Part shown: in pieces, positions 1 to 64,000 of the stretch
How positions within the stretch are numbered: the stretch's first letter is position 1
Layout of the letters: every line of letters begins with the position of its first letter
Origin: a virus
DNA: 64,000 bases
Strand: one strand, 5' to 3'
IMG/VR virus record: IMGVR_UViG_3300025769_000077
Location: 1 to 64,000 of that record
Made by a program: the position numbers and the translations under genes
Notes under the pieces: generated by a model
Told to the model about the DNA's origin: nothing
The model's database searches: none
Seen by the model: the letters and a program-made list of their open reading frames with translations, nothing else

Positions 1-39
1 CCACCAAGTGCTATCTAGTATTTTTGCGTATTTAGTCAT
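1..39 (-). CDS. 5' end of a virion gene running off the left edge
   Basis: An ATG at 39-37 on the minus strand opens a frame that stays open to base 1 and reads MTKYAKILDSTWW. It overlaps the end of the LamG fibre gene by 8 nt, the same tight overlap used throughout this late block, so it is probably the next late gene. Thirteen codons are too few to name a product. Confidence 0.55.
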   Translation of the reverse strand, partial: MTKYAKILDSTWW

Positions 40-3000
40 TATCTGTGTATTTTAGAGATTTTGTTCTTTCTTTACTACGTGGTGTGGTTAAGGTGTTATC
101 AAATATATCTAAACCGTTGTATGGGTGTTGAGGTAAAATTTTATCATCTATAACTAATACATCAGGTAAGCCAGAAATTGTACCATCATTCGTATTGCCT
201 GTAATATCCGTAAATGGTGTAGCTCCATAACCTAAATATTCTGCTTCATTGATTAAATCGCCAGTTAAATCTATTTTAACATTACGGAAAGCTCCTTGAT
301 GTTTGATTGATGCACTATAAAAACCTAGATTAATACCTGTAACAAAAGTACTCCATACAGATAAGTCAACTCCTGTATATTTAACATTAACCCATCTTCC
401 TTTATTTAAGGCATTATAAAATTCTCCCCTATTCGCAGGTGTTGTAAGTATTCCATCTATATATAAATTAGTGTAGCCATTACCTATATTAGTATTAGTA
501 CTACCTTGAGTAGCAATGCCAATAAAGTTATAACCTCCACCACTACCAACACCTCCCAGCAAACAAGTTGAAGTACCATCTAACCATACGTCAAATTCAA
601 TTATTCCACCACTAAAATCTGTTCTAGTAAATGGTATTTGTACTTTTGATGAATTATTATTCCAATACGCATATTCTCTAGGGTCAATATAAACCCCATC
701 AACAAAACAATTAAACACATCTTGCTCTCCTTGATTAAGTGTTATATCTGCTGTTGTAATTGAACCATGATTGTCTCCTACAACATCTTGAACTAAGAAT
801 GAGTTGTTGCCTGCGTATTGCCACCAATGGGTTATAACATCGTTTTTATAATACTTTATGTAGGCTATCGTTGCATCAATAGGGTCTCCTAACGTACCCC
901 CTTTATTACCAATAGTATCCAAATATGCAAAGGCGTTTGCTGTATTATTAGAAGGTAACCCATTAGATTCAAATAAGATATTGCCTTGTAAATCTTGTAT
1001 AGCTAAATAAATATTAGTAACTTGTGGTGCTGAGGATACACTCTCAACTGTCCATTCCCATATAGCAATAAATGGTTCTGTTCTACTAGCTAATCCTAAT
1101 CCACAATCTACTTGATAAATACTACTTCCATTATGCCAAGCTATTACATCACCGAATTGAAATCCAAAAGCTCTGTTCGCCGATAGGCTATTTCCCATAA
1201 TCATACGAGATGAATTATAGTCTATAATAAGTGCTTCAAATCTATTGGTTTGCCCGCCTACATTTCCGTAGTCGTTTCTAACATCAATAGGAGTAAACAT
1301 TGCATAATCCCCATTATTTGTGTCAAATGCAGGAAACCCTTTATCGCTATGATTGTAACTGATAGGAATTAATAGTCTATCTTTTACTACATTTCCGTTA
1401 GCATCTGTTGTATCTCTGTAAAGTTCTTCGTTTGATTCTAAAGCTGTGTCTAGCGTTCTAAAGACTGGGCTTGTGAGTTTTATATCAGATGGTAGGTAAA
1501 CTCCGCTAGGGTTAGTAAGGGTATTAGCGAATATGTCTAAACCGTTGTTGAGTAGGTTGGCAGGAATAACAATCTTTTCTAACCCTACAGGTGTTAGGTT
1601 ATCAGTACCCTGTGTATCCTCCCATGTGTCATTTATACCCGAAGGTGAAATCCAATGTCCTGTTAAGTTACCGCTTGATGTGTAGTCACCAATGTTACTC
1701 GCAAAAGAGTGTTTCAACCCTGCTGTATGTAAAGCAATTAATTCTGACTCTGTAAGTAATGAGTTAAACTTAGCTGCTTGGTATATACTTCCATCTAGCT
1801 CTCTATCAGTATATATAAACCCACTACCTAGTTTAAATGTATTGGTATTGGTTATAGAGTTTCCGTCTTGAGCTGAAATGTCTTTACCAGTGGATGAATG
1901 AACTGTACCATTAGGGGTAACGATTTTAGCAGTTAAATTACCACTTCTATCAAAAGTAGTAGCAGCTAACACCCATTGACCTAGATAGTCATTGTCTAAG
2001 TCCACACCCGTGTCATTATCTGTAGGGTATCTAGTTCCATTGTATACCATTTCACCACGTAATGCTCCGTTGGTTAGATACATGAAGTACCCATATTGAT
2101 TACCAGCTCCTATTGAACCCTTACCTATTATAACTTGGTCGTCTCCAATACTAGATTCAGCACTGTCTCTAATTACTCTTACCCACGATAAGAGTGTAAA
2201 ATCTCCTGTTGTTTCGTCTTGAATGGTATTATTAGCAGCAGCAACTTGCCCACCATCTCTAAAATAGAGAGATTCACTATATCCATCTTTCAATCTACTG
2301 CTGTAAACATCTTGAGTGCCTTGATTAGCGGTTATATTACTTGTGGTTATAGTAGCATGGTTCTTATTAGCTGTTCTATCCCAAATAATAAGAGAGTTGT
2401 TACCTAAGTATTCCCAATGATTGGTTAATACATCATCAACATAAAATTTAATCCAAGGGATATTACCTGTTATGAATCTAGTAGGTGTGGTTGTGTTACT
2501 AGCAAACATCATATTGATGATTGTACCACCACATAACTCTCCTGAAGAAGTGTCTGAAGCTAGTTCATTACCGTCTAAGTCGTAAATGTAAGCTTCAATA
2601 TCAAATGCCGTAATTGATGAACTAGTTCCTGTGAAGTTATGGAGTTTATATTTAACCCTAAAGTTAGATACATCTGATAAGTCAAGAGTAGTATCCACCT
2701 GATATGGTGTATCATTTAATCTTACATACCAACTGTTTGAGTTTAATCCAATTATAAAGTTATCACTAGCTTGGTTTCCAAGAATTGTCCCCGTAGACGC
2801 ATTAGTATAATTAAGTTGTAGCCACTCTATAATATACTCTTCTTCGGCTAAGAACTCATATTGAGACATAGTAGCGTAATCAGTAGAAGTTCCTTTATAA
2901 GCAGGTTCTTGATAAGGAGTTAAAGGAAAGTCTTTTCTGCCTGTGTGGGTTAAAGGTCTGTTAAATATTACATCTGTCACTCCATTACTAGGGCTGTACT

Positions 3001-4468
3001 GCTTTTTCCAAAAATCTTCAATATCGTCAACTGTAATAGCAAGATTAGTTCCTTCATTATTAGTTAGTGTAGTTCCGCTACCATCACTAAACGGAATATC
3101 TGCTATAAGACTAGGTAAAGTTTCTTGTGCCAAAGCAGCATTAACATTTGCAGTACTATATTCACCTAATTGAAATTGTGTAACTGACACTTGTCCTTCC
3201 GTAAATGAAAAAGTGTTAGTTGCATACCCACCAAATGATGTTAATTTACTTGTACTAGTCCAATCTATCTCACTGAAGGTAAGTGTTGGATTTCCACTAA
3301 CTCCATTTAAGGAATAGTTAAGGTCTGTGCCATTCTTGTAAATAACCACATGATTCCATTTCTTAGATTGAAGCACCGTTCCTATTGGTATAGTTTCAGT
3401 TCCACCCCCAATTTTTCTAAACACTATAACTAAACTATTACTTGTATTGGTTTGAATAAAATACCCTGACTGTCCTAAAGTTGCTCTGGTTTGTGCTTGA
3501 ATACCACATATACCCTGCGTAACTCCATCACTGCCATCTTTTCTAAAATAAAAACACAGAACAAAGTCGTCAATTTCTAAATCTGAAACATCAGCAGACG
3601 CGACATTATTTGCATTTTGATTAAAATAACCATAATCTACATCACTAAACCCAACAACATCACCGCTATTAGGCAACAATGGAGCATCTTCTTGTTCTAC
3701 TCTTACTGCATTAATGTTTGATGTGGTTATTGTTCCTTCTGTTCCATCACTAGCATATACAGTTAAACCTGCACCTTCTTCAAAGAGATACTCTGTAGTA
3801 GGAGTTATTTGAACATCAGCATTTTTATAAATAGCTAGTTGTTCTTCTGCTGTAAGAGCATCACCTAAGAATTGTTTTACATTCTTCCAATAGCAATCTG
3901 CTATACCATAACTATCATTTGCCAATCTTAAATTTTGACCATTAGTGCATGGCACATAATCTACACCTGTATTACCTGTTGCTATTTGAACACCATCTCT
4001 AAATACAGTTACATCTCTTAATCCTGTACCACTAAAAGTTATACCATATAGATGCCATTCGTCTAATACTCGCCAGTCTGAGCCAAAATTTATTGAACCC
4101 CCTGCTTGAAATCCAAAATAAACATTACCACCTGCTGGTGAGTACATGTAGTATCCTTCTGAAGGTGCTATACTCGGATTTCTCTTTTGAACTATATAAT
4201 GGTTGTGAGAAACACTATTAAACTTAGCCCAAAATAGTAAAGTGTACCCTGTAGATATTCCTGCTTCTGTTAGAGTTATTTCATCTGTACCGCCTTGATT
4301 AGTTTTAAGACATCTCTTCCACAAATAAGGTCTGTCTGCTTGTCTTGGAATATCTTGTTCAGGTATTAAGGTAGTAGTATTTTCTTCAATTGCTTGTTTA
4401 TTAACTAAATATCTTAAATAACCATTTCTGTTCCATGCAAATTGTCCTCCTTGTCCTTTAAGTAACAT
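32..4468 (-). CDS. large LamG-repeat tail fibre / adhesin
   Basis: This 1478-residue protein is the largest in the window and closes the fibre cluster. It is a chain of concanavalin-A/LamG-like beta-sandwich modules. Typical strand motifs occur near residues 73-215 (GYTLLFWAKF, then WHLYGITFSG), 298-450 (CFYFRKDG, then KWNHVVIYKNGT), 755-925 (TLLSWVRV, then WVLAATTFDRSG) and 1285-1420 (IIEFDVWLDG). Less typical sandwiches lie between them. Linker phrases recur: ITTSNIN near 245, ITTSNITANQGTQDV near 706, ITTADITLNQGEQDV near 1237, and NGLDIF-NTLT near 978 and 1450. Such modules in a phage usually bind surface glycans, so this is probably a receptor-binding fibre or adhesin. The ATG overlaps the stop of the upstream fibre gene, so translation is probably coupled. 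No enzyme domain was recognised. Confidence 0.75.
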   Translation of the reverse strand: MLLKGQGGQFAWNRNGYLRYLVNKQAIEENTTTLIPEQDIPRQADRPYLWKRCLKTNQGGTDEITLTEAGISTGYTLLFWAKFNSVSHNHYIVQKRNPSIAPSEGYYMYSPAGGNVYFGFQAGGSINFGSDWRVLDEWHLYGITFSGTGLRDVTVFRDGVQIATGNTGVDYVPCTNGQNLRLANDSYGIADCYWKNVKQFLGDALTAEEQLAIYKNADVQITPTTEYLFEEGAGLTVYASDGTEGTITTSNINAVRVEQEDAPLLPNSGDVVGFSDVDYGYFNQNANNVASADVSDLEIDDFVLCFYFRKDGSDGVTQGICGIQAQTRATLGQSGYFIQTNTSNSLVIVFRKIGGGTETIPIGTVLQSKKWNHVVIYKNGTDLNYSLNGVSGNPTLTFSEIDWTSTSKLTSFGGYATNTFSFTEGQVSVTQFQLGEYSTANVNAALAQETLPSLIADIPFSDGSGTTLTNNEGTNLAITVDDIEDFWKKQYSPSNGVTDVIFNRPLTHTGRKDFPLTPYQEPAYKGTSTDYATMSQYEFLAEEEYIIEWLQLNYTNASTGTILGNQASDNFIIGLNSNSWYVRLNDTPYQVDTTLDLSDVSNFRVKYKLHNFTGTSSSITAFDIEAYIYDLDGNELASDTSSGELCGGTIINMMFASNTTTPTRFITGNIPWIKFYVDDVLTNHWEYLGNNSLIIWDRTANKNHATITTSNITANQGTQDVYSSRLKDGYSESLYFRDGGQVAAANNTIQDETTGDFTLLSWVRVIRDSAESSIGDDQVIIGKGSIGAGNQYGYFMYLTNGALRGEMVYNGTRYPTDNDTGVDLDNDYLGQWVLAATTFDRSGNLTAKIVTPNGTVHSSTGKDISAQDGNSITNTNTFKLGSGFIYTDRELDGSIYQAAKFNSLLTESELIALHTAGLKHSFASNIGDYTSSGNLTGHWISPSGINDTWEDTQGTDNLTPVGLEKIVIPANLLNNGLDIFANTLTNPSGVYLPSDIKLTSPVFRTLDTALESNEELYRDTTDANGNVVKDRLLIPISYNHSDKGFPAFDTNNGDYAMFTPIDVRNDYGNVGGQTNRFEALIIDYNSSRMIMGNSLSANRAFGFQFGDVIAWHNGSSIYQVDCGLGLASRTEPFIAIWEWTVESVSSAPQVTNIYLAIQDLQGNILFESNGLPSNNTANAFAYLDTIGNKGGTLGDPIDATIAYIKYYKNDVITHWWQYAGNNSFLVQDVVGDNHGSITTADITLNQGEQDVFNCFVDGVYIDPREYAYWNNNSSKVQIPFTRTDFSGGIIEFDVWLDGTSTCLLGGVGSGGGYNFIGIATQGSTNTNIGNGYTNLYIDGILTTPANRGEFYNALNKGRWVNVKYTGVDLSVWSTFVTGINLGFYSASIKHQGAFRNVKIDLTGDLINEAEYLGYGATPFTDITGNTNDGTISGLPDVLVIDDKILPQHPYNGLDIFDNTLTTPRSKERTKSLKYTDND

Positions 4469-5004
4469 TAGAATTCTATTACGTTAATTCTCCATGTAGT
4501 TCCGTTGTACCAAGCTACTACTGAATACGAAGTAGTTTCTGTTCCTGAACCTGGTAGTACAACACCATTGTTAGTACTATTAATCCAGTCTGATTGTATC
4601 TTAGGTGTTCCTACACCTGAGAATATTAACTCATGATTTTGTTCTCCTGATGCAACATCTACATCAATAAATAACTGAGAACCATTTACAGCATTAGATA
4701 CTGTAACTGTTCTATTAGCTGTTAAAGAACTAAAATGAAAGTTTTTAGTATAACCAAAATTAGTAAAATCATGAGATGTGTTGGTATCAAGTATTTCTTC
4801 AAACTCTTGATTCCATTTTAGATTAACTTGTTCAATTGTATAAGTAGAATAAACAAGGGATGTCCAAGCAGTTGAACCATCCCCTATTTTTATCTTACCA
4901 GTGTCAGACTCATGACCCATTTCTCCTGTCTTAAGAGTAGGGTCTTCTGAAGTCCAATTAACTGCAGTATCTGTTCTAATTATTAATTGTCTAGTTAAAC
5001 TCAT
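4468..5004 (-). CDS. short tail-fibre protein with Mtd-type N-terminus
   Basis: A 178-residue protein. Its first 50 residues carry the pattern R-x-DTA-x-NW, then P-x-L-x-x-GE-x-G, then TGK-x-KIGDGSTAW. This pattern is common at the N-termini of phage fibre and tropism-determinant proteins (Mtd/hyaluronidase-repeat type) and usually serves as an attachment module. The rest is Ser/Thr/Asn-rich beta structure ending in a W-x-NGTTWR-like strand. It overlaps both neighbours by one base, so it is translated as part of a coupled fibre operon. It is probably a fibre subunit or adaptor next to the LamG adhesin. Confidence 0.65.
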   Translation of the reverse strand: MSLTRQLIIRTDTAVNWTSEDPTLKTGEMGHESDTGKIKIGDGSTAWTSLVYSTYTIEQVNLKWNQEFEEILDTNTSHDFTNFGYTKNFHFSSLTANRTVTVSNAVNGSQLFIDVDVASGEQNHELIFSGVGTPKIQSDWINSTNNGVVLPGSGTETTSYSVVAWYNGTTWRINVIEF

Positions 5005-6503
5005 TATGGTATTGGTACTCCGTTAGCATCAAAGTTTGTAGAAGCTGAACCTCCGGATATACCTGTGTTTAGGGTTAATGATGAAAATGAAGCTTGAATA
5101 CGAGCATCTATTTCTTCTGCAGATAATGTTTTTTCTGGATAATCAGGAGTTGATCCTGCTGCATTACCAATAGTGTCGTCTATATTTCCATTACCGGTGT
5201 CAGTGGTTCCTAACTTTAAGTAATCAGTAGTAGAGTCTAAAGTATGGATACCTCCAGTATCATTGTCTGTTATCTTTCTATATACATCAGTTACTGCTAC
5301 AATTAAGTCTACTGTACAATCTTCTCCACCATTTTTAATAAAAGTAGTTTGTCCTGTAACACCTGAAAATGTATCACTTGGATTATATGTTACAGAATTG
5401 TATTCTATTGTATCAGTACCTTGAACAAGGTATAATTCATTTTCAAGAATAGTACTTACTGCTGCAGATTTAACTCTATTGTAAGAGTTATAAATAATTT
5501 GACCTGCTTTAAATCTACTTACTCCGTCATATTCATCAGTCATATGACCTCTTGCAATAGATTGAACATCAGTAGTAAACTGACCTGAGTCAGAATCTGC
5601 ATATAATGGTGTAGTAGGTTCTGTTTGATAAGCCGGTGTAATTAATACGAAAGCTGAACCATTCCAAGCTATAAATGCAGTATTTACAATTGGAGCAGTT
5701 CTTCCATCGATTGAATCAATAGTTTTATTAGCTTTAGGTACAGCAGTACCTCCTGCATCTGCAGTACCGTTTACGGTAACTTGAATTTCTGCTACAAGAA
5801 CTTCGTGTACAGAAGAACCTGCATCTGTTACTGTATCATTAGCTGCAATAGCTGCTTTAATAGCTGCTGAGTTAGTAGCCCAATCATCTACAACAACACC
5901 AATATCGATTAAATCTTGTTCTACAAGTGCAGAAGCATCTGCTCCATTAGCACTATCCATTGATATAATTAGAGCAAGTTTTGTGTTTGCTAAAGCTATT
6001 GCAGTTGGATTGTAACAGTTTTCTACTAAATATAAATCTCCTACAGAAGCATTAGATCTAAGAGTAGCATCTAACAAGTCAGGGTTATCACCTACTTGAT
6101 AAGATTCTAGTCTCATATCTACTGTATCTTTAATAGTAGTAGTACTAGTGTTTACAGACAAATCTAACCAATCGTTTATATTAGAAGTTTCTCCGGAAGC
6201 AATAGATCCACCTTGTCCGTTAGGAAGGACTTTCATGTATTGCTTAATCACAAGTTCTGATACATCAAAAGATGTACTTGCAATTGCGTTAGAATTACTA
6301 TCTTGTGTTAAACCACTTGAGTTAAGTACAGTTACTACCATACCTATATATGTCTTAGGTAAACTCCTAAGAGCTTCAAGATCTGCTACAACTGTTCTTG
6401 CATCAGAAGGTTTCTCTGTATCATGGTTAAATATGATAGGTACTGCTTCTGATTGAGAGCTTTGTAGAAAATCGTATTCTATTCCTTTAATTATAGTTGC
6501 CAT
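5004..6503 (-). CDS. fibre-cluster structural protein
   Basis: A 499-residue protein with no family I can name. The N-terminus (MATIIKGIEYDFL) leads into a long mixed region rich in Thr, Ser, Asn and Asp, with several YNSYNRV- and VNTAFIAWNGSAF-like strands typical of phage fibre or baseplate proteins. There are no signal peptide, membrane segment or enzyme motifs. It shares stop/start bases with both flanking fibre genes, which supports a role in the same tail-tip or fibre assembly. Confidence 0.55.
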   Translation of the reverse strand: MATIIKGIEYDFLQSSQSEAVPIIFNHDTEKPSDARTVVADLEALRSLPKTYIGMVVTVLNSSGLTQDSNSNAIASTSFDVSELVIKQYMKVLPNGQGGSIASGETSNINDWLDLSVNTSTTTIKDTVDMRLESYQVGDNPDLLDATLRSNASVGDLYLVENCYNPTAIALANTKLALIISMDSANGADASALVEQDLIDIGVVVDDWATNSAAIKAAIAANDTVTDAGSSVHEVLVAEIQVTVNGTADAGGTAVPKANKTIDSIDGRTAPIVNTAFIAWNGSAFVLITPAYQTEPTTPLYADSDSGQFTTDVQSIARGHMTDEYDGVSRFKAGQIIYNSYNRVKSAAVSTILENELYLVQGTDTIEYNSVTYNPSDTFSGVTGQTTFIKNGGEDCTVDLIVAVTDVYRKITDNDTGGIHTLDSTTDYLKLGTTDTGNGNIDDTIGNAAGSTPDYPEKTLSAEEIDARIQASFSSLTLNTGISGGSASTNFDANGVPIP

Positions 6504-7555
6504 TAGAAAAATATTTTATATGATGTGTTAGCTGTAACTGTTGATTTACCTATGATAAAACCATATTCTACACTGTTAATGATAGCTCTATCTGAGCTTA
6601 CATTGTACTGGTCAAAAGCAGAAGTAAATCCACCTTTTGAATATCCGTTATAAGCAAGACCTAAACCTGTTATAGCATTTTTAAATGAACCGGTAATAGG
6701 AAACGCTAATCCCCAATAAAAAGGAGTAGCTGCAGAGTTAACTGTATATATCTTATCTCCTTTGTATCTTACTTCTTTAGAACCATTTGCTACTATATCA
6801 GTACCTCTGTCAGTTTCTGATTTAGCTAAGAACGTAGCTCTATCTGCTTGAGTTATTGTAAATACATAGTGAGGATGTACAAAGTCTACATTTTTAGTAT
6901 TAGTTGTAGTTTCTACACTATCTGTTACTTCTCCTCTAAAACTATGTCTGTAGTAATCATTACTAAGAGTTACACCATTTGCGTTATACGTAATACTTTG
7001 TACTGGAGTAACTACAGGTGAAAAAGGTGCAACAGAAGCAACTGTAATATCAGCTGCTGTGTTTACATTTAGTATCTTAGATTGAGTAATAGGATCCCTT
7101 CCTGCAGTTGCTGTAAGAGTAGCAATTATATTTTGTGTAGTTCCTACTTCAACAGGATTACTTACATTTAAAGATAATGATGCTCCTGGAGGAGAATAAG
7201 GATACCATAACTCCATTACAGCTTCCCATAATGTAGCAAATGTAGGAGAATTACCTACAGATGTTAAGTTAGTTATACCTGCGTACCTACCTTTACCGGT
7301 AAGATCTACTCCATTTTTTCTTGGACCAATTCCAAATGAAGGACCTATTGGAGGTAGTTGGTGAGCATAGGTAGCACCATCTCCTATAACGAGATATCTA
7401 TTAACCCTAGTATCATTAGCGTCAGGAGAGTAACCAAATTCATCTGTTGTGATTGTTATGATAGCTGGTTCTCCATCACTAAGAACTGTATTGTTTGAAG
7501 AATAGTTACCTTTAGTATCTTTCCTTAAAACTATTTGTCTTATTTGATTTGCCAT
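6503..7555 (-). CDS. fibre protein with Mtd-like N-terminus
   Basis: A 350-residue protein opening with a variant of the attachment pattern in the 178-residue fibre gene: R-K-DTKGNYSSNN, then LSDGEPAI, then IGDGATYAH (residues 10-65). A proline-rich hinge (PYSPPGASL) near residue 115 leads to an Ig-like stretch and a C-terminal beta domain that may be the tip. The upstream bases hold TAATTTTG 4 nt from the ATG, so this gene seems to have its own promoter and a very short leader. Confidence 0.6.
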   Translation of the reverse strand: MANQIRQIVLRKDTKGNYSSNNTVLSDGEPAIITITTDEFGYSPDANDTRVNRYLVIGDGATYAHQLPPIGPSFGIGPRKNGVDLTGKGRYAGITNLTSVGNSPTFATLWEAVMELWYPYSPPGASLSLNVSNPVEVGTTQNIIATLTATAGRDPITQSKILNVNTAADITVASVAPFSPVVTPVQSITYNANGVTLSNDYYRHSFRGEVTDSVETTTNTKNVDFVHPHYVFTITQADRATFLAKSETDRGTDIVANGSKEVRYKGDKIYTVNSAATPFYWGLAFPITGSFKNAITGLGLAYNGYSKGGFTSAFDQYNVSSDRAIINSVEYGFIIGKSTVTANTSYKIFF

Positions 7556-7559
7556 ATTA

Positions 7560-7567
7560 CAAAATTA
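7560..7567 (-). promoter_or_regulatory. -7 element TAATTTTG, near-leaderless promoter
   Basis: On the minus strand TAATTTTG is followed by TAAT and then the ATG of the 350-residue fibre gene. It matches the Bacteroidota -7 consensus TAnnTTTG, and the distance to the ATG equals that at 9357, 17231 and 23913. A transcript starting 4-7 nt after TTTG would have almost no leader. Confidence 0.5.
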
Positions 7568-7568
7568 A

Positions 7569-8804
7569 TTAAAATGTGGTAGATGCACCACCACCAATTA
7601 TACGATTTACTTTTAAATTCTTTATTATACCATTTTTAACTGTAAGTATTTCATCTTCACCTATAGTTAAAATCTTTACATTACCATTCTCATCAGCTAC
7701 TTTTACCTGATTAGGACCATTAAATGTAGCATCATTTTGAGATGAAAGTACAGATTGTATAAGAGCTGTTATTTGAGATGTAGTCAGATGTATGTCTGAA
7801 TTATCTAAATGCGCTCTTAAATTAGCAGCAGTAACTTCATTAACTGTTCCTTGTGCTAACTTAATATCTGTGTTTTGTTCATGATCAGAACCAGTACCGG
7901 TTCCACATGATACTTCTGGATAACCTCCGTTATACACATCATCAGTAGGTGTACTTACACTTAGTTCTGATGTATATTCTTTATCTTTATATTCTTCTAT
8001 AGAATCGATTACTTTCTGTAATTCTACAGTAGTTAAGTAGTTTAGTTGAGTTAGAATAGTATCAGCACTTGTTAGTACATTTAAGTTTTGTGTACTATTT
8101 GTAGCTGTAATGTTCTCTACTATATTAGAATATACGTATACATTTGAACCTCTTACTATAGAGTTTTCTATTTGTAAACCTAAGTTATAAACTCTTTGTT
8201 CATTTGTAAATTCTAAATCCCCTGTTACCGGATTAGAAGAATAAAACTTTAATGTATAGTTTCCATATTCATTATCAGAGTACGTATTAGCAACAATTGT
8301 ATAGGTTCCAGCACTTAATGTAGTTTCAATTAAAGAATCTCTATCTCCACCATCGTCATCACTTGAATCTATTTCTGTATTAGATGCATTTAATAAATGT
8401 AGATAAGCATCTACGTTTTCTGATGTGTCTAAGAAAATAGAAACAGAAGACTCTTCTGCAATTGTAAAAGTATATCTATTAGAAGCAGGTACTCCTGGTA
8501 TATCATTTCTACCTGCAGTGTTATTAAATGATCCTGATGTTATATCTGTATAGAAGTTAGTTGAACCTACAGTTATAATATCAGACTTAGAACATGTTAC
8601 TTTATGAAGTGTTTTAGGTTCTACTTTATAAGGAGTGTAATTAGAAAGTATTCTTTTACATCCTTTTAATACATTGAGATTACGTTTTAATTGAAGTTGA
8701 CGTTTAGTACCATAAGATAAAGAGTTAACAAGGTCAGTTGTTATCTCTTTTATATAGCTATTACAGTTTGTAATAGCTGTATTTATGTCACTTTGGTATA
8801 GCAT
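7569..8804 (-). CDS. virion protein with pre-peptidase C-terminal (PPC) domain
   Basis: A 411-residue protein. Residues 1-55 are helical (tail or neck attachment type). Residues 108-190 form a PPC-type beta sandwich: RYTFTIAEESSVSIFLD, then AYLHLLNASNTEIDSSDDDGG, then LSAGTYTIVANTY. PPC domains normally sit on secreted bacterial proteases and adhesins and often bind polysaccharide or calcium, and the DDDGGD loop would suit calcium. The C-terminus (residues 280-411) has a coiled segment and a VADENGNVKIL-like repeat end. The gene overlaps its upstream neighbour by one base. Probably a surface fibre or head/neck decoration protein. Confidence 0.6.
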   Translation of the reverse strand: MLYQSDINTAITNCNSYIKEITTDLVNSLSYGTKRQLQLKRNLNVLKGCKRILSNYTPYKVEPKTLHKVTCSKSDIITVGSTNFYTDITSGSFNNTAGRNDIPGVPASNRYTFTIAEESSVSIFLDTSENVDAYLHLLNASNTEIDSSDDDGGDRDSLIETTLSAGTYTIVANTYSDNEYGNYTLKFYSSNPVTGDLEFTNEQRVYNLGLQIENSIVRGSNVYVYSNIVENITATNSTQNLNVLTSADTILTQLNYLTTVELQKVIDSIEEYKDKEYTSELSVSTPTDDVYNGGYPEVSCGTGTGSDHEQNTDIKLAQGTVNEVTAANLRAHLDNSDIHLTTSQITALIQSVLSSQNDATFNGPNQVKVADENGNVKILTIGEDEILTVKNGIIKNLKVNRIIGGGASTTF

Positions 8805-9352
8805 TATTCAAATTCAATTATTCTTTGTAATTTAGCTATAATAGCTGATGTATTATTTTGATCACCTAATGCAGCTAATGATTCTAAACCTTGCCATAAT
8901 CCTTCTGCTACGTTACAATCATCTACCCAATGAGCTAAGTCAAAAGAGTTTATCTTATCTTCTATTTTAGCAAACATTTTATCAATACCTTCTCTAATAG
9001 AAGGAGCTATAACATAATAACTATATGCAGAGAAATAAGTAAGAGTAGATGTTTCTACTTTATATCTTACCTTATAAACATCTTGGTTACCGGTTAATAC
9101 TAAAGGTGTATGATTAAATTCACCATTGTAATAAGAAGGATAAGCTGAAGGAAATGAGTTAGTCAAGTCAACTATTGTAAGAGTTCCTTGAGAGTCTATC
9201 ATTTCAATAGAAGCTTTTGTAACATCTGTCAGTTCATCATTAGGTGAACCATATCCTCCTGTGTTACTAGAAGAATAAACACCGGTTTTATCCGATATGA
9301 CATATGTTTTATCTTGTTTTACTTCTAATGTAAATTTAGGTATTAGTGCCAT
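8804..9352 (-). CDS. conserved phage structural protein, possibly a connector
   Basis: A 182-residue protein read from the ATG at 9352. The frame extends another 10 codons upstream, but those codons run through a promoter and a terminator hairpin, so 9352 is the better start. Residues 1-115 are beta-rich; residues 120-182 are helical (REGIDKMFAKIEDK, then LESLAALGDQNNTSAIIAKLQ). No enzyme motif. Its place between the abundant 418-residue virion protein and the fibres suggests a tail or neck component. It is the first gene after a terminator, so it has its own promoter. Confidence 0.6.
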   Translation of the reverse strand: MALIPKFTLEVKQDKTYVISDKTGVYSSSNTGGYGSPNDELTDVTKASIEMIDSQGTLTIVDLTNSFPSAYPSYYNGEFNHTPLVLTGNQDVYKVRYKVETSTLTYFSAYSYYVIAPSIREGIDKMFAKIEDKINSFDLAHWVDDCNVAEGLWQGLESLAALGDQNNTSAIIAKLQRIIEFE

Positions 9353-9356
9353 AGTA

Positions 9357-9364
9357 CAAATATA
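9357..9364 (-). promoter_or_regulatory. -7 element TATATTTG, near-leaderless promoter
   Basis: Minus-strand TATATTTG followed by TACT and ATG. It lies between a strong terminator (9369-9395) and the start of the 182-residue gene, so it is needed to transcribe the distal fibre genes. It matches the TAnnTTTG class exactly. Confidence 0.65.
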
Positions 9365-9368
9365 AAAC

Positions 9369-9395
9369 AAAAAAGGGAGCAATAGCTCCCCTTTT
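9369..9395 (-). terminator. intrinsic terminator after the abundant virion gene
   Basis: GGGAGC-aata-GCTCCC (9375-9390) forms a 6-bp GC-rich stem. On the minus strand it is followed by six T (9369-9374). The plus-strand side is also T-rich, so it may work both ways. It lies just after the 418-residue gene. Confidence 0.8.
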
Positions 9396-9416
9396 TATTT
9401 TTGTTTAATGTTTACA

Positions 9417-10673
9417 TTATGCTCCAAGACCAGAGATTAATGCATTCATAACAGTGTCTAAGTCATCAGTACCACCATCAGCGTAACCAGGACGTGAAGT
9501 TGGAACAGCGATATAAACTTGTTGATCTGCAGTAATGTTTTCAGGTCCGAAAGTAGCTGCATCTGATTTAGTCCAAGAGAAGTAAATCAAATCATAACTA
9601 CCGCTTTGATTAGCATTCAAAGGATTTTCATAGATATGAGGTTCTCCCATTCTATAAATTTCTCCTTTGAAACCAGCAGCCCACCATTCTAGGTCAGCAA
9701 TTTCTTGTCCTGCACCTGAACCTTTAGAAGCTGCAACTGGAGTAGAAACTACACCGTAAGCAGTTCCTGCAACTGGAGTGAATCTTACAACATCGTTGTA
9801 GAATTTACCTAGTTTGTATTTAGGAGCTTGACCTGTCATCTTGATACCAAAGTTACCTAAAGAAGCTTCATCTACTCTGTTAAGAGCTGTGTCATCTACA
9901 GTTTGAGTTGCACCAACGTATGCTGAATCTAATGTAAGAGTGTTAGCTGTAGTATCCATAGCTGCAATTTCATATACAGGGTCAGTAAGGTTTGTACCAA
10001 TTCTTAGGTAATCACCTACTGCTAATACTGTATTAGTTGTAGCATCATCTACGTTTGCAAAACCAGTAACCAATTTACTACCTTTAGTAAATACAATAGT
10101 TGCTGAAGTTGCAGTACCTGTACCTAGTGCTTCACCAGCACCTGAGCATACTCTTTCATAAAGTACTGCTTTGTCAGCTTCTTTAGCTAAGTTAGCATTA
10201 CCGTTTTCCATTAGCTTCAATGCGATAGTTTCTGCAGTATCAGCTGCAGTAGTAACACAAGTAGCGTACAACAAACGTTCAGTAGGTTGTGAACTTACTA
10301 GTGACTCACGAAGAGCTAGTTTAAGTCTAATATCTGCTACAGCACCTGGTGCTATAATAGCATTAGTTGTTCCGTTGTAACCAAAGTAAGAAACTTGAGC
10401 AGCCGGAGCTGAGTACGCTTTGTACTTAGAAGTTTTAATATCTGCTTTGGTAATCATAGGTGAAGTCAATACATCACCGTTAGCTGTTTTCATTCCAATG
10501 AAGAACTTAGTAGCTGCTGAAGCTTCTGATGCTAAAAGCACTGAACCGTCTGCTGCGAATACTCGAACTTCACCGTTAGCTAATCCATTTAAGGAAGCTA
10601 GTGAAGCATTTGCAGTTGCAGCGACACTTGCGCTACCTACAAACACATCTGCAATTTGTCTTGCTTGATACAT
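9417..10673 (-). CDS. abundant virion protein (tail tube/sheath or head decoration candidate)
   Basis: A 418-residue Ala/Thr/Gly-rich protein with no cysteine-rich or catalytic motif. The coding sequence is visibly richer in G and C, with more uniform codons than the neighbours, as expected of a gene made in large amounts. It is followed at once by a strong terminator. The C-terminal third (LEWWAAGFKGEIYRMGEPHIY, then YDLIYFSW) resembles a folded structural domain. A major tail protein or an auxiliary capsid protein are both possible; the sequence alone does not decide. Confidence 0.6.
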   Translation of the reverse strand: MYQARQIADVFVGSASVAATANASLASLNGLANGEVRVFAADGSVLLASEASAATKFFIGMKTANGDVLTSPMITKADIKTSKYKAYSAPAAQVSYFGYNGTTNAIIAPGAVADIRLKLALRESLVSSQPTERLLYATCVTTAADTAETIALKLMENGNANLAKEADKAVLYERVCSGAGEALGTGTATSATIVFTKGSKLVTGFANVDDATTNTVLAVGDYLRIGTNLTDPVYEIAAMDTTANTLTLDSAYVGATQTVDDTALNRVDEASLGNFGIKMTGQAPKYKLGKFYNDVVRFTPVAGTAYGVVSTPVAASKGSGAGQEIADLEWWAAGFKGEIYRMGEPHIYENPLNANQSGSYDLIYFSWTKSDAATFGPENITADQQVYIAVPTSRPGYADGGTDDLDTVMNALISGLGA

Positions 10674-10677
10674 GTTA

Positions 10678-11370
10678 TTATTGTTTTATTTGTGAAAAAT
10701 TAGTTAATCTAGTTGATTCTGCATTTTCTAATGCTAATAGAACTGCTTCATCTACAATTTCTTGATGTAGTTGGATTGGCAATTCACAATCCGTTGTTCC
10801 TAAGACAATGTCTTCTGGATACCGTACAAATCTAACTAAATATTTAGATATAGTAAAAGCTTCCGAAGAAATTAATTCATGTTGAATTTTATCTCCTGAA
10901 CCTTGACCATGTGAAACTCTAAGATCTAGTCTTACTAGTCTTTTACAATTAGGTTTTCTAAATGGATTATCCATTAAAGTATTGAGTTCATCATGAGTTA
11001 TTGGTCTAACAGATATTTTATTTCCAGATGCATCTTCAGCATGTTCACTTATTACTGTTAATATCTTAGAGTTAAACTCATATAGTTTTGAATATTGATT
11101 GTAAAGGTCTGCTCCATTTTGATCATCATTTGTAATATCTACTATTTCAGATGACCCTGATGTAGTATAGCTAAATCCATTAACTAATGTACTTAACTCT
11201 TTCCTTACAATTTCATTTAGTTCAAAAAAAGGAAGTCTTTTTTTAACTACTCTAAACTGAGCTTGGTTAAGGAATAACTGGATTTCATTATCCTCATATC
11301 CTTTACCGGCATAGTTTGTTATTTTATCGTAGCCTATTAAAAAGGCTTCCTTCATTTCTGAACTAGTCAT
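10678..11370 (-). CDS. connector/neck-type structural protein
   Basis: A 230-residue protein of a type often seen next to capsid genes in Bacteroidota phages. The N-terminus is EMKEAFLIGYDKITN, then ED-E-I-Q-L-FLNQAQ. The middle holds ITHDELNTLMDNPFRKP, and the C-terminal half YLVRFVRYPEDIVL, then CELPIQLHQEIVDEAV. The helix-rich start with a C-terminal helical DEAV segment fits a head-completion or neck adaptor. The stop lies 4 bases before the next ATG and the start overlaps the upstream gene, so it is co-expressed with the capsid genes. The functional name is inferred from position. Confidence 0.6.
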   Translation of the reverse strand: MTSSEMKEAFLIGYDKITNYAGKGYEDNEIQLFLNQAQFRVVKKRLPFFELNEIVRKELSTLVNGFSYTTSGSSEIVDITNDDQNGADLYNQYSKLYEFNSKILTVISEHAEDASGNKISVRPITHDELNTLMDNPFRKPNCKRLVRLDLRVSHGQGSGDKIQHELISSEAFTISKYLVRFVRYPEDIVLGTTDCELPIQLHQEIVDEAVLLALENAESTRLTNFSQIKQ

Positions 11371-12215
11371 TATTCAGCATTTTCAATCCTATCTTTTAAG
11401 ATAAGATATAGTTGTTGATTTTCATCACTGAATACGTATTCAATAGCTCCTTCAAGATTATTCATCTTTCCGTCAAACGCTAATTGATCACCTTCAGCTG
11501 TTGTGTACTTACCATCTTTCTTTATAATAGCTCCTACGTGTACTGCATCTTCAATAAATACAATCTTTTCATACTTAGGATTATCGATAATTTTTAAGAA
11601 ACCTTCAATGTCTTCAGTTAGAATCTTTTGTACTTCTGCTTGCATCCAATCAATAGGTTGATTAGTAACTCGTTTACCGTAAGCTCTTAAGAAACTTCTA
11701 AGTTTATGTTTAGAATTTCTCAACTCTCCAAATTTAGCATAAGCTTCAAACATATTGTTTGCTTTTGCAGCTGTCTTTTGAGTTTCAAAATCTTCTGTTA
11801 CTAACTTAAATTTGTGTTCTCTAGAACCATAATCGCTATTCAAGCTTCTGATCACGTTTTTATTTGCTGAAAGAACTAAGTAATTAAGGTATTGTACAGG
11901 ATCACTAAGATCCAATACTTTTATTGATTTATCAAGTGTAATGGTATAGTTACGAAAGTAACTGTCCTTTCCATAAGGATTGAGAGGAATACCTAGAACA
12001 TTCTCTAGGTATTCTTTCTCTTTATCATCATTAAAAGGGTTTACTAACATATCTTTCCCAGTTCTTGATAGTGGTAATGTGACTTTGTAGTTAGAACTAC
12101 CGAACAAGAAGTTAGCTTCATGTCCGATATCCGCAAGTCCATCCTTCCTGAAAATTGGTTTTACTTTAACTTTTACGTTAGGTAATTTACCGTCTTTAAA
12201 TTTGATCTCACTCAT
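11370..12215 (-). CDS. head-module protein of unknown role
   Basis: A 281-residue protein between the capsid and neck genes, not assigned to a family. Residues 1-60 are beta-like (PNVKVKVKPIF, then NYKVTLPLSRTGKDM). Residues 110-200 are helical with many Lys/Arg. The C-terminus is a small beta domain (YEKIVFIEDAVHVGAIIK) followed by a helical end (QQLYLILKDRIENAE). Position and coupling to the downstream gene by a one-base overlap suggest a capsid accessory or neck protein. Confidence 0.5.
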   Translation of the reverse strand: MSEIKFKDGKLPNVKVKVKPIFRKDGLADIGHEANFLFGSSNYKVTLPLSRTGKDMLVNPFNDDKEKEYLENVLGIPLNPYGKDSYFRNYTITLDKSIKVLDLSDPVQYLNYLVLSANKNVIRSLNSDYGSREHKFKLVTEDFETQKTAAKANNMFEAYAKFGELRNSKHKLRSFLRAYGKRVTNQPIDWMQAEVQKILTEDIEGFLKIIDNPKYEKIVFIEDAVHVGAIIKKDGKYTTAEGDQLAFDGKMNNLEGAIEYVFSDENQQLYLILKDRIENAE

Positions 12216-12228
12216 TTTATTTATTTTA

Positions 12229-13704
12229 TTATACTAAGTTACATTTCCAAGTTGCACTTGTTGATGGGTCTCTCATAGCAACACCGCAAGCAGTGAATTT
12301 ATGTTCAGTCCATCCATCTACAGGTGATACAGTAGCACCGGTGTTAACATCTCCTGTGAAAGGATCTCTCATACCTGGGATATATTTGTGAATATCCGCT
12401 TTGAAAGCATTTGGTTTAACCAATTGAATGTTAGGGTCACCGTTGGTAGTACCGATATCAAAGATATCATATCTGTATGATTCAAGTACACCACCATTAG
12501 GGTGTTTAACTTTATTTCTGTCTAGGTCATCGTACATAGAATCTACTGACAATTCAAGTTCTACACCGTTAGGAGCTTTGAACCTAGTAAATTGTCCACC
12601 GTAACTTAAAGAGTTAGAGTTTAAAGGACTAGAATCTTTTTGTACTAAATAGTCTCCTTGTAGTGGAGAATAACCTGCTGTCTCAGCTAAAACAGCTTCG
12701 TGGAATTGTTTTGCACCGTACTCACCAGTTTTTAAAACAAATTTTCTTTGGTCAAATGGTTTTTTACCAATAGACAATTCAAGCATTGTTTCAGTAAGAT
12801 CATCCAAAGAGAATGTTTGATAGTTACGAGTATGTGATACTTCCATTTGTTGACGAATACCAGCACCAATTTTAATTGGATATCCTGAAGTACCTCTCAT
12901 TGAGAATTGACCGTTTTCTAAATTCTTGTTAGTTCTACCGAACATTAAGAATCTGTTTTTCTGCATACGGAATTCATAATCAAAGATGTAAGATTGATAA
13001 TCTTGCCATACAGAGAATGCTTTACCTGATTCCTTGTCATAGATAGCGGTAGTCATCCTACGTTGTTTCATGTTACCTGGGGTTTCATGCTCCATACGGA
13101 AGTGAGTAATACCGTTTCTCATAGAAAGGTTAGTGGTAAATCCAATTTTAGAACCTCTTCGAGAAAGAGTATCTTCAACTGGTGTGAATTCGTAGCTCCA
13201 ACGTGTACCAGGTTCTACTTCAGAATACGGTAGGTATTCAGTAGAATCACCTGTAGAAAGAATACAACGATATACATAGTTACCTCCTTCTGGGGTTGGT
13301 TCGTCTAAAATTTTAACTTGATAGTCATCTGGATGTTCTCCTCCAATTACTTGTTCTTGTGAGAACCAGTTTTCAGAAAATACTAATTCAAATTCTCCAA
13401 AACCTAATCCGATTTGATCTCCATCGGATACTGCTGTTCCATTAACACGACACTCTACTAAACCAAAGTTATTAGGAGCAGATCCCCTAAGTTCCCAAGT
13501 AAAGTCAGTCTCATGTTCAATGTATTTTGTTGGGAATTTAGCAAGCATATTATCGATATTGTTACCGAAGTTAGCTGCTTGAATTTCAGTAACCGTATTA
13601 CTGATTAATTCAGGTTCCCTTCTCCACATAGCTCCCAAGTGGTTATCGGTCGTTAGACCTTTCCAGCTTGTAGCTTCTGTCATTTGATAAGGTGAAAGTC
13701 TCAT
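12229..13704 (-). CDS. major capsid protein
   Basis: A 491-residue protein assigned by position (portal, scaffold-like, then this), size and composition. It has the mixed alpha/beta makeup of HK97-fold capsid proteins: an N-terminal arm (residues 1-70), a central region with an aromatic W-E-L-R segment, and a long run of beta-rich segments (RMQKNRFLMFGRTNKN near 245, GTSGYPIKIGAG near 275). Codon use is less AT-biased than in most neighbours, in keeping with high expression. It lies 14 bases after the scaffold-like gene in the same direction. No protease domain is fused to it. Its length fits crAss-like capsid proteins, but I could not align it. Confidence 0.7.
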   Translation of the reverse strand: MRLSPYQMTEATSWKGLTTDNHLGAMWRREPELISNTVTEIQAANFGNNIDNMLAKFPTKYIEHETDFTWELRGSAPNNFGLVECRVNGTAVSDGDQIGLGFGEFELVFSENWFSQEQVIGGEHPDDYQVKILDEPTPEGGNYVYRCILSTGDSTEYLPYSEVEPGTRWSYEFTPVEDTLSRRGSKIGFTTNLSMRNGITHFRMEHETPGNMKQRRMTTAIYDKESGKAFSVWQDYQSYIFDYEFRMQKNRFLMFGRTNKNLENGQFSMRGTSGYPIKIGAGIRQQMEVSHTRNYQTFSLDDLTETMLELSIGKKPFDQRKFVLKTGEYGAKQFHEAVLAETAGYSPLQGDYLVQKDSSPLNSNSLSYGGQFTRFKAPNGVELELSVDSMYDDLDRNKVKHPNGGVLESYRYDIFDIGTTNGDPNIQLVKPNAFKADIHKYIPGMRDPFTGDVNTGATVSPVDGWTEHKFTACGVAMRDPSTSATWKCNLV

Positions 13705-13718
13705 ATTATTGTGTTAAT

Positions 13719-14795
13719 TTAAGCGTAATTACGTTGACTTAATGATTTCTTTATAATGCTCAATCCATCATTGATAGTTTTAGATCTTTCTTTAGACGGA
13801 ATGTGGTATTCACCTGCATTATATTCATCTTGTAAAGCTTGTTTCCTAAGTTGCTCATCAATGTCTTTTAATGAGTTACTCTTAGCTACTTTGTTTACAT
13901 TACTGAAATCAGTAAATCCTTTTGTTAATACATGGAAATAATGTAACTTGATCTGATAGTCTTCATCAGTATAGTAACTGTTGAATACTTCATTCATCTC
14001 AGTACCATTTACATTAGTTACCGGTTTAACCATTGAGTTAAATACTTCTTCACGAGTTTTCTCTGTAAGCTTCACACCGTCTATAATCTGCTCTGTAGAA
14101 TGTACTTTGTCTTTAAGTTTATCTATACTTTCAGACATTGCTTTTTCTTGAGCGGCACGTCTAGCTTTTTCAGCTTCAATTTTCTTATCTAAAAGATTTT
14201 GATTATGAGCTTTCAACTTATTTACATAAGTCTCTGCTTTATCAACATCTAAAGCTAAATCTTTGAGTTTCGTGATCTCGTCTTTAATCTCTTCTTCATC
14301 AAACTTAGTGAATGTTTTATAGTAGTCTTCTAATACAGTGTCTACTAATTTTTCATTACTTTCTAAGCTTTCTCTGTTTACATCATTGTACTTAACTTCT
14401 GTTTTAGAAGTCTCTACAATTTCTGATTCAGGAATTCCATTCTTGAATGCATCAAGAACTCTTTTCTGTGAATCACTAAGGTTTGCATATTCTCTCTTAC
14501 TCAACTCTTGATCAAGTAGAGAAGCTAAACCCTCCATAGAGTCTAACTTCTCAATCTCTTCTTGATCTATAAATTTAAGGCGACCCTCAGTAACCAAAGC
14601 GGAAGCAAAGGACTTGAGGAGAGGTGAGTGAGAGGAATTCTCTGGTGACGTCGGATCGCCAGGATTTTCTGGTTCTGCAGTAGTTCCATCTTCCTTATTC
14701 CCCTTGGAATCTACTGCTAATAAAGTACCATCTTCGGTCATCTCAAACTGAGGTGACTCGTCAAATGATGCTTTATCAAATACATTTTCACTCAT
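13719..14795 (-). CDS. scaffold-like capsid assembly protein
   Basis: 358 residues from the ATG at 14795. The open frame continues 8 codons upstream to a TTG, but that extension overlaps the promoter at 14817-14824, so the ATG is preferred. The first 75 residues are acidic and rich in Pro, Ser and Asp (EDGTTAEPENPGDPTSPENS). The remainder is long charged helix or coiled coil (LKAHNQNLLDKKIEAEKARR near 200). An acidic disordered head with coiled-coil body directly before the capsid gene is the usual form of a scaffolding protein. A structural protein retained in the head is the alternative. Confidence 0.6.
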   Translation of the reverse strand: MSENVFDKASFDESPQFEMTEDGTLLAVDSKGNKEDGTTAEPENPGDPTSPENSSHSPLLKSFASALVTEGRLKFIDQEEIEKLDSMEGLASLLDQELSKREYANLSDSQKRVLDAFKNGIPESEIVETSKTEVKYNDVNRESLESNEKLVDTVLEDYYKTFTKFDEEEIKDEITKLKDLALDVDKAETYVNKLKAHNQNLLDKKIEAEKARRAAQEKAMSESIDKLKDKVHSTEQIIDGVKLTEKTREEVFNSMVKPVTNVNGTEMNEVFNSYYTDEDYQIKLHYFHVLTKGFTDFSNVNKVAKSNSLKDIDEQLRKQALQDEYNAGEYHIPSKERSKTINDGLSIIKKSLSQRNYA

Positions 14796-14816
14796 AATTA
14801 TGTTAATAATTTTGTA

Positions 14817-14824
14817 CAAAGTTA
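14817..14824 (-). promoter_or_regulatory. -7 element TAACTTTG before the scaffold/capsid genes
   Basis: Minus-strand TAACTTTGTACA is followed about 20 nt later by the scaffold ATG (14795). It matches TAnnTTTG and shares the TTTGTAC continuation with 9357 and 21559. It would let scaffold and capsid be transcribed more than the portal upstream. Confidence 0.55.
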
Positions 14825-14883
14825 AGAGTATAATCTACTCTATTATAAATATTATGCTGATTAGGGAAGATTTAGAGCTGTAT

Positions 14884-17226
14884 TTATGACGCTTTAGGTT
14901 TATTAGCTTGTTTACGTTTAATAGAAATCTCTTCGTCTTTTTGCTTTTCAGCTACTCTATTAGCTCTTTGAGACTCTTTAAACTTTTCCCATTCTAATCT
15001 AATCTTTTCTTCTCCGGATTTAAGTTTATCCATATCTACTTCTGTTCCTTCAGAAGCTATCTTAGCATATAGTTCTTCTCGTTTAAAGTCTAACTCAGCT
15101 TGAGTTATCATTATATCTTTTTCTCTATCTGCTTCTTTAGATTGCTCTTCCATTTGTTTTATCTTCTCATTTGATTGAAGTTGATTTTGCATTTGAGCTT
15201 CTTCTCGTTTACGTCTTTCTTTCTGAGAAGTTTCTAAATATCTAGTCATTGATGATAGAGAAGGTGATGTGTATATTTTAACAAGATCTACTACGTCTGC
15301 TTTATCATTCTGTACAAGAGTAAGAGATAGATTTTTTAAAGTATTAAAGATTTCTTGTTCGTTTTTTATAGATTCTACATGTAAATCAAACTCTGATTCT
15401 ACAAAGTCAGGAGTAACTGTTATTATTTCTAATAGGTTTTCTTCTGATATGTATTGTAGTTTCTTACTAGAAACATTTTTATACTTATATTTAGCTGTTT
15501 CTAAAAGAAGAGTAAGTGTTTCTTTCTTAACATGGTCCTGTAATGAAAACCATTTTTCAGTAATATGAGAAGACTGAGTTAATACTCTTTCTACATTACC
15601 TACCATTTCAGATGTAGACACTTGAGCTTTACGCTGAGGTGGAATACCTGAGATTACTCCCATTTGGTATTCTATATATTCAAGCATAGAAATATGCTGC
15701 TGGATGAATCCACCAAGCTCCATATCTATAACGTGATTATTCTGTTGCATCATACCTGCTAACTTACCTTGAGCTGCTCCTTTATTACCTTCTTTGAATG
15801 CATCATATACAGCTAGTTTTTCAACAAACGCTGTACGTAACCATTGTGACATAGTCCATCCTTCAGGTATCTCATGTAACGGTACACGCATGATCTTACC
15901 AAAGTTTAATGTAATAGCTAACTCTGTTCTATACATAATAGCATTATACAAGTATTGGTAAGGTTTCATTCTATCCATTAAAGACATTGCTTTAGATGAA
16001 TTCACATTCATTATAAAACCAACAATAGGTGGTTTACATATAGAAGGATTATCCATTTGTCTTAACTGAATAGGTCTAGGTCTTAATCTTTTATAGATAT
16101 GTCCACCTATTTTATGACCTTCCCACCATTCAGAGATCCACATTGTCTTAGCTTTTTGTCCTCTTGATGTATCTGGTTCATACTTTTCATCAACTAATTC
16201 TTTTTGTTCTTGTCCCAACTCATCTATGTACGTAAGCATTTTCATCTTACGCATAGACTTCCAAAATACTCTAGTAAGTTTAATGTTACCTTCTGAGTCT
16301 ACATTTTGTTTGTATCCGGAACTGTTTATAGTTTTAGTTATATCGATATATGAATTTAACTCTTGAATATACCAAATAGGTATACTAGAACGATGTGGTG
16401 ATTTCTCACCTACTTCATCAGCGTTAGAATTAGTAAAACCTTGTTCTATTTCATCTATTTCTTTTTGAGTTAGTTCATCATGGTATAAGTCTATGATTTG
16501 ACCTGGGGATTTGTATTCTTCTATACAGATTATATCAGAATCATGTATGAAAGGAGAGTTACCTGAACGAACAGTATATACGTTTAGTGGATCCAGTTTT
16601 TGAAATATAACATCACCTCCCATTACATCACAATAGAATATCTCTTCTCCTGCAATTAATAGGTCCATAAAACCATCAGCTAATTTCTTATCTACATCAT
16701 GACGTTTCATTTCATATTGTAAGATATGGTTAGCTAACTTTTCTCTTTTATCTTGATAAGAAGAATTATCTTTACGAACTTCTTCTAGTTTTTGTTTGAA
16801 TTCATCTTCAGAAACAGATGTTTGTTTTAACATCTCTTCTATAGCCATATCTATGTTCTTTTTAAATACTTCTTCTTTTTCAGAAATAGCATCGAAGTTA
16901 CCTACACGTACAGAGAAAGGAAACTTTCGTTTTAAGTACTCTCCGTAGAGTAAGTCTATGTTAGTGTTAGATATAGGGTGGTTTTGAAGTTTAGCTGGAG
17001 GATCAAAGTCATCTATATCAAAAGGATTCATGATAGTACTCATGTCTCTCTCATCTAGTATATCGTTGTATAGATTATAGTTAGTTAGTTTATTGTAGTA
17101 AGATTGACGCATGTTGTCGTCATCAAAATCAATAGCTTTTTCTGCAGAGTCTACGCATTCTTTACGCCACTCTTTTGTTTTTTTATTTATAGACAACTTT
17201 TGTCTTGGAAACTTAACATTTGCCAT
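14884..17226 (-). CDS. portal protein
   Basis: A 780-residue protein directly downstream of the large terminase. Landmarks are a helical N-terminus (residues 1-60), a wing region with NVYTVRSGNSPFIHDSDI near 235, a stem/crown region (YQYLYNAIMYRTELAI near 430, then GGFIQQHISMLEYIEYQMGVISGIPPQR near 510-535) and a very long charged C-terminal coiled coil (residues 670-780). The ISGIPPQR, then E-M-VGNVERV segment is typical of large portals in Bacteroidota and crAss-like phages. The portal forms the dodecameric DNA gate at one capsid vertex. The ATG follows TAATTTTG by only 4 nt. Confidence 0.8.
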   Translation of the reverse strand: MANVKFPRQKLSINKKTKEWRKECVDSAEKAIDFDDDNMRQSYYNKLTNYNLYNDILDERDMSTIMNPFDIDDFDPPAKLQNHPISNTNIDLLYGEYLKRKFPFSVRVGNFDAISEKEEVFKKNIDMAIEEMLKQTSVSEDEFKQKLEEVRKDNSSYQDKREKLANHILQYEMKRHDVDKKLADGFMDLLIAGEEIFYCDVMGGDVIFQKLDPLNVYTVRSGNSPFIHDSDIICIEEYKSPGQIIDLYHDELTQKEIDEIEQGFTNSNADEVGEKSPHRSSIPIWYIQELNSYIDITKTINSSGYKQNVDSEGNIKLTRVFWKSMRKMKMLTYIDELGQEQKELVDEKYEPDTSRGQKAKTMWISEWWEGHKIGGHIYKRLRPRPIQLRQMDNPSICKPPIVGFIMNVNSSKAMSLMDRMKPYQYLYNAIMYRTELAITLNFGKIMRVPLHEIPEGWTMSQWLRTAFVEKLAVYDAFKEGNKGAAQGKLAGMMQQNNHVIDMELGGFIQQHISMLEYIEYQMGVISGIPPQRKAQVSTSEMVGNVERVLTQSSHITEKWFSLQDHVKKETLTLLLETAKYKYKNVSSKKLQYISEENLLEIITVTPDFVESEFDLHVESIKNEQEIFNTLKNLSLTLVQNDKADVVDLVKIYTSPSLSSMTRYLETSQKERRKREEAQMQNQLQSNEKIKQMEEQSKEADREKDIMITQAELDFKREELYAKIASEGTEVDMDKLKSGEEKIRLEWEKFKESQRANRVAEKQKDEEISIKRKQANKPKAS

Positions 17227-17230
17227 GTCG

Positions 17231-17238
17231 CAAAATTA
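17231..17238 (-). promoter_or_regulatory. -7 element TAATTTTG, near-leaderless promoter of portal
   Basis: Minus-strand TAATTTTG, then CGAC, then ATG. The element overlaps the stop codon of the large terminase (17236-17238), so the promoter is packed into the gene junction. Confidence 0.5.
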
Positions 17239-19461
17239 TGAATATTTATTTAAATAGTCCTCATATAATAATTCTCCTTTATTTCTATTAAATCTAGATA
17301 AGAAGAAAGGATCATGATTAAGTCCTGTGTTATCTTCTACTATAGGATTATTTATGTGTTTGAGTTTTTGTTGTCTTAAAATCATTAACATACCCATAGC
17401 TGATATACGGTCAAAGTTACCATCAGGGTTCCATTTAGCACATTCTTCTAAGTAAGCTTTATTTCTTATGTAATGTAGTTTATTTCTAACTACTTCCTCT
17501 TCTTCTCCTTTATCGTTAATCTCAATAGTCATTACCGGTTCTAACATCCAATCTACTTGTAATCTTCTAGCCCACGCATTAACAGCTTGAGTAGCAGGAG
17601 TACCTACAGCTTGGTTACCATAACGCTGTCCTTTAATCATATCTGTATCTTTTAAAATTTCAGGAGTAGGACATAAGTGATGAACTGCTGCTCTGTGTTT
17701 CATAAATACGTAGAAACCTTTCTTGTTGTTTTCGTAGTTTACTAATGCATTATAGTAAATAATAAGGTCGTAACATATTTGATAAAACTCATTTGCAGTA
17801 GTTGGTCTACCGGTATACTCAGCTACTATTTTATCTGTATAGGTATCAAGTATCATAATAGAACCTAGTGAACTTGTAGTACTGTGGTCATCATCGTAAG
17901 GGTCAAGACCGGCTATGTATCTACCAAATGGTACTTTACCATCTTTCTTCTGAGGTAAGGTTATGAGTTCAATAGCTCCTTTTTTATCCTCTTTGTTTTC
18001 TAATGGAAACTTTCTAATTGGTCTATTAGAAGTCTCAGATATAAACTCTCCATTACTTATTCTACCGGTATAGTGAGCTGAAAAAAATCTATCAGCTTTG
18101 GGTTCTATCTCTGCTAATAAGTCATTAATTAATGTAACAGGGAAGAAGTTACCATCTTTTCTCATGATAGCTTCTTGAGGAGTAATAGGTCTTTCAGCTT
18201 TTTCTTGTGATAGAGCATTTGGATCTGAAGTATTGTATTTAATACGAATCCTTTCTCTCATTATTTCTACAAGAGCTTTCGTTACATCAGAATTTCCATT
18301 CTTATCGTAACACCCGTGTCTGTTTAAATATTCTGGAAAGAAGAATGCACACTGTGATAATCCATCTCTGTTCTTATCAAATATATTAGGTAACGCGTGT
18401 ATGTTATAACCATTAGGGTTATAGAACATTTCTCTAGCTCCTGAGAAGTCAGCACCTTCTGTACCACCAGTACCATAAGCTACCATGGTTCCAAATGTAT
18501 CATCGCCATCTTCTACTGAAGGTCTTGCTACTTGCCATGCAGTAAGTATGTTGGGAAACTTACCCATCTCTTCCCATATGATTAATGCACCCCTTTTACC
18601 CCTTGCTTTCTGTGGGTCATTCTTTAATGATACACCCATTACTTTATTTCTAGTTCCTCTCTTACGTCCATCTGAATCAGTGTATCCCATTTCAAACTCC
18701 ATGGTTTGCCATGATTCTTTTAGTCTTAAGTGAGGAAATGGTGTATGATCAGCGCAATGGTTAATGGTATCTTCAAACTTATTTAATACACCATCCTTGG
18801 TAAGGAATTCCTTTTCATTTGCAATAGCGAAAGAAGTTACTTTTCTCTTATTTACAGAGTCATCACCTAATACAAAGTTCTTAGCTTTCTTAGAACCTCC
18901 TTTAAATGAGAATCCTCTACCCCTTGCTTTAAGAACATTACCGTGTGCATTGTTAGCTCTTGCTTGATCTATATAATGGAAATATAAGTAATCTCCATCC
19001 CATATGTTAGGAAATCCTTCAACTCTTCTTGATTTATCAGGATTTGAAGAATCTGTTTTCATGATAGGAGAATAGTTTAAATAGAAGTAGTGGTAACCGG
19101 TAATCCATTCACCATCTTCTCTAACTAAACCTTCTCTACATCTTCTTGCTTCTTCAGCCCAGAACTTAGAATATTCTGAGTGAGGATGACCATTAGGTCT
19201 TATATCTGTATATCTTTCACTTTTTTCATAGCTAATAGCAGGTTGTCTAAAGTAATCCATATCTTCCAGGATATGAGGATTTACTATATCTACTATTACT
19301 CTACCTTTTTTATCGAAGTCACAATCTGTTAATCTTTTTCTTTTAGATGAAATAAGGTTTCGTAAGAAACCTATACTGTTTATAGCATCATTTATTTCAT
19401 CCATCTCTTCTTGAGAGAGATTAGGTAAAGGAGATTGATATTCGTTAAATTCCATCTTCAA
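17236..19461 (-). CDS. terL: terminase large subunit
   Basis: A 741-residue packaging ATPase-nuclease. The Walker A-like region is the atypical KARGRGFSFKGGSKKA near residue 175. Walker B is ALIIWEEMGKF near 290 with the catalytic Glu pair. The RNase H-like nuclease domain starts around GRYIAGLDPYDDDHS near 510, with Asp ligands for metal, followed by SLGSIMILD. The C-terminal part contains LHYIRNKAYLEECAKW and a helical end. It cuts and pumps genomic DNA into the prohead through the portal. Length and order (TerL, then portal) match large Bacteroidota phages. The N-terminus overlaps the preceding small gene by 17 nt; ATG at 19461 or 19455 are both possible. Confidence 0.9.
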   Translation of the reverse strand: MKMEFNEYQSPLPNLSQEEMDEINDAINSIGFLRNLISSKRKRLTDCDFDKKGRVIVDIVNPHILEDMDYFRQPAISYEKSERYTDIRPNGHPHSEYSKFWAEEARRCREGLVREDGEWITGYHYFYLNYSPIMKTDSSNPDKSRRVEGFPNIWDGDYLYFHYIDQARANNAHGNVLKARGRGFSFKGGSKKAKNFVLGDDSVNKRKVTSFAIANEKEFLTKDGVLNKFEDTINHCADHTPFPHLRLKESWQTMEFEMGYTDSDGRKRGTRNKVMGVSLKNDPQKARGKRGALIIWEEMGKFPNILTAWQVARPSVEDGDDTFGTMVAYGTGGTEGADFSGAREMFYNPNGYNIHALPNIFDKNRDGLSQCAFFFPEYLNRHGCYDKNGNSDVTKALVEIMRERIRIKYNTSDPNALSQEKAERPITPQEAIMRKDGNFFPVTLINDLLAEIEPKADRFFSAHYTGRISNGEFISETSNRPIRKFPLENKEDKKGAIELITLPQKKDGKVPFGRYIAGLDPYDDDHSTTSSLGSIMILDTYTDKIVAEYTGRPTTANEFYQICYDLIIYYNALVNYENNKKGFYVFMKHRAAVHHLCPTPEILKDTDMIKGQRYGNQAVGTPATQAVNAWARRLQVDWMLEPVMTIEINDKGEEEEVVRNKLHYIRNKAYLEECAKWNPDGNFDRISAMGMLMILRQQKLKHINNPIVEDNTGLNHDPFFLSRFNRNKGELLYEDYLNKYS

Positions 19462-19963
19462 AAGTATTCTTGTCTTTACTACCTCTTACTCCCTTAACAG
19501 CTTCTTGTTCTTTGAGCATTTCTTTCTCAACTGTTTTAAGAGCTTGTATAAGAGCAGGTATTTCTCTAATTGACTGTGTTATATTCTTAAGATTACGATC
19601 ATTTATCTCAGCTTCTTGTAAGAACTTAGATACCTTATTTACAGCTGAATGTGCTTCTTTAAGTAATCTAGAAGATACTGTATGGATACGTTCTGTATAG
19701 TATTCCATAGCTTCTTCTACTACTTTATCTATCTTTATATCAACACTTAAGTCTTTTAGAATTTCTTCTTTTCTTTCTTCTCTATCAAGTATATCAGCAT
19801 AAGGACTCTTAGGGTCTTCCATAAAAGCAATAAAGGAAAGCTCGTTATGAGCCTTCCTTTTATCCTTTGTTCTATCTCTATCTACTAGTTTCTTTAGAAC
19901 CTTAATAGATAAAGCTTCTGGAGTTACTGATATTTGATAATCTTTTATCTCGAATAATTGCAT
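19445..19963 (-). CDS. small packaging protein, terminase small subunit candidate
   Basis: A 172-residue, highly charged, mostly helical protein immediately before the large terminase and overlapping it. A short N-terminal part is followed by a basic segment (DRTKDKRKAHNELSF) and long helices (SRLLKEAHSAVNKVSKFLQ, then IPALIQALKTVEKEML). Position and helical makeup suit a terminase small subunit, but I see no clear helix-turn-helix, so the call rests on context. Confidence 0.45.
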   Translation of the reverse strand: MQLFEIKDYQISVTPEALSIKVLKKLVDRDRTKDKRKAHNELSFIAFMEDPKSPYADILDREERKEEILKDLSVDIKIDKVVEEAMEYYTERIHTVSSRLLKEAHSAVNKVSKFLQEAEINDRNLKNITQSIREIPALIQALKTVEKEMLKEQEAVKGVRGSKDKNTFEDGI

Positions 19964-20259
19964 ATTGTTACTCCGTTATCAATCATTACTTGACAAAAAC
20001 TGTCAAATGTTTCTCTAATTCTACCTACTTCACCGTTCTTGAATTTTACATATAGTCCATCCATTGATCCATATTCATAGAAATCAGATACAGTGTTTAA
20101 GTCAAAACAGAAGTTTCCCCAAGTAGTTGGTAAATCAGGATAAGGAGTATCCGGATTAATCATTGATTCTTGTTTGAACTCTCTTATTAATTCATCGTAT
20201 TCCTCATTCTTATGATCTTCTACGATTACTTTTGTGATGAAGAATTTACTATCTGTCAT
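19945..20259 (-). CDS. hypothetical packaging-region protein
   Basis: A 104-residue acidic protein overlapping both neighbours (11 and 19 nt). It contains FCFDLNTVSDFYEYG and YVKFKNGEVGRIRETFDSF, a small alpha/beta fold without known motifs. Operon position before terL is the only hint of role. Confidence 0.45.
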   Translation of the reverse strand: MTDSKFFITKVIVEDHKNEEYDELIREFKQESMINPDTPYPDLPTTWGNFCFDLNTVSDFYEYGSMDGLYVKFKNGEVGRIRETFDSFCQVMIDNGVTICNYSR

Positions 20260-20695
20260 AATATTTCTTTGATCCTTTGTTATGTCCTGGTGCTTTTTGA
20301 GTTAATGGTCCGTTGTAAACTTGATCGTGGTCATGTTGACGACTAATAGCTGAAAGCTTTTCAGCCATTTCTTTTTGCTTTTGCTTAAGATCATCATTTA
20401 AGTAAAAGTCTTCAGGAGCCATTACAGACACCATTTGGTTTTCATCATAGATGTGATACTTTTTACCTTTATAGTTCATCTCAGTTAATCTTCTACATGA
20501 AGCCATAGGTATAGCATACATACCTGGTTTTACATGATTACAATTTTCAGAAGCAAATGCTACTAAAAAGTATTCATTGTCTAAGAACTTATGTCCGTCT
20601 TCTGTTTGTTTTAAAAGAGCTGACTGTGGTAACCATAAACCTGATTCTGTCTTAAGTTCCACTTCTACTGCGAAATAGTTTCTAAATAATTTCAT
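20249..20695 (-). CDS. hypothetical protein, weak co-chaperonin (GroES-like) resemblance
   Basis: A 148-residue protein with a beta-rich first 95 residues (FAVEVELKTESGLWLP, then FLVAFASENCNHVKPGMYAIP, then YDENQMVSVM) and a charged helical tail. The order of strands, a loop with VKPGM, and a late D-E-N-Q-M-V strand loosely recall the GroES barrel used by some phages to help capsid folding. This resemblance is by eye only; an unknown packaging factor is just as likely. Confidence 0.35.
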   Translation of the reverse strand: MKLFRNYFAVEVELKTESGLWLPQSALLKQTEDGHKFLDNEYFLVAFASENCNHVKPGMYAIPMASCRRLTEMNYKGKKYHIYDENQMVSVMAPEDFYLNDDLKQKQKEMAEKLSAISRQHDHDQVYNGPLTQKAPGHNKGSKKYYDR

Positions 20696-20910
20696 TTTAT
20701 AAAATTTTTTAAGTTTTTACGTATTCTAAATAATCCAATTTGAGGAATTCTAACTACATTATGTGTATCCTCATCTTCTTTTTTAAATTCTGAGAACTTC
20801 TCTCTCATCATCTTGAAATATAAACTTATCAATTCATCAACTTGACTTAGTATTAAACCTTCTTTATCTGCTACTATCTTTGCTATTTTTCTTACTTTTT
20901 TGGTTAACAT
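20692..20910 (-). CDS. small HU/IHF-like DNA-binding protein
   Basis: A 72-residue basic protein with the outline of an HU/IHF subunit. An N-terminal helix pair (KVRKIAKIVADKEGLILSQVDELISLYFKMM) is followed by a strand and turn (VVRIPQIGLFRIRKNLKNF) like the I-P-x-x-G-x-F-x-x-R strand of HU proteins. It lacks the long C-terminal arm-plus-helix of a full 90-residue HU, so it is short for the family. Phages with such genes may use them for DNA bending during packaging or transcription. Confidence 0.5.
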   Translation of the reverse strand: MLTKKVRKIAKIVADKEGLILSQVDELISLYFKMMREKFSEFKKEDEDTHNVVRIPQIGLFRIRKNLKNFIK

Positions 20911-20930
20911 TCATGCAACATTTATCTGGT

Positions 20931-21314
20931 TCACACTTTACCGGTCTCACTTCGCACCATTTTGAAGTTGAAGCTGAGTTTGAAAGTTTCTTCATTTGGA
21001 TATATTAGAAGATCTGTTTTTACTTTATTGTTTAATATAAACCCTTTATTTCTAAGGGATGTTAATGTGTTATTCAACGTAGCCTTTTTAATCTGTAGAT
21101 AAGAAGATATATCTTCCTTAACTTCCGGAGTAAAGACTAACCTCCATCTTAAATCCTCACTAGTTACTTCATTTTTGATAAGATAAGCTTGATAGTTTAA
21201 ATCTGCTAAAACCTTATATTCTATTTCAGTCAATCGATGCTTTTTATCCAGTATAGCATAATACGCTTGGAACATATCACGATCTGTAATATTTGATATA
21301 TCAAAGTTTTTCAT
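20931..21314 (-). CDS. winged-helix regulator, second of a pair
   Basis: A 127-residue protein with a helical N-terminus (DRDMFQAYYAILDKKHRLTEIEYKVLADLN) and a clear winged-helix segment near residues 65-105: EVKEDISSYLQIKKATLNNTLTSLRNKGFI followed by a wing. It overlaps the preceding winged-helix gene by 14 nt and is transcribed with it behind the tandem operator at 21566-21606. Probably a transcription regulator of the late genes or of the pair itself. Confidence 0.6.
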   Translation of the reverse strand: MKNFDISNITDRDMFQAYYAILDKKHRLTEIEYKVLADLNYQAYLIKNEVTSEDLRWRLVFTPEVKEDISSYLQIKKATLNNTLTSLRNKGFILNNKVKTDLLIYPNEETFKLSFNFKMVRSETGKV

Positions 21315-21540
21315 ATAATTCTTCGTTTATGTTATACTTACCTCTCACAGATGTTTTAATCAATATATTGCTTTCTTCAAAGAACTTCATAAAACGAAAG
21401 AAGCTGGCTTCTGATATGTTTAACTCTCTCATTACCTCTTCTTTAGCTTCTCTATTTGAATACCACACCATTCTATTTGATGTCCGTATTATGTATTTTA
21501 AGAAACCAGCTTTTGTTTCGTTTAGTGTATCTAGTAACAT
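21301..21540 (-). CDS. small winged-helix DNA-binding protein, first of a pair
   Basis: A 79-residue protein that is almost entirely a winged helix: AKEEVMRELNISEASFFRFMKFFEESNILIKTSVRGKYNIN. The central NISEASFFRFM is the probable recognition helix and RGKYNINE the wing. Its ATG lies about 20 nt after TATCTTTG, and two 19-nt direct repeats sit just upstream of that promoter, so autoregulation is likely. It starts the minus-strand operon leading into packaging genes. Confidence 0.6.
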   Translation of the reverse strand: MLLDTLNETKAGFLKYIIRTSNRMVWYSNREAKEEVMRELNISEASFFRFMKFFEESNILIKTSVRGKYNINEELYEKL

Positions 21541-21558
21541 CCTGGCGATTTAATAGTA

Positions 21559-21566
21559 CAAAGATA
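21559..21566 (-). promoter_or_regulatory. promoter TATCTTTG for the winged-helix pair
   Basis: Minus-strand TATCTTTGTACTAT matches the Bacteroidota -7 element and shares its TTTGTACTAT continuation with 9357. It is followed by an approximately 15-nt leader to the ATG at 21540. Confidence 0.65.
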
Positions 21567-21606
21567 GTATTACTCTCAATATATGCAAGTATTACTCTCA
21601 ATATAT
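21566..21606. repeat. two 19-bp direct repeats, probable operator
   Basis: AGTATTACTCTCAATATAT occurs at 21566-21584 and again, identical, at 21588-21606, a 22-bp period (about two helical turns). The first copy touches the -7 element and the second covers the spacer and -33 region of the winged-helix promoter. Placement and period suggest a repressor or activator site bound on one face of the DNA. Confidence 0.65.
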
Positions 21607-21686
21607 TTCAAAAAATAACCCAGGTGGTATTCCTGGGTTAAAATCTTAAGATAGCGAATCTTGTCAGATTAAAGATGTCATCTTCA

Positions 21687-22166
21687 CTACAAATATAATT
21701 TATCTATTACTTCTTCAATAGGTAAACTTTCAAAATGTTTAATCTTTTTCTTTTCTATTTCCTTCATTTTAGCAGTATCTTGTAGTTCATCATATTTTGA
21801 TTGTAATGCTTCATTGTATCTTTCAGCACCTGTTGAACCGGTATAAAGAGTAATATTAGGAGGTTGATTGAATTCTTCAAGAATTCTTCTCATCTCTTCT
21901 ATATCTAAGTCTGTATATGTACTTTGATTACTCATTTGTTGTAATATTCCGCTTCCTGTTTGGATTTGAAAGTTAGTATCGTTTGTGGTAGATTTTCGAT
22001 CCCATAATATCTGTACAGGAGCGTCACCAATCACATCACTTCCTCCCATATATCTTTGGGACCAATTGTTATCATGACCACTACCTCTTACTATTTGTTG
22101 TCCTATTTGTCTATCTTCAATAACAGGATCTATTATTGATCTCCATACTTCTTCTAATTCACTCAT
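21687..22166 (-). CDS. hypothetical minus-strand protein
   Basis: A 159-residue acidic protein of unknown function. The first 90 residues are polar and Gly/Gln/Ser-rich (IVRGSGHDNNWSQRYMGGSDVIG); the C-terminal 60 are charged helices (YNEALQSKYDELQDTAKMKEIEKKKIKHFE). It lies downstream of a structured gene-free segment with its own promoter and terminator, so it may be read only when that terminator is passed. Confidence 0.5.
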   Translation of the reverse strand: MSELEEVWRSIIDPVIEDRQIGQQIVRGSGHDNNWSQRYMGGSDVIGDAPVQILWDRKSTTNDTNFQIQTGSGILQQMSNQSTYTDLDIEEMRRILEEFNQPPNITLYTGSTGAERYNEALQSKYDELQDTAKMKEIEKKKIKHFESLPIEEVIDKLYL

Positions 22167-22175
22167 TTTACTTTA

Positions 22176-22205
22176 ATTAAAAAGGACTCTTGGTTTAGAG
22201 TCCTT
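22176..22205 (-). terminator. hairpin terminator/attenuator before the 159-residue gene
   Basis: AAGGACTC (22182-22189) pairs with GAGTCCTT (22198-22205), an 8-bp stem with an 8-nt loop. On the minus strand it is followed by TTTTT. It lies between the promoter at 22250 and the ATG at 22166, so it could stop or attenuate transcription into the gene. Confidence 0.7.
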
Positions 22206-22571
22206 GTTGAGATTTCTTAATTGGTAGGATGTTCCCTTCTGGAACAATACAAATATATGAATAATATTTATATACTTACAAATATTTTCTTAATTATTTA
22301 CTATTTAGATATAAAAGTTTCTACCTACGGATTAGGGTATTTTTGAAACTAAGAAGATGAACGAGGTTATTGCTATTTGTAAGCTGGTTATGTAGACCAT
22401 ATCTTTCGACTTAGGTCTTGGTTATCTAAAGTCGGGTTCCACCAATTACACTACGCTGAGTACCGACTCACTTACTTATTCACAATATTTTAATCATGCT
22501 TCTCATGGATGCTTGAGAAATCTCGTTTCCTACCAAACCAAACGCATTAAGAAGTCATGAACCATCTGTTC
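22206..22571 (-). ncRNA. candidate structured non-coding RNA (about 365 nt)
   Basis: No plausible gene on either strand. The minus-strand promoter TATATTTG at 22577-22584 would start a transcript near 22571; the hairpin at 22176-22205 would end it. Paired segments include CGACTTAG (22407-22414) with CTAAAGTCG (22426-22434), AGACC (22394-22398) with GGTCT (22414-22418), TTCTCA with TGAGAA near 22500-22519, and AGTTTC with GAAACT near 22318-22352. The first two pairs interleave, so they form a pseudoknot or are alternatives. Function unknown. A second promoter (22250-22257) lies inside the segment. Confidence 0.45.
22250..22257 (-). promoter_or_regulatory. -7 element TATATTTG inside the gene-free segment
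   Basis: Minus-strand TATATTTG followed by TATTGTTCC. Transcripts would begin about 80 nt before the 159-residue gene and meet first a GTTCC-agaa-GGGAAC hairpin and then the terminator at 22176-22205. Confidence 0.5.
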
Positions 22572-22576
22572 GGGTA

Positions 22577-22584
22577 CAAATATA
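22577..22584 (-). promoter_or_regulatory. -7 element TATATTTG at the head of the gene-free segment
   Basis: Minus-strand TATATTTGTACCC immediately after the stop of the 68-residue gene. With no start codon for a real gene in the next 400 nt, its likely product is the structured RNA of 22571-22206. Confidence 0.5.
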
Positions 22585-22586
22585 CT

Positions 22587-22793
22587 TTAAAAGAAGACTT
22601 TGTAAAGAACTCTTTTTAAAAAGTTTTTACTGTATTTGTAAGTCATTGACTTAAAGTAATATAATGCATCTTTTTCTTTTACAAAAAACTTAAATTCTTT
22701 TCCTTTAACTTCAACTAAATAATTGTAATCAGTGTTCTTTCTTGTCTTATCAAATAAAGACACTAAGTTTTCTTTTTTAATTAATTTACTCAT
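22587..22793 (-). CDS. small basic hypothetical protein
   Basis: A 68-residue lysine- and aromatic-rich protein (KEFKFFVKEKDALYYFKSM, then YSKNFLKRVLYKVFF). It overlaps the end of the upstream 372-residue gene by 4 nt (ATGA type), so it is translationally coupled. No family recognised. Confidence 0.5.
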   Translation of the reverse strand: MSKLIKKENLVSLFDKTRKNTDYNYLVEVKGKEFKFFVKEKDALYYFKSMTYKYSKNFLKRVLYKVFF

Positions 22794-23908
22794 TTTACTC
22801 TTTCTTCTATTCCTGAAAATCTTAAATTAACTAGTGTATTATTCACATCTGTTTCAGCAGTAAAATAAAGAACTTCTTTACTTTTTAATACAAATGGTTG
22901 TGAAGGAGAAATGTCAAAACTACTTTCTACTGATGAATCTATATCAAATCTACATATTTCATAATATGTATTAGTAACTCTAGAATAAGTCCATCCTTTT
23001 ATTGTTACAAAAGGTGAATTACCTCCTGATATTTTACGAACATTAATACATAACCAATCAGCTAGAAAGTTATGATTGATTTGAGTATGAAAAATAGCTT
23101 GTTGTGTTACTCCATTTCCATTTGGTATATCTGCTTGAATACCAAATGTAGTACTAGTAGCTGATATAATACCATCATTTGCTTTTAAAGAACCACTTGA
23201 TAATACATTCATTCTATTTATTCCTAACCATGTATTGTCTGTTGCAACTGGAGTTGTACCGTTTAAATTAACAACTTCTTCTTGTACTAAGAAATCTTCT
23301 CCTATACCTATAATATAAACTTGATTAGCTCCTGTACCTGCTAATGTATCATTTGTAGAAGTAGATACAATATTAAGTGTTTCAGCAGTTGTCATTATAT
23401 TAAATGTACCACCAAAATGCGAAATTATTTCTTGTGAACCTGAATCTATATCTGGATTATAACCCCATTTACTCCAAGTTTTTCTACCTTGTCTTTTACC
23501 CATAGCTACTTCATATTTATATTCAGTAGGTCTTACAACAGTAGTATCATAATTTTCAGCTAATGTTTCATTAATAGGAGTTGTTAACTGACCAAATATA
23601 CCATGAGTAGTAGATATTCTTAAATAAGTTTGATCTGTTGAATCATTTACAAATCTTACTCTAAAGTATCTATTTCCTACAGTTAGCACATGAGGAGGAT
23701 TTATTCTAGAAGGATCGTAGTTAAAAGATAAAGATGTATCCCAATTGATTCTATTATGTGAGAATTCAAAGTAGTAAGTACCTATTTGATCTGTAACTAC
23801 ATGAATCATTACATCCGGATAAGGATTCAACTCTGCTGATCCTACAAACTCTTTATTAGCTTCTAATGGAATATTTGTAGAATTAGCAATAGATAGTAAA
23901 TTTTCCAT
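22790..23908 (-). CDS. probable virion beta-structure protein
   Basis: A 372-residue, Ser/Thr/Asn-rich, beta-dominated protein without catalytic motifs. Segments such as GTYYFEFSHNRINWDTSLSF (residues 42-61), NRYFRVRFVNDSTDQTYLRI (near 80) and a repetitive C-terminus (FVLKSKEVLYFTAE, then LVNLRFSG) look like a trimeric or decorating surface protein. Its own promoter (TATTTTTG) lies 4 nt before the ATG. It belongs with the late genes by strand. Confidence 0.5.
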   Translation of the reverse strand: MENLLSIANSTNIPLEANKEFVGSAELNPYPDVMIHVVTDQIGTYYFEFSHNRINWDTSLSFNYDPSRINPPHVLTVGNRYFRVRFVNDSTDQTYLRISTTHGIFGQLTTPINETLAENYDTTVVRPTEYKYEVAMGKRQGRKTWSKWGYNPDIDSGSQEIISHFGGTFNIMTTAETLNIVSTSTNDTLAGTGANQVYIIGIGEDFLVQEEVVNLNGTTPVATDNTWLGINRMNVLSSGSLKANDGIISATSTTFGIQADIPNGNGVTQQAIFHTQINHNFLADWLCINVRKISGGNSPFVTIKGWTYSRVTNTYYEICRFDIDSSVESSFDISPSQPFVLKSKEVLYFTAETDVNNTLVNLRFSGIEERVK

Positions 23909-23912
23909 AGAA

Positions 23913-23920
23913 CAAAAATA
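23913..23920 (-). promoter_or_regulatory. -7 element TATTTTTG, near-leaderless promoter
   Basis: Minus-strand TATTTTTG, then TTCT, then ATG (23908). Spacing is identical to the sites at 7560, 9357 and 17231. Confidence 0.6.
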
Positions 23921-24505
23921 CTACTTTATTTGTCTACCTATAATATCATACACCGGTACATAAGCAACATTGGGTTTAAAATAAGCAACATATGGAAAGT
24001 ATTCTCTATCACTATTGAAATCTATTTGTAAAATCCTATAATATCCTGATTCTTTTAGATCATATTGATATTCTCTTCTCACAAGTGAGTTACCATGAGC
24101 TTGTACAGAATCAACTCTTATACCTGGATATTTTTCTATTACAAAATGAGATGCATTAATTTCTACTTCAGTAACCCAATAAAATGTAGAATCTTCTATA
24201 TAATACTCAGACATAACTACCGGTAATACATTACATTCATTGTTTTCAAAGTTTATTCTTGTACATCCTGATTTGACAGTAATACTCTCTATGAGAGAAT
24301 CTGATTCATATACATAGATAGAACCTACATTTAAGTTATCATATTTCTTAGATGAGTTTAAGAAATGAATAACTACATGTGAGACATCTTTAGATGAAAA
24401 TACAGTTACTTTCTTACATTTAAATTCAACTGTTATAGTTGATTCACATCCTGCTGATAGAAACAAAGGAATGAAAAGGAATAAGGTTGTTAATATGTGT
24501 CTCAT
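23921..24505 (-). CDS. predicted phage lipoprotein
   Basis: A 194-residue protein with a classic lipoprotein signal: Arg-His after the Met, a hydrophobic core LTTLFLFIPLF, and a lipobox LSAGC with Cys at residue 19. The mature part is beta-rich and ends in VPVYDIIGRQIK, which recalls C-terminal sorting or Ig-like ends of Bacteroidota surface proteins. It starts the minus-strand block at the divergent junction, so it may be expressed early. Phage lipoproteins often block superinfection or aid lysis; neither is shown here. Confidence 0.55.
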   Translation of the reverse strand: MRHILTTLFLFIPLFLSAGCESTITVEFKCKKVTVFSSKDVSHVVIHFLNSSKKYDNLNVGSIYVYESDSLIESITVKSGCTRINFENNECNVLPVVMSEYYIEDSTFYWVTEVEINASHFVIEKYPGIRVDSVQAHGNSLVRREYQYDLKESGYYRILQIDFNSDREYFPYVAYFKPNVAYVPVYDIIGRQIK

Positions 24506-24668
24506 GTACTGATATATACAACAATAAGGCTATTTTCAAAAATTTTTTATTTTTTTGAATTCGATCTGTATTGTCATGCGTGGGTACTATCTTATTAAAC
24601 ACCCCCAGCTCGACGTTGCCGAACGGCATACCGCCACGGTAATCTTAAACGTATCTAAAAAAAGTAAA

Positions 24669-25010
24669 ATGGATTTATTCAAAGAAATCGGAATCGACGC
24701 GGAAAAAGCACAAGCAGTAGTCTTAACTAAAGCTGAAGAGCTTAAAAAGATTGAAGTAGGAAACGAAATCGTTTCACGCATTACATCTGTTGCACCAATG
24801 CGTCCTGCGAAAGACGGTCGCAGTATCACACGTGCAAAGTGTGTATTTGACGGAATCAACTTCGACTTCGTAATTGACGGTGCTGCGAAAGAGAACAGAG
24901 ACCTCATCGGTGAAAACATTCGCTTAACTTTTCGTGGTATTTCAGACGCTGTTGTTAAGCAAGACGGAACCACTCAAAAGTATGCACGTTGGTCACATGA
25001 GTTTGCGTAG
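24669..25010 (+). CDS. compositionally distinct small protein at the divergent junction
   Basis: 113 residues from the ATG at 24669, which follows an A-rich leader; the longer open frame from 24555 has an unlikely Arg/Gly start. The body is beta-rich (NEIVSRITSVAPMRPA, then AKCVFDGINFDFVIDG, then NIRLTFRGISDAVVKQDG) with a short N-terminal helix, somewhat like a small OB or SH3 barrel. Codons are distinctly richer in G and C than those of every plus-strand neighbour. It is the first plus-strand gene and is followed at once by a strong terminator, so it is probably an abundant early product. Function unknown. Confidence 0.65.
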   Translation: MDLFKEIGIDAEKAQAVVLTKAEELKKIEVGNEIVSRITSVAPMRPAKDGRSITRAKCVFDGINFDFVIDGAAKENRDLIGENIRLTFRGISDAVVKQDGTTQKYARWSHEFA

Positions 25011-25014
25011 AATC

Positions 25015-25040
25015 AAAGGGACTTCGGTCCCTTTTCTTCT
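25015..25040 (+). terminator. intrinsic terminator with UUCG tetraloop
   Basis: AAAGGGAC-TTCG-GTCCCTTT (25015-25034) forms a perfect 8-bp stem with an exceptionally stable loop, followed by TTC. It closes the 113-residue gene. Confidence 0.85.
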
Positions 25041-25044
25041 CGAA

Positions 25045-25195
25045 GCCGCGTAGCGGCATTCTACACTCATACGTTTCAACTCAGTTACGTTACGTTTCGT
25101 TTCCGTTTCTTTCAATTAATTACTTAATTGTCGCATATAAGTTGATAGTGATGTAGATAGACCTTCGGTCTAGCACCTACCACACCACATCAATC
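25045..25195 (+). other. leader region with several hairpins
   Basis: GCCGC-gta-GCGGC (25045-25057), TAGACC-ttc-GGTCTA (25158-25172) and an outer TGATGT (25149-25154) with ACATCA (25187-25192) are visible, separated by a T/C-rich stretch with repeated CGTTT. Composition stays GC-rich to about 25180. It may be the leader of the next small genes or part of the transferred segment that brought the 113-residue gene. Confidence 0.35.
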
Positions 25196-25236
25196 ACATT
25201 TCAATCTCTTGTCAAATAAAAATAACGTTATAAATC

Positions 25237-25341
25237 ATGACGAAAAGAGAATTAACATATAATCTTAAATTGTATACATTTATTCTATTTATTCTATGTT
25301 TCATCATAGGATTTATAGTAGGATTAGTAACTCATTCATAA
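25237..25341 (+). CDS. 34-residue single-span membrane peptide
   Basis: ATG at 25237 after an AT-rich leader. MTKRELTYNLKLY is followed by a hydrophobic stretch (FILFILCFIIGFIVGLV) long enough for one membrane span and a short tail THS. The Lys/Arg-rich start predicts cytoplasmic N-terminus. Small phage membrane peptides can act in lysis inhibition or exclusion; no homology is claimed. Confidence 0.45.
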   Translation: MTKRELTYNLKLYTFILFILCFIIGFIVGLVTHS

Positions 25342-25359
25342 AAAATAAATAACAAACAA

Positions 25360-25674
25360 ATGAAAGTATTTGCATTAAATCTACAAGGTTCCTATTCAGA
25401 TGTATTTGGATGGGATAATGGTATCAATGGTACAATTGGTGCAGAAATATCATTTCAACAAGCTCTTGATGAGAACGAGAGCTTGATGGAATATAACAGT
25501 GATTCATATGGATTACCTGATACTCCTGAACAAGGAGTTTACTTTAACCTTTACGAAGGTCAAGGTAAACGTAATGGTAGTGGTTACGTGATAGCACGTA
25601 ACATTACTGAAGCTAAATCATTATTAGCTGAATTTGAAGAAGAATTCAATGAACAACATGTCATTGAATATTAA
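25360..25674 (+). CDS. hypothetical acidic protein
   Basis: A 104-residue protein preceded by an A-rich leader (ATAACAAACAAATG). It reads like a compact alpha/beta domain with GEISFQ-type turns and an acidic C-terminal helix (EAKSLLAEFEEEFNEQH). Codons follow the local AT-rich norm. A terminator follows. No family recognised. Confidence 0.55.
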   Translation: MKVFALNLQGSYSDVFGWDNGINGTIGAEISFQQALDENESLMEYNSDSYGLPDTPEQGVYFNLYEGQGKRNGSGYVIARNITEAKSLLAEFEEEFNEQHVIEY

Positions 25675-25688
25675 ATTGTAACAAATCA

Positions 25689-25750
25689 AAGCTCCTAAGT
25701 ATGGTTTATCCTACTAACACAACTAGCGGACTTAGGAGTTTACTTTTTTG
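25689..25750 (+). terminator. long-loop hairpin with T tract
   Basis: CTCCTAAGT (25692-25700) pairs with ACTTAGGAG (25730-25738), extendable by an A/T pair at each side, across a 29-nt loop, then ACTTTTTTG. It ends the 104-residue gene and precedes the large gene-free segment. Confidence 0.6.
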
Positions 25751-25753
25751 TCG

Positions 25754-26480
25754 TATTGAGAGACAACTCAATAATAAACCGGTGTCCGAACAAACTAAAG
25801 ACATTAAACTATGGTGGTAAACTCAGCTGGAGAGCGAGCAAGCAAAACTCATTAACTTACCAATTCTAACAGCTATTTATAGTCATCCGAAGGTAGTAGG
25901 GTACGTTGAAAAGGATATACGTACATAGTAAGTTTTTTATTAACCGCTGTAAACCTGTAAGCAATCTAACAATGTGAAGTCAGGTCTCACAAATTATGTA
26001 CTATCAAATCTGAGTACAGACCAATTCTCAGTAAACTGAATACTCAAGGAGATTCAGTTTTAAAGGTCAACAGCTTATCCTAGTTAAACGGCTGAACCAA
26101 GTACTAGGTATTTATCCATTCAATATGCTATCTGTTAGGTGTATTGTCTTATTAACGCGCTTGCTGACGAGTAAGTGTAGCAGACATAGTAGTACAGTAC
26201 TATGAAACTTAAATTAAACAACAAATGATATCTGTACAATATCATAAACGGCAGGGATGTCCATAATATCGTTCTCCATAGGGTTTTGGATATTTAATTA
26301 ACAGGTAAGCGACAATACCTTTAGTCGTGTACGTCAACCGGTCTAACGGTACAATCAGGGTAAGCAGTCCTGTATGAAGGTTAATACATTGTATTTTAAG
26401 ATAAAAGACCTTTGAAGTAAGGTACAAAACATCCCTTACAAAGACAGGGCATCATCAACAATGGTGTCCTTCTTTAATGC
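25754..26480 (+). ncRNA. candidate ornate large non-coding RNA (about 720 nt)
   Basis: About 800 nt between two plus-strand genes hold no credible open frame on either strand but many helices: TATTGAG/CTCAATA (25754-25773), GTACGT/ACGTAC near 25901-25924, AAACTGAAT/ATTCAGTTT (26034-26059), CATAGTA/TACTATG near 26186-26203, ATGATAT/ATATCAT near 26225-26245, AGGTA/TACCT near 26303-26320, and a long-range AGGGATGT (26253-26260) with ACATCCCT (26429-26436). CAGC/GCTG (26071, 26091) interleaves with CCTAGT/ACTAGG (26079, 26103), and CGAC in the AGGTA/TACCT loop pairs with GTCG just downstream; both are pseudoknot arrangements. The 3' end is a terminator-like GGGCATCAT-caaca-ATGGTGTCC (26447-26469) then TTCTTT. 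Size and style recall the ornate large RNAs (GOLLD, ROOL) of phages. Confidence 0.5.
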
Positions 26481-26552
26481 AGCAATATCAAGTCACAAGC
26501 CTTGTTGAGAAATGCAGAGTGGAGTAAATAACATTTAAAAACAAACAAAATT

Positions 26553-26861
26553 ATGAAGTACTTATTACTATTAATCCCATTCCTATTACTATCATGTGAA
26601 AGAGATTTCAACATAGTAGTAGAAGATGAGAAAGGTAAATTGTGGACATTAACCACAGTTTACGGTTCTTATATGAAAGAAGGAGACACTGTTGTCTTAG
26701 AATACAAAGACATAAAACAAGGTTATCCACCTGAGTTTTATGGTATGTACAAAGGTGTTATGCCTGACGATTATCAAATTAAATCGGCTTCTAATGAACC
26801 GATAAAATATACAGTTAATGTAGTTTACATAAAGGCTAAAGTACTTAATGTAACTCGTTAG
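26553..26861 (+). CDS. small predicted lipoprotein
   Basis: 102 residues. The N-terminus MKYLLLLIPFLLLSC is a short hydrophobic signal with a lipobox ending at Cys15, followed by a small beta domain (FNIVVEDEKGKLWTLTTVYGSY, then GDTVVLEYKD). Expected to be exported and lipid-anchored in the periplasm or on the surface. Early position suggests modification of the infected cell envelope, for example exclusion of other phages. The leader is A-rich and a strong terminator follows. Confidence 0.6.
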   Translation: MKYLLLLIPFLLLSCERDFNIVVEDEKGKLWTLTTVYGSYMKEGDTVVLEYKDIKQGYPPEFYGMYKGVMPDDYQIKSASNEPIKYTVNVVYIKAKVLNVTR

Positions 26862-26875
26862 TATTTGTTTGTTAT

Positions 26876-26899
26876 AGGGGAGTTATCTCCCCTTTTTTT
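26876..26899 (+). terminator. intrinsic terminator
   Basis: AGGGGAG-ttat-CTCCCCT (26876-26893) followed by TTTTTT. It ends the lipoprotein gene. Confidence 0.9.
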
Positions 26900-26919
26900 C
26901 GTCATTTAATAATAAACCA

Positions 26920-27273
26920 ATGTTAATATATAAACTAACCATAGTAAACAAAAAAACAGGTGAAGTAAAGAAATTATATCCTTTTACAAGTGAATCAGAA
27001 ATCAGAAGTGAAGGAAAGAAAATATGTTTAGAAGACTCACCTGAATTGTTTGAGAAACTAAATAAAATTCCAAAAAAGTATCATTCTGTTCTTTTAAGAA
27101 GAAGATATGATATATTCTTGGATACAAAGAGTGTAAGTACAAGACCAAGTACTGATACACCTTTAGGTACAGAAGAACACATTTCTAGACAATTTGTAAG
27201 ATCCAATCTTAATAAAGTTGTTAACAATATTCCTTTTGAATGGGATTCTTTAAGATTTAATACAAATTACTAA
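26920..27273 (+). CDS. hypothetical basic protein
   Basis: 117 residues, Lys/Ser/Thr-rich, with an N-terminal strand-turn-strand (MLIYKLTIVNKKTGEVKKLYPF) and a helical middle (KYHSVLLRRRYDIFL). The ATG follows an A/T-rich leader just after a terminator. No family recognised. Confidence 0.5.
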   Translation: MLIYKLTIVNKKTGEVKKLYPFTSESEIRSEGKKICLEDSPELFEKLNKIPKKYHSVLLRRRYDIFLDTKSVSTRPSTDTPLGTEEHISRQFVRSNLNKVVNNIPFEWDSLRFNTNY

Positions 27274-27295
27274 TGTTACAAGATAATATAGATTG

Positions 27296-27652
27296 GTGAA
27301 AAATTTAATAAGTACGTTAATAGTTGCATGTATAGTATTTGCAGCTATTTCTCTTCCATTGTTTGAAACTAAGATTTCATTTAATGTTGAAGACATAACC
27401 GGAAACTTTCCATTTGCCGGTAAAATAGAATTAAATGGAGATAAATACTATGTGAGTACTAAAACTTGTGTAAGTATTTGGATGGATAAACTACATTTAT
27501 CTGATATGCCTGAAGAGAACATACAAAAAGTATATGTTAATGCTAAGTATAGTATTGCAGATTACATTTCAGGTAATTTCTCTACTGGTTACACAAAGTA
27601 CGTATGTGAAAACAACGTTGTCCACATGGATAAACATTCATGGTTAAAATAA
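27296..27652 (+). CDS. membrane-anchored or exported small protein
   Basis: About 118 residues starting from GTG at 27296 (TTG at 27293 is the alternative; no ATG is available). A hydrophobic segment (LISTLIVACIVFAAISLPLF) near residues 4-24 is followed by a beta-rich periplasm-type domain with three cysteines. No lipobox. The remainder includes FNVEDITGNFPFAGKIELNGD. Function unknown. Confidence 0.45.
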   Translation: MKNLISTLIVACIVFAAISLPLFETKISFNVEDITGNFPFAGKIELNGDKYYVSTKTCVSIWMDKLHLSDMPEENIQKVYVNAKYSIADYISGNFSTGYTKYVCENNVVHMDKHSWLK

Positions 27653-27733
27653 TGGCTCTTGTTGAAATAACCAGCTACTTAGTAGTTCCTTAAAGTGGAT
27701 TAAAAAAGACAAGTTTTTAAAATATAAACAGTT

Positions 27734-27967
27734 ATGAGCAATCAAATAATTGTACCTTCAAAAAAATTCTTTAAACATGACCATGTCATAGACAGTTTAG
27801 GACATGGAACTCCTTATTTGTATATAAAACATACAGGAGTTGTTGATGGTATTGGTAGACAACATGTTAATCTTTATGGCAGATGTGATATTTGCAATAA
27901 AGAAATAATTGTTGCACGATTACATGTAAATGAAGACGGTATTATTTATCCAGCTTTAAAAAAATAG
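27734..27967 (+). CDS. small protein with one CxxC knuckle
   Basis: A 77-residue protein with a C-D-I-C motif near residue 52 and scattered histidines (HDHVIDSLGHG, then ARLHVNEDG) that could complete a zinc site. Rest is beta-like. Followed by a gene-free structured segment. Confidence 0.45.
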   Translation: MSNQIIVPSKKFFKHDHVIDSLGHGTPYLYIKHTGVVDGIGRQHVNLYGRCDICNKEIIVARLHVNEDGIIYPALKK

Positions 27968-27989
27968 GTTAAACCTTATACCTTGTGAT

Positions 27990-28392
27990 TAAAAAAATTA
28001 AACATATTTGGGAGAGTCTACTCCAATCACTAAAAAAAGATAGAATATAAATTGTAGTTGCTGCTTATTGTGTCTTAGGACTAATAAAGCTAAGTAAGTG
28101 GACATATTAAATCTATCAAGTGTACCAACTGTATTGTGATATGTTGGAAGGAAAGCATATAGCTTGTAATAATCTAAATACACTTAGGAGTTCACAGCAA
28201 GAGATAAACGGGACATAGCGTTGAGCGTTGAAACATGAATTATCTCGTGACCATTCATTTAAACCTTGTATTTTAAACAAGAACGTTTGTGAATGGTGCT
28301 AAGCATAGTGACAAAAATGCTGAATAAAGAACCCTTGTCATCTGTTCGCTTTAAGAACTGTCTCACACCAAGTAGGTTAAGCTTGGTTTTTT
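27990..28392 (+). ncRNA. candidate structured RNA ending in a terminator (about 400 nt)
   Basis: No gene on either strand worth calling. Helices: GGAG/CTCC near 28011-28023, GAGATAA (28201-28207) with TTATCTC (28240-28246), ACCATTCA (28250-28257) with TGAATGGT (28290-28297) enclosing CTTGT/ACAAG (28265-28281), and AGCAT/ATGCT (28302-28321). The last element ACCAAG (28367-28372) with CTTGGT (28382-28387) then TTTTTT is a good intrinsic terminator. The next ATG is only 17 nt later, so the segment looks like an independent RNA followed by a re-initiated gene, or a long regulated leader. Confidence 0.45.
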
Positions 28393-28408
28393 AAATATAG
28401 AAAAAAAT

Positions 28409-29035
28409 ATGAGAAACATTAATTTACCAAAAGCTAGAGTATACATAAGAAAAGATGCTTGGGAAGAATCTGATAAAGAATTTGAACCAGCTTGGCTAGT
28501 TTCAGTAAGAGCATTAAGAAATAGACCTTTATGTTTTCAAGTTTGGGTAGACAAGTATGCAGCTTGTTACGATAAAATACCTCCTCATTGTTTGTATTGG
28601 TATGCTCCAGAAGAAGATAAACCATTACCACTACACAAAATACAAATGTGGGAATGCTTGTCAGGAGAGATAGAATTATTTATTAAATCTCAACTTGCAG
28701 ATGTTCCTATGGTTGTAAACTTAGGAGAAGGTAAAGTAGCTAAAGGTCATTATTGGTTTACTTTAGATTCAATACCTGAAAAACAAGGTCTTGGTTATTT
28801 AGATATTGGAGACTCTGAACTTTTAGAGGAGCATAAAGAGATGAATGTCATTAAATTGACTAATGGTCAGATAGCTATTTATCCAAACAACAGGTTAAAA
28901 TGGTGTCCTATTTCTTTAACAACAAAAGAAGCAATAACCACTATTCCTAAATGGAAAGTAGCTGAAAATGCCAAGTGGGATGATGAGTGGCAAGACTCTG
29001 ATGAATTATTAGGTGACTCAGATTGGGCATATTAA
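28409..29035 (+). CDS. hypothetical acidic Trp-rich protein
   Basis: A 208-residue protein with ten or so tryptophans and an acidic C-terminus (WDDEWQDSDELLGDSDW). The central part (GHYWFTLDSIPEKQGLGYLDIGD) looks like a compact globular fold. No catalytic motif or family recognised. It begins 17 nt after a terminator, in an A-rich leader. Confidence 0.5.
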   Translation: MRNINLPKARVYIRKDAWEESDKEFEPAWLVSVRALRNRPLCFQVWVDKYAACYDKIPPHCLYWYAPEEDKPLPLHKIQMWECLSGEIELFIKSQLADVPMVVNLGEGKVAKGHYWFTLDSIPEKQGLGYLDIGDSELLEEHKEMNVIKLTNGQIAIYPNNRLKWCPISLTTKEAITTIPKWKVAENAKWDDEWQDSDELLGDSDWAY

Positions 29036-29061
29036 TTGGTTTTTTTTAAATCTTAAAAACA

Positions 29062-29148
29062 ATGATTAAAATAGTTTTAACAATTATCATTTGGGAAATA
29101 GTTAAGTCTATAGTTCTTAATTTGTGGTATAAATATCAAAACAAATGA
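29062..29148 (+). CDS. 28-residue membrane micropeptide
   Basis: MIKIVLTIIIWEIVKSIVLNLWY is one hydrophobic span followed by KYQNK. A-rich leader (AAAAACA) precedes the ATG, and the stop overlaps the next ATG by 4 nt, which favours a real coupled gene. Confidence 0.35.
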   Translation: MIKIVLTIIIWEIVKSIVLNLWYKYQNK

Positions 29149-29279
29149 AATACGAAGTAGAAAAACCATTGAATAAATATCAATCTACTTGGGTTCAAGT
29201 TAAAGATTGGGAACAAGCTAAAACAAGATCCCGAATATATTGGGGTGTGATGTGGAAACGTCACATTAAAATAGGTTGA
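29145..29279 (+). CDS. 44-residue hypothetical protein
   Basis: Starts in the ATGA overlap with the preceding micropeptide. Basic and Trp-rich (STWVQVKDWEQAKTRSR, then YWGVMWKRHIKIG). Coupling is the main support. Confidence 0.35.
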   Translation: MKYEVEKPLNKYQSTWVQVKDWEQAKTRSRIYWGVMWKRHIKIG

Positions 29280-29377
29280 AATACCTGAGTCTTATTGACT
29301 CAAAATGCTTACAAGTACAAACCTCCACGTGGTGTAAGTGGTTAACACTAATTGTACATTGAAAACAAACAAATATT

Positions 29378-29938
29378 ATGGAAACTAAATTTATCGAAGG
29401 AACAAACGAACAGTATTCTATTAGAGAAGATGGTGCTGTTATTAGAAATTATAAATTTAAAGGTAGAAAAGAATATGGTCACATTGTATACGAAAGTACC
29501 ATCATGTCATATAAAAGAAATACCAGAAGAAATTGCAAACATATAGTTGTTCGTTCTAATAATTGTACATTTACCTGGTATAAAAATTCATTACTTGCTA
29601 AGTATTTTAATTTTATTATATGTCCTAGATGTAAAGAAAAAATAAAAACTACTAAACACATTAAAGTGTGTAAGAAATGCGTTAAAGAAAAGCAATATAA
29701 TTCTATTATGAAGTGGAGATTTAACAATAAAGATATAGTTTTAAATAGTCAAAAAAAATCATATTTAAAATATAAAGACAAATACAGAAAAAGTGCTAAT
29801 GAAAGAGTAAAGAATTTACATTCTAATTATGTAGCAAGTAAATTAAAAATACCTATATCATTATTACCTTCTGAGATTATTGAAGCAAAACGTACACAAC
29901 TTAAACTACACCGAGAATGGAAAAATTTGAACTATTAA
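29378..29938 (+). CDS. zinc-ribbon protein, possible NUMOD/HNH-type DNA-binding protein
   Basis: A 186-residue very basic protein. Residues 8-25 (GTNEQYSIREDGAVIRNYK) resemble the NUMOD4-type start of phage homing proteins. Four cysteines near residues 80-101 (ICPRCKEKI, then VCKKCVKE) form a probable zinc ribbon. The C-terminal 35 residues (YVASKLKIPISLLP, then IIEAKRTQLKLHRE) are a helical motif seen in several phage DNA-binding and HNH-like proteins. I do not see an HNH catalytic triad, so it may bind DNA or RNA without cutting. Confidence 0.45.
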   Translation: METKFIEGTNEQYSIREDGAVIRNYKFKGRKEYGHIVYESTIMSYKRNTRRNCKHIVVRSNNCTFTWYKNSLLAKYFNFIICPRCKEKIKTTKHIKVCKKCVKEKQYNSIMKWRFNNKDIVLNSQKKSYLKYKDKYRKSANERVKNLHSNYVASKLKIPISLLPSEIIEAKRTQLKLHREWKNLNY

Positions 29939-30177
29939 ATGGTCTTACTAAAGATCTCCTTCAAGACATCAAAGATGTGAGAACTGGAAAAATGAAATCT
30001 GAGAAAGCAAAGAATATTTCTAGATTAGCTTCTAATGCTATTAAATCTATTGCTCAAGTAGCTATTGCTGAAGAAAATATAGCTCTTCAAAAGAAAAAGT
30101 TAATAATGAGAAAATTAGAATTGGATCATAAAAAAGATGAGTTACAGTTTAAAAAATCTCAGAAGAATAAAAAGTAA
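29917..30177 (+). CDS. small helical protein
   Basis: 86 residues, all predicted helix: KDLLQDIKDVRTGKM, then KAKNISRLASNAIKSIAQVAIAEENIALQKKKL, and a Lys-rich C-terminus. It overlaps the zinc-ribbon gene by 22 nt. This pattern (a short coiled coil after an HNH-like gene) is frequent in phages; function unknown. Confidence 0.5.
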   Translation: MEKFELLNGLTKDLLQDIKDVRTGKMKSEKAKNISRLASNAIKSIAQVAIAEENIALQKKKLIMRKLELDHKKDELQFKKSQKNKK

Positions 30178-30194
30178 ATAATTAACATGTTATC

Positions 30195-30569
30195 ATGAAG
30201 AAATATTTAATTTACAAAACACCTTTTCACGAAGGTAACATAGTTGTTACGTGTAGCACGTCAACTTATCCCGTTACTAAGACTGAGTCTTGGAGCGAAG
30301 AAGGTTTTAACAGAGCCTTAGAAGACGACACTGTTCAGATAGTAAAGTTTACTTCTGATGAATTCATAGCTAAAGATCTTAATACATCTGGTCTCACTCC
30401 AATTGGTGCAGACCGTGGTGATGTTATGTATTATGATGCAATGATTTCAATGTTCGGTAAACATGAAAGTGTTGTTGAATATGTTAAAAGAAAAAAACCA
30501 GCCAAAGTATATATGGGTGGCGGTTATTTAAGTTTAAAACAATTTTTAGATGGGACAAAAAGGAAGTAA
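30195..30569 (+). CDS. hypothetical protein
   Basis: 124 residues of alpha/beta character: YLIYKTPFHEGNIVVTCSTSTYPVTKTE at the start (two strands), a helix around WSEEGFNRALEDD, and a C-terminal helical end (GGYLSLKQFLDGTKRK). Overlaps the next gene by 20 nt. No family recognised. Confidence 0.45.
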   Translation: MKKYLIYKTPFHEGNIVVTCSTSTYPVTKTESWSEEGFNRALEDDTVQIVKFTSDEFIAKDLNTSGLTPIGADRGDVMYYDAMISMFGKHESVVEYVKRKKPAKVYMGGGYLSLKQFLDGTKRK

Positions 30570-30876
30570 GTATAAAGCAAGTAATGGACTTGTTAAGAAA
30601 AGACAAGCTTTAAAGAATAAAGCAAGAGTAAAGTATTACAGAAATACTAAGAAAGGTAAGAATCCTCATACAGGATTGGAATACTATTTACTTCAACCTC
30701 ATGGGCATGGTTCTTTTAAATTGGTTGATACATATCAAACAAGAGCCGGTGCTGAACAAGCTAAAGGTGAAAAGAAAGGATTGATGATTTATGAATCTAA
30801 AAAAATAGAAGAATTAATGTTTGTATCTGGAGATACATATACATTTTTGAAGATTAACCGAGAAGTGTTGGTGTAA
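30550..30876 (+). CDS. hypothetical basic protein
   Basis: 108 residues, strongly basic N-terminal 40 (KKRQALKNKARVKYYRNTKKG), then a small domain (HGHGSFKLVDTYQTRAGAEQA) that could be a short alpha/beta unit. Nucleic acid binding is plausible from charge only. Followed by a terminator. Confidence 0.45.
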   Translation: MGQKGSKYKASNGLVKKRQALKNKARVKYYRNTKKGKNPHTGLEYYLLQPHGHGSFKLVDTYQTRAGAEQAKGEKKGLMIYESKKIEELMFVSGDTYTFLKINREVLV

Positions 30877-30901
30877 ACCGCCTTTCGGACACATCCGCGT
30901 T

Positions 30902-30940
30902 AGAGAGAGAAGTTCAGAAGGAAAATCTCTCTCTTTTTTT
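30902..30940 (+). terminator. intrinsic terminator
   Basis: AGAGAGAGA (30902-30910) pairs with TCTCTCTCT (30926-30934), a 9-bp stem with a 15-nt loop, followed by six T. Confidence 0.8.
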
Positions 30941-30964
30941 GTTAACAAATAAATAAAAAATAAA

Positions 30965-31294
30965 ATGAAATTTCAAACACAATTAGCGAGAGCTAACAAA
31001 ACAATCAGAGAAGAAAGAGCTTTAAGAATTGCTGAAGCAGCAAGTGATGCTCAAACTAAATTAATTATGGATCTAAAGTCTCAGAAGAGAAATCTTCAGA
31101 ATAAATTAGATTCTATGACTGACCTATCTACTGATAATACTAGTACAACTACTAATATTATCTCTGCAGATTGGAATCCAGATTCATTTATGAAAGAGAT
31201 TCAATCTTTGAAAGTAGAAATTGTTCTTGTAGAACAACAGATCAAAGTAGCTGAAACAACTCAAAAAGAATGGTTCGATGAACCTGTATCTTAG
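30965..31294 (+). CDS. coiled-coil protein
   Basis: 109 residues, mostly helix: TIREERALRIAEAASDAQTK, then SQKRNLQNKLDSM, a Thr/Ser/Asn linker, and SLKVEIVLVEQQIKVAETTQ. Codons are slightly less AT-biased than those of the neighbours. Overlaps the next gene by 17 nt. Similar short coiled-coil genes occur at 34254 and 38015 in this phage. Confidence 0.5.
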   Translation: MKFQTQLARANKTIREERALRIAEAASDAQTKLIMDLKSQKRNLQNKLDSMTDLSTDNTSTTTNIISADWNPDSFMKEIQSLKVEIVLVEQQIKVAETTQKEWFDEPVS

Positions 31295-31745
31295 TGCGAG
31301 TAATTATATTGAGTATAAAGATGTTAAAACATTAGCAATTGATTTAACTAAAATGGGTCATAATGTAGACTATCACAAACGTGGTAGTGTTTATGACCCA
31401 TCTAAAGTTAGCAGAGCTGATGTTGTTATAGTTTTAACTGAATATGGATGGATGGCTAAAGGTGCTTGTACTGAAGTACGAAAAGCTTTAAAAGAAAGAA
31501 AATCTGTTTTTAACTATCATTGTGTAGTTGATGATTATTTAAAACCAGATGATTATGTTCATGAAGTAACTGGTGTTGAAATAAATGATTCAGAACCTTG
31601 GTCTTCTAAAATGTATGCAGAAGTTTTATTAGAATATGAAAAACGTTCATTTAAAGAACTATTTTTATCTAATTCATCTACTAAATATGATCCTGAAACT
31701 TTTGAACCAGTCAGTAATAAACTACTTTTATTATGCGCGATGTAA
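31278..31745 (+). CDS. nucleoside 2-deoxyribosyltransferase-like Rossmannoid protein
   Basis: 155 residues. The first 90 have the order of a small Rossmannoid of the deoxyribosyltransferase/TIR-like group: strand NLYLSAS, helix VKTLAIDLTKMGHNV, strand VDYHK, then SRADVVIVLTEYGWMAKGACTEVRKALKERKSVFNY. The EYGWMAKGACTE segment sits where such enzymes bind the nucleoside. A second Rossmannoid of the same style is encoded at 53753. Activity is inferred from fold order; the usual catalytic Glu is not certain. Confidence 0.45.
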   Translation: MNLYLSASNYIEYKDVKTLAIDLTKMGHNVDYHKRGSVYDPSKVSRADVVIVLTEYGWMAKGACTEVRKALKERKSVFNYHCVVDDYLKPDDYVHEVTGVEINDSEPWSSKMYAEVLLEYEKRSFKELFLSNSSTKYDPETFEPVSNKLLLLCAM

Positions 31746-31933
31746 TTAATGCAATGATAGCTCAAGGAGCTAAAGTTGTGAAACAACCGGAAGAATTTGA
31801 ACCAGGTCTTAAAGTAATAAGAGAAAATGGTTCAGATGTGATTATAAGTGATATCAAAGACGAAGCTGACCTATTAGAGTTCACACGTCTTGGTAACTTT
31901 AAACAACGAATATTTTTTAAATGGAAAATTTAA
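31733..31933 (+). CDS. small hypothetical protein
   Basis: 66 residues overlapping the previous gene by 13 nt: INAMIAQGAKVVKQPEEF, then VIRENGSDVIISDIKDEADLLEFTR. Alpha/beta, no family recognised. Confidence 0.45.
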   Translation: MRDVINAMIAQGAKVVKQPEEFEPGLKVIRENGSDVIISDIKDEADLLEFTRLGNFKQRIFFKWKI

Positions 31934-31939
31934 AACAAC

Positions 31940-32075
31940 TATTCAAGAGAAGTACGGATATAAGATCGACTTAAAAGACATTAACTAACACAGAGTTAGT
32001 TTTCTAATACCTTGATGTCATAGCTCAGCATCATACCCGTGAGCGTAATGGGAAGGTATATTGTTTAAACAAAAA
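31940..32075 (+). ncRNA. candidate short structured RNA
   Basis: Gene-free. AACTAAC (31983-31989) pairs with GTTAGTT (31995-32001), then TTTTC. A second domain is closed by ATACCTT (32007-32013) with AAGGTAT (32053-32059) and contains GCTCA (32023-32027) with TGAGC (32040-32044). A terminator follows at 32076. May be a small RNA or leader. Confidence 0.35.
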
Positions 32076-32100
32076 GGGGTAGGAAACTACCCCACTTTTT
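32076..32100 (+). terminator. intrinsic terminator with GAAA loop
   Basis: GGGGTAG-gaaa-CTACCCC (32076-32093), a 7-bp stem with a GNRA tetraloop, followed by ACTTTTT. The next gene starts at 32105. Confidence 0.8.
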
Positions 32101-32104
32101 AATT

Positions 32105-32380
32105 ATGTATTTTAGACACTTTCATATAAACCAACATAAAGACACCAGAGTAAATGGTCGCAGTGGTACTGTAGCTATTGAAACAGTTGGTAATAACATA
32201 AGAATTGGTGTAGCAATAACTAACCCTAAAGATAATTTTAATCGTAAACGCGGTAGACAAATATCTCAAGAGAAAATGGAGAAAAACACTTATACTAAGC
32301 TTGAAGAAACTCCTGATTTTATACAACTGTATGATATTGCTCAAGAAGCATTTGAAACAGAAGTAAATAAATTAAACTAA
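32105..32380 (+). CDS. hypothetical basic protein
   Basis: 91 residues. Beta-like N-terminal half (GRSGTVAIETVGNNIRIGVAI) and a helical C-terminus (FIQLYDIAQEAFETEVNKL). Ends by sharing a base with the next ATG. No family recognised. Confidence 0.5.
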   Translation: MYFRHFHINQHKDTRVNGRSGTVAIETVGNNIRIGVAITNPKDNFNRKRGRQISQEKMEKNTYTKLEETPDFIQLYDIAQEAFETEVNKLN

Positions 32381-32649
32381 TGGACTTTTCTGTTTATGGT
32401 ATAAAGATAGGAATGGAGTTTACCTATACAGAAATGTATAGGTTCCTTCATTCTATTGGTAAATGTGACTCACAATCTAAGTTTGTAGATAATTATGGTT
32501 TTCATAATTGGATTGTTACAGGATTCTCAGAAACAGGAGAGAAAGTCAAAATGAAAGTAGGACGTAGAGCTATTACTGGCAATGCTGAACTACTAGGTAA
32601 GTATTTTGATAAACCTAACTTAAAACTATTATTATGTTTAAATTTTTAA
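32380..32649 (+). CDS. hypothetical protein
   Basis: 89 residues, alpha/beta: MEFTYTEMYRFLHSIGKCD, then NWIVTGFSETGEKVKMKV, then a short helical end. Tightly coupled to both neighbours (overlaps of 1 and 16 nt). Confidence 0.45.
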   Translation: MDFSVYGIKIGMEFTYTEMYRFLHSIGKCDSQSKFVDNYGFHNWIVTGFSETGEKVKMKVGRRAITGNAELLGKYFDKPNLKLLLCLNF

Positions 32650-32768
32650 CAATTGCTTTTATAGTAATTATATTCATTGCTCTTTTTCTATTGGTAATTT
32701 ACATAAGAACAATACCTAAAAAAGAAAGAGATGAGATTATTAGAGAAGCTCATAAAAATACATTATGA
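32634..32768 (+). CDS. 44-residue membrane micropeptide
   Basis: MFKF is followed by a strongly hydrophobic segment (LTIAFIVIIFIALFLLVIYI), then a charged helical tail KKERDEIIREAHKN. One membrane span with a cytoplasmic tail. It overlaps both neighbours (16 and 4 nt), which supports a real gene. Confidence 0.45.
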   Translation: MFKFLTIAFIVIIFIALFLLVIYIRTIPKKERDEIIREAHKNTL

Positions 32769-34213
32769 AAAATATTAAAGTACACGTTCCTACTCCAAAG
32801 ATATCTGCAGTAGTACAAGAGATACTTTTTAAGAATGGTATTAGATGGTCATCAGGTGATAAAAAAGTTAAAAATGCCGATGAACCTTATTTATACATTG
32901 ATGTATCAGATATGTCTTATGGTAGTGATAAAAATTCTTTCAATGAAGATTATAGACAAGAAGTAAAATATCAAGATTTTATTTTAGAAGAAGCTAAAAG
33001 AAGGTATCCTGTTGGTACTAAGTTTAAAGACCATACTATACAAAAAATTTGGACAATTAAAAATACAAATTTTACTTATTCTAATGATTATATTAACAAT
33101 TTAGAAGCAATTTATTTAGAATCTAAAGATATAGTAGAAAGTACTGAAAGTAGATGGGCAATATGTTTAGATGGTAAGTGGGCTGAAATAGTAGAAGATA
33201 CTAAACCACAATTTGAAGTAGGTAAATGGTATATTATTAATTCTGATAATTCTAGGTTTATCAATGTAGTTAAGATTAAAAAAGTATTTTCTAATACTAA
33301 AATTGAAGCTGAAAATGGTTATTATAATATCAAAAGTGATAATGGTGGTTGCAGATGGAATGCTACAACAAATAAACATGTTTGGGAAGATATTAATAAA
33401 GTTACACCATTAACATTAGAAGATGTTCAACAATACTTACCTGGTACTCATCCTGATATTATTGATAAACCTTTACCTAAAACAGTAGAAAAATGGTCTA
33501 AAGGAACTTATGTAGTTTACTTAGAAAAATTCTCTAATTTAATATCTAAGAATCAAATAGATAAAATCACTACAGAATTAAAACCTGGAGATGATTGCAT
33601 TTATACAAAATGTTATGGTTTTTTAATTTTAACAAGAGAACAAGATGGTCAAATTAAATGGTTTGCTACTAAAGAAGAAGCTGAAAAGTTTGTTAAATTA
33701 CAACAATCTATTATACCTGAATATGTAGAATGTATTAGTTCTTGGATTGGTTCATTAGGAAATAGTATAAAAGGTAAGATTTATAAAACTTCTGTACAAC
33801 CAGATTTTACTGCAAATAAATGGGAAAGTATTCTTTTACCTTCTCATTTTAAACCATCTACTAAAGAAGCATATGAAGCTCAAGAAAAATGGATACCTAA
33901 AGTAGGAGATTGGGTAGTAATTACTAAGTCTGATACTAATTGGGTTGATGAAATGGATGACTTTGTAGGTAAATGTGTACGAATTTCTAATATCATAATT
34001 GATGATGAAGTTATATTTCAAGGTAATGGTAAATGGAGTTGGATTTATTCAGATGGTCATTTTAGAAAAGCACTTCCACATGAAATTCCTCGAACTTTTT
34101 TTACACCACGCAAAACAAATGTATTCTTACATGACTTACTACTCCCTACAATAAACCGTCCAACACAACCTGTTAAATCAGAGTACTATTCTGTAGATAC
34201 AAGTATCTACTAA
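32765..34213 (+). CDS. large repetitive beta-domain protein of unknown role
   Basis: A 482-residue protein, the longest accessory gene before the replication block. It contains at least three similar small beta units with the phrase VGKWYI / VGDWVVI (near residues 155 and 380) and ICLDGKWAEI (near 133), separated by helical linkers rich in Lys and Glu. The start (PTPKISAVVQEILFKNGIRW) resembles a small alpha/beta module. SH3-like barrels or nucleic-acid-binding modules are possible. No catalytic motif seen. Confidence 0.5.
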   Translation: MKNIKVHVPTPKISAVVQEILFKNGIRWSSGDKKVKNADEPYLYIDVSDMSYGSDKNSFNEDYRQEVKYQDFILEEAKRRYPVGTKFKDHTIQKIWTIKNTNFTYSNDYINNLEAIYLESKDIVESTESRWAICLDGKWAEIVEDTKPQFEVGKWYIINSDNSRFINVVKIKKVFSNTKIEAENGYYNIKSDNGGCRWNATTNKHVWEDINKVTPLTLEDVQQYLPGTHPDIIDKPLPKTVEKWSKGTYVVYLEKFSNLISKNQIDKITTELKPGDDCIYTKCYGFLILTREQDGQIKWFATKEEAEKFVKLQQSIIPEYVECISSWIGSLGNSIKGKIYKTSVQPDFTANKWESILLPSHFKPSTKEAYEAQEKWIPKVGDWVVITKSDTNWVDEMDDFVGKCVRISNIIIDDEVIFQGNGKWSWIYSDGHFRKALPHEIPRTFFTPRKTNVFLHDLLLPTINRPTQPVKSEYYSVDTSIY

Positions 34214-34253
34214 ACAAGTTTTTAATTAATTAAATCAATAAAAAACAAAAACA

Positions 34254-34703
34254 ATGTCAAACAGAAAATTTTCTCTTGTAACAAAAATTATGGCTATTTT
34301 CAACTTAGGTGAAGAAGGTAAACTTCATTCATTCTTTGAACAAATTGAAAAATCAGCTAAATTGGACATCAAGAAACTTGAACAAAACATTAAGAAAGCT
34401 GAACTTGATTATGAAATCACAATGCAATCATTAAATGATAACATTGAAGATGCAAAACAAGCATTGGATAATGCTTACGTAGACATTAAGATTGAAGAGT
34501 TGGAAACAAACATCTCTCAAAAAAGATACATGGAAACCTACTTAAGAAACATTAAGGATAAGGAACAACGTGTAGAGTCTTTGGAACAAGAAAAGAAAGA
34601 CACAATTGAAGCTTTTGAAAAAAGTGTAGGAGAATTTAGAAAGTCTATTTCTACTATCGAAAGTAGACTTGATAAGATTTTAGCTGAAGAATCAGCTGAA
34701 TAG
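34254..34703 (+). CDS. coiled-coil protein
   Basis: 149 residues, nearly all coiled coil after a short head (LVTKIMAIFNLGEEGKLHSF). Heptad-type repeats run through IKKAELDYEITMQSLND, then LEQEKKDTIEAFEKSV. The A-rich leader (AAAAACAAAAACA) and a strong terminator after it suggest efficient separate expression. Possibly a PspA-like or structural helper; not assignable. Confidence 0.5.
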   Translation: MSNRKFSLVTKIMAIFNLGEEGKLHSFFEQIEKSAKLDIKKLEQNIKKAELDYEITMQSLNDNIEDAKQALDNAYVDIKIEELETNISQKRYMETYLRNIKDKEQRVESLEQEKKDTIEAFEKSVGEFRKSISTIESRLDKILAEESAE

Positions 34704-34724
34704 GTTGCAATTTTAATATTCATT

Positions 34725-34753
34725 AAAGGAGTGGGGAAACTCACTCCTTTTTA
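34725..34753 (+). terminator. intrinsic terminator
   Basis: AAAGGAGTG (34725-34733) pairs with CACTCCTTT (34742-34750), loop of 8, then TTT. Confidence 0.8.
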
Positions 34754-34764
34754 ATTTTAATATT

Positions 34765-34890
34765 ATGGATGAAGTTTATATAGATTCGTATAAAAAGGCT
34801 ATGCAATACTGGAGAATAAGGGAAAAAGCATATTTCAATAGAATATTGAAAACAGGAGATACTAAAGAAAATGAATATTATGAAAAATGA
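34765..34890 (+). CDS. 41-residue hypothetical protein
   Basis: Starts 12 nt after a terminator: MDEVYIDSYKKAMQYWRIRE, then a Lys/Glu-rich helical tail. Overlaps the next gene by 20 nt. Short but well placed. Confidence 0.35.
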   Translation: MDEVYIDSYKKAMQYWRIREKAYFNRILKTGDTKENEYYEK

Positions 34891-35230
34891 AATAATAAGT
34901 TTTGAAACAGCTAAGTTAGCTAAAGAGAAAGGTGTAAATTTTACATCCGATGGAAAAGTTTATAATGATATAGGATTATTATGTGATAATGGATTTCATA
35001 ATTTAGATGAAATAGATATTGAATATGATATTCCTGCACCAACTCAAAGTCTATTACAACGTTGGTTAAGAGAAGTTCATAATATATTTTTAACAGTAGA
35101 ATATAGTTTATCAAATGATAATTGGTTTTATTATTTATACAAACAAGAATTTAATAAATATATTCATTTTAAAATATATGAAAAAGCTCTCGAAGCTGGA
35201 TTATTAGAAGCATTGAAACTAATAAAGTAA
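34871..35230 (+). CDS. hypothetical protein
   Basis: 119 residues (ATG at 34871; 34880 also possible). The first half recalls small modules naming an FETAKLAKEKG pattern (ISFETAKLAKEKGVNF), frequent at the start of phage and prophage proteins of unknown function in Bacteroidota. The C-terminal half is helical (PTQSLLQRWLREVHNIF). No enzymatic motif. Confidence 0.5.
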   Translation: MNIMKNEIISFETAKLAKEKGVNFTSDGKVYNDIGLLCDNGFHNLDEIDIEYDIPAPTQSLLQRWLREVHNIFLTVEYSLSNDNWFYYLYKQEFNKYIHFKIYEKALEAGLLEALKLIK

Positions 35231-35235
35231 AAACA

Positions 35236-35423
35236 TACCGTAATGTGGAAGTGAGACCCTCATGAAGTCTTTGCGAGAATTCGCCACTGCTGTTCGATTC
35301 AGTAATACGGTACTAGACCAACCACACTTGGTACGTAAAGAAATGCCTGCAATAAAGCCGGTGGCACGAAATAGGATTGGTCTCCTATGGGTTCCGGTTC
35401 GTACAATGAGTGTGGTTTTTTAA
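35236..35423 (+). ncRNA. candidate structured RNA: tRNA-like domain plus terminator domain
   Basis: Domain 1 is closed by TACCGTA (35236-35242) with TACGGTA (35306-35312) and contains TGCTG-TTCGATT-CAGTA (35288-35304), which has the exact size of a tRNA T arm, and AGAC/GTCT (35254-35257, 35267-35270) around a loop with CAT at the anticodon place. There is no room for a D arm. Domain 2 has AACCACACT (35320-35328) with AGTGTGGTT (35409-35417) followed by TTTTTT, an inner GTACG/CGTAC, and hairpin ATAGGA-TTGGTC-TCCTAT (35371-35388). Its loop is complementary to GACCAA at 35316-35321, giving a pseudoknot or a switch. Confidence 0.5.
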
Positions 35424-35438
35424 TTAAAAACATTGAAA

Positions 35439-35600
35439 ATGAAAAGATTATTAAATGATTTTAAATTTGGATTTAAAAATCCTGATGAAGTTGTACAAGA
35501 AATTGAAGAAATGTACAAAAAACAGCACTCAGTGTATTTTGTATGTGGTTCGCTATGTACAATAATTATTATGTTAATTGTTAACTTTTTAATAAAATAG
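35439..35600 (+). CDS. 53-residue C-terminally membrane-anchored protein
   Basis: MKRLLNDFKFGFKNPDEVVQ is followed by a helix and a hydrophobic C-terminal span (VCGSLCTIIIMLIVNFLI). Tail-anchored topology. Ends one base before the next ATG region (gap of 1), so it is operonic with the AAA ATPase gene. Confidence 0.45.
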   Translation: MKRLLNDFKFGFKNPDEVVQEIEEMYKKQHSVYFVCGSLCTIIIMLIVNFLIK

Positions 35601-35601
35601 T

Positions 35602-36441
35602 ATGGAAATACGACAAGGACAAAAACATGTTATTTATGATAACAAAGAGTCTAAATTATTGCAAATTCCTATTGGAGCAGAATTAAGAAATGGTTTATCT
35701 TCAGGTTTTTATCAATTAAAAAAAATACCTACTATGATGGGTACTAAAGTACAATTAATTGACCATGAACCTAGAATACCAACTTCATCTATCTTAGTAG
35801 CACAAGAGATAGTTGATTTTAATTATTTAGATGAGTTATTTTCTAACTTATCTAAGAAACTACATGAAAACCTTAACTTGAATAGAAAAGTTGGTTATTT
35901 ATTACATGGTAAACAAGGTAGTGGTAAAACTACTACAATGTATGCTATGGCTAAAAAACTAGTCGATTCTTATGATTGTTGTGTTTTCACTGTAGAAGAA
36001 AAAGAAGATTTTCATTTTTTAATTGATATGATACTTGAGTTTAGAGAAGTTAAAGACTTTAAAGCTGTTATTATATTAGATGAATGTGAAAATGAACTTA
36101 ATAATTACGAGAGTTATTTTAAATCTCTATTAGATGGTACAGATTCATTAAATGACTGTGTGTTTTTAATGTCTACTAATTATATTGATAATATTCCTAA
36201 TACTATAAAAAATAGACCTTCAAGGTTTAAGTATGTACTAAATATAGATGGTATAGAAGAAGAAAGTGTAATTTATGAAATTATGAAACACATGAATGAC
36301 TCTCTTGATGAAAATGTTAGATTAGGTGATGAAAGTATAAGAAGTTATGTAAATGATCTTAAAGGTTCTACTTTGGATGAAATAAAAACTAAATTTATGG
36401 AAATTGCATTTTTTGAAAATAACTTAATACAAATGGTATGA
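35602..36441 (+). CDS. AAA+ ATPase
   Basis: A 279-residue protein. Walker A GKQGSGKT at residues 103-110, Walker B VIILDE ending at Glu161, sensor-1 MSTNY near 190, and an arginine-finger-type NRPSR near 203. The N-terminal 95 residues are a non-ATPase domain. This is the layout of classic AAA unfoldase or remodelling enzymes (BCS1/katanin-like group) and not of replication clamp loaders. It may remodel a host or phage complex. It shares 4 nt with the next gene. A link with the ubiquitin-like system at 46 kb is speculation. Confidence 0.7.
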   Translation: MEIRQGQKHVIYDNKESKLLQIPIGAELRNGLSSGFYQLKKIPTMMGTKVQLIDHEPRIPTSSILVAQEIVDFNYLDELFSNLSKKLHENLNLNRKVGYLLHGKQGSGKTTTMYAMAKKLVDSYDCCVFTVEEKEDFHFLIDMILEFREVKDFKAVIILDECENELNNYESYFKSLLDGTDSLNDCVFLMSTNYIDNIPNTIKNRPSRFKYVLNIDGIEEESVIYEIMKHMNDSLDENVRLGDESIRSYVNDLKGSTLDEIKTKFMEIAFFENNLIQMV

Positions 36442-37040
36442 AAATTTACTATAAAAAAGATTACAATGATCATTTTCTTTTAGTAATACATAAACTACCT
36501 GATGAAATTAAAAACAATTTTAATCTTTCTAGTTTAATTTTTAAATGTTATTCTAATTATTTTTTTCAAACAAAATACAATTTTAATGATTATAGTTTAT
36601 TAGAAAAAAATCAAACTGAAGAAATTGTTAATAAAATATTTAATGGTAAAGATATTTCTTATAAAGATAATTTTTTTCAAATAGGAGATATGAAATTAGC
36701 ACGTAATGCACTTTTATATTCTTATACTCTTACTTATTCTCAAGTAATAACTAAAAGAATTGAAAAATCTTGTATTATAAGATATAAATCTCCATTATTC
36801 AAACATCGTTCTATTAATTTAAATACTTACGCAGTTGTCCCTCGTTCTTTTGTTTTATTTAACACAGAAATAATTGGTTCACCTAAAGTAATTAAAAATC
36901 ATGGAATTGAATATTATCTTATAGATAATAATTATACTTCATTAAAAGGACATATATTAAAATTTGCTGAAGTTGATATTAATGAGGTACAATATGAAAA
37001 TTTTAGTCCTGATGATATAGTTGATAAATTATATGTATGA
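36438..37040 (+). CDS. hypothetical protein downstream of AAA+ ATPase
   Basis: A 200-residue, very AT-rich-coded protein (many Asn, Lys, Tyr, Phe). It begins MKIYYKKDYNDHFLLVIHKLP and has a beta-rich C-terminal half (HRSINLNTYAVVPRSFVLFNTEI, read in two pieces). Starts within the ATPase stop (ATGA), so the two are coupled and may act together. No family recognised. Confidence 0.45.
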   Translation: MKIYYKKDYNDHFLLVIHKLPDEIKNNFNLSSLIFKCYSNYFFQTKYNFNDYSLLEKNQTEEIVNKIFNGKDISYKDNFFQIGDMKLARNALLYSYTLTYSQVITKRIEKSCIIRYKSPLFKHRSINLNTYAVVPRSFVLFNTEIIGSPKVIKNHGIEYYLIDNNYTSLKGHILKFAEVDINEVQYENFSPDDIVDKLYV

Positions 37041-37323
37041 TAAAATCAAATTATTTGACATTGCACAAACTAAGGATTTAGTAAAAAAAACTACTAAAAT
37101 TAAGAAAAAACCTAAGTTTGTGACTATTGAAAGAACTGAAGAAGAAATAAAAGAAAGGTTTATAAGATTTCTAAAAAATAAAAATAAACAATTTTTATTT
37201 AGTAGTCACTACAATGATTCCAATAGTAAATTATGGAATACCTTTTTAAACTATAACAAAAAATGGTTTAGTTATAAACTAAAAAGGGTTCCCACTCAAC
37301 AAGTTTTCTATAATTTTAAATAA
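37021..37323 (+). CDS. small basic protein
   Basis: 100 residues, Lys/Phe/Asn-rich: LFDIAQTKDLVKKTTKIKKK, then EEIKERFIRFLKNKNKQFLF. Overlaps the previous gene by 20 nt and ends 8 nt before the next. No motif seen. Confidence 0.4.
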   Translation: MINYMYDKIKLFDIAQTKDLVKKTTKIKKKPKFVTIERTEEEIKERFIRFLKNKNKQFLFSSHYNDSNSKLWNTFLNYNKKWFSYKLKRVPTQQVFYNFK

Positions 37324-37331
37324 CTTTAAAA

Positions 37332-37955
37332 ATGGATTTATTAAATTCAGGCACTGCATTTGTAAGAAAGTGGTGGGTAAACGAAAACAGTTCTAAAAAC
37401 CAGTGTGGTGTACAATTTGTACAAAAAGTATCTAAACCTGTAGAAGGAGCTTCTTTATTAGTAGCTTTAGCTCAAGGTAATGAAAATGCTGATAGTACAA
37501 TTCCTACTGCTGTAATGTCTTTCAGTAAAGATGTTGTAGTTCAACACTTAGGTAGTGAATCTGGTACTTTCTTAGATGAGAATGACAAACTTAAAGACAA
37601 TGCTATGACAGCAAAAGCTTTATTTTCTGCTATGCTCGGAAAAGAAATTCCAGAAGTAAACATTCAAATAGAAGAAAATTTCTCTTCTGTTACAGACAAT
37701 GATGGAAATATTGTTAGAGATAGTGATAACAATCCTATCGGTAGAAAACAAAATCCATCTACTAATCAAACGGTTCGAGCATTCGATGAGAATGGTGAAC
37801 TTAAAGATGTTTACAGACACACTACTATGGTAGCTGGTCCTGTTGAAAACATATTTGTAAAATCTGCTACTAGAGCTGAGATCAATGCTTATGAACGTCA
37901 AGGTTCACAAGTAGAAGAATCAACTTTAGTTGGTGCAGATGAACATGGTGTTTAA
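37332..37955 (+). CDS. hypothetical early protein, abundant by codon use
   Basis: A 207-residue protein with an OB-like start (AFVRKWWVNENSSKNQCGVQFV), a middle with VMSFSKDVVVQHLGSESGTF, and an acidic polar C-terminal part. Codon use is more balanced than in the two genes before it, and a strong terminator follows, so it may be made in quantity. A nucleic-acid-binding role just before the polymerase is possible but unproven. Confidence 0.45.
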   Translation: MDLLNSGTAFVRKWWVNENSSKNQCGVQFVQKVSKPVEGASLLVALAQGNENADSTIPTAVMSFSKDVVVQHLGSESGTFLDENDKLKDNAMTAKALFSAMLGKEIPEVNIQIEENFSSVTDNDGNIVRDSDNNPIGRKQNPSTNQTVRAFDENGELKDVYRHTTMVAGPVENIFVKSATRAEINAYERQGSQVEESTLVGADEHGV

Positions 37956-37959
37956 TTTT

Positions 37960-37987
37960 AAGGGAGTGTAACAACTCCCTTTTTTCT
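37960..37987 (+). terminator. intrinsic terminator
   Basis: AGGGAGT (37961-37967) pairs with ACTCCCT (37974-37980), 6-nt loop, then TTTTT. Confidence 0.85.
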
Positions 37988-38014
37988 AATTTTGTTTAAT
38001 TTAAATTATTAATA

Positions 38015-38341
38015 ATGTCACAGTACTCTGAAAGGTATGTTGCGTTGCATACAAAAAAAGACGCTGCTGCAATTGCACGTCAAAACGCAGAAATCGCATT
38101 AGATGAGATCGAATTAGCTATCTCTAATGCACAGTATCAAGCTAAACAAGCTGAAAGAACTTTGAAAAATTCTGAAAAGAACAGAGATCTTTCTTTGTTA
38201 GATGAGAAATTTTCTTCTAGCACAATTTCTAATTATCTAAGTTTAGATAGTGAAGTGGTTGATGCTCAAGCTGATCTTGAAAATGCAAATGCTGTAATTG
38301 AAAAACTTACAGCATTGAAAACTATGTTTACTGAAGAGTAA
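38015..38341 (+). CDS. coiled-coil protein
   Basis: 108 residues, wholly helical: YVALHTKKDAAAIARQNAE, then DEIELAISNAQYQAKQAERTL, then VVDAQADLENANAVIEKLTAL. Codons are less AT-biased than usual here. It stands alone between two terminators and precedes the polymerase. Third member of the short coiled-coil type in this phage. Confidence 0.5.
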   Translation: MSQYSERYVALHTKKDAAAIARQNAEIALDEIELAISNAQYQAKQAERTLKNSEKNRDLSLLDEKFSSSTISNYLSLDSEVVDAQADLENANAVIEKLTALKTMFTEE

Positions 38342-38351
38342 ACCAAAACAG

Positions 38352-38382
38352 AAGGGGAGAGATTAAACTCTCCCTTTCTTTA
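38352..38382 (+). terminator. intrinsic terminator
   Basis: GGGAGAG (38355-38361) pairs with CTCTCCC (38368-38374), extended by G-T and two A-T pairs, loop ATTAAA, then TTTCTTT. The polymerase ATG is at 38385. Confidence 0.8.
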
Positions 38383-38384
38383 CT

Positions 38385-40232
38385 ATGAATTATATTTACG
38401 ATTTAGAACAGTTTAAAAACTTTAACTTAGGATTGTTTAAAAACGGTAATAACTATATAAGTTTTATCATACATGAAAGTAAAAACCAAATAAAAGAATA
38501 TCTAACATTTTTAAATGAATGTAGATTAAAAAATATAGGTATGATAGGATTCAATAACTTAGCTTATGATTATCCTTTATTACATTTTATGTTAGAAAAT
38601 GAAAAAAAACTTAGAAATTTATCAGCTAACGAAATAAACAAACTACTTTATGAAAAATCTCAATCAATAATTGAGCAAGATAATTCTTCTATATGGAATC
38701 CTAAGATTCCTCAGCTTGACTTATACAAAATAAGTCACTTTGATAATGCTGCTAGAAGAACATCTTTAAAACATTTACAAGTAGCTATGAATTGGCATAA
38801 TGTACAAGATTTACCTCTTGAACCATATGCTATGATTGATGAATCTCAGATAAACGATATTGTTTATTACTGTAAAAATGATGTTGATAGTACAGAAGCT
38901 TACTATGAACATTGTAAAAAATCTATTGACTTAAGAAAAGAATTAAGGAAAGATTATGTCATTGGATTAAATTACAATGATGTGAAAATAGGAGAAGAAA
39001 TATTACTTCAAGAGTGTGCTAAGGACATGAAAATTGAGTTGAAAGAACTTAAGAAGCTTAGAACACATAGAAGTTTTATTGAAGTAAAGGAAATAATATT
39101 CCCTTACGTTAAGTTTAAAACAAAAGAATTTCAAAAACTTCATGAATTTTTTAATGATAAAGTTATCAATGCAGATAGTTCTTTATCTTATTCTTTATAT
39201 CATGAAGGTGTTACTTATGATTTTGGTCAAGGTGGTGTACATGGAACTTGTGGTTCCGGAGTATGGAAAAACACTAAGACTAAAAAGTTAATTAATGTCG
39301 ATGTAAAATCTTACTACCCTAATCTTGCAATTAGAAATAACTTTCATCCTGAGCATTTAGGAATGACTTATTGTAAGGTTTATGAGTCCATATATGACCG
39401 TAGACAGCTTGCAAAGCGTGAAGGTAATAAAAGTATCGACAAAGCTCTTAAGTTGAGCTTAAACGGCTCCTATGGTAAATCTAATGATAAGTATAGTGCA
39501 TTGTATGATCCACTTTATACAATGAAAACTACTATCAATGGACAATTGCTTTTAGCAATGTTAGCTGAAGATATCAGTATAGCAGGAATTGAGATAATTC
39601 AAATCAATACAGATGGTATTTTAGTCTATGTTGATACTGATAAAATAGGATTGTTAAGGGAACTTAATGAAAATTGGATGAATCTAACTGGTTTAGAGTT
39701 AGAAGAAGACCATTTTGAAATGATAGCACAAAGGGATGTAAATAACTACTTAGCTCAATTTCAAGATGGTTCTATCAAAGGAAAAGGTGCATATGAAATA
39801 GACAGGGATTGGCATAAAGATCATTCTATGAAGGTTGTAAGAAAAGCAGTTGCTGCTTATTTTACAGAAAAAACTAAAGTAGAAGACTTTATTAAGAATC
39901 ATATAAATTTATCTGAGAATGCTATATATGATTTTTGTTTATCTAAGAGAATAGGTAAACAATTTAAACCTTTAATTAGGTCACTTAATTTAGAAACAAA
40001 TACAATAGAAGAAGATATACTTACTAAGACAACTAGACTTTACATTTCAAATTCAGGCGGAACATTTATTAAACAAAAAGCAGGTAAAGATCAACGATTA
40101 TTTGTTGGTTTTAAAGTAACTAAGTTTAACAAATTTGAACCTGGACCATATGATATTAACTATAAATTCTACATAGAAGAAGCTTATAAGTTAATTAACC
40201 CACTAATACTTCAACAAACTAAATTATTTTAA
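38385..40232 (+). CDS. family B DNA polymerase with 3'-5' exonuclease
   Basis: A 615-residue replicative polymerase. The exonuclease domain opens with YDLEQ (D-x-E at residues 5-7) and has GFNNLAYDYPLL near 51-62 with the expected N-x3-D. Polymerase motif A is VDVKSYYPNL near 304-314 (catalytic Asp), motif B KLSLNGSYGK near 355-365, and motif C QINTDGI near 405 with its Asp. The palm and thumb follow to the C-terminus. It is short for family B, close to the size of phage and plasmid enzymes, but I see no terminal-protein priming insertion with certainty. It copies the phage genome together with the helicases and primase downstream. Confidence 0.88.
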   Translation: MNYIYDLEQFKNFNLGLFKNGNNYISFIIHESKNQIKEYLTFLNECRLKNIGMIGFNNLAYDYPLLHFMLENEKKLRNLSANEINKLLYEKSQSIIEQDNSSIWNPKIPQLDLYKISHFDNAARRTSLKHLQVAMNWHNVQDLPLEPYAMIDESQINDIVYYCKNDVDSTEAYYEHCKKSIDLRKELRKDYVIGLNYNDVKIGEEILLQECAKDMKIELKELKKLRTHRSFIEVKEIIFPYVKFKTKEFQKLHEFFNDKVINADSSLSYSLYHEGVTYDFGQGGVHGTCGSGVWKNTKTKKLINVDVKSYYPNLAIRNNFHPEHLGMTYCKVYESIYDRRQLAKREGNKSIDKALKLSLNGSYGKSNDKYSALYDPLYTMKTTINGQLLLAMLAEDISIAGIEIIQINTDGILVYVDTDKIGLLRELNENWMNLTGLELEEDHFEMIAQRDVNNYLAQFQDGSIKGKGAYEIDRDWHKDHSMKVVRKAVAAYFTEKTKVEDFIKNHINLSENAIYDFCLSKRIGKQFKPLIRSLNLETNTIEEDILTKTTRLYISNSGGTFIKQKAGKDQRLFVGFKVTKFNKFEPGPYDINYKFYIEEAYKLINPLILQQTKLF

Positions 40233-40233
40233 A

Positions 40234-40416
40234 ATGGAAGACTTTTTATTAGTAGAAAAACTACTTAAATTTGAAAAACCTGATGATTCAGTTTTAACTG
40301 AAGAACAGTATGTAGAATTACAAGAAGAATATGAACAACTTAGAAAGATTCATATTGACGAAATTCCACTTATTTACAATTTAAGAGAAGAATATGAAGA
40401 ATTAGCAACATGTTAG
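40234..40416 (+). CDS. small acidic protein between polymerase and helicase
   Basis: 60 residues, Glu-rich helical (VEKLLKFEKPDDSVL, then EEQYVELQEEYEQLRKIH). Spaced 1 nt after the polymerase stop. Could be a DNA mimic or an adaptor for the replication proteins; only the charge supports this. Confidence 0.5.
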   Translation: MEDFLLVEKLLKFEKPDDSVLTEEQYVELQEEYEQLRKIHIDEIPLIYNLREEYEELATC

Positions 40417-40419
40417 ACA

Positions 40420-41430
40420 ATGAAAGATAGAATCCAAGGAAGAGCTGTAGAGTTAAGTAAAACATATAACAATATGTTACTTATGTGGGCTACCGGTACA
40501 GGTAAATCCAGAGCAGCTTTAAAAATAGCAGAAGAACACGGTGGTAAATGGTACATAGTAGTAGCAGAAACTACACACATAAACAACTGGAAAAGAGAAA
40601 TTAAAGATGCAGGAATAACACTAGATTGTGAAATATTCTGTTATCAAAGTTTACATAAGTATACTGATAAAGCAAATCTCATTCTAGATGAATGTCATCA
40701 TGTTACTGACTTACGTATGAAAACTATACGTGAGATAGCTGACAAGAAGATAGTTGGTTTAAGTGCTACTGTACCTCAAGAGAAACTTGAATTACTACAA
40801 GGATTTAGAAAATTTAAAGAGATCTTTATTCCTTTATCTACTGCTATAAAACTTGGATTGGTTCCAAAACCTGATATTAGGATTGTAAGGTATCATTTAA
40901 CAGATATACAAAAGAAAGTGCTACGTAAGTTTGAACTAAAAATAGATGAATCTGTAGTCAATAAAGATGATTTATCAGCTAAGATTCATGGAAATAAACG
41001 TAAGACATTTTTTGCTAATGTTAAATTACCGGTACTAAAAAGGATTATTAAAAAGAATAGAAATAAAAGAATGATATGTTTTACTGGATCTGTTGATCAA
41101 TGTAAAGAAGTAGGTGGTAAATATATCATTTATTCTAGACTTAAAAAAGAAAGAATTAAGCAAGTAATAGAAAACTTTAATAAACAAACGAGTGATAAAC
41201 TATTTTCTGTAAAGATGTTAAGAGAAGGTGTAAACCTCACTAACATTGAAATAGGAGTTATTACTCAACTTGATAAAAAAGAACTATCATTTATTCAAAT
41301 GTTAGGTAGAACATTACGTGCTGAGTTTCCTTTATTGATAATTATAGTAGTGGCAGATACAAAGGATGAAGACACACTCAAACGTGTAATAAGAGGACTA
41401 AATGAGTATACAACAACTTACGATTTCTGA
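40420..41430 (+). CDS. SF2 DEXH helicase
   Basis: A 336-residue helicase. Motif I ATGTGKS near residues 24-30, motif II DECH near 90, motif III LSATV near 115, and a C-terminal RecA-like domain with motif V region MLREGVNL and motif VI QMLGRTLRAE near 290. Compact two-domain form without accessory modules, similar to UvsW/RecG-like or ComF-type minimal phage helicases. Likely used in fork restart, recombination or early replication. Its last 29 nt overlap a small membrane protein. Confidence 0.85.
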   Translation: MKDRIQGRAVELSKTYNNMLLMWATGTGKSRAALKIAEEHGGKWYIVVAETTHINNWKREIKDAGITLDCEIFCYQSLHKYTDKANLILDECHHVTDLRMKTIREIADKKIVGLSATVPQEKLELLQGFRKFKEIFIPLSTAIKLGLVPKPDIRIVRYHLTDIQKKVLRKFELKIDESVVNKDDLSAKIHGNKRKTFFANVKLPVLKRIIKKNRNKRMICFTGSVDQCKEVGGKYIIYSRLKKERIKQVIENFNKQTSDKLFSVKMLREGVNLTNIEIGVITQLDKKELSFIQMLGRTLRAEFPLLIIIVVADTKDEDTLKRVIRGLNEYTTTYDF

Positions 41431-41575
41431 TGCATTACAGTTAATAGCATTAGGAATACTTCTTATACTTTTTTTCACTTTTATAAAAAAAGAAAATGAA
41501 GCTCAAGAAAAACATTTTAAAAAGTGGGACGAAAGAAACAAGAAATGTAATGAAGAAAACCAAGAACATAGCTAA
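41402..41575 (+). CDS. 57-residue membrane protein
   Basis: MSIQQLTISD, then a hydrophobic span (LIALGILLILFFTFI) and a charged cytoplasmic tail (KKENEAQEKHFKKWDER). Embedded between replication genes with overlaps of 29 and 26 nt. Might tether a complex to the membrane. Confidence 0.45.
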   Translation: MSIQQLTISDALQLIALGILLILFFTFIKKENEAQEKHFKKWDERNKKCNEENQEHS

Positions 41576-41672
41576 ACCTATTTATGTAGAATACTATGAT
41601 TCTTATGATAAAGCAGTACATTTAGCTGCTTTAAACCAATTAGATTATGACGGAGATATTAGAGATTTGTAA
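41550..41672 (+). CDS. 40-residue hypothetical protein
   Basis: MKKTKNIAKPIYVEYYDSYD, then KAVHLAALNQLDYDGD. Overlaps both neighbours by about 26 nt. Short, no motif. Confidence 0.35.
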   Translation: MKKTKNIAKPIYVEYYDSYDKAVHLAALNQLDYDGDIRDL

Positions 41673-42147
41673 AAAATTTAATTTAACTGTTAATGAATAT
41701 GCGTTTATTTACTTAAAATTTTATGGCTTTGATATACTTAATTTAGCTGATGTAGGTGACCTTGTAGAAAAAGGTTATGCTTTTAATGATAACACTATCA
41801 ATATAAAAACAGCTAAAAAGATATTAGGTGTAGGAGATATCAACTTTTGGGAGTTTTATAACATATTTCCAAGTAAAGTAGACAGAGGAACACGTATTCT
41901 TAGAGCAGTTAATCCTGATTCTAAGATAGCAGATAAGCATAGAAGGAAATATTTATCTAAAGTAAAAAGTTTAAATGAACACAATAAAGCTTGTAGTCAA
42001 GCTAAGATATTTGTCAGTAGACAAATGAAAAAAGATGGTGGTTTATATATACCTACTTTAGATAGAATTCTTAACAATGCTGAATGGGAATCTTGGGATT
42101 TTAAAGAAGAAACTGGTGGACTAGCTTCTAAAATTAAAATGAAGTAA
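41647..42147 (+). CDS. conserved replication-region protein, possible helicase loader
   Basis: A 166-residue protein directly before the DnaB-like helicase and sharing one base with it. Helical N-terminus (ILEICKKFNLTVNEYAFIYL), then INFWEFYNIFPSKVDRGTRILRA, and a basic central stretch (KHRRKYLSKVKSLNEH). Gene order suggests a loader or modulator of the helicase; no AAA motif is present, so it would not be a DnaC-type loader. Confidence 0.45.
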   Translation: MTEILEICKKFNLTVNEYAFIYLKFYGFDILNLADVGDLVEKGYAFNDNTINIKTAKKILGVGDINFWEFYNIFPSKVDRGTRILRAVNPDSKIADKHRRKYLSKVKSLNEHNKACSQAKIFVSRQMKKDGGLYIPTLDRILNNAEWESWDFKEETGGLASKIKMK

Positions 42148-43070
42148 TGGCTCAGAGAATAAAAAGTTACTACGAAGCGCAACTTGAAGAGAAGGAAATA
42201 TTAGAAAAAATAAGAAGTGGTGAAATTAAACCACTTAGAACTTCTCTTACTAAATTTAACAATGCAACATTTGACGGTATGATAGCTGGTCATATATGGG
42301 GTATAGTTGGTATGTCAGGTGCAGGTAAAACTAGAATAATGTCTCAGTTAATAGATGAGTTTATCAACTTACCTATTAACAGAAGTGAAGCTGTAGAAGT
42401 ATTGAATTTTAATTACGAAATGCAAGCTAGACGACTAGTACTATTAGATATAGCTAGAGAATTAGGTAAAACAACTAGAGAGATATATGGTTTAGGAGAT
42501 GTAGAAAGACTATCAGATGAAGAATTTGATAATCTTATGTCTCGTATGGCTATAGATCACAATGTTAAAGTTTATTTTGTAGATGATCCAGGTAACTCAA
42601 CAGTAATGAGAGAAACTATAGACGAGTTTATGTCAACTAGGCGGAATTCTCGCACAGTTCTAACTCTCGATCATACAGCTCTTACACCTTTTGGTGGACT
42701 GAGTGAGAAAGATGGTATACAAGATATAATGAAAATGTTTAATCAATCTAAGAAAGTTTACCCTAATTCAAGTTATATCATACTGTCTCAGATGAATAGA
42801 GATATAGAATCTAAAGAAAGGATTCTAGATCCTCAACTACATTATCCTAAGAAAGGTGATATATACGGTTCTGATGCATTGTATCAGTTCTCAGATATGA
42901 TTGTAGTTATTCATAGACCTGAGATACTTATGATTGAAAATTACGGACCTAACGGTGTAAATACCGAAGGTAAAGTTTTCTTGCACTTTATAAAAGCAAG
43001 AGATGGAGATAGAGAAATAGCAATATTAGAGAACTCTTTATCTACAGGAAAATTAGTACAAACGATCTAA
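42147..43070 (+). CDS. DnaB-like replicative helicase (SF4)
   Basis: A 307-residue protein equivalent to the RecA-like C-terminal domain of DnaB. Walker A GMSGAGKT at residues 55-62 and a following MSQLIDEF helix; H1a-type E after the strand VLNFNYE; Walker B region VLTLDHTAL near 175; H3-type LSQMNRD near 210. It lacks a separate DnaB N-terminal domain. Couples ATP hydrolysis to unwinding at the phage fork. Works with the primase at 45061. Confidence 0.82.
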   Translation: MAQRIKSYYEAQLEEKEILEKIRSGEIKPLRTSLTKFNNATFDGMIAGHIWGIVGMSGAGKTRIMSQLIDEFINLPINRSEAVEVLNFNYEMQARRLVLLDIARELGKTTREIYGLGDVERLSDEEFDNLMSRMAIDHNVKVYFVDDPGNSTVMRETIDEFMSTRRNSRTVLTLDHTALTPFGGLSEKDGIQDIMKMFNQSKKVYPNSSYIILSQMNRDIESKERILDPQLHYPKKGDIYGSDALYQFSDMIVVIHRPEILMIENYGPNGVNTEGKVFLHFIKARDGDREIAILENSLSTGKLVQTI

Positions 43071-43076
43071 TTTTCG

Positions 43077-43084
43077 TATCTTTA
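43077..43084 (+). promoter_or_regulatory. weak -7 element TATCTTTA
   Basis: CGTATCTTTACAAAG lies between two genes, 11 nt before the ATG of the Sak4-like gene. It matches TAnnTTTG in all but the last base. Could start a transcript for the recombination/SSB/primase genes. Confidence 0.35.
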
Positions 43085-43094
43085 CAAAGAAGTA

Positions 43095-43781
43095 ATGGCA
43101 AATAAAATCTTAATTTTAGCTGAGTCTGGAAGCGGAAAGACTTACGCTCAGCGTACACTAGACCCGAAATCTACATTTTATATCAATGCTGATCAAAAAT
43201 CTCTTTCATTTAAGGGATGGAGAAAGAATTATGTACAAGTAGATAAACCGGATGGGAAGTTGGATTTAGCAAAATCTAACTTATACTCAACTAAGAACCC
43301 TCAAACTGTTCAAGCAGTACTGAAAGCAATAAGTGACACTAGACCTGAAATAAAGGTTGGAGTAGTGGATACCTTATCTTTATTAATGGTTCATAGTTTT
43401 ATGAGTAAAGCTAAACAGACAGGCTATGGTAAGTTTACTGACATGGCTCTGGATGTTTATAATCTTATAGACTCAATAGATGGTCTTAGAGATGACTTAA
43501 CTGTAGTATTTACAGCTCATATTGAAAAGAATGATCAAGGTGATGTTGATATTGCTATTCCAGGTGGTAAACTATTAAAAGACAAAGCTAAAATAGCTGC
43601 AATGTTTACAATAGTTCTTGGAATGGAAGTGCAATATAATAAAGAAGATAACAAATACTTCTTTAAAACAATGACCGAAGGTTCAGATGTTTATAAGTCA
43701 CCATTTGGAATGTTTCCAAGTAGACTTATAGATAATGATATGAAGAAAGTAATTGAATATATACAGAAATATGAGTCATAA
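43095..43781 (+). CDS. RecA-like ATPase of the Sak4 type
   Basis: A 228-residue P-loop ATPase. Walker A AESGSGKT at residues 9-16, Walker B-type VGVVDTLSLL near 95, and FTAHIEKN near 140 as the sensor. This is the minimal RecA core of phage Sak4/AAA_24 single-strand annealing proteins, which load on ssDNA with an SSB. The SSB-like protein is two genes downstream. Confidence 0.7.
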   Translation: MANKILILAESGSGKTYAQRTLDPKSTFYINADQKSLSFKGWRKNYVQVDKPDGKLDLAKSNLYSTKNPQTVQAVLKAISDTRPEIKVGVVDTLSLLMVHSFMSKAKQTGYGKFTDMALDVYNLIDSIDGLRDDLTVVFTAHIEKNDQGDVDIAIPGGKLLKDKAKIAAMFTIVLGMEVQYNKEDNKYFFKTMTEGSDVYKSPFGMFPSRLIDNDMKKVIEYIQKYES

Positions 43782-43805
43782 TTTTTTAAAATATAATTCT
43801 AAATA

Positions 43806-44261
43806 ATGTTTGTAGGTTACAAAAGAAGAGCTGTCGTAACAGCTCCAACAGAAACAGAACCGCGTTTTACTTTACATGAGTTTAAAGGAACCGGTACAGC
43901 ACGTAAGTTTGAATTAAACACCGTTGCTGGAGAAGCATTAGGTGTATCACAAGGTGACTATGTTACCTTTGGATGGCAAGAAGATGATGAAAATCTTTAT
44001 CTATATAAAGTAGATAGAGAAGCTCTTGCTGAAGATGAACAAAAATATGCTTTTAGGTTAACTAAAGAGTTAACTTTCTCTAACAAAGGAGCATATGAAT
44101 CAATTGCAGAAGATTATTCTATTAACCCTGAAGAAGGTGGTAATGTGAATGTAGAAATTACTGAAATTGATGGAGTAAATTATTTAAAAATGGTTGTACC
44201 TACTGAAGGTGAACCAGAATTAACTGAAGAAGAAAAAGAAACCTGGAAAAATGGCATTTAG
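43806..44261 (+). CDS. conserved replication-region protein
   Basis: A 151-residue acidic beta-rich protein between Sak4-like and SSB-like genes. It begins MFVGYKRRAVVTAPTETEP and has a double-psi or SH3-like feel (LGVSQGDYVTFGWQEDDENLYLYKV). Overlaps the next gene by 11 nt. Probably a recombination or SSB partner; not identified. Confidence 0.5.
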   Translation: MFVGYKRRAVVTAPTETEPRFTLHEFKGTGTARKFELNTVAGEALGVSQGDYVTFGWQEDDENLYLYKVDREALAEDEQKYAFRLTKELTFSNKGAYESIAEDYSINPEEGGNVNVEITEIDGVNYLKMVVPTEGEPELTEEEKETWKNGI

Positions 44262-45060
44262 CGGAAACGAAAGTGGTTCTACGGAATCACGTAAAAGACT
44301 TTATATAGGTCTTGAAAAATTTAAAGTAACAGCATTTAACCCTAACAAAGCTCAATTAGCTGAGATGGGTATAATTGTTGATGATGAACTTAATTACATC
44401 TCTGAAGATGAAGGTGTAAAAACATCAAGAGTTGCAATTTACTTGGATAATGATGATACAGATAACAATGTTAAAACTGTATTGTCTATCTTCTTAAGAG
44501 ATGAACACCAAACTACTATGAGTGGTAAACTCAAGTGGATTAACAATGAAGGTATTAGCTTCTATGGTACTCAAGAAGATATTGATAACAAGAACTTTTA
44601 TGATTGGATGAAACAAGAAGATGAAGAAGGTAATACCAAAGTAGATTTGGAAAGCTTTGTTCCTTGTAAATCTAATCAAGAAGAACTTGTTAATTTCATT
44701 AAAACATTTGCTAACGTAAAGAACGGTGATCCAGCTTATATTGAAAACATGGATGCATTGTTTAATGGTGACTTTAGCGAATTAAATGGTCTATTAGAAC
44801 ATTTTCCTAATAATAAAGTAGGTGTTCTATTAGGAGTTAAGACTAAAGACGATGGTACTTTAGTACAAACTCATTATTTGAAGAAGTTTGAGAGAGGTTT
44901 CTCTACTGACATGTCTTATCTACAAACTAGTGTAAATAGCTGGAGAGAGAATGGTGGTGGATCTAATGTAGACTTTGGTAACTTCCCTTATAACTTTAGA
45001 GAATATGTTCCAACTGCAGCAGGAGTTGATTCTTCTGCAGAAGACGATATACCTTTCTAG
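44251..45060 (+). CDS. ssb: single-stranded DNA-binding protein
   Basis: A 269-residue protein ending in EDDIPF, the acidic hydrophobic tip by which bacterial SSBs recruit partner enzymes. The body is beta-rich (VKTVLSIFLRDEHQTT, then SGKLKWINNEGISFYG) with an inserted helical region and a Gly-rich stretch before the tail. It is longer than a 160-180-residue SSB, so it is probably a phage-type SSB with an elaborated OB fold. Position between Sak4-like ATPase and primase fits coating of ssDNA during replication and annealing. Confidence 0.68.
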   Translation: MAFSGNESGSTESRKRLYIGLEKFKVTAFNPNKAQLAEMGIIVDDELNYISEDEGVKTSRVAIYLDNDDTDNNVKTVLSIFLRDEHQTTMSGKLKWINNEGISFYGTQEDIDNKNFYDWMKQEDEEGNTKVDLESFVPCKSNQEELVNFIKTFANVKNGDPAYIENMDALFNGDFSELNGLLEHFPNNKVGVLLGVKTKDDGTLVQTHYLKKFERGFSTDMSYLQTSVNSWRENGGGSNVDFGNFPYNFREYVPTAAGVDSSAEDDIPF

Positions 45061-46038
45061 ATGTTTAAAGGTAGTGTAATCAAAACTGTAACAGAAGAGT
45101 TAATATTATCACATACGACTGATTATGATATATATAATTATTACTTACCGGATTATACTCCAGGTAAAGGTTGTACAAACAGTCCTCTGAGAAATGATGG
45201 TATTCCTTCATTTGGTGTATTTTACGCTGACCGTTACAGTATATGGATGCACAAAGATCTTTCTACTGGAGAAAAAGGAAACTGCTTCACTTTTGTAAGA
45301 GATTTATTCTCTTATGGTACGTATTATGAAGCATTATTAAGAATAGCTCAAGACTTTGGTATAGCTGAAACAAAGGTAAAGTTAAAACCAAAGGTTAAAC
45401 CTAAACCTTCTTATTCTTATGGGTCTATACAGATAAGTGTAGTAAACAAAGAATTTGAAGAATATGATTTAGAATATTGGGATCAATACAAGATATCGAA
45501 AGATGTACTTAATCTATATAAGGTTGAGTCAGTGAGATATCTTGTATTCTCATCCCATTTCTCAACATGGTCTAAACCAGTGGATAAATATGCTTATGCA
45601 TATCCTGAAACTAAAGATGGTAATATTTGCTATAAGATATACCAACCTTATAGTAAAGACAAATGGATTAATAATTATAAACCTGGAACACATTCCGGAT
45701 ATGAACAACTACCTTCAACAGGTGAACTCCTTATAATTACCAAATCTTTAAAGGATGTAATGAGTATATATGCTACTACTGGTATTCCAGCTATAGCTGT
45801 TCAAAGTGAAAGTGCTAGTATAAAACAAGAAGTATTCGAGGAATATAAATCTAGATTTGCTAACTTAAGACTACTGTTTGATAATGACAAAGCAGGTAGA
45901 AAACTATCTAAAAAGTTTAGTGATAAGTATGATATTCCTGAAATGATTATACCTGAACAGTTTAAAAAAGATTATTCAGACAACGTCAAAGAATACGGAT
46001 CTAAAATCAGTAAAAATATTTTAATTGATTTAATATGA
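45061..46038 (+). CDS. DnaG-like primase with Toprim domain
   Basis: A 325-residue protein starting right after the SSB stop. The N-terminal 110 residues resemble the CHC2-type zinc module (SPLRNDGIPSFGVFYADRY, then WMHKDLSTGEKGNCFTFVRDL) with a degenerate metal site. A linker of repeated KPK follows. The Toprim domain (residues 215-320) has LLIITKSLKDVMS in place of the usual E-G-x-x-D and LLFDNDKAGRKLSKK with the D-x-D pair. Makes RNA primers with the DnaB-like helicase. Confidence 0.78.
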   Translation: MFKGSVIKTVTEELILSHTTDYDIYNYYLPDYTPGKGCTNSPLRNDGIPSFGVFYADRYSIWMHKDLSTGEKGNCFTFVRDLFSYGTYYEALLRIAQDFGIAETKVKLKPKVKPKPSYSYGSIQISVVNKEFEEYDLEYWDQYKISKDVLNLYKVESVRYLVFSSHFSTWSKPVDKYAYAYPETKDGNICYKIYQPYSKDKWINNYKPGTHSGYEQLPSTGELLIITKSLKDVMSIYATTGIPAIAVQSESASIKQEVFEEYKSRFANLRLLFDNDKAGRKLSKKFSDKYDIPEMIIPEQFKKDYSDNVKEYGSKISKNILIDLI

Positions 46039-46325
46039 ACGTTGGAATAAGAAATGTAAGTTATTTTAACGGCTTATATGATAATAAAAGTGAAGAAATA
46101 ATACTTCCTACTAACTTGTCTACCAAGTTAGATCTAAGTGCTGTTAAAATAATAAGAATGATGGGTTGCGTATATATGATTCCAACTAAAGAAGGATATT
46201 CTGTAAGGAATCATAAGATATCAATGCCTAGACAAATATTTAAGTTGTATTTTGGAACAACTAAAAAAACCAAGCTAAAATTAATTTTTAAAAAGAATAA
46301 AATTCAAATAACATGTCAAAATTAG
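46035..46325 (+). CDS. small basic protein before the ubiquitin-like gene
   Basis: 96 residues, Lys/Ile-rich with a beta-rich core (VKIIRMMGCVYMIPTKEGYSV, in pieces) and a basic end. Overlaps the primase stop by 4 nt and the ubiquitin-like ATG by 13 nt, so it links the replication block to the conjugation operon. Role unknown. Confidence 0.45.
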   Translation: MNVGIRNVSYFNGLYDNKSEEIILPTNLSTKLDLSAVKIIRMMGCVYMIPTKEGYSVRNHKISMPRQIFKLYFGTTKKTKLKLIFKKNKIQITCQN

Positions 46326-46561
46326 TAACAATTTATTCATCAGTAGGAGAGTCTAAAAAAGAAGTTAGAACTGATGCTGAAAACTGGGGAGAACTTCAAG
46401 TAGACCTTAATGGAGCAGGTGTATCTATTGATGGAAAAAAAGTAATTCTTAAGCAAACAAAAGCAACTTTAGAAAGTTCTGAAGCTGTATTACCGACTAC
46501 AGATTTTGCTATTATGCTTATTCCAGGTAAAGTAAAATCTGGTAACGAAAAAAAGCACTAA
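46313..46561 (+). CDS. ubiquitin-like beta-grasp protein (short form)
   Basis: 82 residues. The layout follows ThiS/MoaD/ubiquitin-like proteins: strand 1 KLVTIYSSVG, strand 2 KKEVRTD, a helix from NWGELQVDLNGAG, strand VILKQTKATL, then the characteristic ending EAVLPTTDFAIMLIPGKVKSG, which matches the L-x-D-G-D-x-x-x-L-x-P-x-x-x-G pattern of the family. Ser76-Gly77 is where Gly-Gly normally lies, and only NEKKH follows, so trimming by the JAMM peptidase downstream would expose an SG or G end. E1-like and E2-like genes follow in the same operon. The last codons form a slippery heptamer. Confidence 0.72.
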   Translation: MSKLVTIYSSVGESKKEVRTDAENWGELQVDLNGAGVSIDGKKVILKQTKATLESSEAVLPTTDFAIMLIPGKVKSGNEKKH

Positions 46562-46637
46562 GTCCTTGTCGTACTAGAAAAGTCAATGATAATATTGCTA
46601 AGTTATTTAGTAGTATTCCTAGACAAGACGATAAGGA
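46549..46637 (+). promoter_or_regulatory. programmed -1 ribosomal frameshift signal
   Basis: A_AAA_AAG (46549-46555) is in the 0 frame of the ubiquitin-like gene, two codons before its stop. After a 7-nt spacer, TCCTTGTCGT (46563-46572) pairs with ACGATAAGGA (46628-46637): 10 bp with one G-U. Inside its loop AATATTGCTAA (46591-46601) pairs with TTAGTAGTATT (46607-46617), 11 bp with two G-U and a 5-nt loop. Heptamer, spacer and stem match the rules for -1 frameshift sites. Confidence 0.72.
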
Positions 46638-46695
46638 AGATAAAGATGCTCAAGCAGTTCTAAAAAGATTGAAGGAAGAATTCAATGTCGACTAG
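46553..46695 (+). CDS. -1 frame extension of the ubiquitin-like protein
   Basis: In the -1 frame the codons from GCA at 46555 run open to TAG at 46693-46695 and contain no ATG. A shifted ribosome would make a 127-residue product: the first 81 residues plus a 46-residue tail (ALSPCRTRKVNDNIAKLFSS, then a Lys/Asp/Glu helix LKRLKEEFNVD). The frame ends 11 nt after the next ATG. Without the frameshift this segment would be an unexplained 125-nt gap in an otherwise overlapping operon. Confidence 0.62.
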
Positions 46696-47701
46696 TAATC
46701 AAAGATATGAAGGGAGTTATACACTCCCTTCTTCTTATAACAAGGATAATTATGATAAACTAATAGATTTACTGAACTTATATTTTAAGGATAATTGGTG
46801 TTTTAATAATGATGGTGTTGAATTTACAGGTATTGAGTTAGTTATTAAGTTTGATAGATTGACTATAAGTAATTCTAGAAATAGATCTCATACTATTAAT
46901 GATTTATATGTATTTTTATATATAAATGAACAAGGAATTCTTAACACTGCTAGTATTAAAGGTGGTCGTGGTAAATTAAGTTCAAGTGAATATGCTAGTA
47001 ATTATAAACATTCTCATTTAAGTGGAAATGTTTTAAAAAAAACATGGTTTTGTACCGGAAGTGGTCACATTAATGAAGCTTTAGCTAACTGTTGTGATGA
47101 ATTTAATATAGATAATTTTGATATTCTATTTGCTAATTTATTATCATTTGTTGAATGGGAATCCTTAGAAGGAGTTCCTTATAAATATATGAGTAATATT
47201 AGATTAAATGACGGAGTATCTTATTTATGTATTGATCAAGATTTAACACGTAGAATTATAGAAAAATTAAAAAAAGATGACTTTGATTTAAGTATTAGAA
47301 CTAATCCTACTGTTGTTATAAATCAGAAGTTTATAGATGCTTGTGTTAAAAACGGATGTCCTTTAGGTTACGAAGCAGATAATGGTAATTGGTGTACTGA
47401 TATATCACAACAATCTAGTAATAACTCATTAAAAACAGATTTTTCATTTAAAAACAAAAAAGTTATTTGTGAAATAACTTCAGATATAAATGATAAAAAA
47501 GAAATTGAAAAAAAACCATATATTAAACAAATAGAAAATGTTGCAAGAACAATTGAAACAAGAATCAAGCTTGAAAGAATCAAAGATTCCTTCTACTCCA
47601 GCTCTGAGGTTAGTGAATTCTGGAAAGAAATTCAAATTAGTGATTTCACAAGAACTGAAGTTGACAATAGAGAAACTATGCAAAGAAATTTCGCATATTG
47701 A
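46685..47701 (+). CDS. E2-like protein of a phage ubiquitin-like system
   Basis: A 338-residue protein. Residues 20-170 have the landmarks of divergent prokaryotic E2/UBC-like domains: a central sheet (GIELVIKFDRLT, then LYVFLYINEQG), then KHSHLSG with His109 and His111, and FCTGSG with Cys123 as the candidate catalytic cysteine 12 residues on. A flanking helix LLSFVEWESLEG follows. The C-terminal 160 residues are a charged extension. In related systems (for example the PRTRC type) a similar E2-like gene lies between the ubiquitin-like gene and the JAB gene, as here. A terminator-like hairpin sits in the first codons (46709-46731). The assignment rests on motif spacing and context. Confidence 0.55.
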   Translation: MSTSNQRYEGSYTLPSSYNKDNYDKLIDLLNLYFKDNWCFNNDGVEFTGIELVIKFDRLTISNSRNRSHTINDLYVFLYINEQGILNTASIKGGRGKLSSSEYASNYKHSHLSGNVLKKTWFCTGSGHINEALANCCDEFNIDNFDILFANLLSFVEWESLEGVPYKYMSNIRLNDGVSYLCIDQDLTRRIIEKLKKDDFDLSIRTNPTVVINQKFIDACVKNGCPLGYEADNGNWCTDISQQSSNNSLKTDFSFKNKKVICEITSDINDKKEIEKKPYIKQIENVARTIETRIKLERIKDSFYSSSEVSEFWKEIQISDFTRTEVDNRETMQRNFAY

Positions 47702-48614
47702 GTGGTCAGGACCTATCTTTTACGAGATATTAGAAGGAAATATGAAAGATCCTTCTAAGTTGGTTATTAAAGCATTTGACTTTAGATTAATGGATATTGG
47801 TACTTCAGGATATACAGAGTATGAAACTGATGCTGATTTAGGTATGTTTATGTTTGATAATAATTACGTAGATAATATTAAGATGGGTCATATGCACTCT
47901 CATCATACTATGAAAGCTTACTTTTCTGGTACAGATAATGGAGAATTAATTGACAACGCACCTAACCATAACATCTACTTAAGTCTTATTGTAAATAATA
48001 AGATGGAAAACGTAGCAAGAATTGCTTATGTTGTTAAATCAAATATAGGTGGAACAGTAACAGTAAAAGATATAGATGGTTCTGATTTAGTTCAAGGATA
48101 TCAAGACGAAGATTACATTGAGTATTTAGATGCTGATATTGAATATGAGCAACCTACAATGGATTTTACAGATCTTGAAGCAAGAATTAAAGAATTACGT
48201 CCTAAACCTAAATCTTATGGTACTTTTATAACACCTGGAAAACATCGTCAAAGTGTATATGGTTTACAACAAACTTTAAAAGATACTCCTGGATTTGAAA
48301 TTGATAAGACTATAAAACTTAAACAATTTGTATCTAAGTTTCTTAAAGGAGTGAGTTTTAGTGGTACACTACAAGACGCAATGAGAGAATTAGCTCTAGC
48401 TTATCCTAGTTCTACTAGTTTTACTCCTTATGTGGAAAAACAACATAGAGAAGGATTTGGTAGAAGAGCTTATGAAACAGTATTTGGATTACCTTATAAA
48501 CAACAAGAGTATTACATAATTTTACTTGAAGCTATAATGATGATGGATGATTTAACTTATTGTCAATATCATTTTAACATGTTAATGTCTTGTTTTGAAT
48601 CATTTACAGACTAA
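47538..48614 (+). CDS. JAMM/MPN+ (JAB) metallopeptidase
   Basis: A 358-residue protein with a complete JAMM zinc site: Glu55 in HIEWSG, and His120-x-His122-x7-Ser130-x2-Asp133 in the segment MGHMHSHHTMKAYFSGTD. This is the deubiquitinase signature found in Rpn11 and in bacterial JAB proteins. Residues 200-358 form an additional helical domain (LQDAMRELALAYPSS, then EYYIILLEAIMMM). It probably trims the ubiquitin-like protein or removes it from targets. The start must be upstream of the JAB core, so the ATG at 47538 inside the E2-like gene is used, giving a 164-nt overlap. The stop shares bases with the E1-like ATG. Confidence 0.8.
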   Translation: MLQEQLKQESSLKESKIPSTPALRLVNSGKKFKLVISQELKLTIEKLCKEISHIEWSGPIFYEILEGNMKDPSKLVIKAFDFRLMDIGTSGYTEYETDADLGMFMFDNNYVDNIKMGHMHSHHTMKAYFSGTDNGELIDNAPNHNIYLSLIVNNKMENVARIAYVVKSNIGGTVTVKDIDGSDLVQGYQDEDYIEYLDADIEYEQPTMDFTDLEARIKELRPKPKSYGTFITPGKHRQSVYGLQQTLKDTPGFEIDKTIKLKQFVSKFLKGVSFSGTLQDAMRELALAYPSSTSFTPYVEKQHREGFGRRAYETVFGLPYKQQEYYIILLEAIMMMDDLTYCQYHFNMLMSCFESFTD

Positions 48615-49276
48615 TGAGTAGATTTGAAAGATTTAAAGAAGCAGCATGGTTCGGTATGAACGAATTACCTGTTGTTGTAGGTGGAGTAGGTGGAATCGGT
48701 TCTTGGGTAGCTTTATTGTTATCCAGAACCGGTTGTAACCTTATAATCTATGATATGGATATTGTAGAAGAAATAAATATGGCAGGACAATTATACAGTA
48801 CAGATAGTATAGATCAGTTAAAAATAGATGCTGTTACAGATATTGTAGATAAATTTAGTCCTGGCACTGAAATCGATTCTTTTGAAGAATACGATGAAGA
48901 AGGAATGGTAACTCCTATTATGTTTTCTTGTTTTGATAATATGAAAGCTAGAAAGCAAATGTTTGAAAACTGGAAGAAACAAGAAGATAGAGAGTTATTT
49001 ATAGACGGTAGACTTTTAGCTGAACATTATCAAGTGTTTGCTGTAAGAAAAAGTCAAGAAAAAGAATACGAAAAACACTTATTTTCTGATGATGAAGTAG
49101 AAGAAGCTCCTTGTTCGTATAAACAAACTTCACATTATGCTGCAGGAATTGCATCTAAAATGGTTGCTTGTTATACAAATTACTTAGCTTTAAAAGCAGA
49201 AGATGAAACTGCTGAAGTTCCTTTCTATCATGAGTTTATGGGTAAAATATTTTATTTAGAATGTTATTACGTATAA
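48614..49276 (+). CDS. ThiF/E1-like activating enzyme
   Basis: A 220-residue minimal adenylating enzyme. The nucleotide loop is VVGGVGGIGSW (residues 21-31), followed by YDMDIVEEINMAGQLY with Asp47, Asp49 and Asn55 where E1 proteins bind ATP and Mg. SCFDNMKAR (near 105-113) is the usual S-x-D-N-x-x-x-R motif. Cys167 in EEAPCSYKQTS is well placed as catalytic cysteine. It would adenylate the ubiquitin-like C-terminus and pass it to the E2-like protein. It lacks any ubiquitin-fold or second Rossmann domain, so it should work as a homodimer like ThiF/MoeB. One base overlap with the JAMM gene. Confidence 0.8.
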   Translation: MSRFERFKEAAWFGMNELPVVVGGVGGIGSWVALLLSRTGCNLIIYDMDIVEEINMAGQLYSTDSIDQLKIDAVTDIVDKFSPGTEIDSFEEYDEEGMVTPIMFSCFDNMKARKQMFENWKKQEDRELFIDGRLLAEHYQVFAVRKSQEKEYEKHLFSDDEVEEAPCSYKQTSHYAAGIASKMVACYTNYLALKAEDETAEVPFYHEFMGKIFYLECYYV

Positions 49277-49839
49277 ATAATAGTAACTATTCAAATATTG
49301 ATAGCAATACTTATTCTTTATGTAATTTTGCATTAAAACCTACAGATGATTATATTCCTTTACATTATCTAGTTAACATAGTGAATTTAAAGAGTAATCA
49401 TCACATAATTAACGTAGTTAAGCGTATTATTCCTTGTATATTTTCAATATCTGCAGTTGATTCTATGATTAACTTACATTATATGTATGCTCCTTTTAAT
49501 TATACAGTTAAAAATGTAAATTATAACGTTAATCCTGGTTTAATATTTGACAACAATGATAACATTATTGCATTAACTGTTGTAAAGAACATAGAAAACT
49601 TCTATAAAAAAACAGAATACACAATTCTTTTAAATGATGAAGTAGGTAAATCTATGATAAGCAGATTAATCAATAAAATGAAATCTAATATATTAACAGG
49701 AAAAGTAGTTATTGAGTATAAAACTCAAGAAGAATTGAATTTATTTAAAAAGTTACCAGAGAAAGTTAAGATAAACACATTAAAACAAAAACAAGAATAT
49801 GCTGAAAAGCTAAAATCATATGCATTCAGGAATAGTTGA
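49261..49839 (+). CDS. operon protein after E1, unknown
   Basis: A 192-residue protein overlapping the E1-like stop by 16 nt. The first 100 residues are Asn/Ile/Tyr-rich (NYSNIDSNTYSLCNFALKP); then VNPGLIFDNNDNIIALTVVKN and a helical C-terminus with KTQEELNLFKKLP. Very AT-biased codons. No adapter or ligase motif recognised. It may be a target-recognition factor of the conjugation system or simply a neighbour. Confidence 0.4.
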   Translation: MLLRINNSNYSNIDSNTYSLCNFALKPTDDYIPLHYLVNIVNLKSNHHIINVVKRIIPCIFSISAVDSMINLHYMYAPFNYTVKNVNYNVNPGLIFDNNDNIIALTVVKNIENFYKKTEYTILLNDEVGKSMISRLINKMKSNILTGKVVIEYKTQEELNLFKKLPEKVKINTLKQKQEYAEKLKSYAFRNS

Positions 49840-50386
49840 AAAGGGTGAAGGGTACGTTAAAATCACGTACCCTTTATATCCTGTCCACGTTCAAATTAAT
49901 GAACCTAAAAAAAACACTACTAAGAAAAAGTTTAAAAAAGTAAGTGGACAAAACATTTATTCACAAGGATCTCCTTTCTTTAGAAAGATAATAGTGCAAA
50001 AAATGCACGAATTCCTTTCTAACATAGAGAAGTTTGATTTGAGTTCATATCCAGTAGAAATAGAAATGGAATGGCACATGATACCGAACTTTCAAAGTAT
50101 AAGAATGATTGGGGAAAAACTATCATTAGGTAAACAAAAAGATCACTACAAACCTACATTTGATTGTATCAATCAATGGTTATGGGTGAAAACCTTTGAA
50201 GATGTCCTTGTTAAAGATTTAGAAATTTTACAGGATGATAATGTATCTTTTATATCATCAAGTGGTAAGATAACATTTGTACCTGTAGAAGAGTATGAAG
50301 ATCGTAAATTGGTATTTATTATTAAAGAAAGTGATTTAGAAACAAGAGAAAAATGGTTAAATTTGTTCAACTATGAGTATGACTAA
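49820..50386 (+). CDS. RusA-like Holliday junction resolvase
   Basis: A 188-residue protein. The second half has the RusA pattern: KPTFDCINQWLWV (where RusA has K-P-D-x-D-N), then ILQDDNVSFISSSGKI with an Asp pair, and RKLVFIIKE near the end. The N-terminal part starts with YPLYPVHVQINEPKK and continues with helices. RusA proteins resolve four-way junctions during recombination and before packaging. The first Asp of the family motif is altered to Thr-Phe-Asp-Cys, so activity needs testing. A GGGTACG/CGTACCC hairpin lies in its first 50 nt. Confidence 0.5.
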   Translation: MHSGIVEKGEGYVKITYPLYPVHVQINEPKKNTTKKKFKKVSGQNIYSQGSPFFRKIIVQKMHEFLSNIEKFDLSSYPVEIEMEWHMIPNFQSIRMIGEKLSLGKQKDHYKPTFDCINQWLWVKTFEDVLVKDLEILQDDNVSFISSSGKITFVPVEEYEDRKLVFIIKESDLETREKWLNLFNYEYD

Positions 50387-50549
50387 AAGACTTATTGAGT
50401 TAATAGAGTCAGGACTCAGTGAGAGAGAAGCAGTAAATAAATTATATAATGACCGATTATCGAAAAGTAGACGCGCTGAATCAAAGCAGTCTAAAATTAC
50501 TACAAGCAGATCAGGATCCTTTGCTATTCAAAAAAGAACGAGATCCTAG
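50373..50549 (+). CDS. possible 58-residue overlapping protein
   Basis: ATG at 50373 in the end of the RusA-like gene. Reads MSMTKRLIELIESGLSERE, then a basic Ser/Lys/Arg-rich tail that runs 101 nt into the RecB-like nuclease gene in another frame. The first 28 residues look like a normal small helix-turn-helix-like start; the overlapping tail is low in complexity. Uncertain. Confidence 0.3.
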   Translation: MSMTKRLIELIESGLSEREAVNKLYNDRLSKSRRAESKQSKITTSRSGSFAIQKRTRS

Positions 50550-51378
50550 TATCGCACCATGGTTTATATTTGGACAACTAGTTGATGTCCTTTTATTAGA
50601 ACCAGACAATTTTACAGATTATTTTTTTACCTGTAAAGATTATGAAGTACCTTCAGATACAATTAGAAAGATTGTAGATAATGTTTATGCTAATTCACCA
50701 GAAGGTGAATTGAAAGATAAAGATATAGATACAGTACTTAATAATATCGATTGGTATAACAATTGGAAACCTGCAACTAGAAAGAAGAAAGTTATTGATG
50801 AAGGAACTACTTATTTCAACAATTTGAAAAGTGGTAAACTTATAGTTAAAGCTTCTGAAGTAAGATATGCAGGACAGTGTGTTGAGAAAATTAAATCAAA
50901 TCCTTATTGCTCTAGTTTATTGAATTCATTTGAACCTAAAGTTCAGATATATTTCAATTATAGAGATATAGATTGTAAAGCGGAACTTGATTTTATAGTA
51001 AGAATCAACAATACAATAATACCTGTTGATGTTAAAACAACAAGTAAAGGTATTTATGACTTTAAGTATAGTTTCTATAAATATAGATACGATGTACAAG
51101 CAGCATTCTACACCTTAGCATTGGAAAAACAATTTCCTGATGCTATAATTGCACCTTATGTTTTTATTGTGGTAGATAAAGATACACAGGATGTAATGGT
51201 CTTTGAAACAACAAAGAATGTTATTAAAGGTGGTAAAGAAGGATTCATGTCTAAAACCGGTAAAATATATGAAGGTTACGACAAAATGATTGACAGATAT
51301 ATATTTCATGAAGAGTTTGGATATGATTATCCAATGGAGTATATGGTCAATGGTGTTAGTACAATTGATTTAATATGA
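50449..51378 (+). CDS. PD-(D/E)XK exonuclease of RecE/RecB type
   Basis: A 309-residue nuclease. The start NQSSLKLLQADQDPLLFKK and FIFGQLVDVLLL resemble RecE-type exonucleases. The active site is CKAELDFIV (Asp) then VDVKTTSKG with the D-x-K pair, followed by a QxxxY-type helix YDVQAAFYTLAL. These enzymes chew 5' ends to make 3' tails for the annealing protein. Here the Sak4-like ATPase and SSB would be its partners. Confidence 0.75.
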   Translation: MTDYRKVDALNQSSLKLLQADQDPLLFKKERDPSIAPWFIFGQLVDVLLLEPDNFTDYFFTCKDYEVPSDTIRKIVDNVYANSPEGELKDKDIDTVLNNIDWYNNWKPATRKKKVIDEGTTYFNNLKSGKLIVKASEVRYAGQCVEKIKSNPYCSSLLNSFEPKVQIYFNYRDIDCKAELDFIVRINNTIIPVDVKTTSKGIYDFKYSFYKYRYDVQAAFYTLALEKQFPDAIIAPYVFIVVDKDTQDVMVFETTKNVIKGGKEGFMSKTGKIYEGYDKMIDRYIFHEEFGYDYPMEYMVNGVSTIDLI

Positions 51379-51905
51379 GAAGAACTAAAACTTATGGATT
51401 TTTACTACCTTTATTAAAAATAAGTAAATTATCTTTTCAAAACAGGGTAATAAATGCTTATTTAGGAGATGATGAGTTCGACGGAGATCCTACTTATCGT
51501 ATTTTTGTAGTTCACAGTAACTACCAAGATTCAAAGTTTTCCGAATGGGAAAACCAATTAATGAATTTAGATCATATTGTAGCAAGCTATGATATAAATG
51601 AATCACAACAGTGTGTCAAAGTATTTGACATACCTGAAGAATTCCATAGGGATTATGAAAAGTTTTTATCGGGGAAATATTCTGAAATGTCTTTAGCTGC
51701 ACAGAAAACAGTTGAATCATTTCATGGGGATAAATTCTATACAATGGTCTTTACTAAAGACCCTAAAAGAAAAGCTTATGTAGAAGCTTTAATAGGACAA
51801 AAAATAGGAAAACAAGAAGTACACAGTATACCCAATATACAACAAGAGACTCTAGATAAAGAAAAGAAAACAAAAATTAAAAATATATCACATGTTAAGT
51901 CATGA
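51375..51905 (+). CDS. hypothetical protein linked to the recombination nuclease
   Basis: A 176-residue alpha/beta protein starting in the ATGA of the nuclease stop. It contains YRIFVVHSNYQDSKFSEWENQLM, then VKVFDIPEEFHRDYEKFLSGKYS, then FYTMVFTKDPKRKAYVEALIGQ. The pattern of a short response domain followed by helices is conserved in style but not assigned. Confidence 0.5.
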   Translation: MRRTKTYGFLLPLLKISKLSFQNRVINAYLGDDEFDGDPTYRIFVVHSNYQDSKFSEWENQLMNLDHIVASYDINESQQCVKVFDIPEEFHRDYEKFLSGKYSEMSLAAQKTVESFHGDKFYTMVFTKDPKRKAYVEALIGQKIGKQEVHSIPNIQQETLDKEKKTKIKNISHVKS

Positions 51906-52602
51906 ATTTTATGAAAACAAGATTCATAAGAATTGGTTGTCTAAATACGATGACTTCTTCTTAGGTGACGACATGCAAAAAGCATTTAAAGACGTTGTAA
52001 CGGACGCAAAACAGTTTAAGATATATCCAAAGTCATTGGATATGTTTAACGCGTTTAAATACGATCCTAACAACGTTAAAGTCGTAATCTTAGGACAAGA
52101 CCCTTATCATAATTTTATGAATGGTAAAGCAGTAGCTCATGGTCTTTCCTTTTCGTATAAAAAAGCTTCTAATATAGATGCATACGAACCACCTTCTCTT
52201 CGTAATATACTTAGAGAAGTAGAAACAGATATTTATGATGGTATGCAATTAGTACCTGGAGATACTAATTTAACAAGGTGGGCTGAACAAGGAGTATTAC
52301 TTCTTAATACAGCATTAACCGTAAGAGCAGGTCAAGCAGGAAGTCATACAAATATTTGGAAAAAACCTATAAAGTTATTTATAGAACAATTTTCTAAAGA
52401 TAATCCACATGTTATATGGATGTTATGGGGAAATCATGCTAAATCATTTAAGGATATAATTACACCTGGTCATATACTTGAATCAGGTCATCCTTCTCCT
52501 TTATCAGCTAATAAAGGATTATGGTTTGGTAATAAGCATTTCAGTAAAGCAAATGATATAATAGAAAAGCAAAATGGAAAAGATTACATTATTAAGTGGT
52601 AG
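51892..52602 (+). CDS. ung: uracil-DNA glycosylase (family 1)
   Basis: A 236-residue enzyme with both family-1 signatures: LGQDPYHNF (catalytic Asp, residues near 64-72) and SGHPSPLS (minor-groove leucine loop, near 200). Other landmarks are GVLLLNTALTVR and IWMLWGNHAK. Removes uracil from DNA, protecting the replicating genome. Family-1 Ung genes recur in crAss-like phages. The gene overlaps both neighbours slightly. Confidence 0.92.
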   Translation: MLSHEFYENKIHKNWLSKYDDFFLGDDMQKAFKDVVTDAKQFKIYPKSLDMFNAFKYDPNNVKVVILGQDPYHNFMNGKAVAHGLSFSYKKASNIDAYEPPSLRNILREVETDIYDGMQLVPGDTNLTRWAEQGVLLLNTALTVRAGQAGSHTNIWKKPIKLFIEQFSKDNPHVIWMLWGNHAKSFKDIITPGHILESGHPSPLSANKGLWFGNKHFSKANDIIEKQNGKDYIIKW

Positions 52603-52936
52603 TGAATTAGTATTTGACAAACACATTACTCTCGTTGACAAGAACAACAACAAGACTAATTTAGGTTTTATTACCGGTGATACTTATTTTAAAAATGAAA
52701 AAGAATCTGGTAAACTTAAAAGACCTACTCTTGCTTGGACTGTATTAATGGAGATATATGAGAAGGTAAATCGTGTAGTATACGTTACTGATAAGTACAC
52801 ATATACTTTTGATAAACCAGCTCATGATAATCCTATTATTAGAACATATCAAGGAGAGAGAAAAATAGTAATTCCAATTAAAAATTTTAAAGTAGAAGAC
52901 AATGTTAAGGAAGCAAGTACAAGTAGTCAAGGTTAA
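52574..52936 (+). CDS. hypothetical protein
   Basis: 120 residues beginning inside the Ung gene. Beta-rich (ITLLSGSELVFDKHITLV, then GFITGDTYF, then VVYVTDKYTYTF) with a Lys-rich middle and a Ser/Thr tail. Small barrel possible. No motif recognised. Confidence 0.45.
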   Translation: MEKITLLSGSELVFDKHITLVDKNNNKTNLGFITGDTYFKNEKESGKLKRPTLAWTVLMEIYEKVNRVVYVTDKYTYTFDKPAHDNPIIRTYQGERKIVIPIKNFKVEDNVKEASTSSQG

Positions 52937-53120
52937 TACCATGGCTGATGGAACAGTTCGTCTAACCATAGACTTATTAAGTGGTGATGGAGATGACATG
53001 AAAACAGCTTATGAGATGATTAATGAGGGAGAAGTAACAATGATACTTACTCCTACTGAAACATTACCTCAAGCTATTATTGATGTAGGAAGAAGTTTAA
53101 GTGATGAAGAATCACACTAA
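52902..53120 (+). CDS. small hypothetical protein
   Basis: 72 residues. VQVVKVNTMADGTVRLTIDLLSGDGDDMK is a strand-rich start, then an acidic helical end (EMINEGEVTMILTP). Overlaps flanking genes by 35 and 17 nt. Confidence 0.45.
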   Translation: MLRKQVQVVKVNTMADGTVRLTIDLLSGDGDDMKTAYEMINEGEVTMILTPTETLPQAIIDVGRSLSDEESH

Positions 53121-53376
53121 GTTATACCTAGATACGTTTAATTATTCAACTGCAGATTGGATTCCGTGCGAAATGTGCGGATCCACTGCTGTTGATATTC
53201 ATCACATCGATGCAAGAGGACAAGGTGGAGATCCACAAGGTAAAAAAGATGTTATAGAAAATCTTATGGCAGTTTGTAGAAATTGTCACATCAAATATGG
53301 TGATAAAAAACAGTATAAACAATTATTAAAAGAAGTACATGGGAAATTCATGGAGAAGAAAATACGCAGAAGCTAA
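53104..53376 (+). CDS. HNH endonuclease
   Basis: 90 residues from ATG 53104 (GTG at 53101 is the alternative). Zinc ligands C-E-M-C (near residue 22-25) and CRNCH (near 58-62), and the core VDIHHIDARG with NLMAVCR completing the H-N-H. Small free-standing HNH enzymes act in packaging nicking, homing or repair. Set among repair genes away from terminase, so recombination or homing is more likely. Confidence 0.75.
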   Translation: MKNHTKLYLDTFNYSTADWIPCEMCGSTAVDIHHIDARGQGGDPQGKKDVIENLMAVCRNCHIKYGDKKQYKQLLKEVHGKFMEKKIRRS

Positions 53377-53476
53377 GAAAAAGTTTACGCGTGAGAATCG
53401 TGGTAGAAAAATAGTAATGAAAAAAGACAGAGATGATAACAGCCAAGGATCCAAACAATTTAAAGTGGGTGGTTAA
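53339..53476 (+). CDS. 45-residue basic protein
   Basis: MGNSWRRKYAEAKKKFTREN, then RGRKIVMKKDRDD. Very basic, suggestive of nucleic acid binding. Overlaps both neighbours by about 40 nt. Confidence 0.35.
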   Translation: MGNSWRRKYAEAKKKFTRENRGRKIVMKKDRDDNSQGSKQFKVGG

Positions 53477-53756
53477 TTTTAACCATCTTACTGATAGACA
53501 AAAAGCTGTAGTTGCTTACTATAATGCTATTGTACATTTTATGGGAAATACTCCTAATGATTCTACTTTAGGAGCTAAAATAAGAACATTATTTCAAGAA
53601 AAAGATGTAGTGGTATTAGGAAATAATTTATATAAAGAAAGTAAAACTCCTTGTACTTGTGAATGTCATTCATCTAATGAAACAATTGTTCATTTTACAG
53701 CATGTTGTAACAATGAAGAAGTAGTTACTTATTTACCTTTAAATGAAATAATATGA
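53433..53756 (+). CDS. cysteine-rich hypothetical protein
   Basis: 107 residues. Helical first half (LTDRQKAVVAYYNAIVHFM), then a CTCECH and ACCN cluster near residues 73-92 that could bind zinc. Ends in the ATGA of the next gene. Confidence 0.45.
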   Translation: MITAKDPNNLKWVVNFNHLTDRQKAVVAYYNAIVHFMGNTPNDSTLGAKIRTLFQEKDVVVLGNNLYKESKTPCTCECHSSNETIVHFTACCNNEEVVTYLPLNEII

Positions 53757-54136
53757 AAAAAATATACTTAGCAATACCTTATACTGGTATGGAAGAATCT
53801 GCTTATAAACAAGCAACTGAGATTACAGCATTGTTACTTAAATTAGGTAACTTAAATGTATTTAGTCCTATTACTCATTCACACCCTTTACATGCTGATT
53901 ACGGAGTAGAAGGTACATGGGATTTTTGGTCTAAGATTGATTACCAATTTATAGATTGGTGTGACGAAGTATGGGTAGTTCACCCTAGAGAAGGTTTATC
54001 TAAAGTATTTTCATCTACCGGTGTAACAGCTGAAGTTAAATATGCAGAAGAGAACAATAAACCTGTAAAGGTATTACACATAGAAACAGTAATTGAAATG
54101 CTTAGAATTAAAGAACAAATTGAACAAGATGAGTAA
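53753..54136 (+). CDS. DUF1937/DUF4406-type nucleoside 2-deoxyribosyltransferase-like protein
   Basis: A 127-residue Rossmannoid. KKIYLAIPYTGMEE at the start, FSPITHSH near 43-50, WSKIDYQFIDWCDEVWVV with the conserved Asp, and STGVTAEVKYAEENNKPV containing the probable catalytic Glu. This family moves or hydrolyses deoxynucleotide bases. It sits at the head of the nucleotide block. It overlaps the next gene by 8 nt. Confidence 0.65.
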   Translation: MKKIYLAIPYTGMEESAYKQATEITALLLKLGNLNVFSPITHSHPLHADYGVEGTWDFWSKIDYQFIDWCDEVWVVHPREGLSKVFSSTGVTAEVKYAEENNKPVKVLHIETVIEMLRIKEQIEQDE

Positions 54137-54440
54137 AGGAAGTAGATTCAATATTAATAAACCTAAATACTCTATTCTTAGTTTAAAAGAGTTAGAACCA
54201 GGTGTAAGAGTATTGGAATTTGGTGCAGAAAAATATTCAAGAGACAATTGGAAAAAAGGATTAAAGTTTTCTGAAATACTTGATTCTATGATGAGACATA
54301 TTTCTGCATTACAATCTGGTGAATGGTTTGACCAAGAATCAAAATTACCTCACATTGGTCACATCCAATGTAATGCTTTATTTTTGGGTTGCAAGAATAA
54401 CACGATAGATTTAAAATTTGAAGATGGAAACAGTATATAA
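54129..54440 (+). CDS. dATP/dGTP diphosphohydrolase-like protein (DUF5664 type)
   Basis: 103 residues from the ATG at 54129 (an upstream TTG at 54093 is less likely). The pattern KPKYSILSLKELEPG, then FGAEKYSRDNWKKGL, then MMRHISALQSGEWFDQES, then LPHIGHIQCNALFLG fits the all-alpha diphosphohydrolases related to MazG that trim dATP/dGTP pools. The metal ligands Glu/Asp/His are in place. Works with the other pool enzymes in this block. Confidence 0.65.
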   Translation: MSKGSRFNINKPKYSILSLKELEPGVRVLEFGAEKYSRDNWKKGLKFSEILDSMMRHISALQSGEWFDQESKLPHIGHIQCNALFLGCKNNTIDLKFEDGNSI

Positions 54441-54522
54441 ACGGGATAGTAAGGGTAAACTACGTTATCTTAAGGTTTATACAGAAGTGGTGAACAACAT
54501 GGTATGCTATCAAGGTAAATAG
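54424..54522 (+). CDS. 32-residue hypothetical protein
   Basis: METVYKRDSKGKLRYLKVYT, then EVVNNMVCYQGK. Starts inside the previous gene. The sequence looks like the start of a WYL/ATP-ligase-type OB strand, but is too short to identify. Confidence 0.35.
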   Translation: METVYKRDSKGKLRYLKVYTEVVNNMVCYQGK

Positions 54523-54529
54523 ATTTTTT

Positions 54530-55393
54530 ATGAATTACAAACATCAAAAAACAAAAACACTTACAATTAAAAATAATGGTAGGAGTAGCGATTTTGTTAC
54601 TCCTAATTTTATACTAGGTTGTGAAGGCGGATGTCAGTATTGTTACGTAGAAAGATGGAATAGACCATCTATTTACTTTAACAGTAACGTTGATCAAATA
54701 CTTCAGAGTATTAAAACTCATAGTGAGAGTTTAAGTCAAAAGCAACCAAATCAAGTAGATCCTAAATACTGGACTTACGATATTGGTTGTTCAACTGATG
54801 TTACTCTTTATTGGAATAAATATCCATTTGATAAAATTCTTAAGTACTTTAGGGATAATGGAATAAAATCTACATTCGCTACTAAGTATGTGAACAAGAA
54901 GATGTTAAGAGAAGCTCAAGCTAATGAGCAAAATCGAATAAGATTCAGTTTATCTCATGAACGTGTAAGAATGGGACTTGAACCTAAAACTACATCTATT
55001 CCATTACGTATTGATGCTGTAAATTATGCAGTTGAGCATGGTTGGGATACTCATCTTAATTTTAGTCCTATTGTTTACTTTTCGGGTTGGTTAGATCTTT
55101 ATCGAGAATTGTTTATAGATCTCGATAGAAATGTTATTAACAAGAAGAATGTAAAATGCGAATGTATTTTTCTTACTCATCATAAAGGACTTCATGAAAG
55201 AAACATTTTAGATCCTCAAAAAGCAAAATTTGAATCTGTTTTATGGAACGAGTCTATTCAACAAAATAAAGTTTCAAATTATGGTGGAGAAAATGTTCGA
55301 TACAAGTACATCTTAAAAAATGAGATGATTGAAGAATTTAAATTTCTTCATCAAGAACTTATACCATGGTGTGAAATAAGATACATTTTTTAA
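54530..55393 (+). CDS. radical SAM protein, spore photoproduct lyase-like
   Basis: A 287-residue protein with Cys31-x3-Cys35-x2-Cys38 (GCEGGCQYCYV), which binds a 4Fe-4S cluster. Preceding DFVTPNFILG and following NRPSIYF, then IGCSTDVTLYW, then LRFS/FSLSHE motifs match the spore photoproduct lyase/Rv2578c-type radical SAM group. Those enzymes repair or modify DNA. No C-terminal DNA-binding domain is obvious, so the substrate is unknown: a UV lesion, a base or tRNA. A hairpin (54580-54605) lies in the first codons. Confidence 0.7.
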   Translation: MNYKHQKTKTLTIKNNGRSSDFVTPNFILGCEGGCQYCYVERWNRPSIYFNSNVDQILQSIKTHSESLSQKQPNQVDPKYWTYDIGCSTDVTLYWNKYPFDKILKYFRDNGIKSTFATKYVNKKMLREAQANEQNRIRFSLSHERVRMGLEPKTTSIPLRIDAVNYAVEHGWDTHLNFSPIVYFSGWLDLYRELFIDLDRNVINKKNVKCECIFLTHHKGLHERNILDPQKAKFESVLWNESIQQNKVSNYGGENVRYKYILKNEMIEEFKFLHQELIPWCEIRYIF

Positions 55394-55420
55394 TGAAATT
55401 TTAATTAAGAGCTGAGATAG

Positions 55421-55603
55421 ATGAACGCTTATAAACTTAATTCTAAATCTAATTACTACATAAGATCTCTAATATGTAAACATTTTAACATTGGATTTTC
55501 TGAAGTCTATAGACAAATTAAAAGTATTGAAGTTAAAGAAGACATAATTGTAGAAACTAAAGACTTTGGTAAATACAAATTAATGTTAGAAAGATATGAG
55601 TAA
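55421..55603 (+). CDS. 60-residue hypothetical protein
   Basis: MNAYKLNSKSNYYIRSLICK, then FSEVYRQIKSIEVKEDIIVE. Small alpha/beta, overlapping the next gene by 8 nt. No motif. Confidence 0.4.
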   Translation: MNAYKLNSKSNYYIRSLICKHFNIGFSEVYRQIKSIEVKEDIIVETKDFGKYKLMLERYE

Positions 55604-55808
55604 AAGAGTACTAATTAAAGTACAAAATCCTGATAATAATCCTCCTCCAAAGAAGGGTTATTACCAAGGTATTGTAACAGTAGGTGATAAAAAATCTGTA
55701 GAAACAGTATATTGGACCGGTAAGATATTCACTCAAGAAGAGTGGAAGTCATGTAAAGTTATAGGATGGTTTAATGCTAGTGATATATTAGAAAAATATG
55801 CACCTTAA
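55596..55808 (+). CDS. 70-residue hypothetical protein (DUF551-like style)
   Basis: KVQNPDNNPPPKKGYYQGIV, then VYWTGKIFTQEEWKSCKVIGW. The PP-x-x-G-Y-Y and terminal G-W-F arrangement resembles the short DUF551-type proteins of phages. Function unknown. Confidence 0.45.
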   Translation: MSKRVLIKVQNPDNNPPPKKGYYQGIVTVGDKKSVETVYWTGKIFTQEEWKSCKVIGWFNASDILEKYAP

Positions 55809-56028
55809 CGAAGAAATTCTATTTATGGCATTTAGATATGCTTTAGGTAGACAAACATATGTAGTCAGTGATGTAGTTGAAACAATTATTAGAAATTGGG
55901 ATGAATTATCATCTAATGTACAACGCAGGATTAAAATGGAGATAGAAGAAGCTATATCAAAGAATATGGCTGGTCATGAAATGGATGTAAAAGAATGGAA
56001 AAAAATATTGAAATGTATTTTAAAATAA
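55798..56028 (+). CDS. 76-residue helical protein (all-alpha, phage-typical)
   Basis: LFMAFRYALGRQTYVVSDVVETIIRNWDEL followed by QRRIKMEIEEAISKNM. The FRYALGR-x-TYVV start followed by a W-x-x-L helix is a common phage small protein pattern. Overlaps the previous gene by 11 nt and the next by 16 nt. Confidence 0.5.
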   Translation: MHLNEEILFMAFRYALGRQTYVVSDVVETIIRNWDELSSNVQRRIKMEIEEAISKNMAGHEMDVKEWKKILKCILK

Positions 56029-56153
56029 TAGCATCAATAATTATTTTAATATGTTATTTTTTAATAGTTTTTGATGTAAATATTGATACTGAAGAAGGTT
56101 TTATTATTTATTACACAGTTAATTTTAAACGTAAAAGTTACAAGTTATGGTAA
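56013..56153 (+). CDS. 46-residue membrane micropeptide
   Basis: MYFKI, a hydrophobic span (IASIIILICYFLIVF), then DVNIDTEEGFIIYY. Overlaps both neighbours (16 and 7 nt). One membrane helix with an outside tail. Confidence 0.45.
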   Translation: MYFKIIASIIILICYFLIVFDVNIDTEEGFIIYYTVNFKRKSYKLW

Positions 56154-56821
56154 TATGGCATATTAGTGATACACATGGAATGCATAATTATTTAACTGTT
56201 CCTAAAGGAATAGATATGATTATTCACAGTGGAGATGCTTCTAATTATATGGATCCTATTATAAATCACAATGAAATGTGGGATTTTAAAGAATGGTGGA
56301 ACAATTTAGAAGTAAAGTATAAGATCTATGTAGCAGGTAATCATGACACAAGTATTGAAAAAGGAATATTTAGTAAAAATAATTTAGAAAACAATGATAA
56401 TTCTTTTTATCTTGAAAACGATGAAGTAGAGATAGAAGGATTAAAATTTTATGGTAGTCCTTATCAACCTTTATTTGGTAATTGGTCATTTCAAAGAGCT
56501 GATAATAAGTTATTTAAGATGTGGGAAAATATACCGGAAGATACTGATATTCTTATTACACATGGACCACCTAAAGGTATACTTGACTTAGCTGAAAAAC
56601 CTAACCATACTTTAGAATACTGTGGAGATAAACATTTATTTAATAGAGTGATAAAAATTAAACCTAAATACCATCTATTTGGACATATACATAATAATGG
56701 AAACCAAATAAATGTTGGTAAAAGAGTTTACAATGATATTACTTTTGTTAATTCAGCAGCAGTTACAGATAGAAAATTTGATTTAGGTATAACTTATCAT
56801 GGAACAACAATAGAATTATGA
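56147..56821 (+). CDS. calcineurin-like metallophosphoesterase
   Basis: A 224-residue enzyme with the full set of motifs: ISDTHG (D-x-H, residue 7-9), HSGDAS (G-D), VAGNHD (GNHD), ITHGPP and FGHIHN (G-H-x-H). Two metal ions in the active site. Members act on nucleotides, cyclic nucleotides or DNA ends. Here it sits among nucleotide-pool genes and could remove phosphates or cleave cyclic-nucleotide immune signals; substrate unknown. Confidence 0.85.
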   Translation: MVIWHISDTHGMHNYLTVPKGIDMIIHSGDASNYMDPIINHNEMWDFKEWWNNLEVKYKIYVAGNHDTSIEKGIFSKNNLENNDNSFYLENDEVEIEGLKFYGSPYQPLFGNWSFQRADNKLFKMWENIPEDTDILITHGPPKGILDLAEKPNHTLEYCGDKHLFNRVIKIKPKYHLFGHIHNNGNQINVGKRVYNDITFVNSAAVTDRKFDLGITYHGTTIEL

Positions 56822-57123
56822 GTATAAAAAATATAGTAAAGTTTAAAAAGCTTTTAAAAGAAGATGAAGAAGCTAAAGAATTTAATGAAAAACTTTATAA
56901 AGACGAATCAAGTTTTTATATGGACTATTTACTAAAAGATACTGTACAATTTAGTTTATGTTACATAAAAAATTATCACACTTTAGTATTACATAATCGT
57001 TACTCTTCACTAATTATTTTAGATGAAGAAGATAAGCAGTATTTTTTAAAAAAATATGTGACTCCTAAAGTACTTGAGTATGAAAGATTACAGAAAAAAT
57101 TAAATGATTTGAATGAAGATTAA
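56818..57123 (+). CDS. hypothetical protein
   Basis: 101 residues, charged helical start (KFKKLLKEDEEAKEFNEKLY), strands (FSLCYIKNYHTLVLHNRYSS), then a helical end. Starts in the ATGA of the phosphoesterase. Confidence 0.45.
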   Translation: MSIKNIVKFKKLLKEDEEAKEFNEKLYKDESSFYMDYLLKDTVQFSLCYIKNYHTLVLHNRYSSLIILDEEDKQYFLKKYVTPKVLEYERLQKKLNDLNED

Positions 57124-57126
57124 ATT

Positions 57127-57525
57127 ATGAAACAAACAGATTTAGAAGAAGTAAGAAAGTATAGGTTTTTTCAAGAATTTGATGAACCTATACTTTATGA
57201 ACCACATGATACAAATACAGGAGAATCTTTATTAATATATGGTATATTTCCTTATCACTCAGTTACTTTAATTGGAGATAAAGTTACTAACCACACTAGA
57301 GATGAATTTGCTGATATAGAATATCATTTAAGTAAGAATACTAAATATTTTATTACTAATAAATACTTAATAGTAGGAGATAAATATTGTATATATTGTC
57401 ATGATGGTCATGCTAGAAAAGGTGACTACACTAATATTAAAGATTATGACAATAGACATATAAGACCTATATATGTAGATGAAGATTGGAGTGAATATAA
57501 AAAGAAATTTAATTTAAAAAAATGA
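57127..57525 (+). CDS. hypothetical protein
   Basis: 132 residues. Acidic start, then ESLLIYGIFPYHSVTLIGDKV, then YIVGDKYCIYCHDGH-like turn with Cys/His pairs (YCIYCHDGHARKG) that could bind a metal. No family recognised. Confidence 0.45.
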   Translation: MKQTDLEEVRKYRFFQEFDEPILYEPHDTNTGESLLIYGIFPYHSVTLIGDKVTNHTRDEFADIEYHLSKNTKYFITNKYLIVGDKYCIYCHDGHARKGDYTNIKDYDNRHIRPIYVDEDWSEYKKKFNLKK

Positions 57526-57701
57526 GAACAATTTTAATTTTAGTACTTTATTTATTCCTTATTATAGGAGAAATAAGATGTATTGTGAAAGCAATACAAT
57601 GTAACTGGGAACCAATTGGTAAAGCAGAAGTAATTTATACTGGAGCAGCTTTAACCGGATTAGGTTCAATTATAGGATGGTTTAATATTGAAGACAAATA
57701 A
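57522..57701 (+). CDS. 59-residue two-span membrane protein
   Basis: MRTILILVLYLFLIIGEI is a first hydrophobic helix, then a polar loop with Cys and Trp, and TGAALTGLGSIIGWF a second. A holin-like topology of two short spans is possible, but such genes are numerous here and the context is metabolic. Confidence 0.45.
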   Translation: MRTILILVLYLFLIIGEIRCIVKAIQCNWEPIGKAEVIYTGAALTGLGSIIGWFNIEDK

Positions 57702-58226
57702 ATGGAAATCAAAGATTATCAAAAGATTATTGAGCAAACAGCTGTGTATCCGACAACAGTACATAACTTTGGATTAGCTTATGCATGGTTAGGTCTTATA
57801 GACGAGACTGATGAGTTTCTTAATTCTTTATCAGAAGAAGATGAAGATGCATCTATTAAAGAAATGGGTGATGTAATTTGGTACATTACTGCTATCTGTA
57901 AAGAATGTGATATTGAATTAGAAAATATAATGGAGTTAGTAGAAGATGAAGCTTTCTATATGTCTATAGATGAAGAAATAACTCCTATTCCTGGTTATAC
58001 CGGTAAAATCAAAAAGCATTACAGAGATAAGAAAGTAATTGATATTGAAGAACTTACTGAAGTATTAGCTCATCACATTCTAACTTTAGAGAATCAGTTT
58101 GAAGGAGTTTATGATGATGTGTTTGATTACTCAGACGTATTAAATAGAAACTACGACAAACTTATAGCTCGTAGAGCAACTAATACTCTTCACGGAGATG
58201 GTGATAATAGAGAATTAGAAGCTTAA
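57702..58226 (+). CDS. MazG-like nucleotide pyrophosphohydrolase
   Basis: A 174-residue protein. The N-terminal 75 residues match MazG-type all-alpha NTP-PPases: YAWLGLIDETDEFLNSLSEE with the E-x-x-E pair and IKEMGDVIWYI with the E-x-x-D metal motif. A C-terminal 90-residue extension is charged. Phage MazG-like enzymes clean dNTP pools or lower alarmones. It precedes the ribonucleotide reductase. Confidence 0.75.
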   Translation: MEIKDYQKIIEQTAVYPTTVHNFGLAYAWLGLIDETDEFLNSLSEEDEDASIKEMGDVIWYITAICKECDIELENIMELVEDEAFYMSIDEEITPIPGYTGKIKKHYRDKKVIDIEELTEVLAHHILTLENQFEGVYDDVFDYSDVLNRNYDKLIARRATNTLHGDGDNRELEA

Positions 58227-58277
58227 ATTTAATTGCGTCATTAATTTAGACTGAAGTTTTTAGTTTATTGGGAGTAG

Positions 58278-58299
58278 AAGGTACGGAAACGTACCTTTG
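58278..58299 (+). promoter_or_regulatory. promoter TACCTTTG embedded in an inverted repeat
   Basis: AAGGTACG-gaaa-CGTACCTT (58278-58297) is a perfect 8-bp inverted repeat; its right arm overlaps the -7 element TACCTTTG (58292-58299). The nrdJ-type ATG lies 21 nt later. An operator over the -7 element would let a regulator control the reductase. A stem with U tract is absent, so it is not a terminator. Confidence 0.55.
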
Positions 58300-58319
58300 C
58301 TATCCTTAAAAATTAATAA

Positions 58320-60170
58320 ATGCAATTAAACAATGAAATTTTATCGGATATTATTGTGCATATGAAATATGCTCGATATATCCCAGAACTACAACGTAGA
58401 GAGACTTACGAAGAGATTGTTAATCGGAACAAAGAAATGCATATTAGAAAGTTTCCAAACTTGGAAAGTGAAATTAACGAAGCATATGAATTTGTATACC
58501 GAAAAGAAATCCTTCCAGCTATGCGATCTTTTCAATTTGCGGGTAAACCTATTGAATTAAACAATGCACGAATGTTTAATTGTAGTTACGCACCTATAGA
58601 TGATCATAGAGTATTTTCTGAAGGTATGTTTCTACTATTAAGTGGTTGTGGATTTGGATATTCAGTACAAAAAAGTCACGTTGAACAATTACCTGAAATA
58701 CAAAAACCTACTAAAGAACGTAAATTTGTTATAGGTGATAGTATTGAAGGATGGAGTGATTCAGTTAAGTATCTAATTAAATCTTATATGGGAATGGGTT
58801 CTAAACCTAGATTTGTATTTGATGATATTAGAGAAAAAGGAGCATTACTTGTAACATCAGGTGGTAAAGCTCCTGGTCCGGAACCATTAAAACGTTGTCT
58901 AAATGAAATTGAAATGATTTTAGATAGCAAAGAGAATGGTTCTAAGTTAACTCCTATTGAATGTCATTCTATTATGTGTCATATAGCAGATGCAGTATTA
59001 GCAGGTGGTATTCGTAGAAGTGCAATGATAGCTCTATTTTCATTTGATGATGAAGACATGCTTACATGTAAGTCAGGTAACTGGTGGGAGTTAAATCCTC
59101 ATTTTGGTAGAGCTAACAATTCTGCTGTTGTATTGACAAACAGAGTAACTAAATCTGAATTTGAAAACTTTTGGAAAAAAGTTGAAGCATCTAAAGCAGG
59201 TGAACCTGGTATCTATTTTACTAATGATCCGGAGTACGGAACCAACCCTTGCGTTGAGACCAGTCTTAGACGTAATACATTCTGTAACTTAGTAGAGATT
59301 AATGGAGCTAATGTAGATAATCAAGAAGACTTTAATGCAAGATGTAAAGCAGCATCTTTTATTAATACTCTTCAAGCTTCTTACACAGACTTTCATTATT
59401 TAAGAGAGATATGGAAACGTAATACAGAGAAAGATGCTCTTATTGGAGTTGGAATAACCGGTATAGCAGCAGGTAAATTAGATGAAATAAATATTCAAGA
59501 AGGAGCTGCTATTGTTAAGTTAGTCAATGAGATAACAGCTGAGAAAATAGGTATTAGACCTGCAGCAAGAACTACTGTTATTAAACCTGCAGGAACTTCA
59601 TCTCTTGTATTAGGAACTTCGTCTGGTATTCATGACTATCATGATAAATATTGGATTAGAAGAATTAGAGTAGGAAAGAATGAAGCTATTTATTCGTACT
59701 TATCAATTAATCATCCTGAAATATTAGAAGATGAAATATTCAGACCAACGGAACAAGCAGTTATTTCTGTTCCACAAATGGCTCCAGAAACGGGTACTAC
59801 CCGTCATGATTCTGTTAACAGTTTACTTAATAGGATATACAGATTCAATGAAAAGTGGGTACGAGCAGGACACAATACTGGTCCTAACTATCATAACGTA
59901 TCTGCTACTGTCAACATTAAGGATGATGAGTGGAATCAAGTAGGAGAATGGATGTGGACGTTTAGAGACAAATTCCACGGATTAAGTGTTTTACCTTTTG
60001 ATGGGGGAACTTATCAACAAGCTCCTTTTGAGTCTTGTACAAAAGAGACTTATGATGAATTGGTTAAACAATTACATTCAATTGACTTAACTAAAGTAGT
60101 TGAGTTACAAGATAATACAGACCTCAAAGGTGAAGCTGCGTGTGCAGGTGGAGCTTGTGAGATAGTATAA
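58320..60170 (+). CDS. nrdJ: class II (adenosylcobalamin-type) ribonucleotide reductase
   Basis: A 616-residue reductase. Landmarks: LPAMRSFQFAGKP, MFNCSYAPIDD with the first redox Cys, LLLSGCGFGYSVQ, GTNPCVE near 310 with FCNLVEIN following (radical and second redox cysteines), KPAGTSSLVLGTSSG in the active-site loop, and a C-terminal CAGGACEIV tail with the two shuttle cysteines. This set matches the monomeric RTPR-like class II enzymes, though it is shorter than the 739-residue Lactobacillus protein. No small subunit or activase gene is nearby, which fits class II. It makes dNTPs for replication and needs host or scavenged B12. Confidence 0.85.
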   Translation: MQLNNEILSDIIVHMKYARYIPELQRRETYEEIVNRNKEMHIRKFPNLESEINEAYEFVYRKEILPAMRSFQFAGKPIELNNARMFNCSYAPIDDHRVFSEGMFLLLSGCGFGYSVQKSHVEQLPEIQKPTKERKFVIGDSIEGWSDSVKYLIKSYMGMGSKPRFVFDDIREKGALLVTSGGKAPGPEPLKRCLNEIEMILDSKENGSKLTPIECHSIMCHIADAVLAGGIRRSAMIALFSFDDEDMLTCKSGNWWELNPHFGRANNSAVVLTNRVTKSEFENFWKKVEASKAGEPGIYFTNDPEYGTNPCVETSLRRNTFCNLVEINGANVDNQEDFNARCKAASFINTLQASYTDFHYLREIWKRNTEKDALIGVGITGIAAGKLDEINIQEGAAIVKLVNEITAEKIGIRPAARTTVIKPAGTSSLVLGTSSGIHDYHDKYWIRRIRVGKNEAIYSYLSINHPEILEDEIFRPTEQAVISVPQMAPETGTTRHDSVNSLLNRIYRFNEKWVRAGHNTGPNYHNVSATVNIKDDEWNQVGEWMWTFRDKFHGLSVLPFDGGTYQQAPFESCTKETYDELVKQLHSIDLTKVVELQDNTDLKGEAACAGGACEIV

Positions 60171-60176
60171 AAACAT

Positions 60177-60200
60177 ACAGGTGTTACCACCTGTTTTTTA
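60177..60200 (+). terminator. intrinsic terminator after the reductase
   Basis: ACAGGTG-ttac-CACCTGT (60177-60194, a 7-bp stem) followed by TTTTT. Confidence 0.9.
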
Positions 60201-60211
60201 AATTAAATAAA

Positions 60212-60304
60212 ATGGAAAAGAATAAAGAATTTAATTGTGCTGATAAAGACATGGGTTTACGTAAATGTTCGGTACAATGTAATTATTGTAAAAAAAGAAA
60301 CTAA
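60212..60304 (+). CDS. 30-residue cysteine-rich peptide
   Basis: MEKNKEFNCADKDMGLRKCS then VQCNYCKKRN. Four cysteines (C-x10-C-x3-C-x2-C) could form a zinc knuckle. Sits 12 nt after a terminator, and its stop overlaps the next ATG. Confidence 0.35.
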   Translation: MEKNKEFNCADKDMGLRKCSVQCNYCKKRN

Positions 60305-60432
60305 TGTTTAACAGATTACCCAAACATTTCAAAGTTGAGGATATTATCCCTAATTCTCAAAAAGCTCTGTCTAATAATGACATAGAGTTATATGTACAGT
60401 ATGTAACGTTTTATAAATATTTTATAGCTTAA
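60304..60432 (+). CDS. 42-residue hypothetical protein
   Basis: MFNRLPKHFKVEDIIPNSQK then ALSNNDIELYVQYVTFYKYF. Starts on the last base of the preceding stop. No motif. Confidence 0.35.
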   Translation: MFNRLPKHFKVEDIIPNSQKALSNNDIELYVQYVTFYKYFIA

Positions 60433-60437
60433 TCAAA

Positions 60438-61364
60438 ATGGAAATGATTTTAAATTTAACACCAGGATTCAATCCTACAAATGCACTAGAAGAAGAATGT
60501 ATCGATTTTAAACATTTTAAGTTTGCTAGTGGTGAACATCACATAGTTATCAAGGATGACTTTAATGAGTTCGGTGAACCAACTGATGTGAATATTACTA
60601 CTAGAATTAATTCTATGGATGATTTAGGTAAGCTTATGGTAGCTGTAGATGCTTTAAGTCAAACTGGATGGTTGGGTAACAAGTGGTTAACTATACCTTA
60701 TTTTCCTGGTAGTAGACAAGACAGAAGAAATCAATACGGAGAACCTTTAACTGTTAAGATTTATGCTGATATTATTAATGATATGGAATTTGATGGTGTA
60801 AGTATATGGGATCCACATTCAGATGTAACTTCTGCTTTACTTGAAAACGTATCAGTAATAAACAATCACAAATTTGTAGATAGATGTTTAACTGACATGG
60901 ATCCAAATGATACAACAGATTACTTAATTGTATCTCCGGATGCAGGTTCTCTTAAGAAAGTTAATTCTTTATTAAAGCATTTCAATTTTGGTAGTAATAG
61001 ATTACTAAAGTGTGATAAAGATAGAAACCCTCTTACTGGTAAAATAGAATCATTTGAAGTACATTCTCCGGATTTAACCGGTAAGACATGTGTCATAGTA
61101 GATGATATATGTTCAGGCGGTGGTACTTTCATAGGATTAGCTAAAGAACTTAAAGAGTTAGGTTGTCATGATATATATCTTATTGTAACTCATGGTGAGT
61201 TCGGTAGAGATGTATCTTCAACCTTAAATAAACTTAGTGATCATTTCAATAAAGTATACACATCTAATTCAATTAGAGATTACAATAAGAAATGGCATGA
61301 AGCTATAGAACATTACAACGGAACTAATTATTCAAACTTTTTGATTACTAAAGACTATGTCTAA
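60438..61364 (+). CDS. PRPP-synthetase-like enzyme (Prs or Adps type)
   Basis: A 308-residue protein of the phosphoribosyltransferase/Prs fold. LTIPYFPGSRQDRR matches the Prs ATP loop P-Y-F-x-Y-A-R-Q-D-R; WDPHSDVTSALL sits where Prs has D-L-H-S; SPDAGSLKK matches the P-D-x-G-G region; CVIVDDICSGGGTF is the PRPP loop. In T4-like phages a Prs and a NAMPT pair salvage NAD. In other phages a Prs-like Adps adds pyrophosphate to ADP-ribose. The changes in the HS and P-D-A-G regions leave both readings open. It is in one operon with the NAMPT-like gene. Confidence 0.75.
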   Translation: MEMILNLTPGFNPTNALEEECIDFKHFKFASGEHHIVIKDDFNEFGEPTDVNITTRINSMDDLGKLMVAVDALSQTGWLGNKWLTIPYFPGSRQDRRNQYGEPLTVKIYADIINDMEFDGVSIWDPHSDVTSALLENVSVINNHKFVDRCLTDMDPNDTTDYLIVSPDAGSLKKVNSLLKHFNFGSNRLLKCDKDRNPLTGKIESFEVHSPDLTGKTCVIVDDICSGGGTFIGLAKELKELGCHDIYLIVTHGEFGRDVSSTLNKLSDHFNKVYTSNSIRDYNKKWHEAIEHYNGTNYSNFLITKDYV

Positions 61365-61734
61365 TCCTGTCAACGATCTACTTACTGTGTATGAAGAACA
61401 CGGTACTATAATCGTTGGAGTTGATTTTGATGACACAATATTCCCTTATAATAAGCGTAGTAAAACACAATGTGAAACTGTAAGGGAAGTATTGTTGCAA
61501 GCAAGACCTTACATTACTATATGTCTATATACAATAGCAGATGAACAATCTCTAAAGTACAAATTAGCACTTATGGAAATGTGGGGTCTAACTCCCGATT
61601 ATGTAAACGAATCACCGGTAAAGATGTCCGGTCCTAAACCTTATTTCAATTTACTATTGGATGATAAAGCAGGTTTATTTGAAGCTACATCTACTTTACG
61701 AAAATTTAAAAATATGATAAATGAAATTAACTAA
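61357..61734 (+). CDS. small HAD-like phosphatase
   Basis: A 125-residue minimal HAD protein. The motif VDFDDTIFPY (D-x-D-D-T) is at residues 21-31; CLYTIADE is the second motif, and NLLLDDKAGL the last Asp pair. It lacks a full cap domain. It may remove phosphate from nucleotides or a pathway intermediate of the flanking NAD-salvage genes. Confidence 0.68.
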   Translation: MSNPVNDLLTVYEEHGTIIVGVDFDDTIFPYNKRSKTQCETVREVLLQARPYITICLYTIADEQSLKYKLALMEMWGLTPDYVNESPVKMSGPKPYFNLLLDDKAGLFEATSTLRKFKNMINEIN

Positions 61735-62158
61735 CATGCAGTTAGATATACTAACTGATGAAATATACAAAAGTGTATTAGATAAAATAAACACTATTAA
61801 ATCAAGTAAGAAGTTTCAAGCTTTACTTAAGAAAGTAAAGAAAGACTTTAAATTTGATCAATTAAATGAAATTATTGAAAAAAATAATTCACTTTCGGAT
61901 CAGATAAATAAACTTAGAGATGAACAATCTAAGTTGAGAAAAGAGTATTGCGATATATTAGGGACATCTCTTCATTATCGCAATGTAGATTCAGATACCT
62001 CTCGTATAGAACAAGATTGTAAAGATAAAGCATTAAAAGAATTAACTTCTGATTTGCCTACTAAGAATTCAATCAAGTCAGCTATTGTATTAGAAGCAAT
62101 GTCTGGTAGTAATAATATCCTTGAAGCTATAAAAACTAAATTTGAATTAAATGATTAA
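61721..62158 (+). CDS. charged helical protein
   Basis: 145 residues, nearly all coiled coil: SVLDKINTIKSSKKFQALLKK, then IEKNNSLSDQINKLRDEQSKL, then a Ser/Asp-rich end. It shares 14 and 8 nt with its neighbours, placing it in the salvage operon. Role unknown. Confidence 0.45.
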   Translation: MKLTNMQLDILTDEIYKSVLDKINTIKSSKKFQALLKKVKKDFKFDQLNEIIEKNNSLSDQINKLRDEQSKLRKEYCDILGTSLHYRNVDSDTSRIEQDCKDKALKELTSDLPTKNSIKSAIVLEAMSGSNNILEAIKTKFELND

Positions 62159-63692
62159 TCCATTTTTACTTACTGATGGTTATAAGACAAGTCATCATAA
62201 GATGTATCCAGAAGGTACAACTTTAGTATTCTCTAATTTCACACCTAGAAGTGAAAAACATGCTTTAGTTAAGACCGGTTACATATTACACTTTGGTTCT
62301 CAAATGGTAATACAACAAATTCATGAACTATTTCAAGAAGGTTTCTTTAATAGAAATAGACAAGAAGTTCTTGAAGAAATTAATAAAGAGTATTCTGCAT
62401 ACTTAGGTACAGATTATGATGTAAGTCATATAGATGCATTACATCAATTAGGTCACTTACCAATAAGTGTTCAAGCTCTTTCTGAAGGTGTACTAGTTCC
62501 TATAGGTATACCTGTAATGAAGGTATGGAATACTCATCCTGATTTCTATTGGATAACTAACTTCCTTGAAACTATTATTTCTAACTTATATTGGAAACCT
62601 ATAACCTCAGCAACTATAGCATATGAATATCGTAAGTTATTACAAGATTATGCTTTAGCTACTGATAAAGACAACTTAGGTGTAGTTGCTTTCCAAGGTC
62701 ATGATTTCTCTATGAGAGGTATGGATAGTGTAGAAGCTACTATGAGTAGTGGATTAGGTCATGCTGTATCTTTCTTAGGTTCTGATAGTTTACCTGTTAT
62801 ACATGCAGCACGTAAGTATTATGAAGCTGATGGAGATGTAGTGTATTCTGTACCAGCATCTGAACACTCAGTAATGTGTGCAGGTACTAAAGACGATGAG
62901 ATAGAAACATTAAGATACTTAATGAAACAATATCCTACTGGTATTCTTTCAGTTGTGTCAGATACTTGGGACTTATGGAAACTTATTACTGAATACCTAG
63001 TAGAGCTTAAAGATGAAATCTTAGCAAGAGATGGTAAACTAGTAATTAGACCTGATTCAGGAGATCCAGTAGATATTATTTGTGGTACATTTAATTTTTC
63101 TAAAGATAAAACAATATTTGGAGCAGATCCTACTTTAGATACAGTAAGAATTACTGAAGAAAAAGGAGTAGTAGAACTTCTTTGGGATATATTTGGTGGT
63201 ACTGTAAACGAACAAGGTTACAAAGTGTTAGATTCACATATTGGATGTATCTATGGTGATTCAATTACCTTAGCAAGAGCTGAAGATATCTGTAGTAGAT
63301 TAGAAGCTAAAGGATTTGCATCTACTAATGTTGTGTTAGGTATAGGTTCTTACACTTATCAGTATAACACAAGAGATACATATGGATTTGCAATGAAAGC
63401 TACTTATGTAGAGGTTGAAAATCCAAATATAATGTTGATGTCTAACCCTCCTCAACCTAAAATTGAAGGTAGAGAAATCTTTAAAGATCCTGTTACTGAT
63501 GATGGTACTAAGAAATCTGCTAAAGGTTTGTTAGCTGTACATGACAAAGACGGAATTTATGAACTTAAGCAACAATGTACTTGGGAAGAAGTTCAAGAAG
63601 ACGATACCATTTTAATATACAAAGATGGTAAGATCTTAGAGAGAGTGTCATTAAATGATGTTAGAAATCGAGTATCTAAGTTACTTGAGTAA
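62151..63692 (+). CDS. nicotinamide phosphoribosyltransferase-like enzyme (NadV/Namat type)
   Basis: A 513-residue enzyme close to the usual length. LLTDGYKTSHHKMYPEGTTL is the family start; GHDFSMRGM, ASEHSVMCAG, VSDTWDLW, RPDSGDP near 308 and IYGDSI (active-site region) follow in order; SGS/GIGSYTYQ and KATYVEV end the barrel. NAMPT makes NMN from nicotinamide and PRPP; the related Namat joins nicotinamide to ADPR-pyrophosphate giving NAD directly. With the Prs-like gene it restores NAD+, perhaps during infection when immune NADases are active. A strong terminator follows. Confidence 0.88.
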   Translation: MINPFLLTDGYKTSHHKMYPEGTTLVFSNFTPRSEKHALVKTGYILHFGSQMVIQQIHELFQEGFFNRNRQEVLEEINKEYSAYLGTDYDVSHIDALHQLGHLPISVQALSEGVLVPIGIPVMKVWNTHPDFYWITNFLETIISNLYWKPITSATIAYEYRKLLQDYALATDKDNLGVVAFQGHDFSMRGMDSVEATMSSGLGHAVSFLGSDSLPVIHAARKYYEADGDVVYSVPASEHSVMCAGTKDDEIETLRYLMKQYPTGILSVVSDTWDLWKLITEYLVELKDEILARDGKLVIRPDSGDPVDIICGTFNFSKDKTIFGADPTLDTVRITEEKGVVELLWDIFGGTVNEQGYKVLDSHIGCIYGDSITLARAEDICSRLEAKGFASTNVVLGIGSYTYQYNTRDTYGFAMKATYVEVENPNIMLMSNPPQPKIEGREIFKDPVTDDGTKKSAKGLLAVHDKDGIYELKQQCTWEEVQEDDTILIYKDGKILERVSLNDVRNRVSKLLE

Positions 63693-63695
63693 ATT

Positions 63696-63727
63696 AAAGG
63701 AGAGTATAATTACTCTCCTTTTTTTTA
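63696..63727. terminator. bidirectional intrinsic terminator at convergent genes
   Basis: AAAGGAGAGTA (63696-63706)-taat-TACTCTCCTTT (63711-63721), a perfect 11-bp stem, followed by TTTTTT on the plus strand. The left side is A-rich, so it should also stop the converging minus-strand gene. Confidence 0.9.
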
Positions 63728-63733
63728 TACGCC

Positions 63734-64000
63734 TTATCTATTAAAGTATTTTAGTTTTTCATCCGGATCAAACCAGTCTTCTACTGTATCTACAATAGGA
63801 ACAGTTTTCTTAAGTGAATGCCAGAAATAAGTATCTCCTGCATTAGGACCTGATTTGTATTCTCTGATAAAAGGATCATCTGAAAATATAGAATTTAAAT
63901 CAAAAGATTTCGTAATTAAACCAATTGTAGTGTTTAACATGTCTACACCTGCAGCTGGTGATTTAAGTAACTTAGGTAATTCAGTAGGGTTCCAAAAGAA
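63734..64000 (-). CDS. C-terminal part of a minus-strand gene running off the right edge
   Basis: The frame is open from base 64000 (upstream of any internal ATG) to the stop at 63734, 88 codons. It reads WNPTELPKLLKSPAAGVDML, then PNAGDTYFWHSLKKTVPI, then DEKLKYFNR. The FWNP-x-E-LP-LL phrase and composition suit a virion structural protein. Strand and position show that the late block resumes here. Confidence 0.65.
   Translation of the reverse strand, partial: FFWNPTELPKLLKSPAAGVDMLNTTIGLITKSFDLNSIFSDDPFIREYKSGPNAGDTYFWHSLKKTVPIVDTVEDWFDPDEKLKYFNR

Follow-up and report, generated by a model that had tools for sequence, protein, structure and literature searches.

A crAss-like phage operon predicted to encode a ubiquitin-like conjugation and deconjugation system within a replication block

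In bacteria, ubiquitin-like systems have mostly been described as weapons against phages or as operons carried on plasmids and ICEs. In CBASS, Cap2 is a fusion of E2 and E1 that conjugates the CD-NTase itself. The genes of the PRTRC system (PRTRC C, B, A and ThiF) have the same order as those of the phage operon described here. We take PRTRC to be row 6d of Iyer et al. 2006, in which the conserved histidine of the E2-like protein is C-terminal to the cysteine (PMC1779556). The Bil operon contains a Ubl, an E2, a JAMM and an E1, and the JAMM trims the Ubl precursor, exposing a glycine (PMC11354881). BilA comprises two Ubl domains in tandem, BilD combines two adenylation domains with a Cys domain, and in the CEHH motif of BilB the His follows the Cys (PMC11354881). 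A phage example is provided by the lambda tail assembly proteins I/K, where a Ubl with a C-terminal glycine is found beside a JAB peptidase (PMC1779556).

The window analyzed here comprises 64,000 nucleotides (positions 1 to 64,000 of IMG/VR record IMGVR_UViG_3300025769_000077) and derives from a crAss-like phage, as its MCP matches phrog_11589 (8e-110) and its TerL phrog_6681 (2e-111). The MCP is 41% identical to that of phi14:2 and 38% identical to that of crAss001. The phage is described as gut-type. Inspection of ORFs and motifs gives the gene order Ubl, E2-like, JAMM and ThiF/E1 between positions 46,313 and 49,276, with ORFs, lengths and motifs all agreeing with the original prediction. 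That prediction had the genes overlapping, which is not the case for the first two as drawn: a 123-nt gap lies between Ubl and the E2-like gene.

The same four genes were sought in related phages, as had been proposed, and the Ubl-E2-JAMM-E1 order is unbroken in 102 out of 102 distinct viral loci. The relatives were recovered by profile searches; a single-sequence E1 search of viral contigs gave one distant locus only. Over the 102 distinct loci the proteins are mostly 18–45% identical, yet the catalytic residues are invariant or nearly so, and this conservation rules out chance motifs or decayed pseudogenes. The locus had also been predicted to be a working system. Because every catalytic residue is invariant across very divergent phages, we argue that the operon most likely works. 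Among the crAss-like phages tested, the operon is all-or-none: crAss001 and Fpv3 carry all parts, and neither JAMM, E1 nor E2 was detected in phi14:2 and five other genomes. The operon is a conserved feature of a large crAss-like phage group, not a peculiarity of one phage. In the cultured carriers (crAss001, DAC15 and Fpv3) it is annotated piecemeal, and database labels of its genes include 'thiamine biosynthesis protein', 'metalloprotease' and hypothetical proteins. We found no published description of it in the open-access literature (subscription papers and preprints were outside the search). A plasmid search with E1 gave no match, and a scan of GTDB genomes matched a single contig of a MAG, revealing no host reservoir of close relatives at that sensitivity.

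The original prediction placed the operon beside PRTRC, CBASS Cap2/Cap3 and Bil. Judged by the defining features tested, it is none of the three. Like PRTRC, it has four single-domain parts (Ubl, E2-like, JAB and E1-like), and there are weak PRTRC_A and PRTRC_ThiF profile matches. However, the PRTRC models all score far below their curated cut-offs (ThiF, 30.7 versus 144.75 bits; A, 16.2 versus 101.8 bits), the NCBIfam models for PRTRC B and C do not match the phage operon, and the phage HSH motif is N-terminal to the E2 cysteine, unlike the histidine of row 6d. As in Bil, Ubl, E2, JAMM and E1 occur together in one operon and the JAMM would trim a Ubl precursor, but the phage Ubl is single with a helical tail, the E1 is a single domain of 220 aa, and the His precedes the Cys, with no CEHH motif. 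An E1-type adenylation domain and a JAMM are shared with CBASS Cap2/Cap3 and with Bub. In contrast to CBASS, E1 and E2 are separate ORFs in all loci, never an E2-E1 fusion, and the Ubl is stand-alone; no CD-NTase gene is named among the annotated neighbours of the operon loci (annotations only). The lambda I/K pair differs in having neither E1 nor E2 and in its virion-assembly setting, whereas the crAss-like operon has the full set and lies in a replication block.

The E2-like protein (338 aa; 46,685–47,701, plus strand) has the predicted H109-S-H111 and C123. Both C123 and H111 are conserved in 102/102 loci. Within the family the Cys is part of C-x-G, HSH is 11–30 residues N-terminal to it, and an ESxxGxP motif past the last helix of the core is invariant. 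The predicted fold runs helix, four strands, Cys and two helices, the order as in UBC folds, with pLDDT of 84–98 over most of residues 20–157. Foldseek matches of the model to RWD/UEV/E2 domains are non-significant (E-values 0.2–2), and neither a PDB sequence profile nor a Pfam E2 model matches the protein. A UBC fold for the E2 candidate is backed by this topology and by the non-significant Foldseek matches. As HSH is found in both proteins, the E2 candidate was also considered as a second JAMM, which is ruled out by the predicted fold and the absent S..D motif.

The JAMM/JAB metallopeptidase (358 aa; 47,538–48,614, plus strand) starts within the E2-like gene, overlapping it out of frame by 164 nt, and this overlap is kept in 97 of the 102 loci. 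The predicted E55, H120, H122, S130 and D133 are all present, and ExnHxHx7SxxD is intact in every unsplit relative. The Pfam match to Prok-JAB is sub-threshold (E 0.001), the motif nonetheless being exact; a PDB sequence profile search gave nothing sound. In two phages a group I intron interrupts the JAMM gene precisely at the junction of the H120 and S121 codons, and in another phage one lies close to the E1 glycine loop, as is usual for introns that home into conserved codons of an active site. The E1/ThiF-like adenylating enzyme (220 aa; 48,614–49,276, plus strand) carries GGVGGIGS, D49, K70 and C167, the last kept in 98/98 readable loci. Here the original prediction is borne out by a firm match to Pfam ThiF (PF00899, E 4e-17); other profile matches are UBA5 (1e-14), Cap2 (3e-8) and BubCD (2e-5). 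A fifth conserved gene (192 aa; 49,261–49,839, plus strand) overlaps the end of E1. It was found with a leave-one-out family profile (E 1e-9), evolves fast, and belongs to a cluster of 87 of the 105 post-E1 ORFs.

The best NCBIfam models for the E1 profile are ThiF/MoeB, and RNR and UDG genes of nucleotide metabolism are nearby. Sulfur assimilation operons, moreover, combine JAMM, Ubl and E1 without E2 (Iyer 2006, PMC1779556). These observations would fit a sulfur-carrier pathway of the ThiS/MoaD/CysO type, in which a Ubl thiocarboxylate thiolates a nucleotide, tRNA or metabolite, the JAMM does no more than mature the carrier, and the E2-like protein acts as a divergent acceptor or sulfurtransferase. 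We consider this improbable: 102/102 loci encode an E2-like protein whose Cys is invariant, which is unexpected for a plain sulfur-carrier pathway, and the annotations of the conserved neighbourhood name no cysteine desulfurase, rhodanese or thiazole/molybdopterin gene.

The Ubl modifier ORF (82 aa; 46,313–46,561, plus strand) encodes a beta-grasp domain with VKSG at residues 74–77, then NEKKH and a stop (C-terminal sequence ...PGKVKSGNEKKH). It had been described as a beta-grasp protein with a ThiS/ubiquitin-type end. The fold is backed through the crAss001 orthologue gp79, which aligns with the Ubl of the window and is modelled by AlphaFold2 as a single beta-grasp (pLDDT ~95 over residues 1–80; Foldseek probability 1.0 to ubiquitin/SUMO) followed by a helical tail; the end is not as described, because SG is not the encoded C-terminus. 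No Pfam ubiquitin model matches the Ubl, and a PDB sequence profile search gave nothing sound. In relatives, SG is found in 98/102 and [S/A]G in 102/102 distinct loci. In the AlphaFold2 model KSG is a low-confidence stretch (pLDDT 69) between two well-folded parts, and is presumably flexible. Most relatives encode the Ubl as a precursor made up of beta-grasp, (K/R)SG and a fast-evolving helical tail. Eleven distinct Ubl ORFs end 1–5 residues past SG (KVKSGI, KVKSGK, KVKSGF, KIKSGKF and others), and several short-Ubl lineages encode the tail as a separate ORF. Fused tails, ends shortly past SG and separate tail genes therefore imply JAMM maturation at SG. The retention of a tail, whether fused, split or as a −1-frame ORF, in nearly all lineages could even mean that release of the tail protein by JAMM and Ubl is the central activity and conjugation secondary. 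This seems very unlikely, since such processing needs neither E1 nor E2, both invariant, and no recognisable tail adjoins the Ubl in some lineages (L020 and L072).

In the window, the 123-nt gap between Ubl and E2 is open in the −1 frame, starting from a candidate slippery heptamer, A_AAA_AAG (46,549–46,555, plus strand), which is in phase and precedes the Ubl ORF end by 6 nt. The −1 ORF (46 aa, ALSPCRTRK...LKEEFNVD; 46,555–46,695, plus strand) extends 11 nt into the E2-like gene and lacks ATG and GTG codons, with just a TTG late on. Its similarity to the tails of relatives is weak, yet exceeds that of all of 100 shuffles. A candidate stimulatory stem-loop (46,563–46,637, plus strand; 10-bp lower stem, −21.5 kcal/mol) starts 7 nt past the heptamer. 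Its stability has a z of −3.8 and was equalled in 1/200 shuffles, against a background of 66/1583 85-nt stretches that are as stable. Only two in-phase A_AAA_AAG occur in 71 ORFs, and out of 97 in-phase X_XXY_YYZ heptamers the Ubl one alone combines a long open −1 frame with a 7-nt spacer and a strong stem. With an in-phase heptamer, a spacer within 5–9 nt, a stem-loop and an open −1 frame in this one sequence, the Ubl tail may be made here by programmed −1 ribosomal frameshifting. This would yield a 127-aa Ubl-tail protein and would set its ratio to free Ubl (82 aa). A serious possibility, at somewhat under even odds, is that the −1 tail simply reflects the loss of one base from an A8 run, whether real or introduced by assembly, and that the true gene is fused, as the tails of relatives mostly are; an A8-to-A7 change by itself yields the in-phase A_AAA_AAG. 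An indel would not, however, create a strong stem-loop exactly 7 nt downstream, and the separate short Ubl of other lineages shows that a short form is viable.

The operon was predicted to lie inside the replication region, unlike host defence islands, and its neighbours agree: a DNA primase (Toprim; 45,061–46,038, plus strand) is conserved upstream, likewise adjoining the operon in crAss001, DAC15, cr85_1 and others, and an exonuclease and UDG are downstream. The ORF at 46,035–46,325 has no relatives among the loci retrieved. In crAss001 the middle-gene block is mainly devoted to replication/recombination (PMC8375218). The further suggestion of the original prediction, that the target may be a phage replication protein or a host protein, is purely speculative. 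Host Ubl systems are antiphage weapons (PMC10097602; review PMC11354881), and the same conjugation chemistry could be aimed not at phage replication but at host immunity, tagging or jamming an immune protein or swamping the host's own Bil/CBASS conjugation. The presence of the operon in part of the Crassvirales only and the fast evolution of the tail and fifth gene would suit such counter-defence. We find it rather unlikely, given a constant position between primase and recombination genes, in no accessory or early region, and strong purifying selection on the catalytic core.

We conclude, with a probability of roughly 0.75, that the operon encodes a ubiquitin-like conjugation/deconjugation system expressed during the middle (replication) phase of infection. 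The Ubl would be made as a precursor and trimmed or cleaved by the JAMM after ...(K/R)SG. The ThiF-type E1 would adenylate the freed glycine and probably take the Ubl onto Cys167; the UBC-like E2, with help from the upstream His111, would accept it on Cys123 and pass it on to a lysine or another nucleophile of a target. The fifth gene product is a possible adaptor, and the JAMM may also remove the Ubl from the target. Counting against this conjugation reading, the Ubl ends in SG, not GG, and no E3 was identified.

The whole cascade is found as a conserved operon amid the replication genes of a virus group to which abundant, cultured gut phages belong. If it works, it would amount to a ubiquitin-like pathway run by a virus, whose modifier precursors occur naturally in fused, split and possibly frameshifted forms. 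The laboratory pairs crAss001/B. intestinalis and DAC15/B. thetaiotaomicron are suited to testing it. Tentatively, a large crAss-like group may subject its replication machinery, or else host proteins, to a ubiquitin-type modification of its own that is central to infection. The modifier would be freed from its precursor by the phage's own deubiquitinase and, here, dosed by programmed frameshifting.

The four plus-strand genes of the original prediction, coding for an 82-residue beta-grasp modifier (Ubl, 46313-46561), an E2-like protein (46685-47701), a JAMM metallopeptidase (47538-48614) and a ThiF-like E1 (48614-49276), were confirmed in position, length and residues by inspection of the open reading frames. 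For the E1, the Pfam match to ThiF is firm (E 4e-17). The JAMM protein matches Prok-JAB weakly, yet has the exact E...HxHx7SxxD signature. Uncharacterised PHROGs were the sole domain or PHROG matches of the Ubl and E2-like proteins.

The IMG/VR source record has 98,405 bases, of which the window covers 64 kb with phage-like capsid, terminase, DNA polymerase, RNR and helicase genes. The capsid is of crAss-like type: its match to Cellulophaga phi14:2 is 41%, that to crAss001 38%. A Toprim primase gene lies upstream of the cassette, and exonuclease and UDG genes downstream. An ORF of 96 residues (46035-46325), for which no relatives were found among the fetched loci, sits between primase and Ubl and overlaps the Ubl start. 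The cassette recurs in the same neighbourhood in crAss001 (gp79-gp76), DAC15 (gp48-51), cr128_1, cr111_1, cr85_1, Dulem virus 41 and bajarodcaudo virus 1, and in Flavobacterium phage Fpv3 in a like neighbourhood but with UDG on the opposite side. Database labels for the relatives' genes are hypothetical protein, metalloprotease and thiamine biosynthesis protein. According to one report (PMC8375218), the middle-gene class of crAss001 has mostly replication and recombination functions.

Profile scans gave 56 viral loci for E1 and 370 for JAMM, of which 80 were kept. Conservation was counted in the 102 distinct loci spanning all four genes. The order Ubl-E2-JAMM-E1 on a single strand is unbroken in all of them, and E2 and JAMM overlap out of frame in 97. 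Cys123 and His111 of E2 and the Ubl glycine (SG in 98, AG in a few) are each found in 102 of 102, E1 Cys167 in all 98 readable loci, and the JAMM catalytic residues are complete except in split genes. Since these residues are invariant despite identities to the window that are often just 18-30% for E2, JAMM and Ubl, catalysis is under strong purifying selection. In L020 (4946-7055) and L090 the stretch between Ubl and JAMM holds a pair of overlapping E2-like ORFs; the second of the pair has no HSH...C motif and could be a duplicate that has split or decayed. Another locus has a different arrangement, JAMM and E1 followed by an apparent Ubl-type ORF (L006, 7958-10232). The ORF after E1 (49261..49839 in the window) overlaps E1 and belongs to a single fast-evolving family, in which 87 of 105 such ORFs cluster; a family profile built without the window copy recovered it at E 1e-9.

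In two loci (L048, 5537-5796; L035, 6133-6345) a group I intron sits between the H120 and S121 codons of the JAMM gene, and in a third (L099, 8054-8334) one interrupts the E1 gene near its glycine-rich loop. Insertion in conserved active sites is a known habit of homing introns. Similar ORFs, probably of homing type, lie inside the split E1 genes of L073 and L099.

The AlphaFold2 model of the E2 candidate, based on an alignment of 41 sequences, has a helix (20-34), strands (38-41, 50-62, 68-80, 92-99), the HSH...C123 loop and further helices (128-138, 142-157). This predicted order is that of the UBC fold, with high local confidence; RWD, UEV and E2 domains are among the top Foldseek matches, none of them significant.

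In the AlphaFold2 model of the crAss001 Ubl, a beta-grasp domain (residues 4-81) is followed by a stretch at KSG where confidence is low, and then by a tail made of a three-helix domain (94-131), a disordered part and further helices. Foldseek matches of the model include ubiquitin and SUMO (probability 1.0, E about 1e-3), and from the helix pattern we read domain 94-131 as SAP/HeH-like. In most relatives the Ubl continues as a tail, roughly 65-215 residues long. The ORF ends 1-5 residues past SG in eleven distinct loci including the window, and several of these have a separate downstream tail ORF. In none of the loci compared is the glycine the last encoded residue of the Ubl ORF; trimming would therefore be required in every case, just as it is for BilA and for the Ubl precursors of eukaryotes (PMC11354881); JAMM would be the obvious candidate protease. 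In cr106_1 a NUMOD4/NUMOD1 HNH endonuclease gene (L002, 3002-3517) lies directly 3' of the KSG codons, between Ubl domain and tail. The Ubl precursor of one phage (IMG/VR 2974789010, L050:4310-5245) has in its tail a ribosomal protein L7/L12 C-terminal domain (PF00542, E 3e-10), a curious parallel to the ubiquitin-ribosomal protein fusions of eukaryotes.

The window Ubl ends in KSG-NEKKH and a stop, and its last codons, GAA AAA AAG CAC TAA, hold an in-phase A_AAA_AAG heptamer (46549..46555). From there the -1 frame is open for 46 codons (46555..46695), ending 11 nt into the E2 gene, and is weakly similar to relatives' tails, with a best score above all of 100 shuffles. An A8-to-A7 indel is a possible source of this -1 tail. 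A stem-loop (46563..46637; -21.5 kcal/mol, z -3.8) starts 7 nt past the heptamer; equal stability occurs in about 4% of the window's 85-nt stretches. Spacer, stem and long -1 frame come together at only one of 97 in-phase heptamers (71 ORFs), the Ubl site. Judged from these sequence features, programmed frameshifting into the tail has slightly better than even odds.

JAMM and E2 were also not found in six E1-less crAss-like genomes; these include phi14:2, which lacks the module and belongs to the same viral family as crAss001. The 228-kb jumbo Xanthomonas phage PhiXhv-12 (L149) has an E1 relative alone (4938-5621), without E2 or JAMM partners. In the E2-like proteins of Iyer row 6d (taken here as PRTRC; PMC1779556) the histidine is C-terminal to the cysteine and BilB has a CEHH motif, whereas in the phage candidate the histidine precedes the cysteine. 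We did not find the cassette described in the open-access literature; subscription papers or preprints may hold a description. From its genes the cassette is predicted to work as a ubiquitin-like conjugation system does, and the features tested place it outside PRTRC, Bil and CBASS; the module is all-or-none in the genomes sampled and clade-restricted within Crassvirales.
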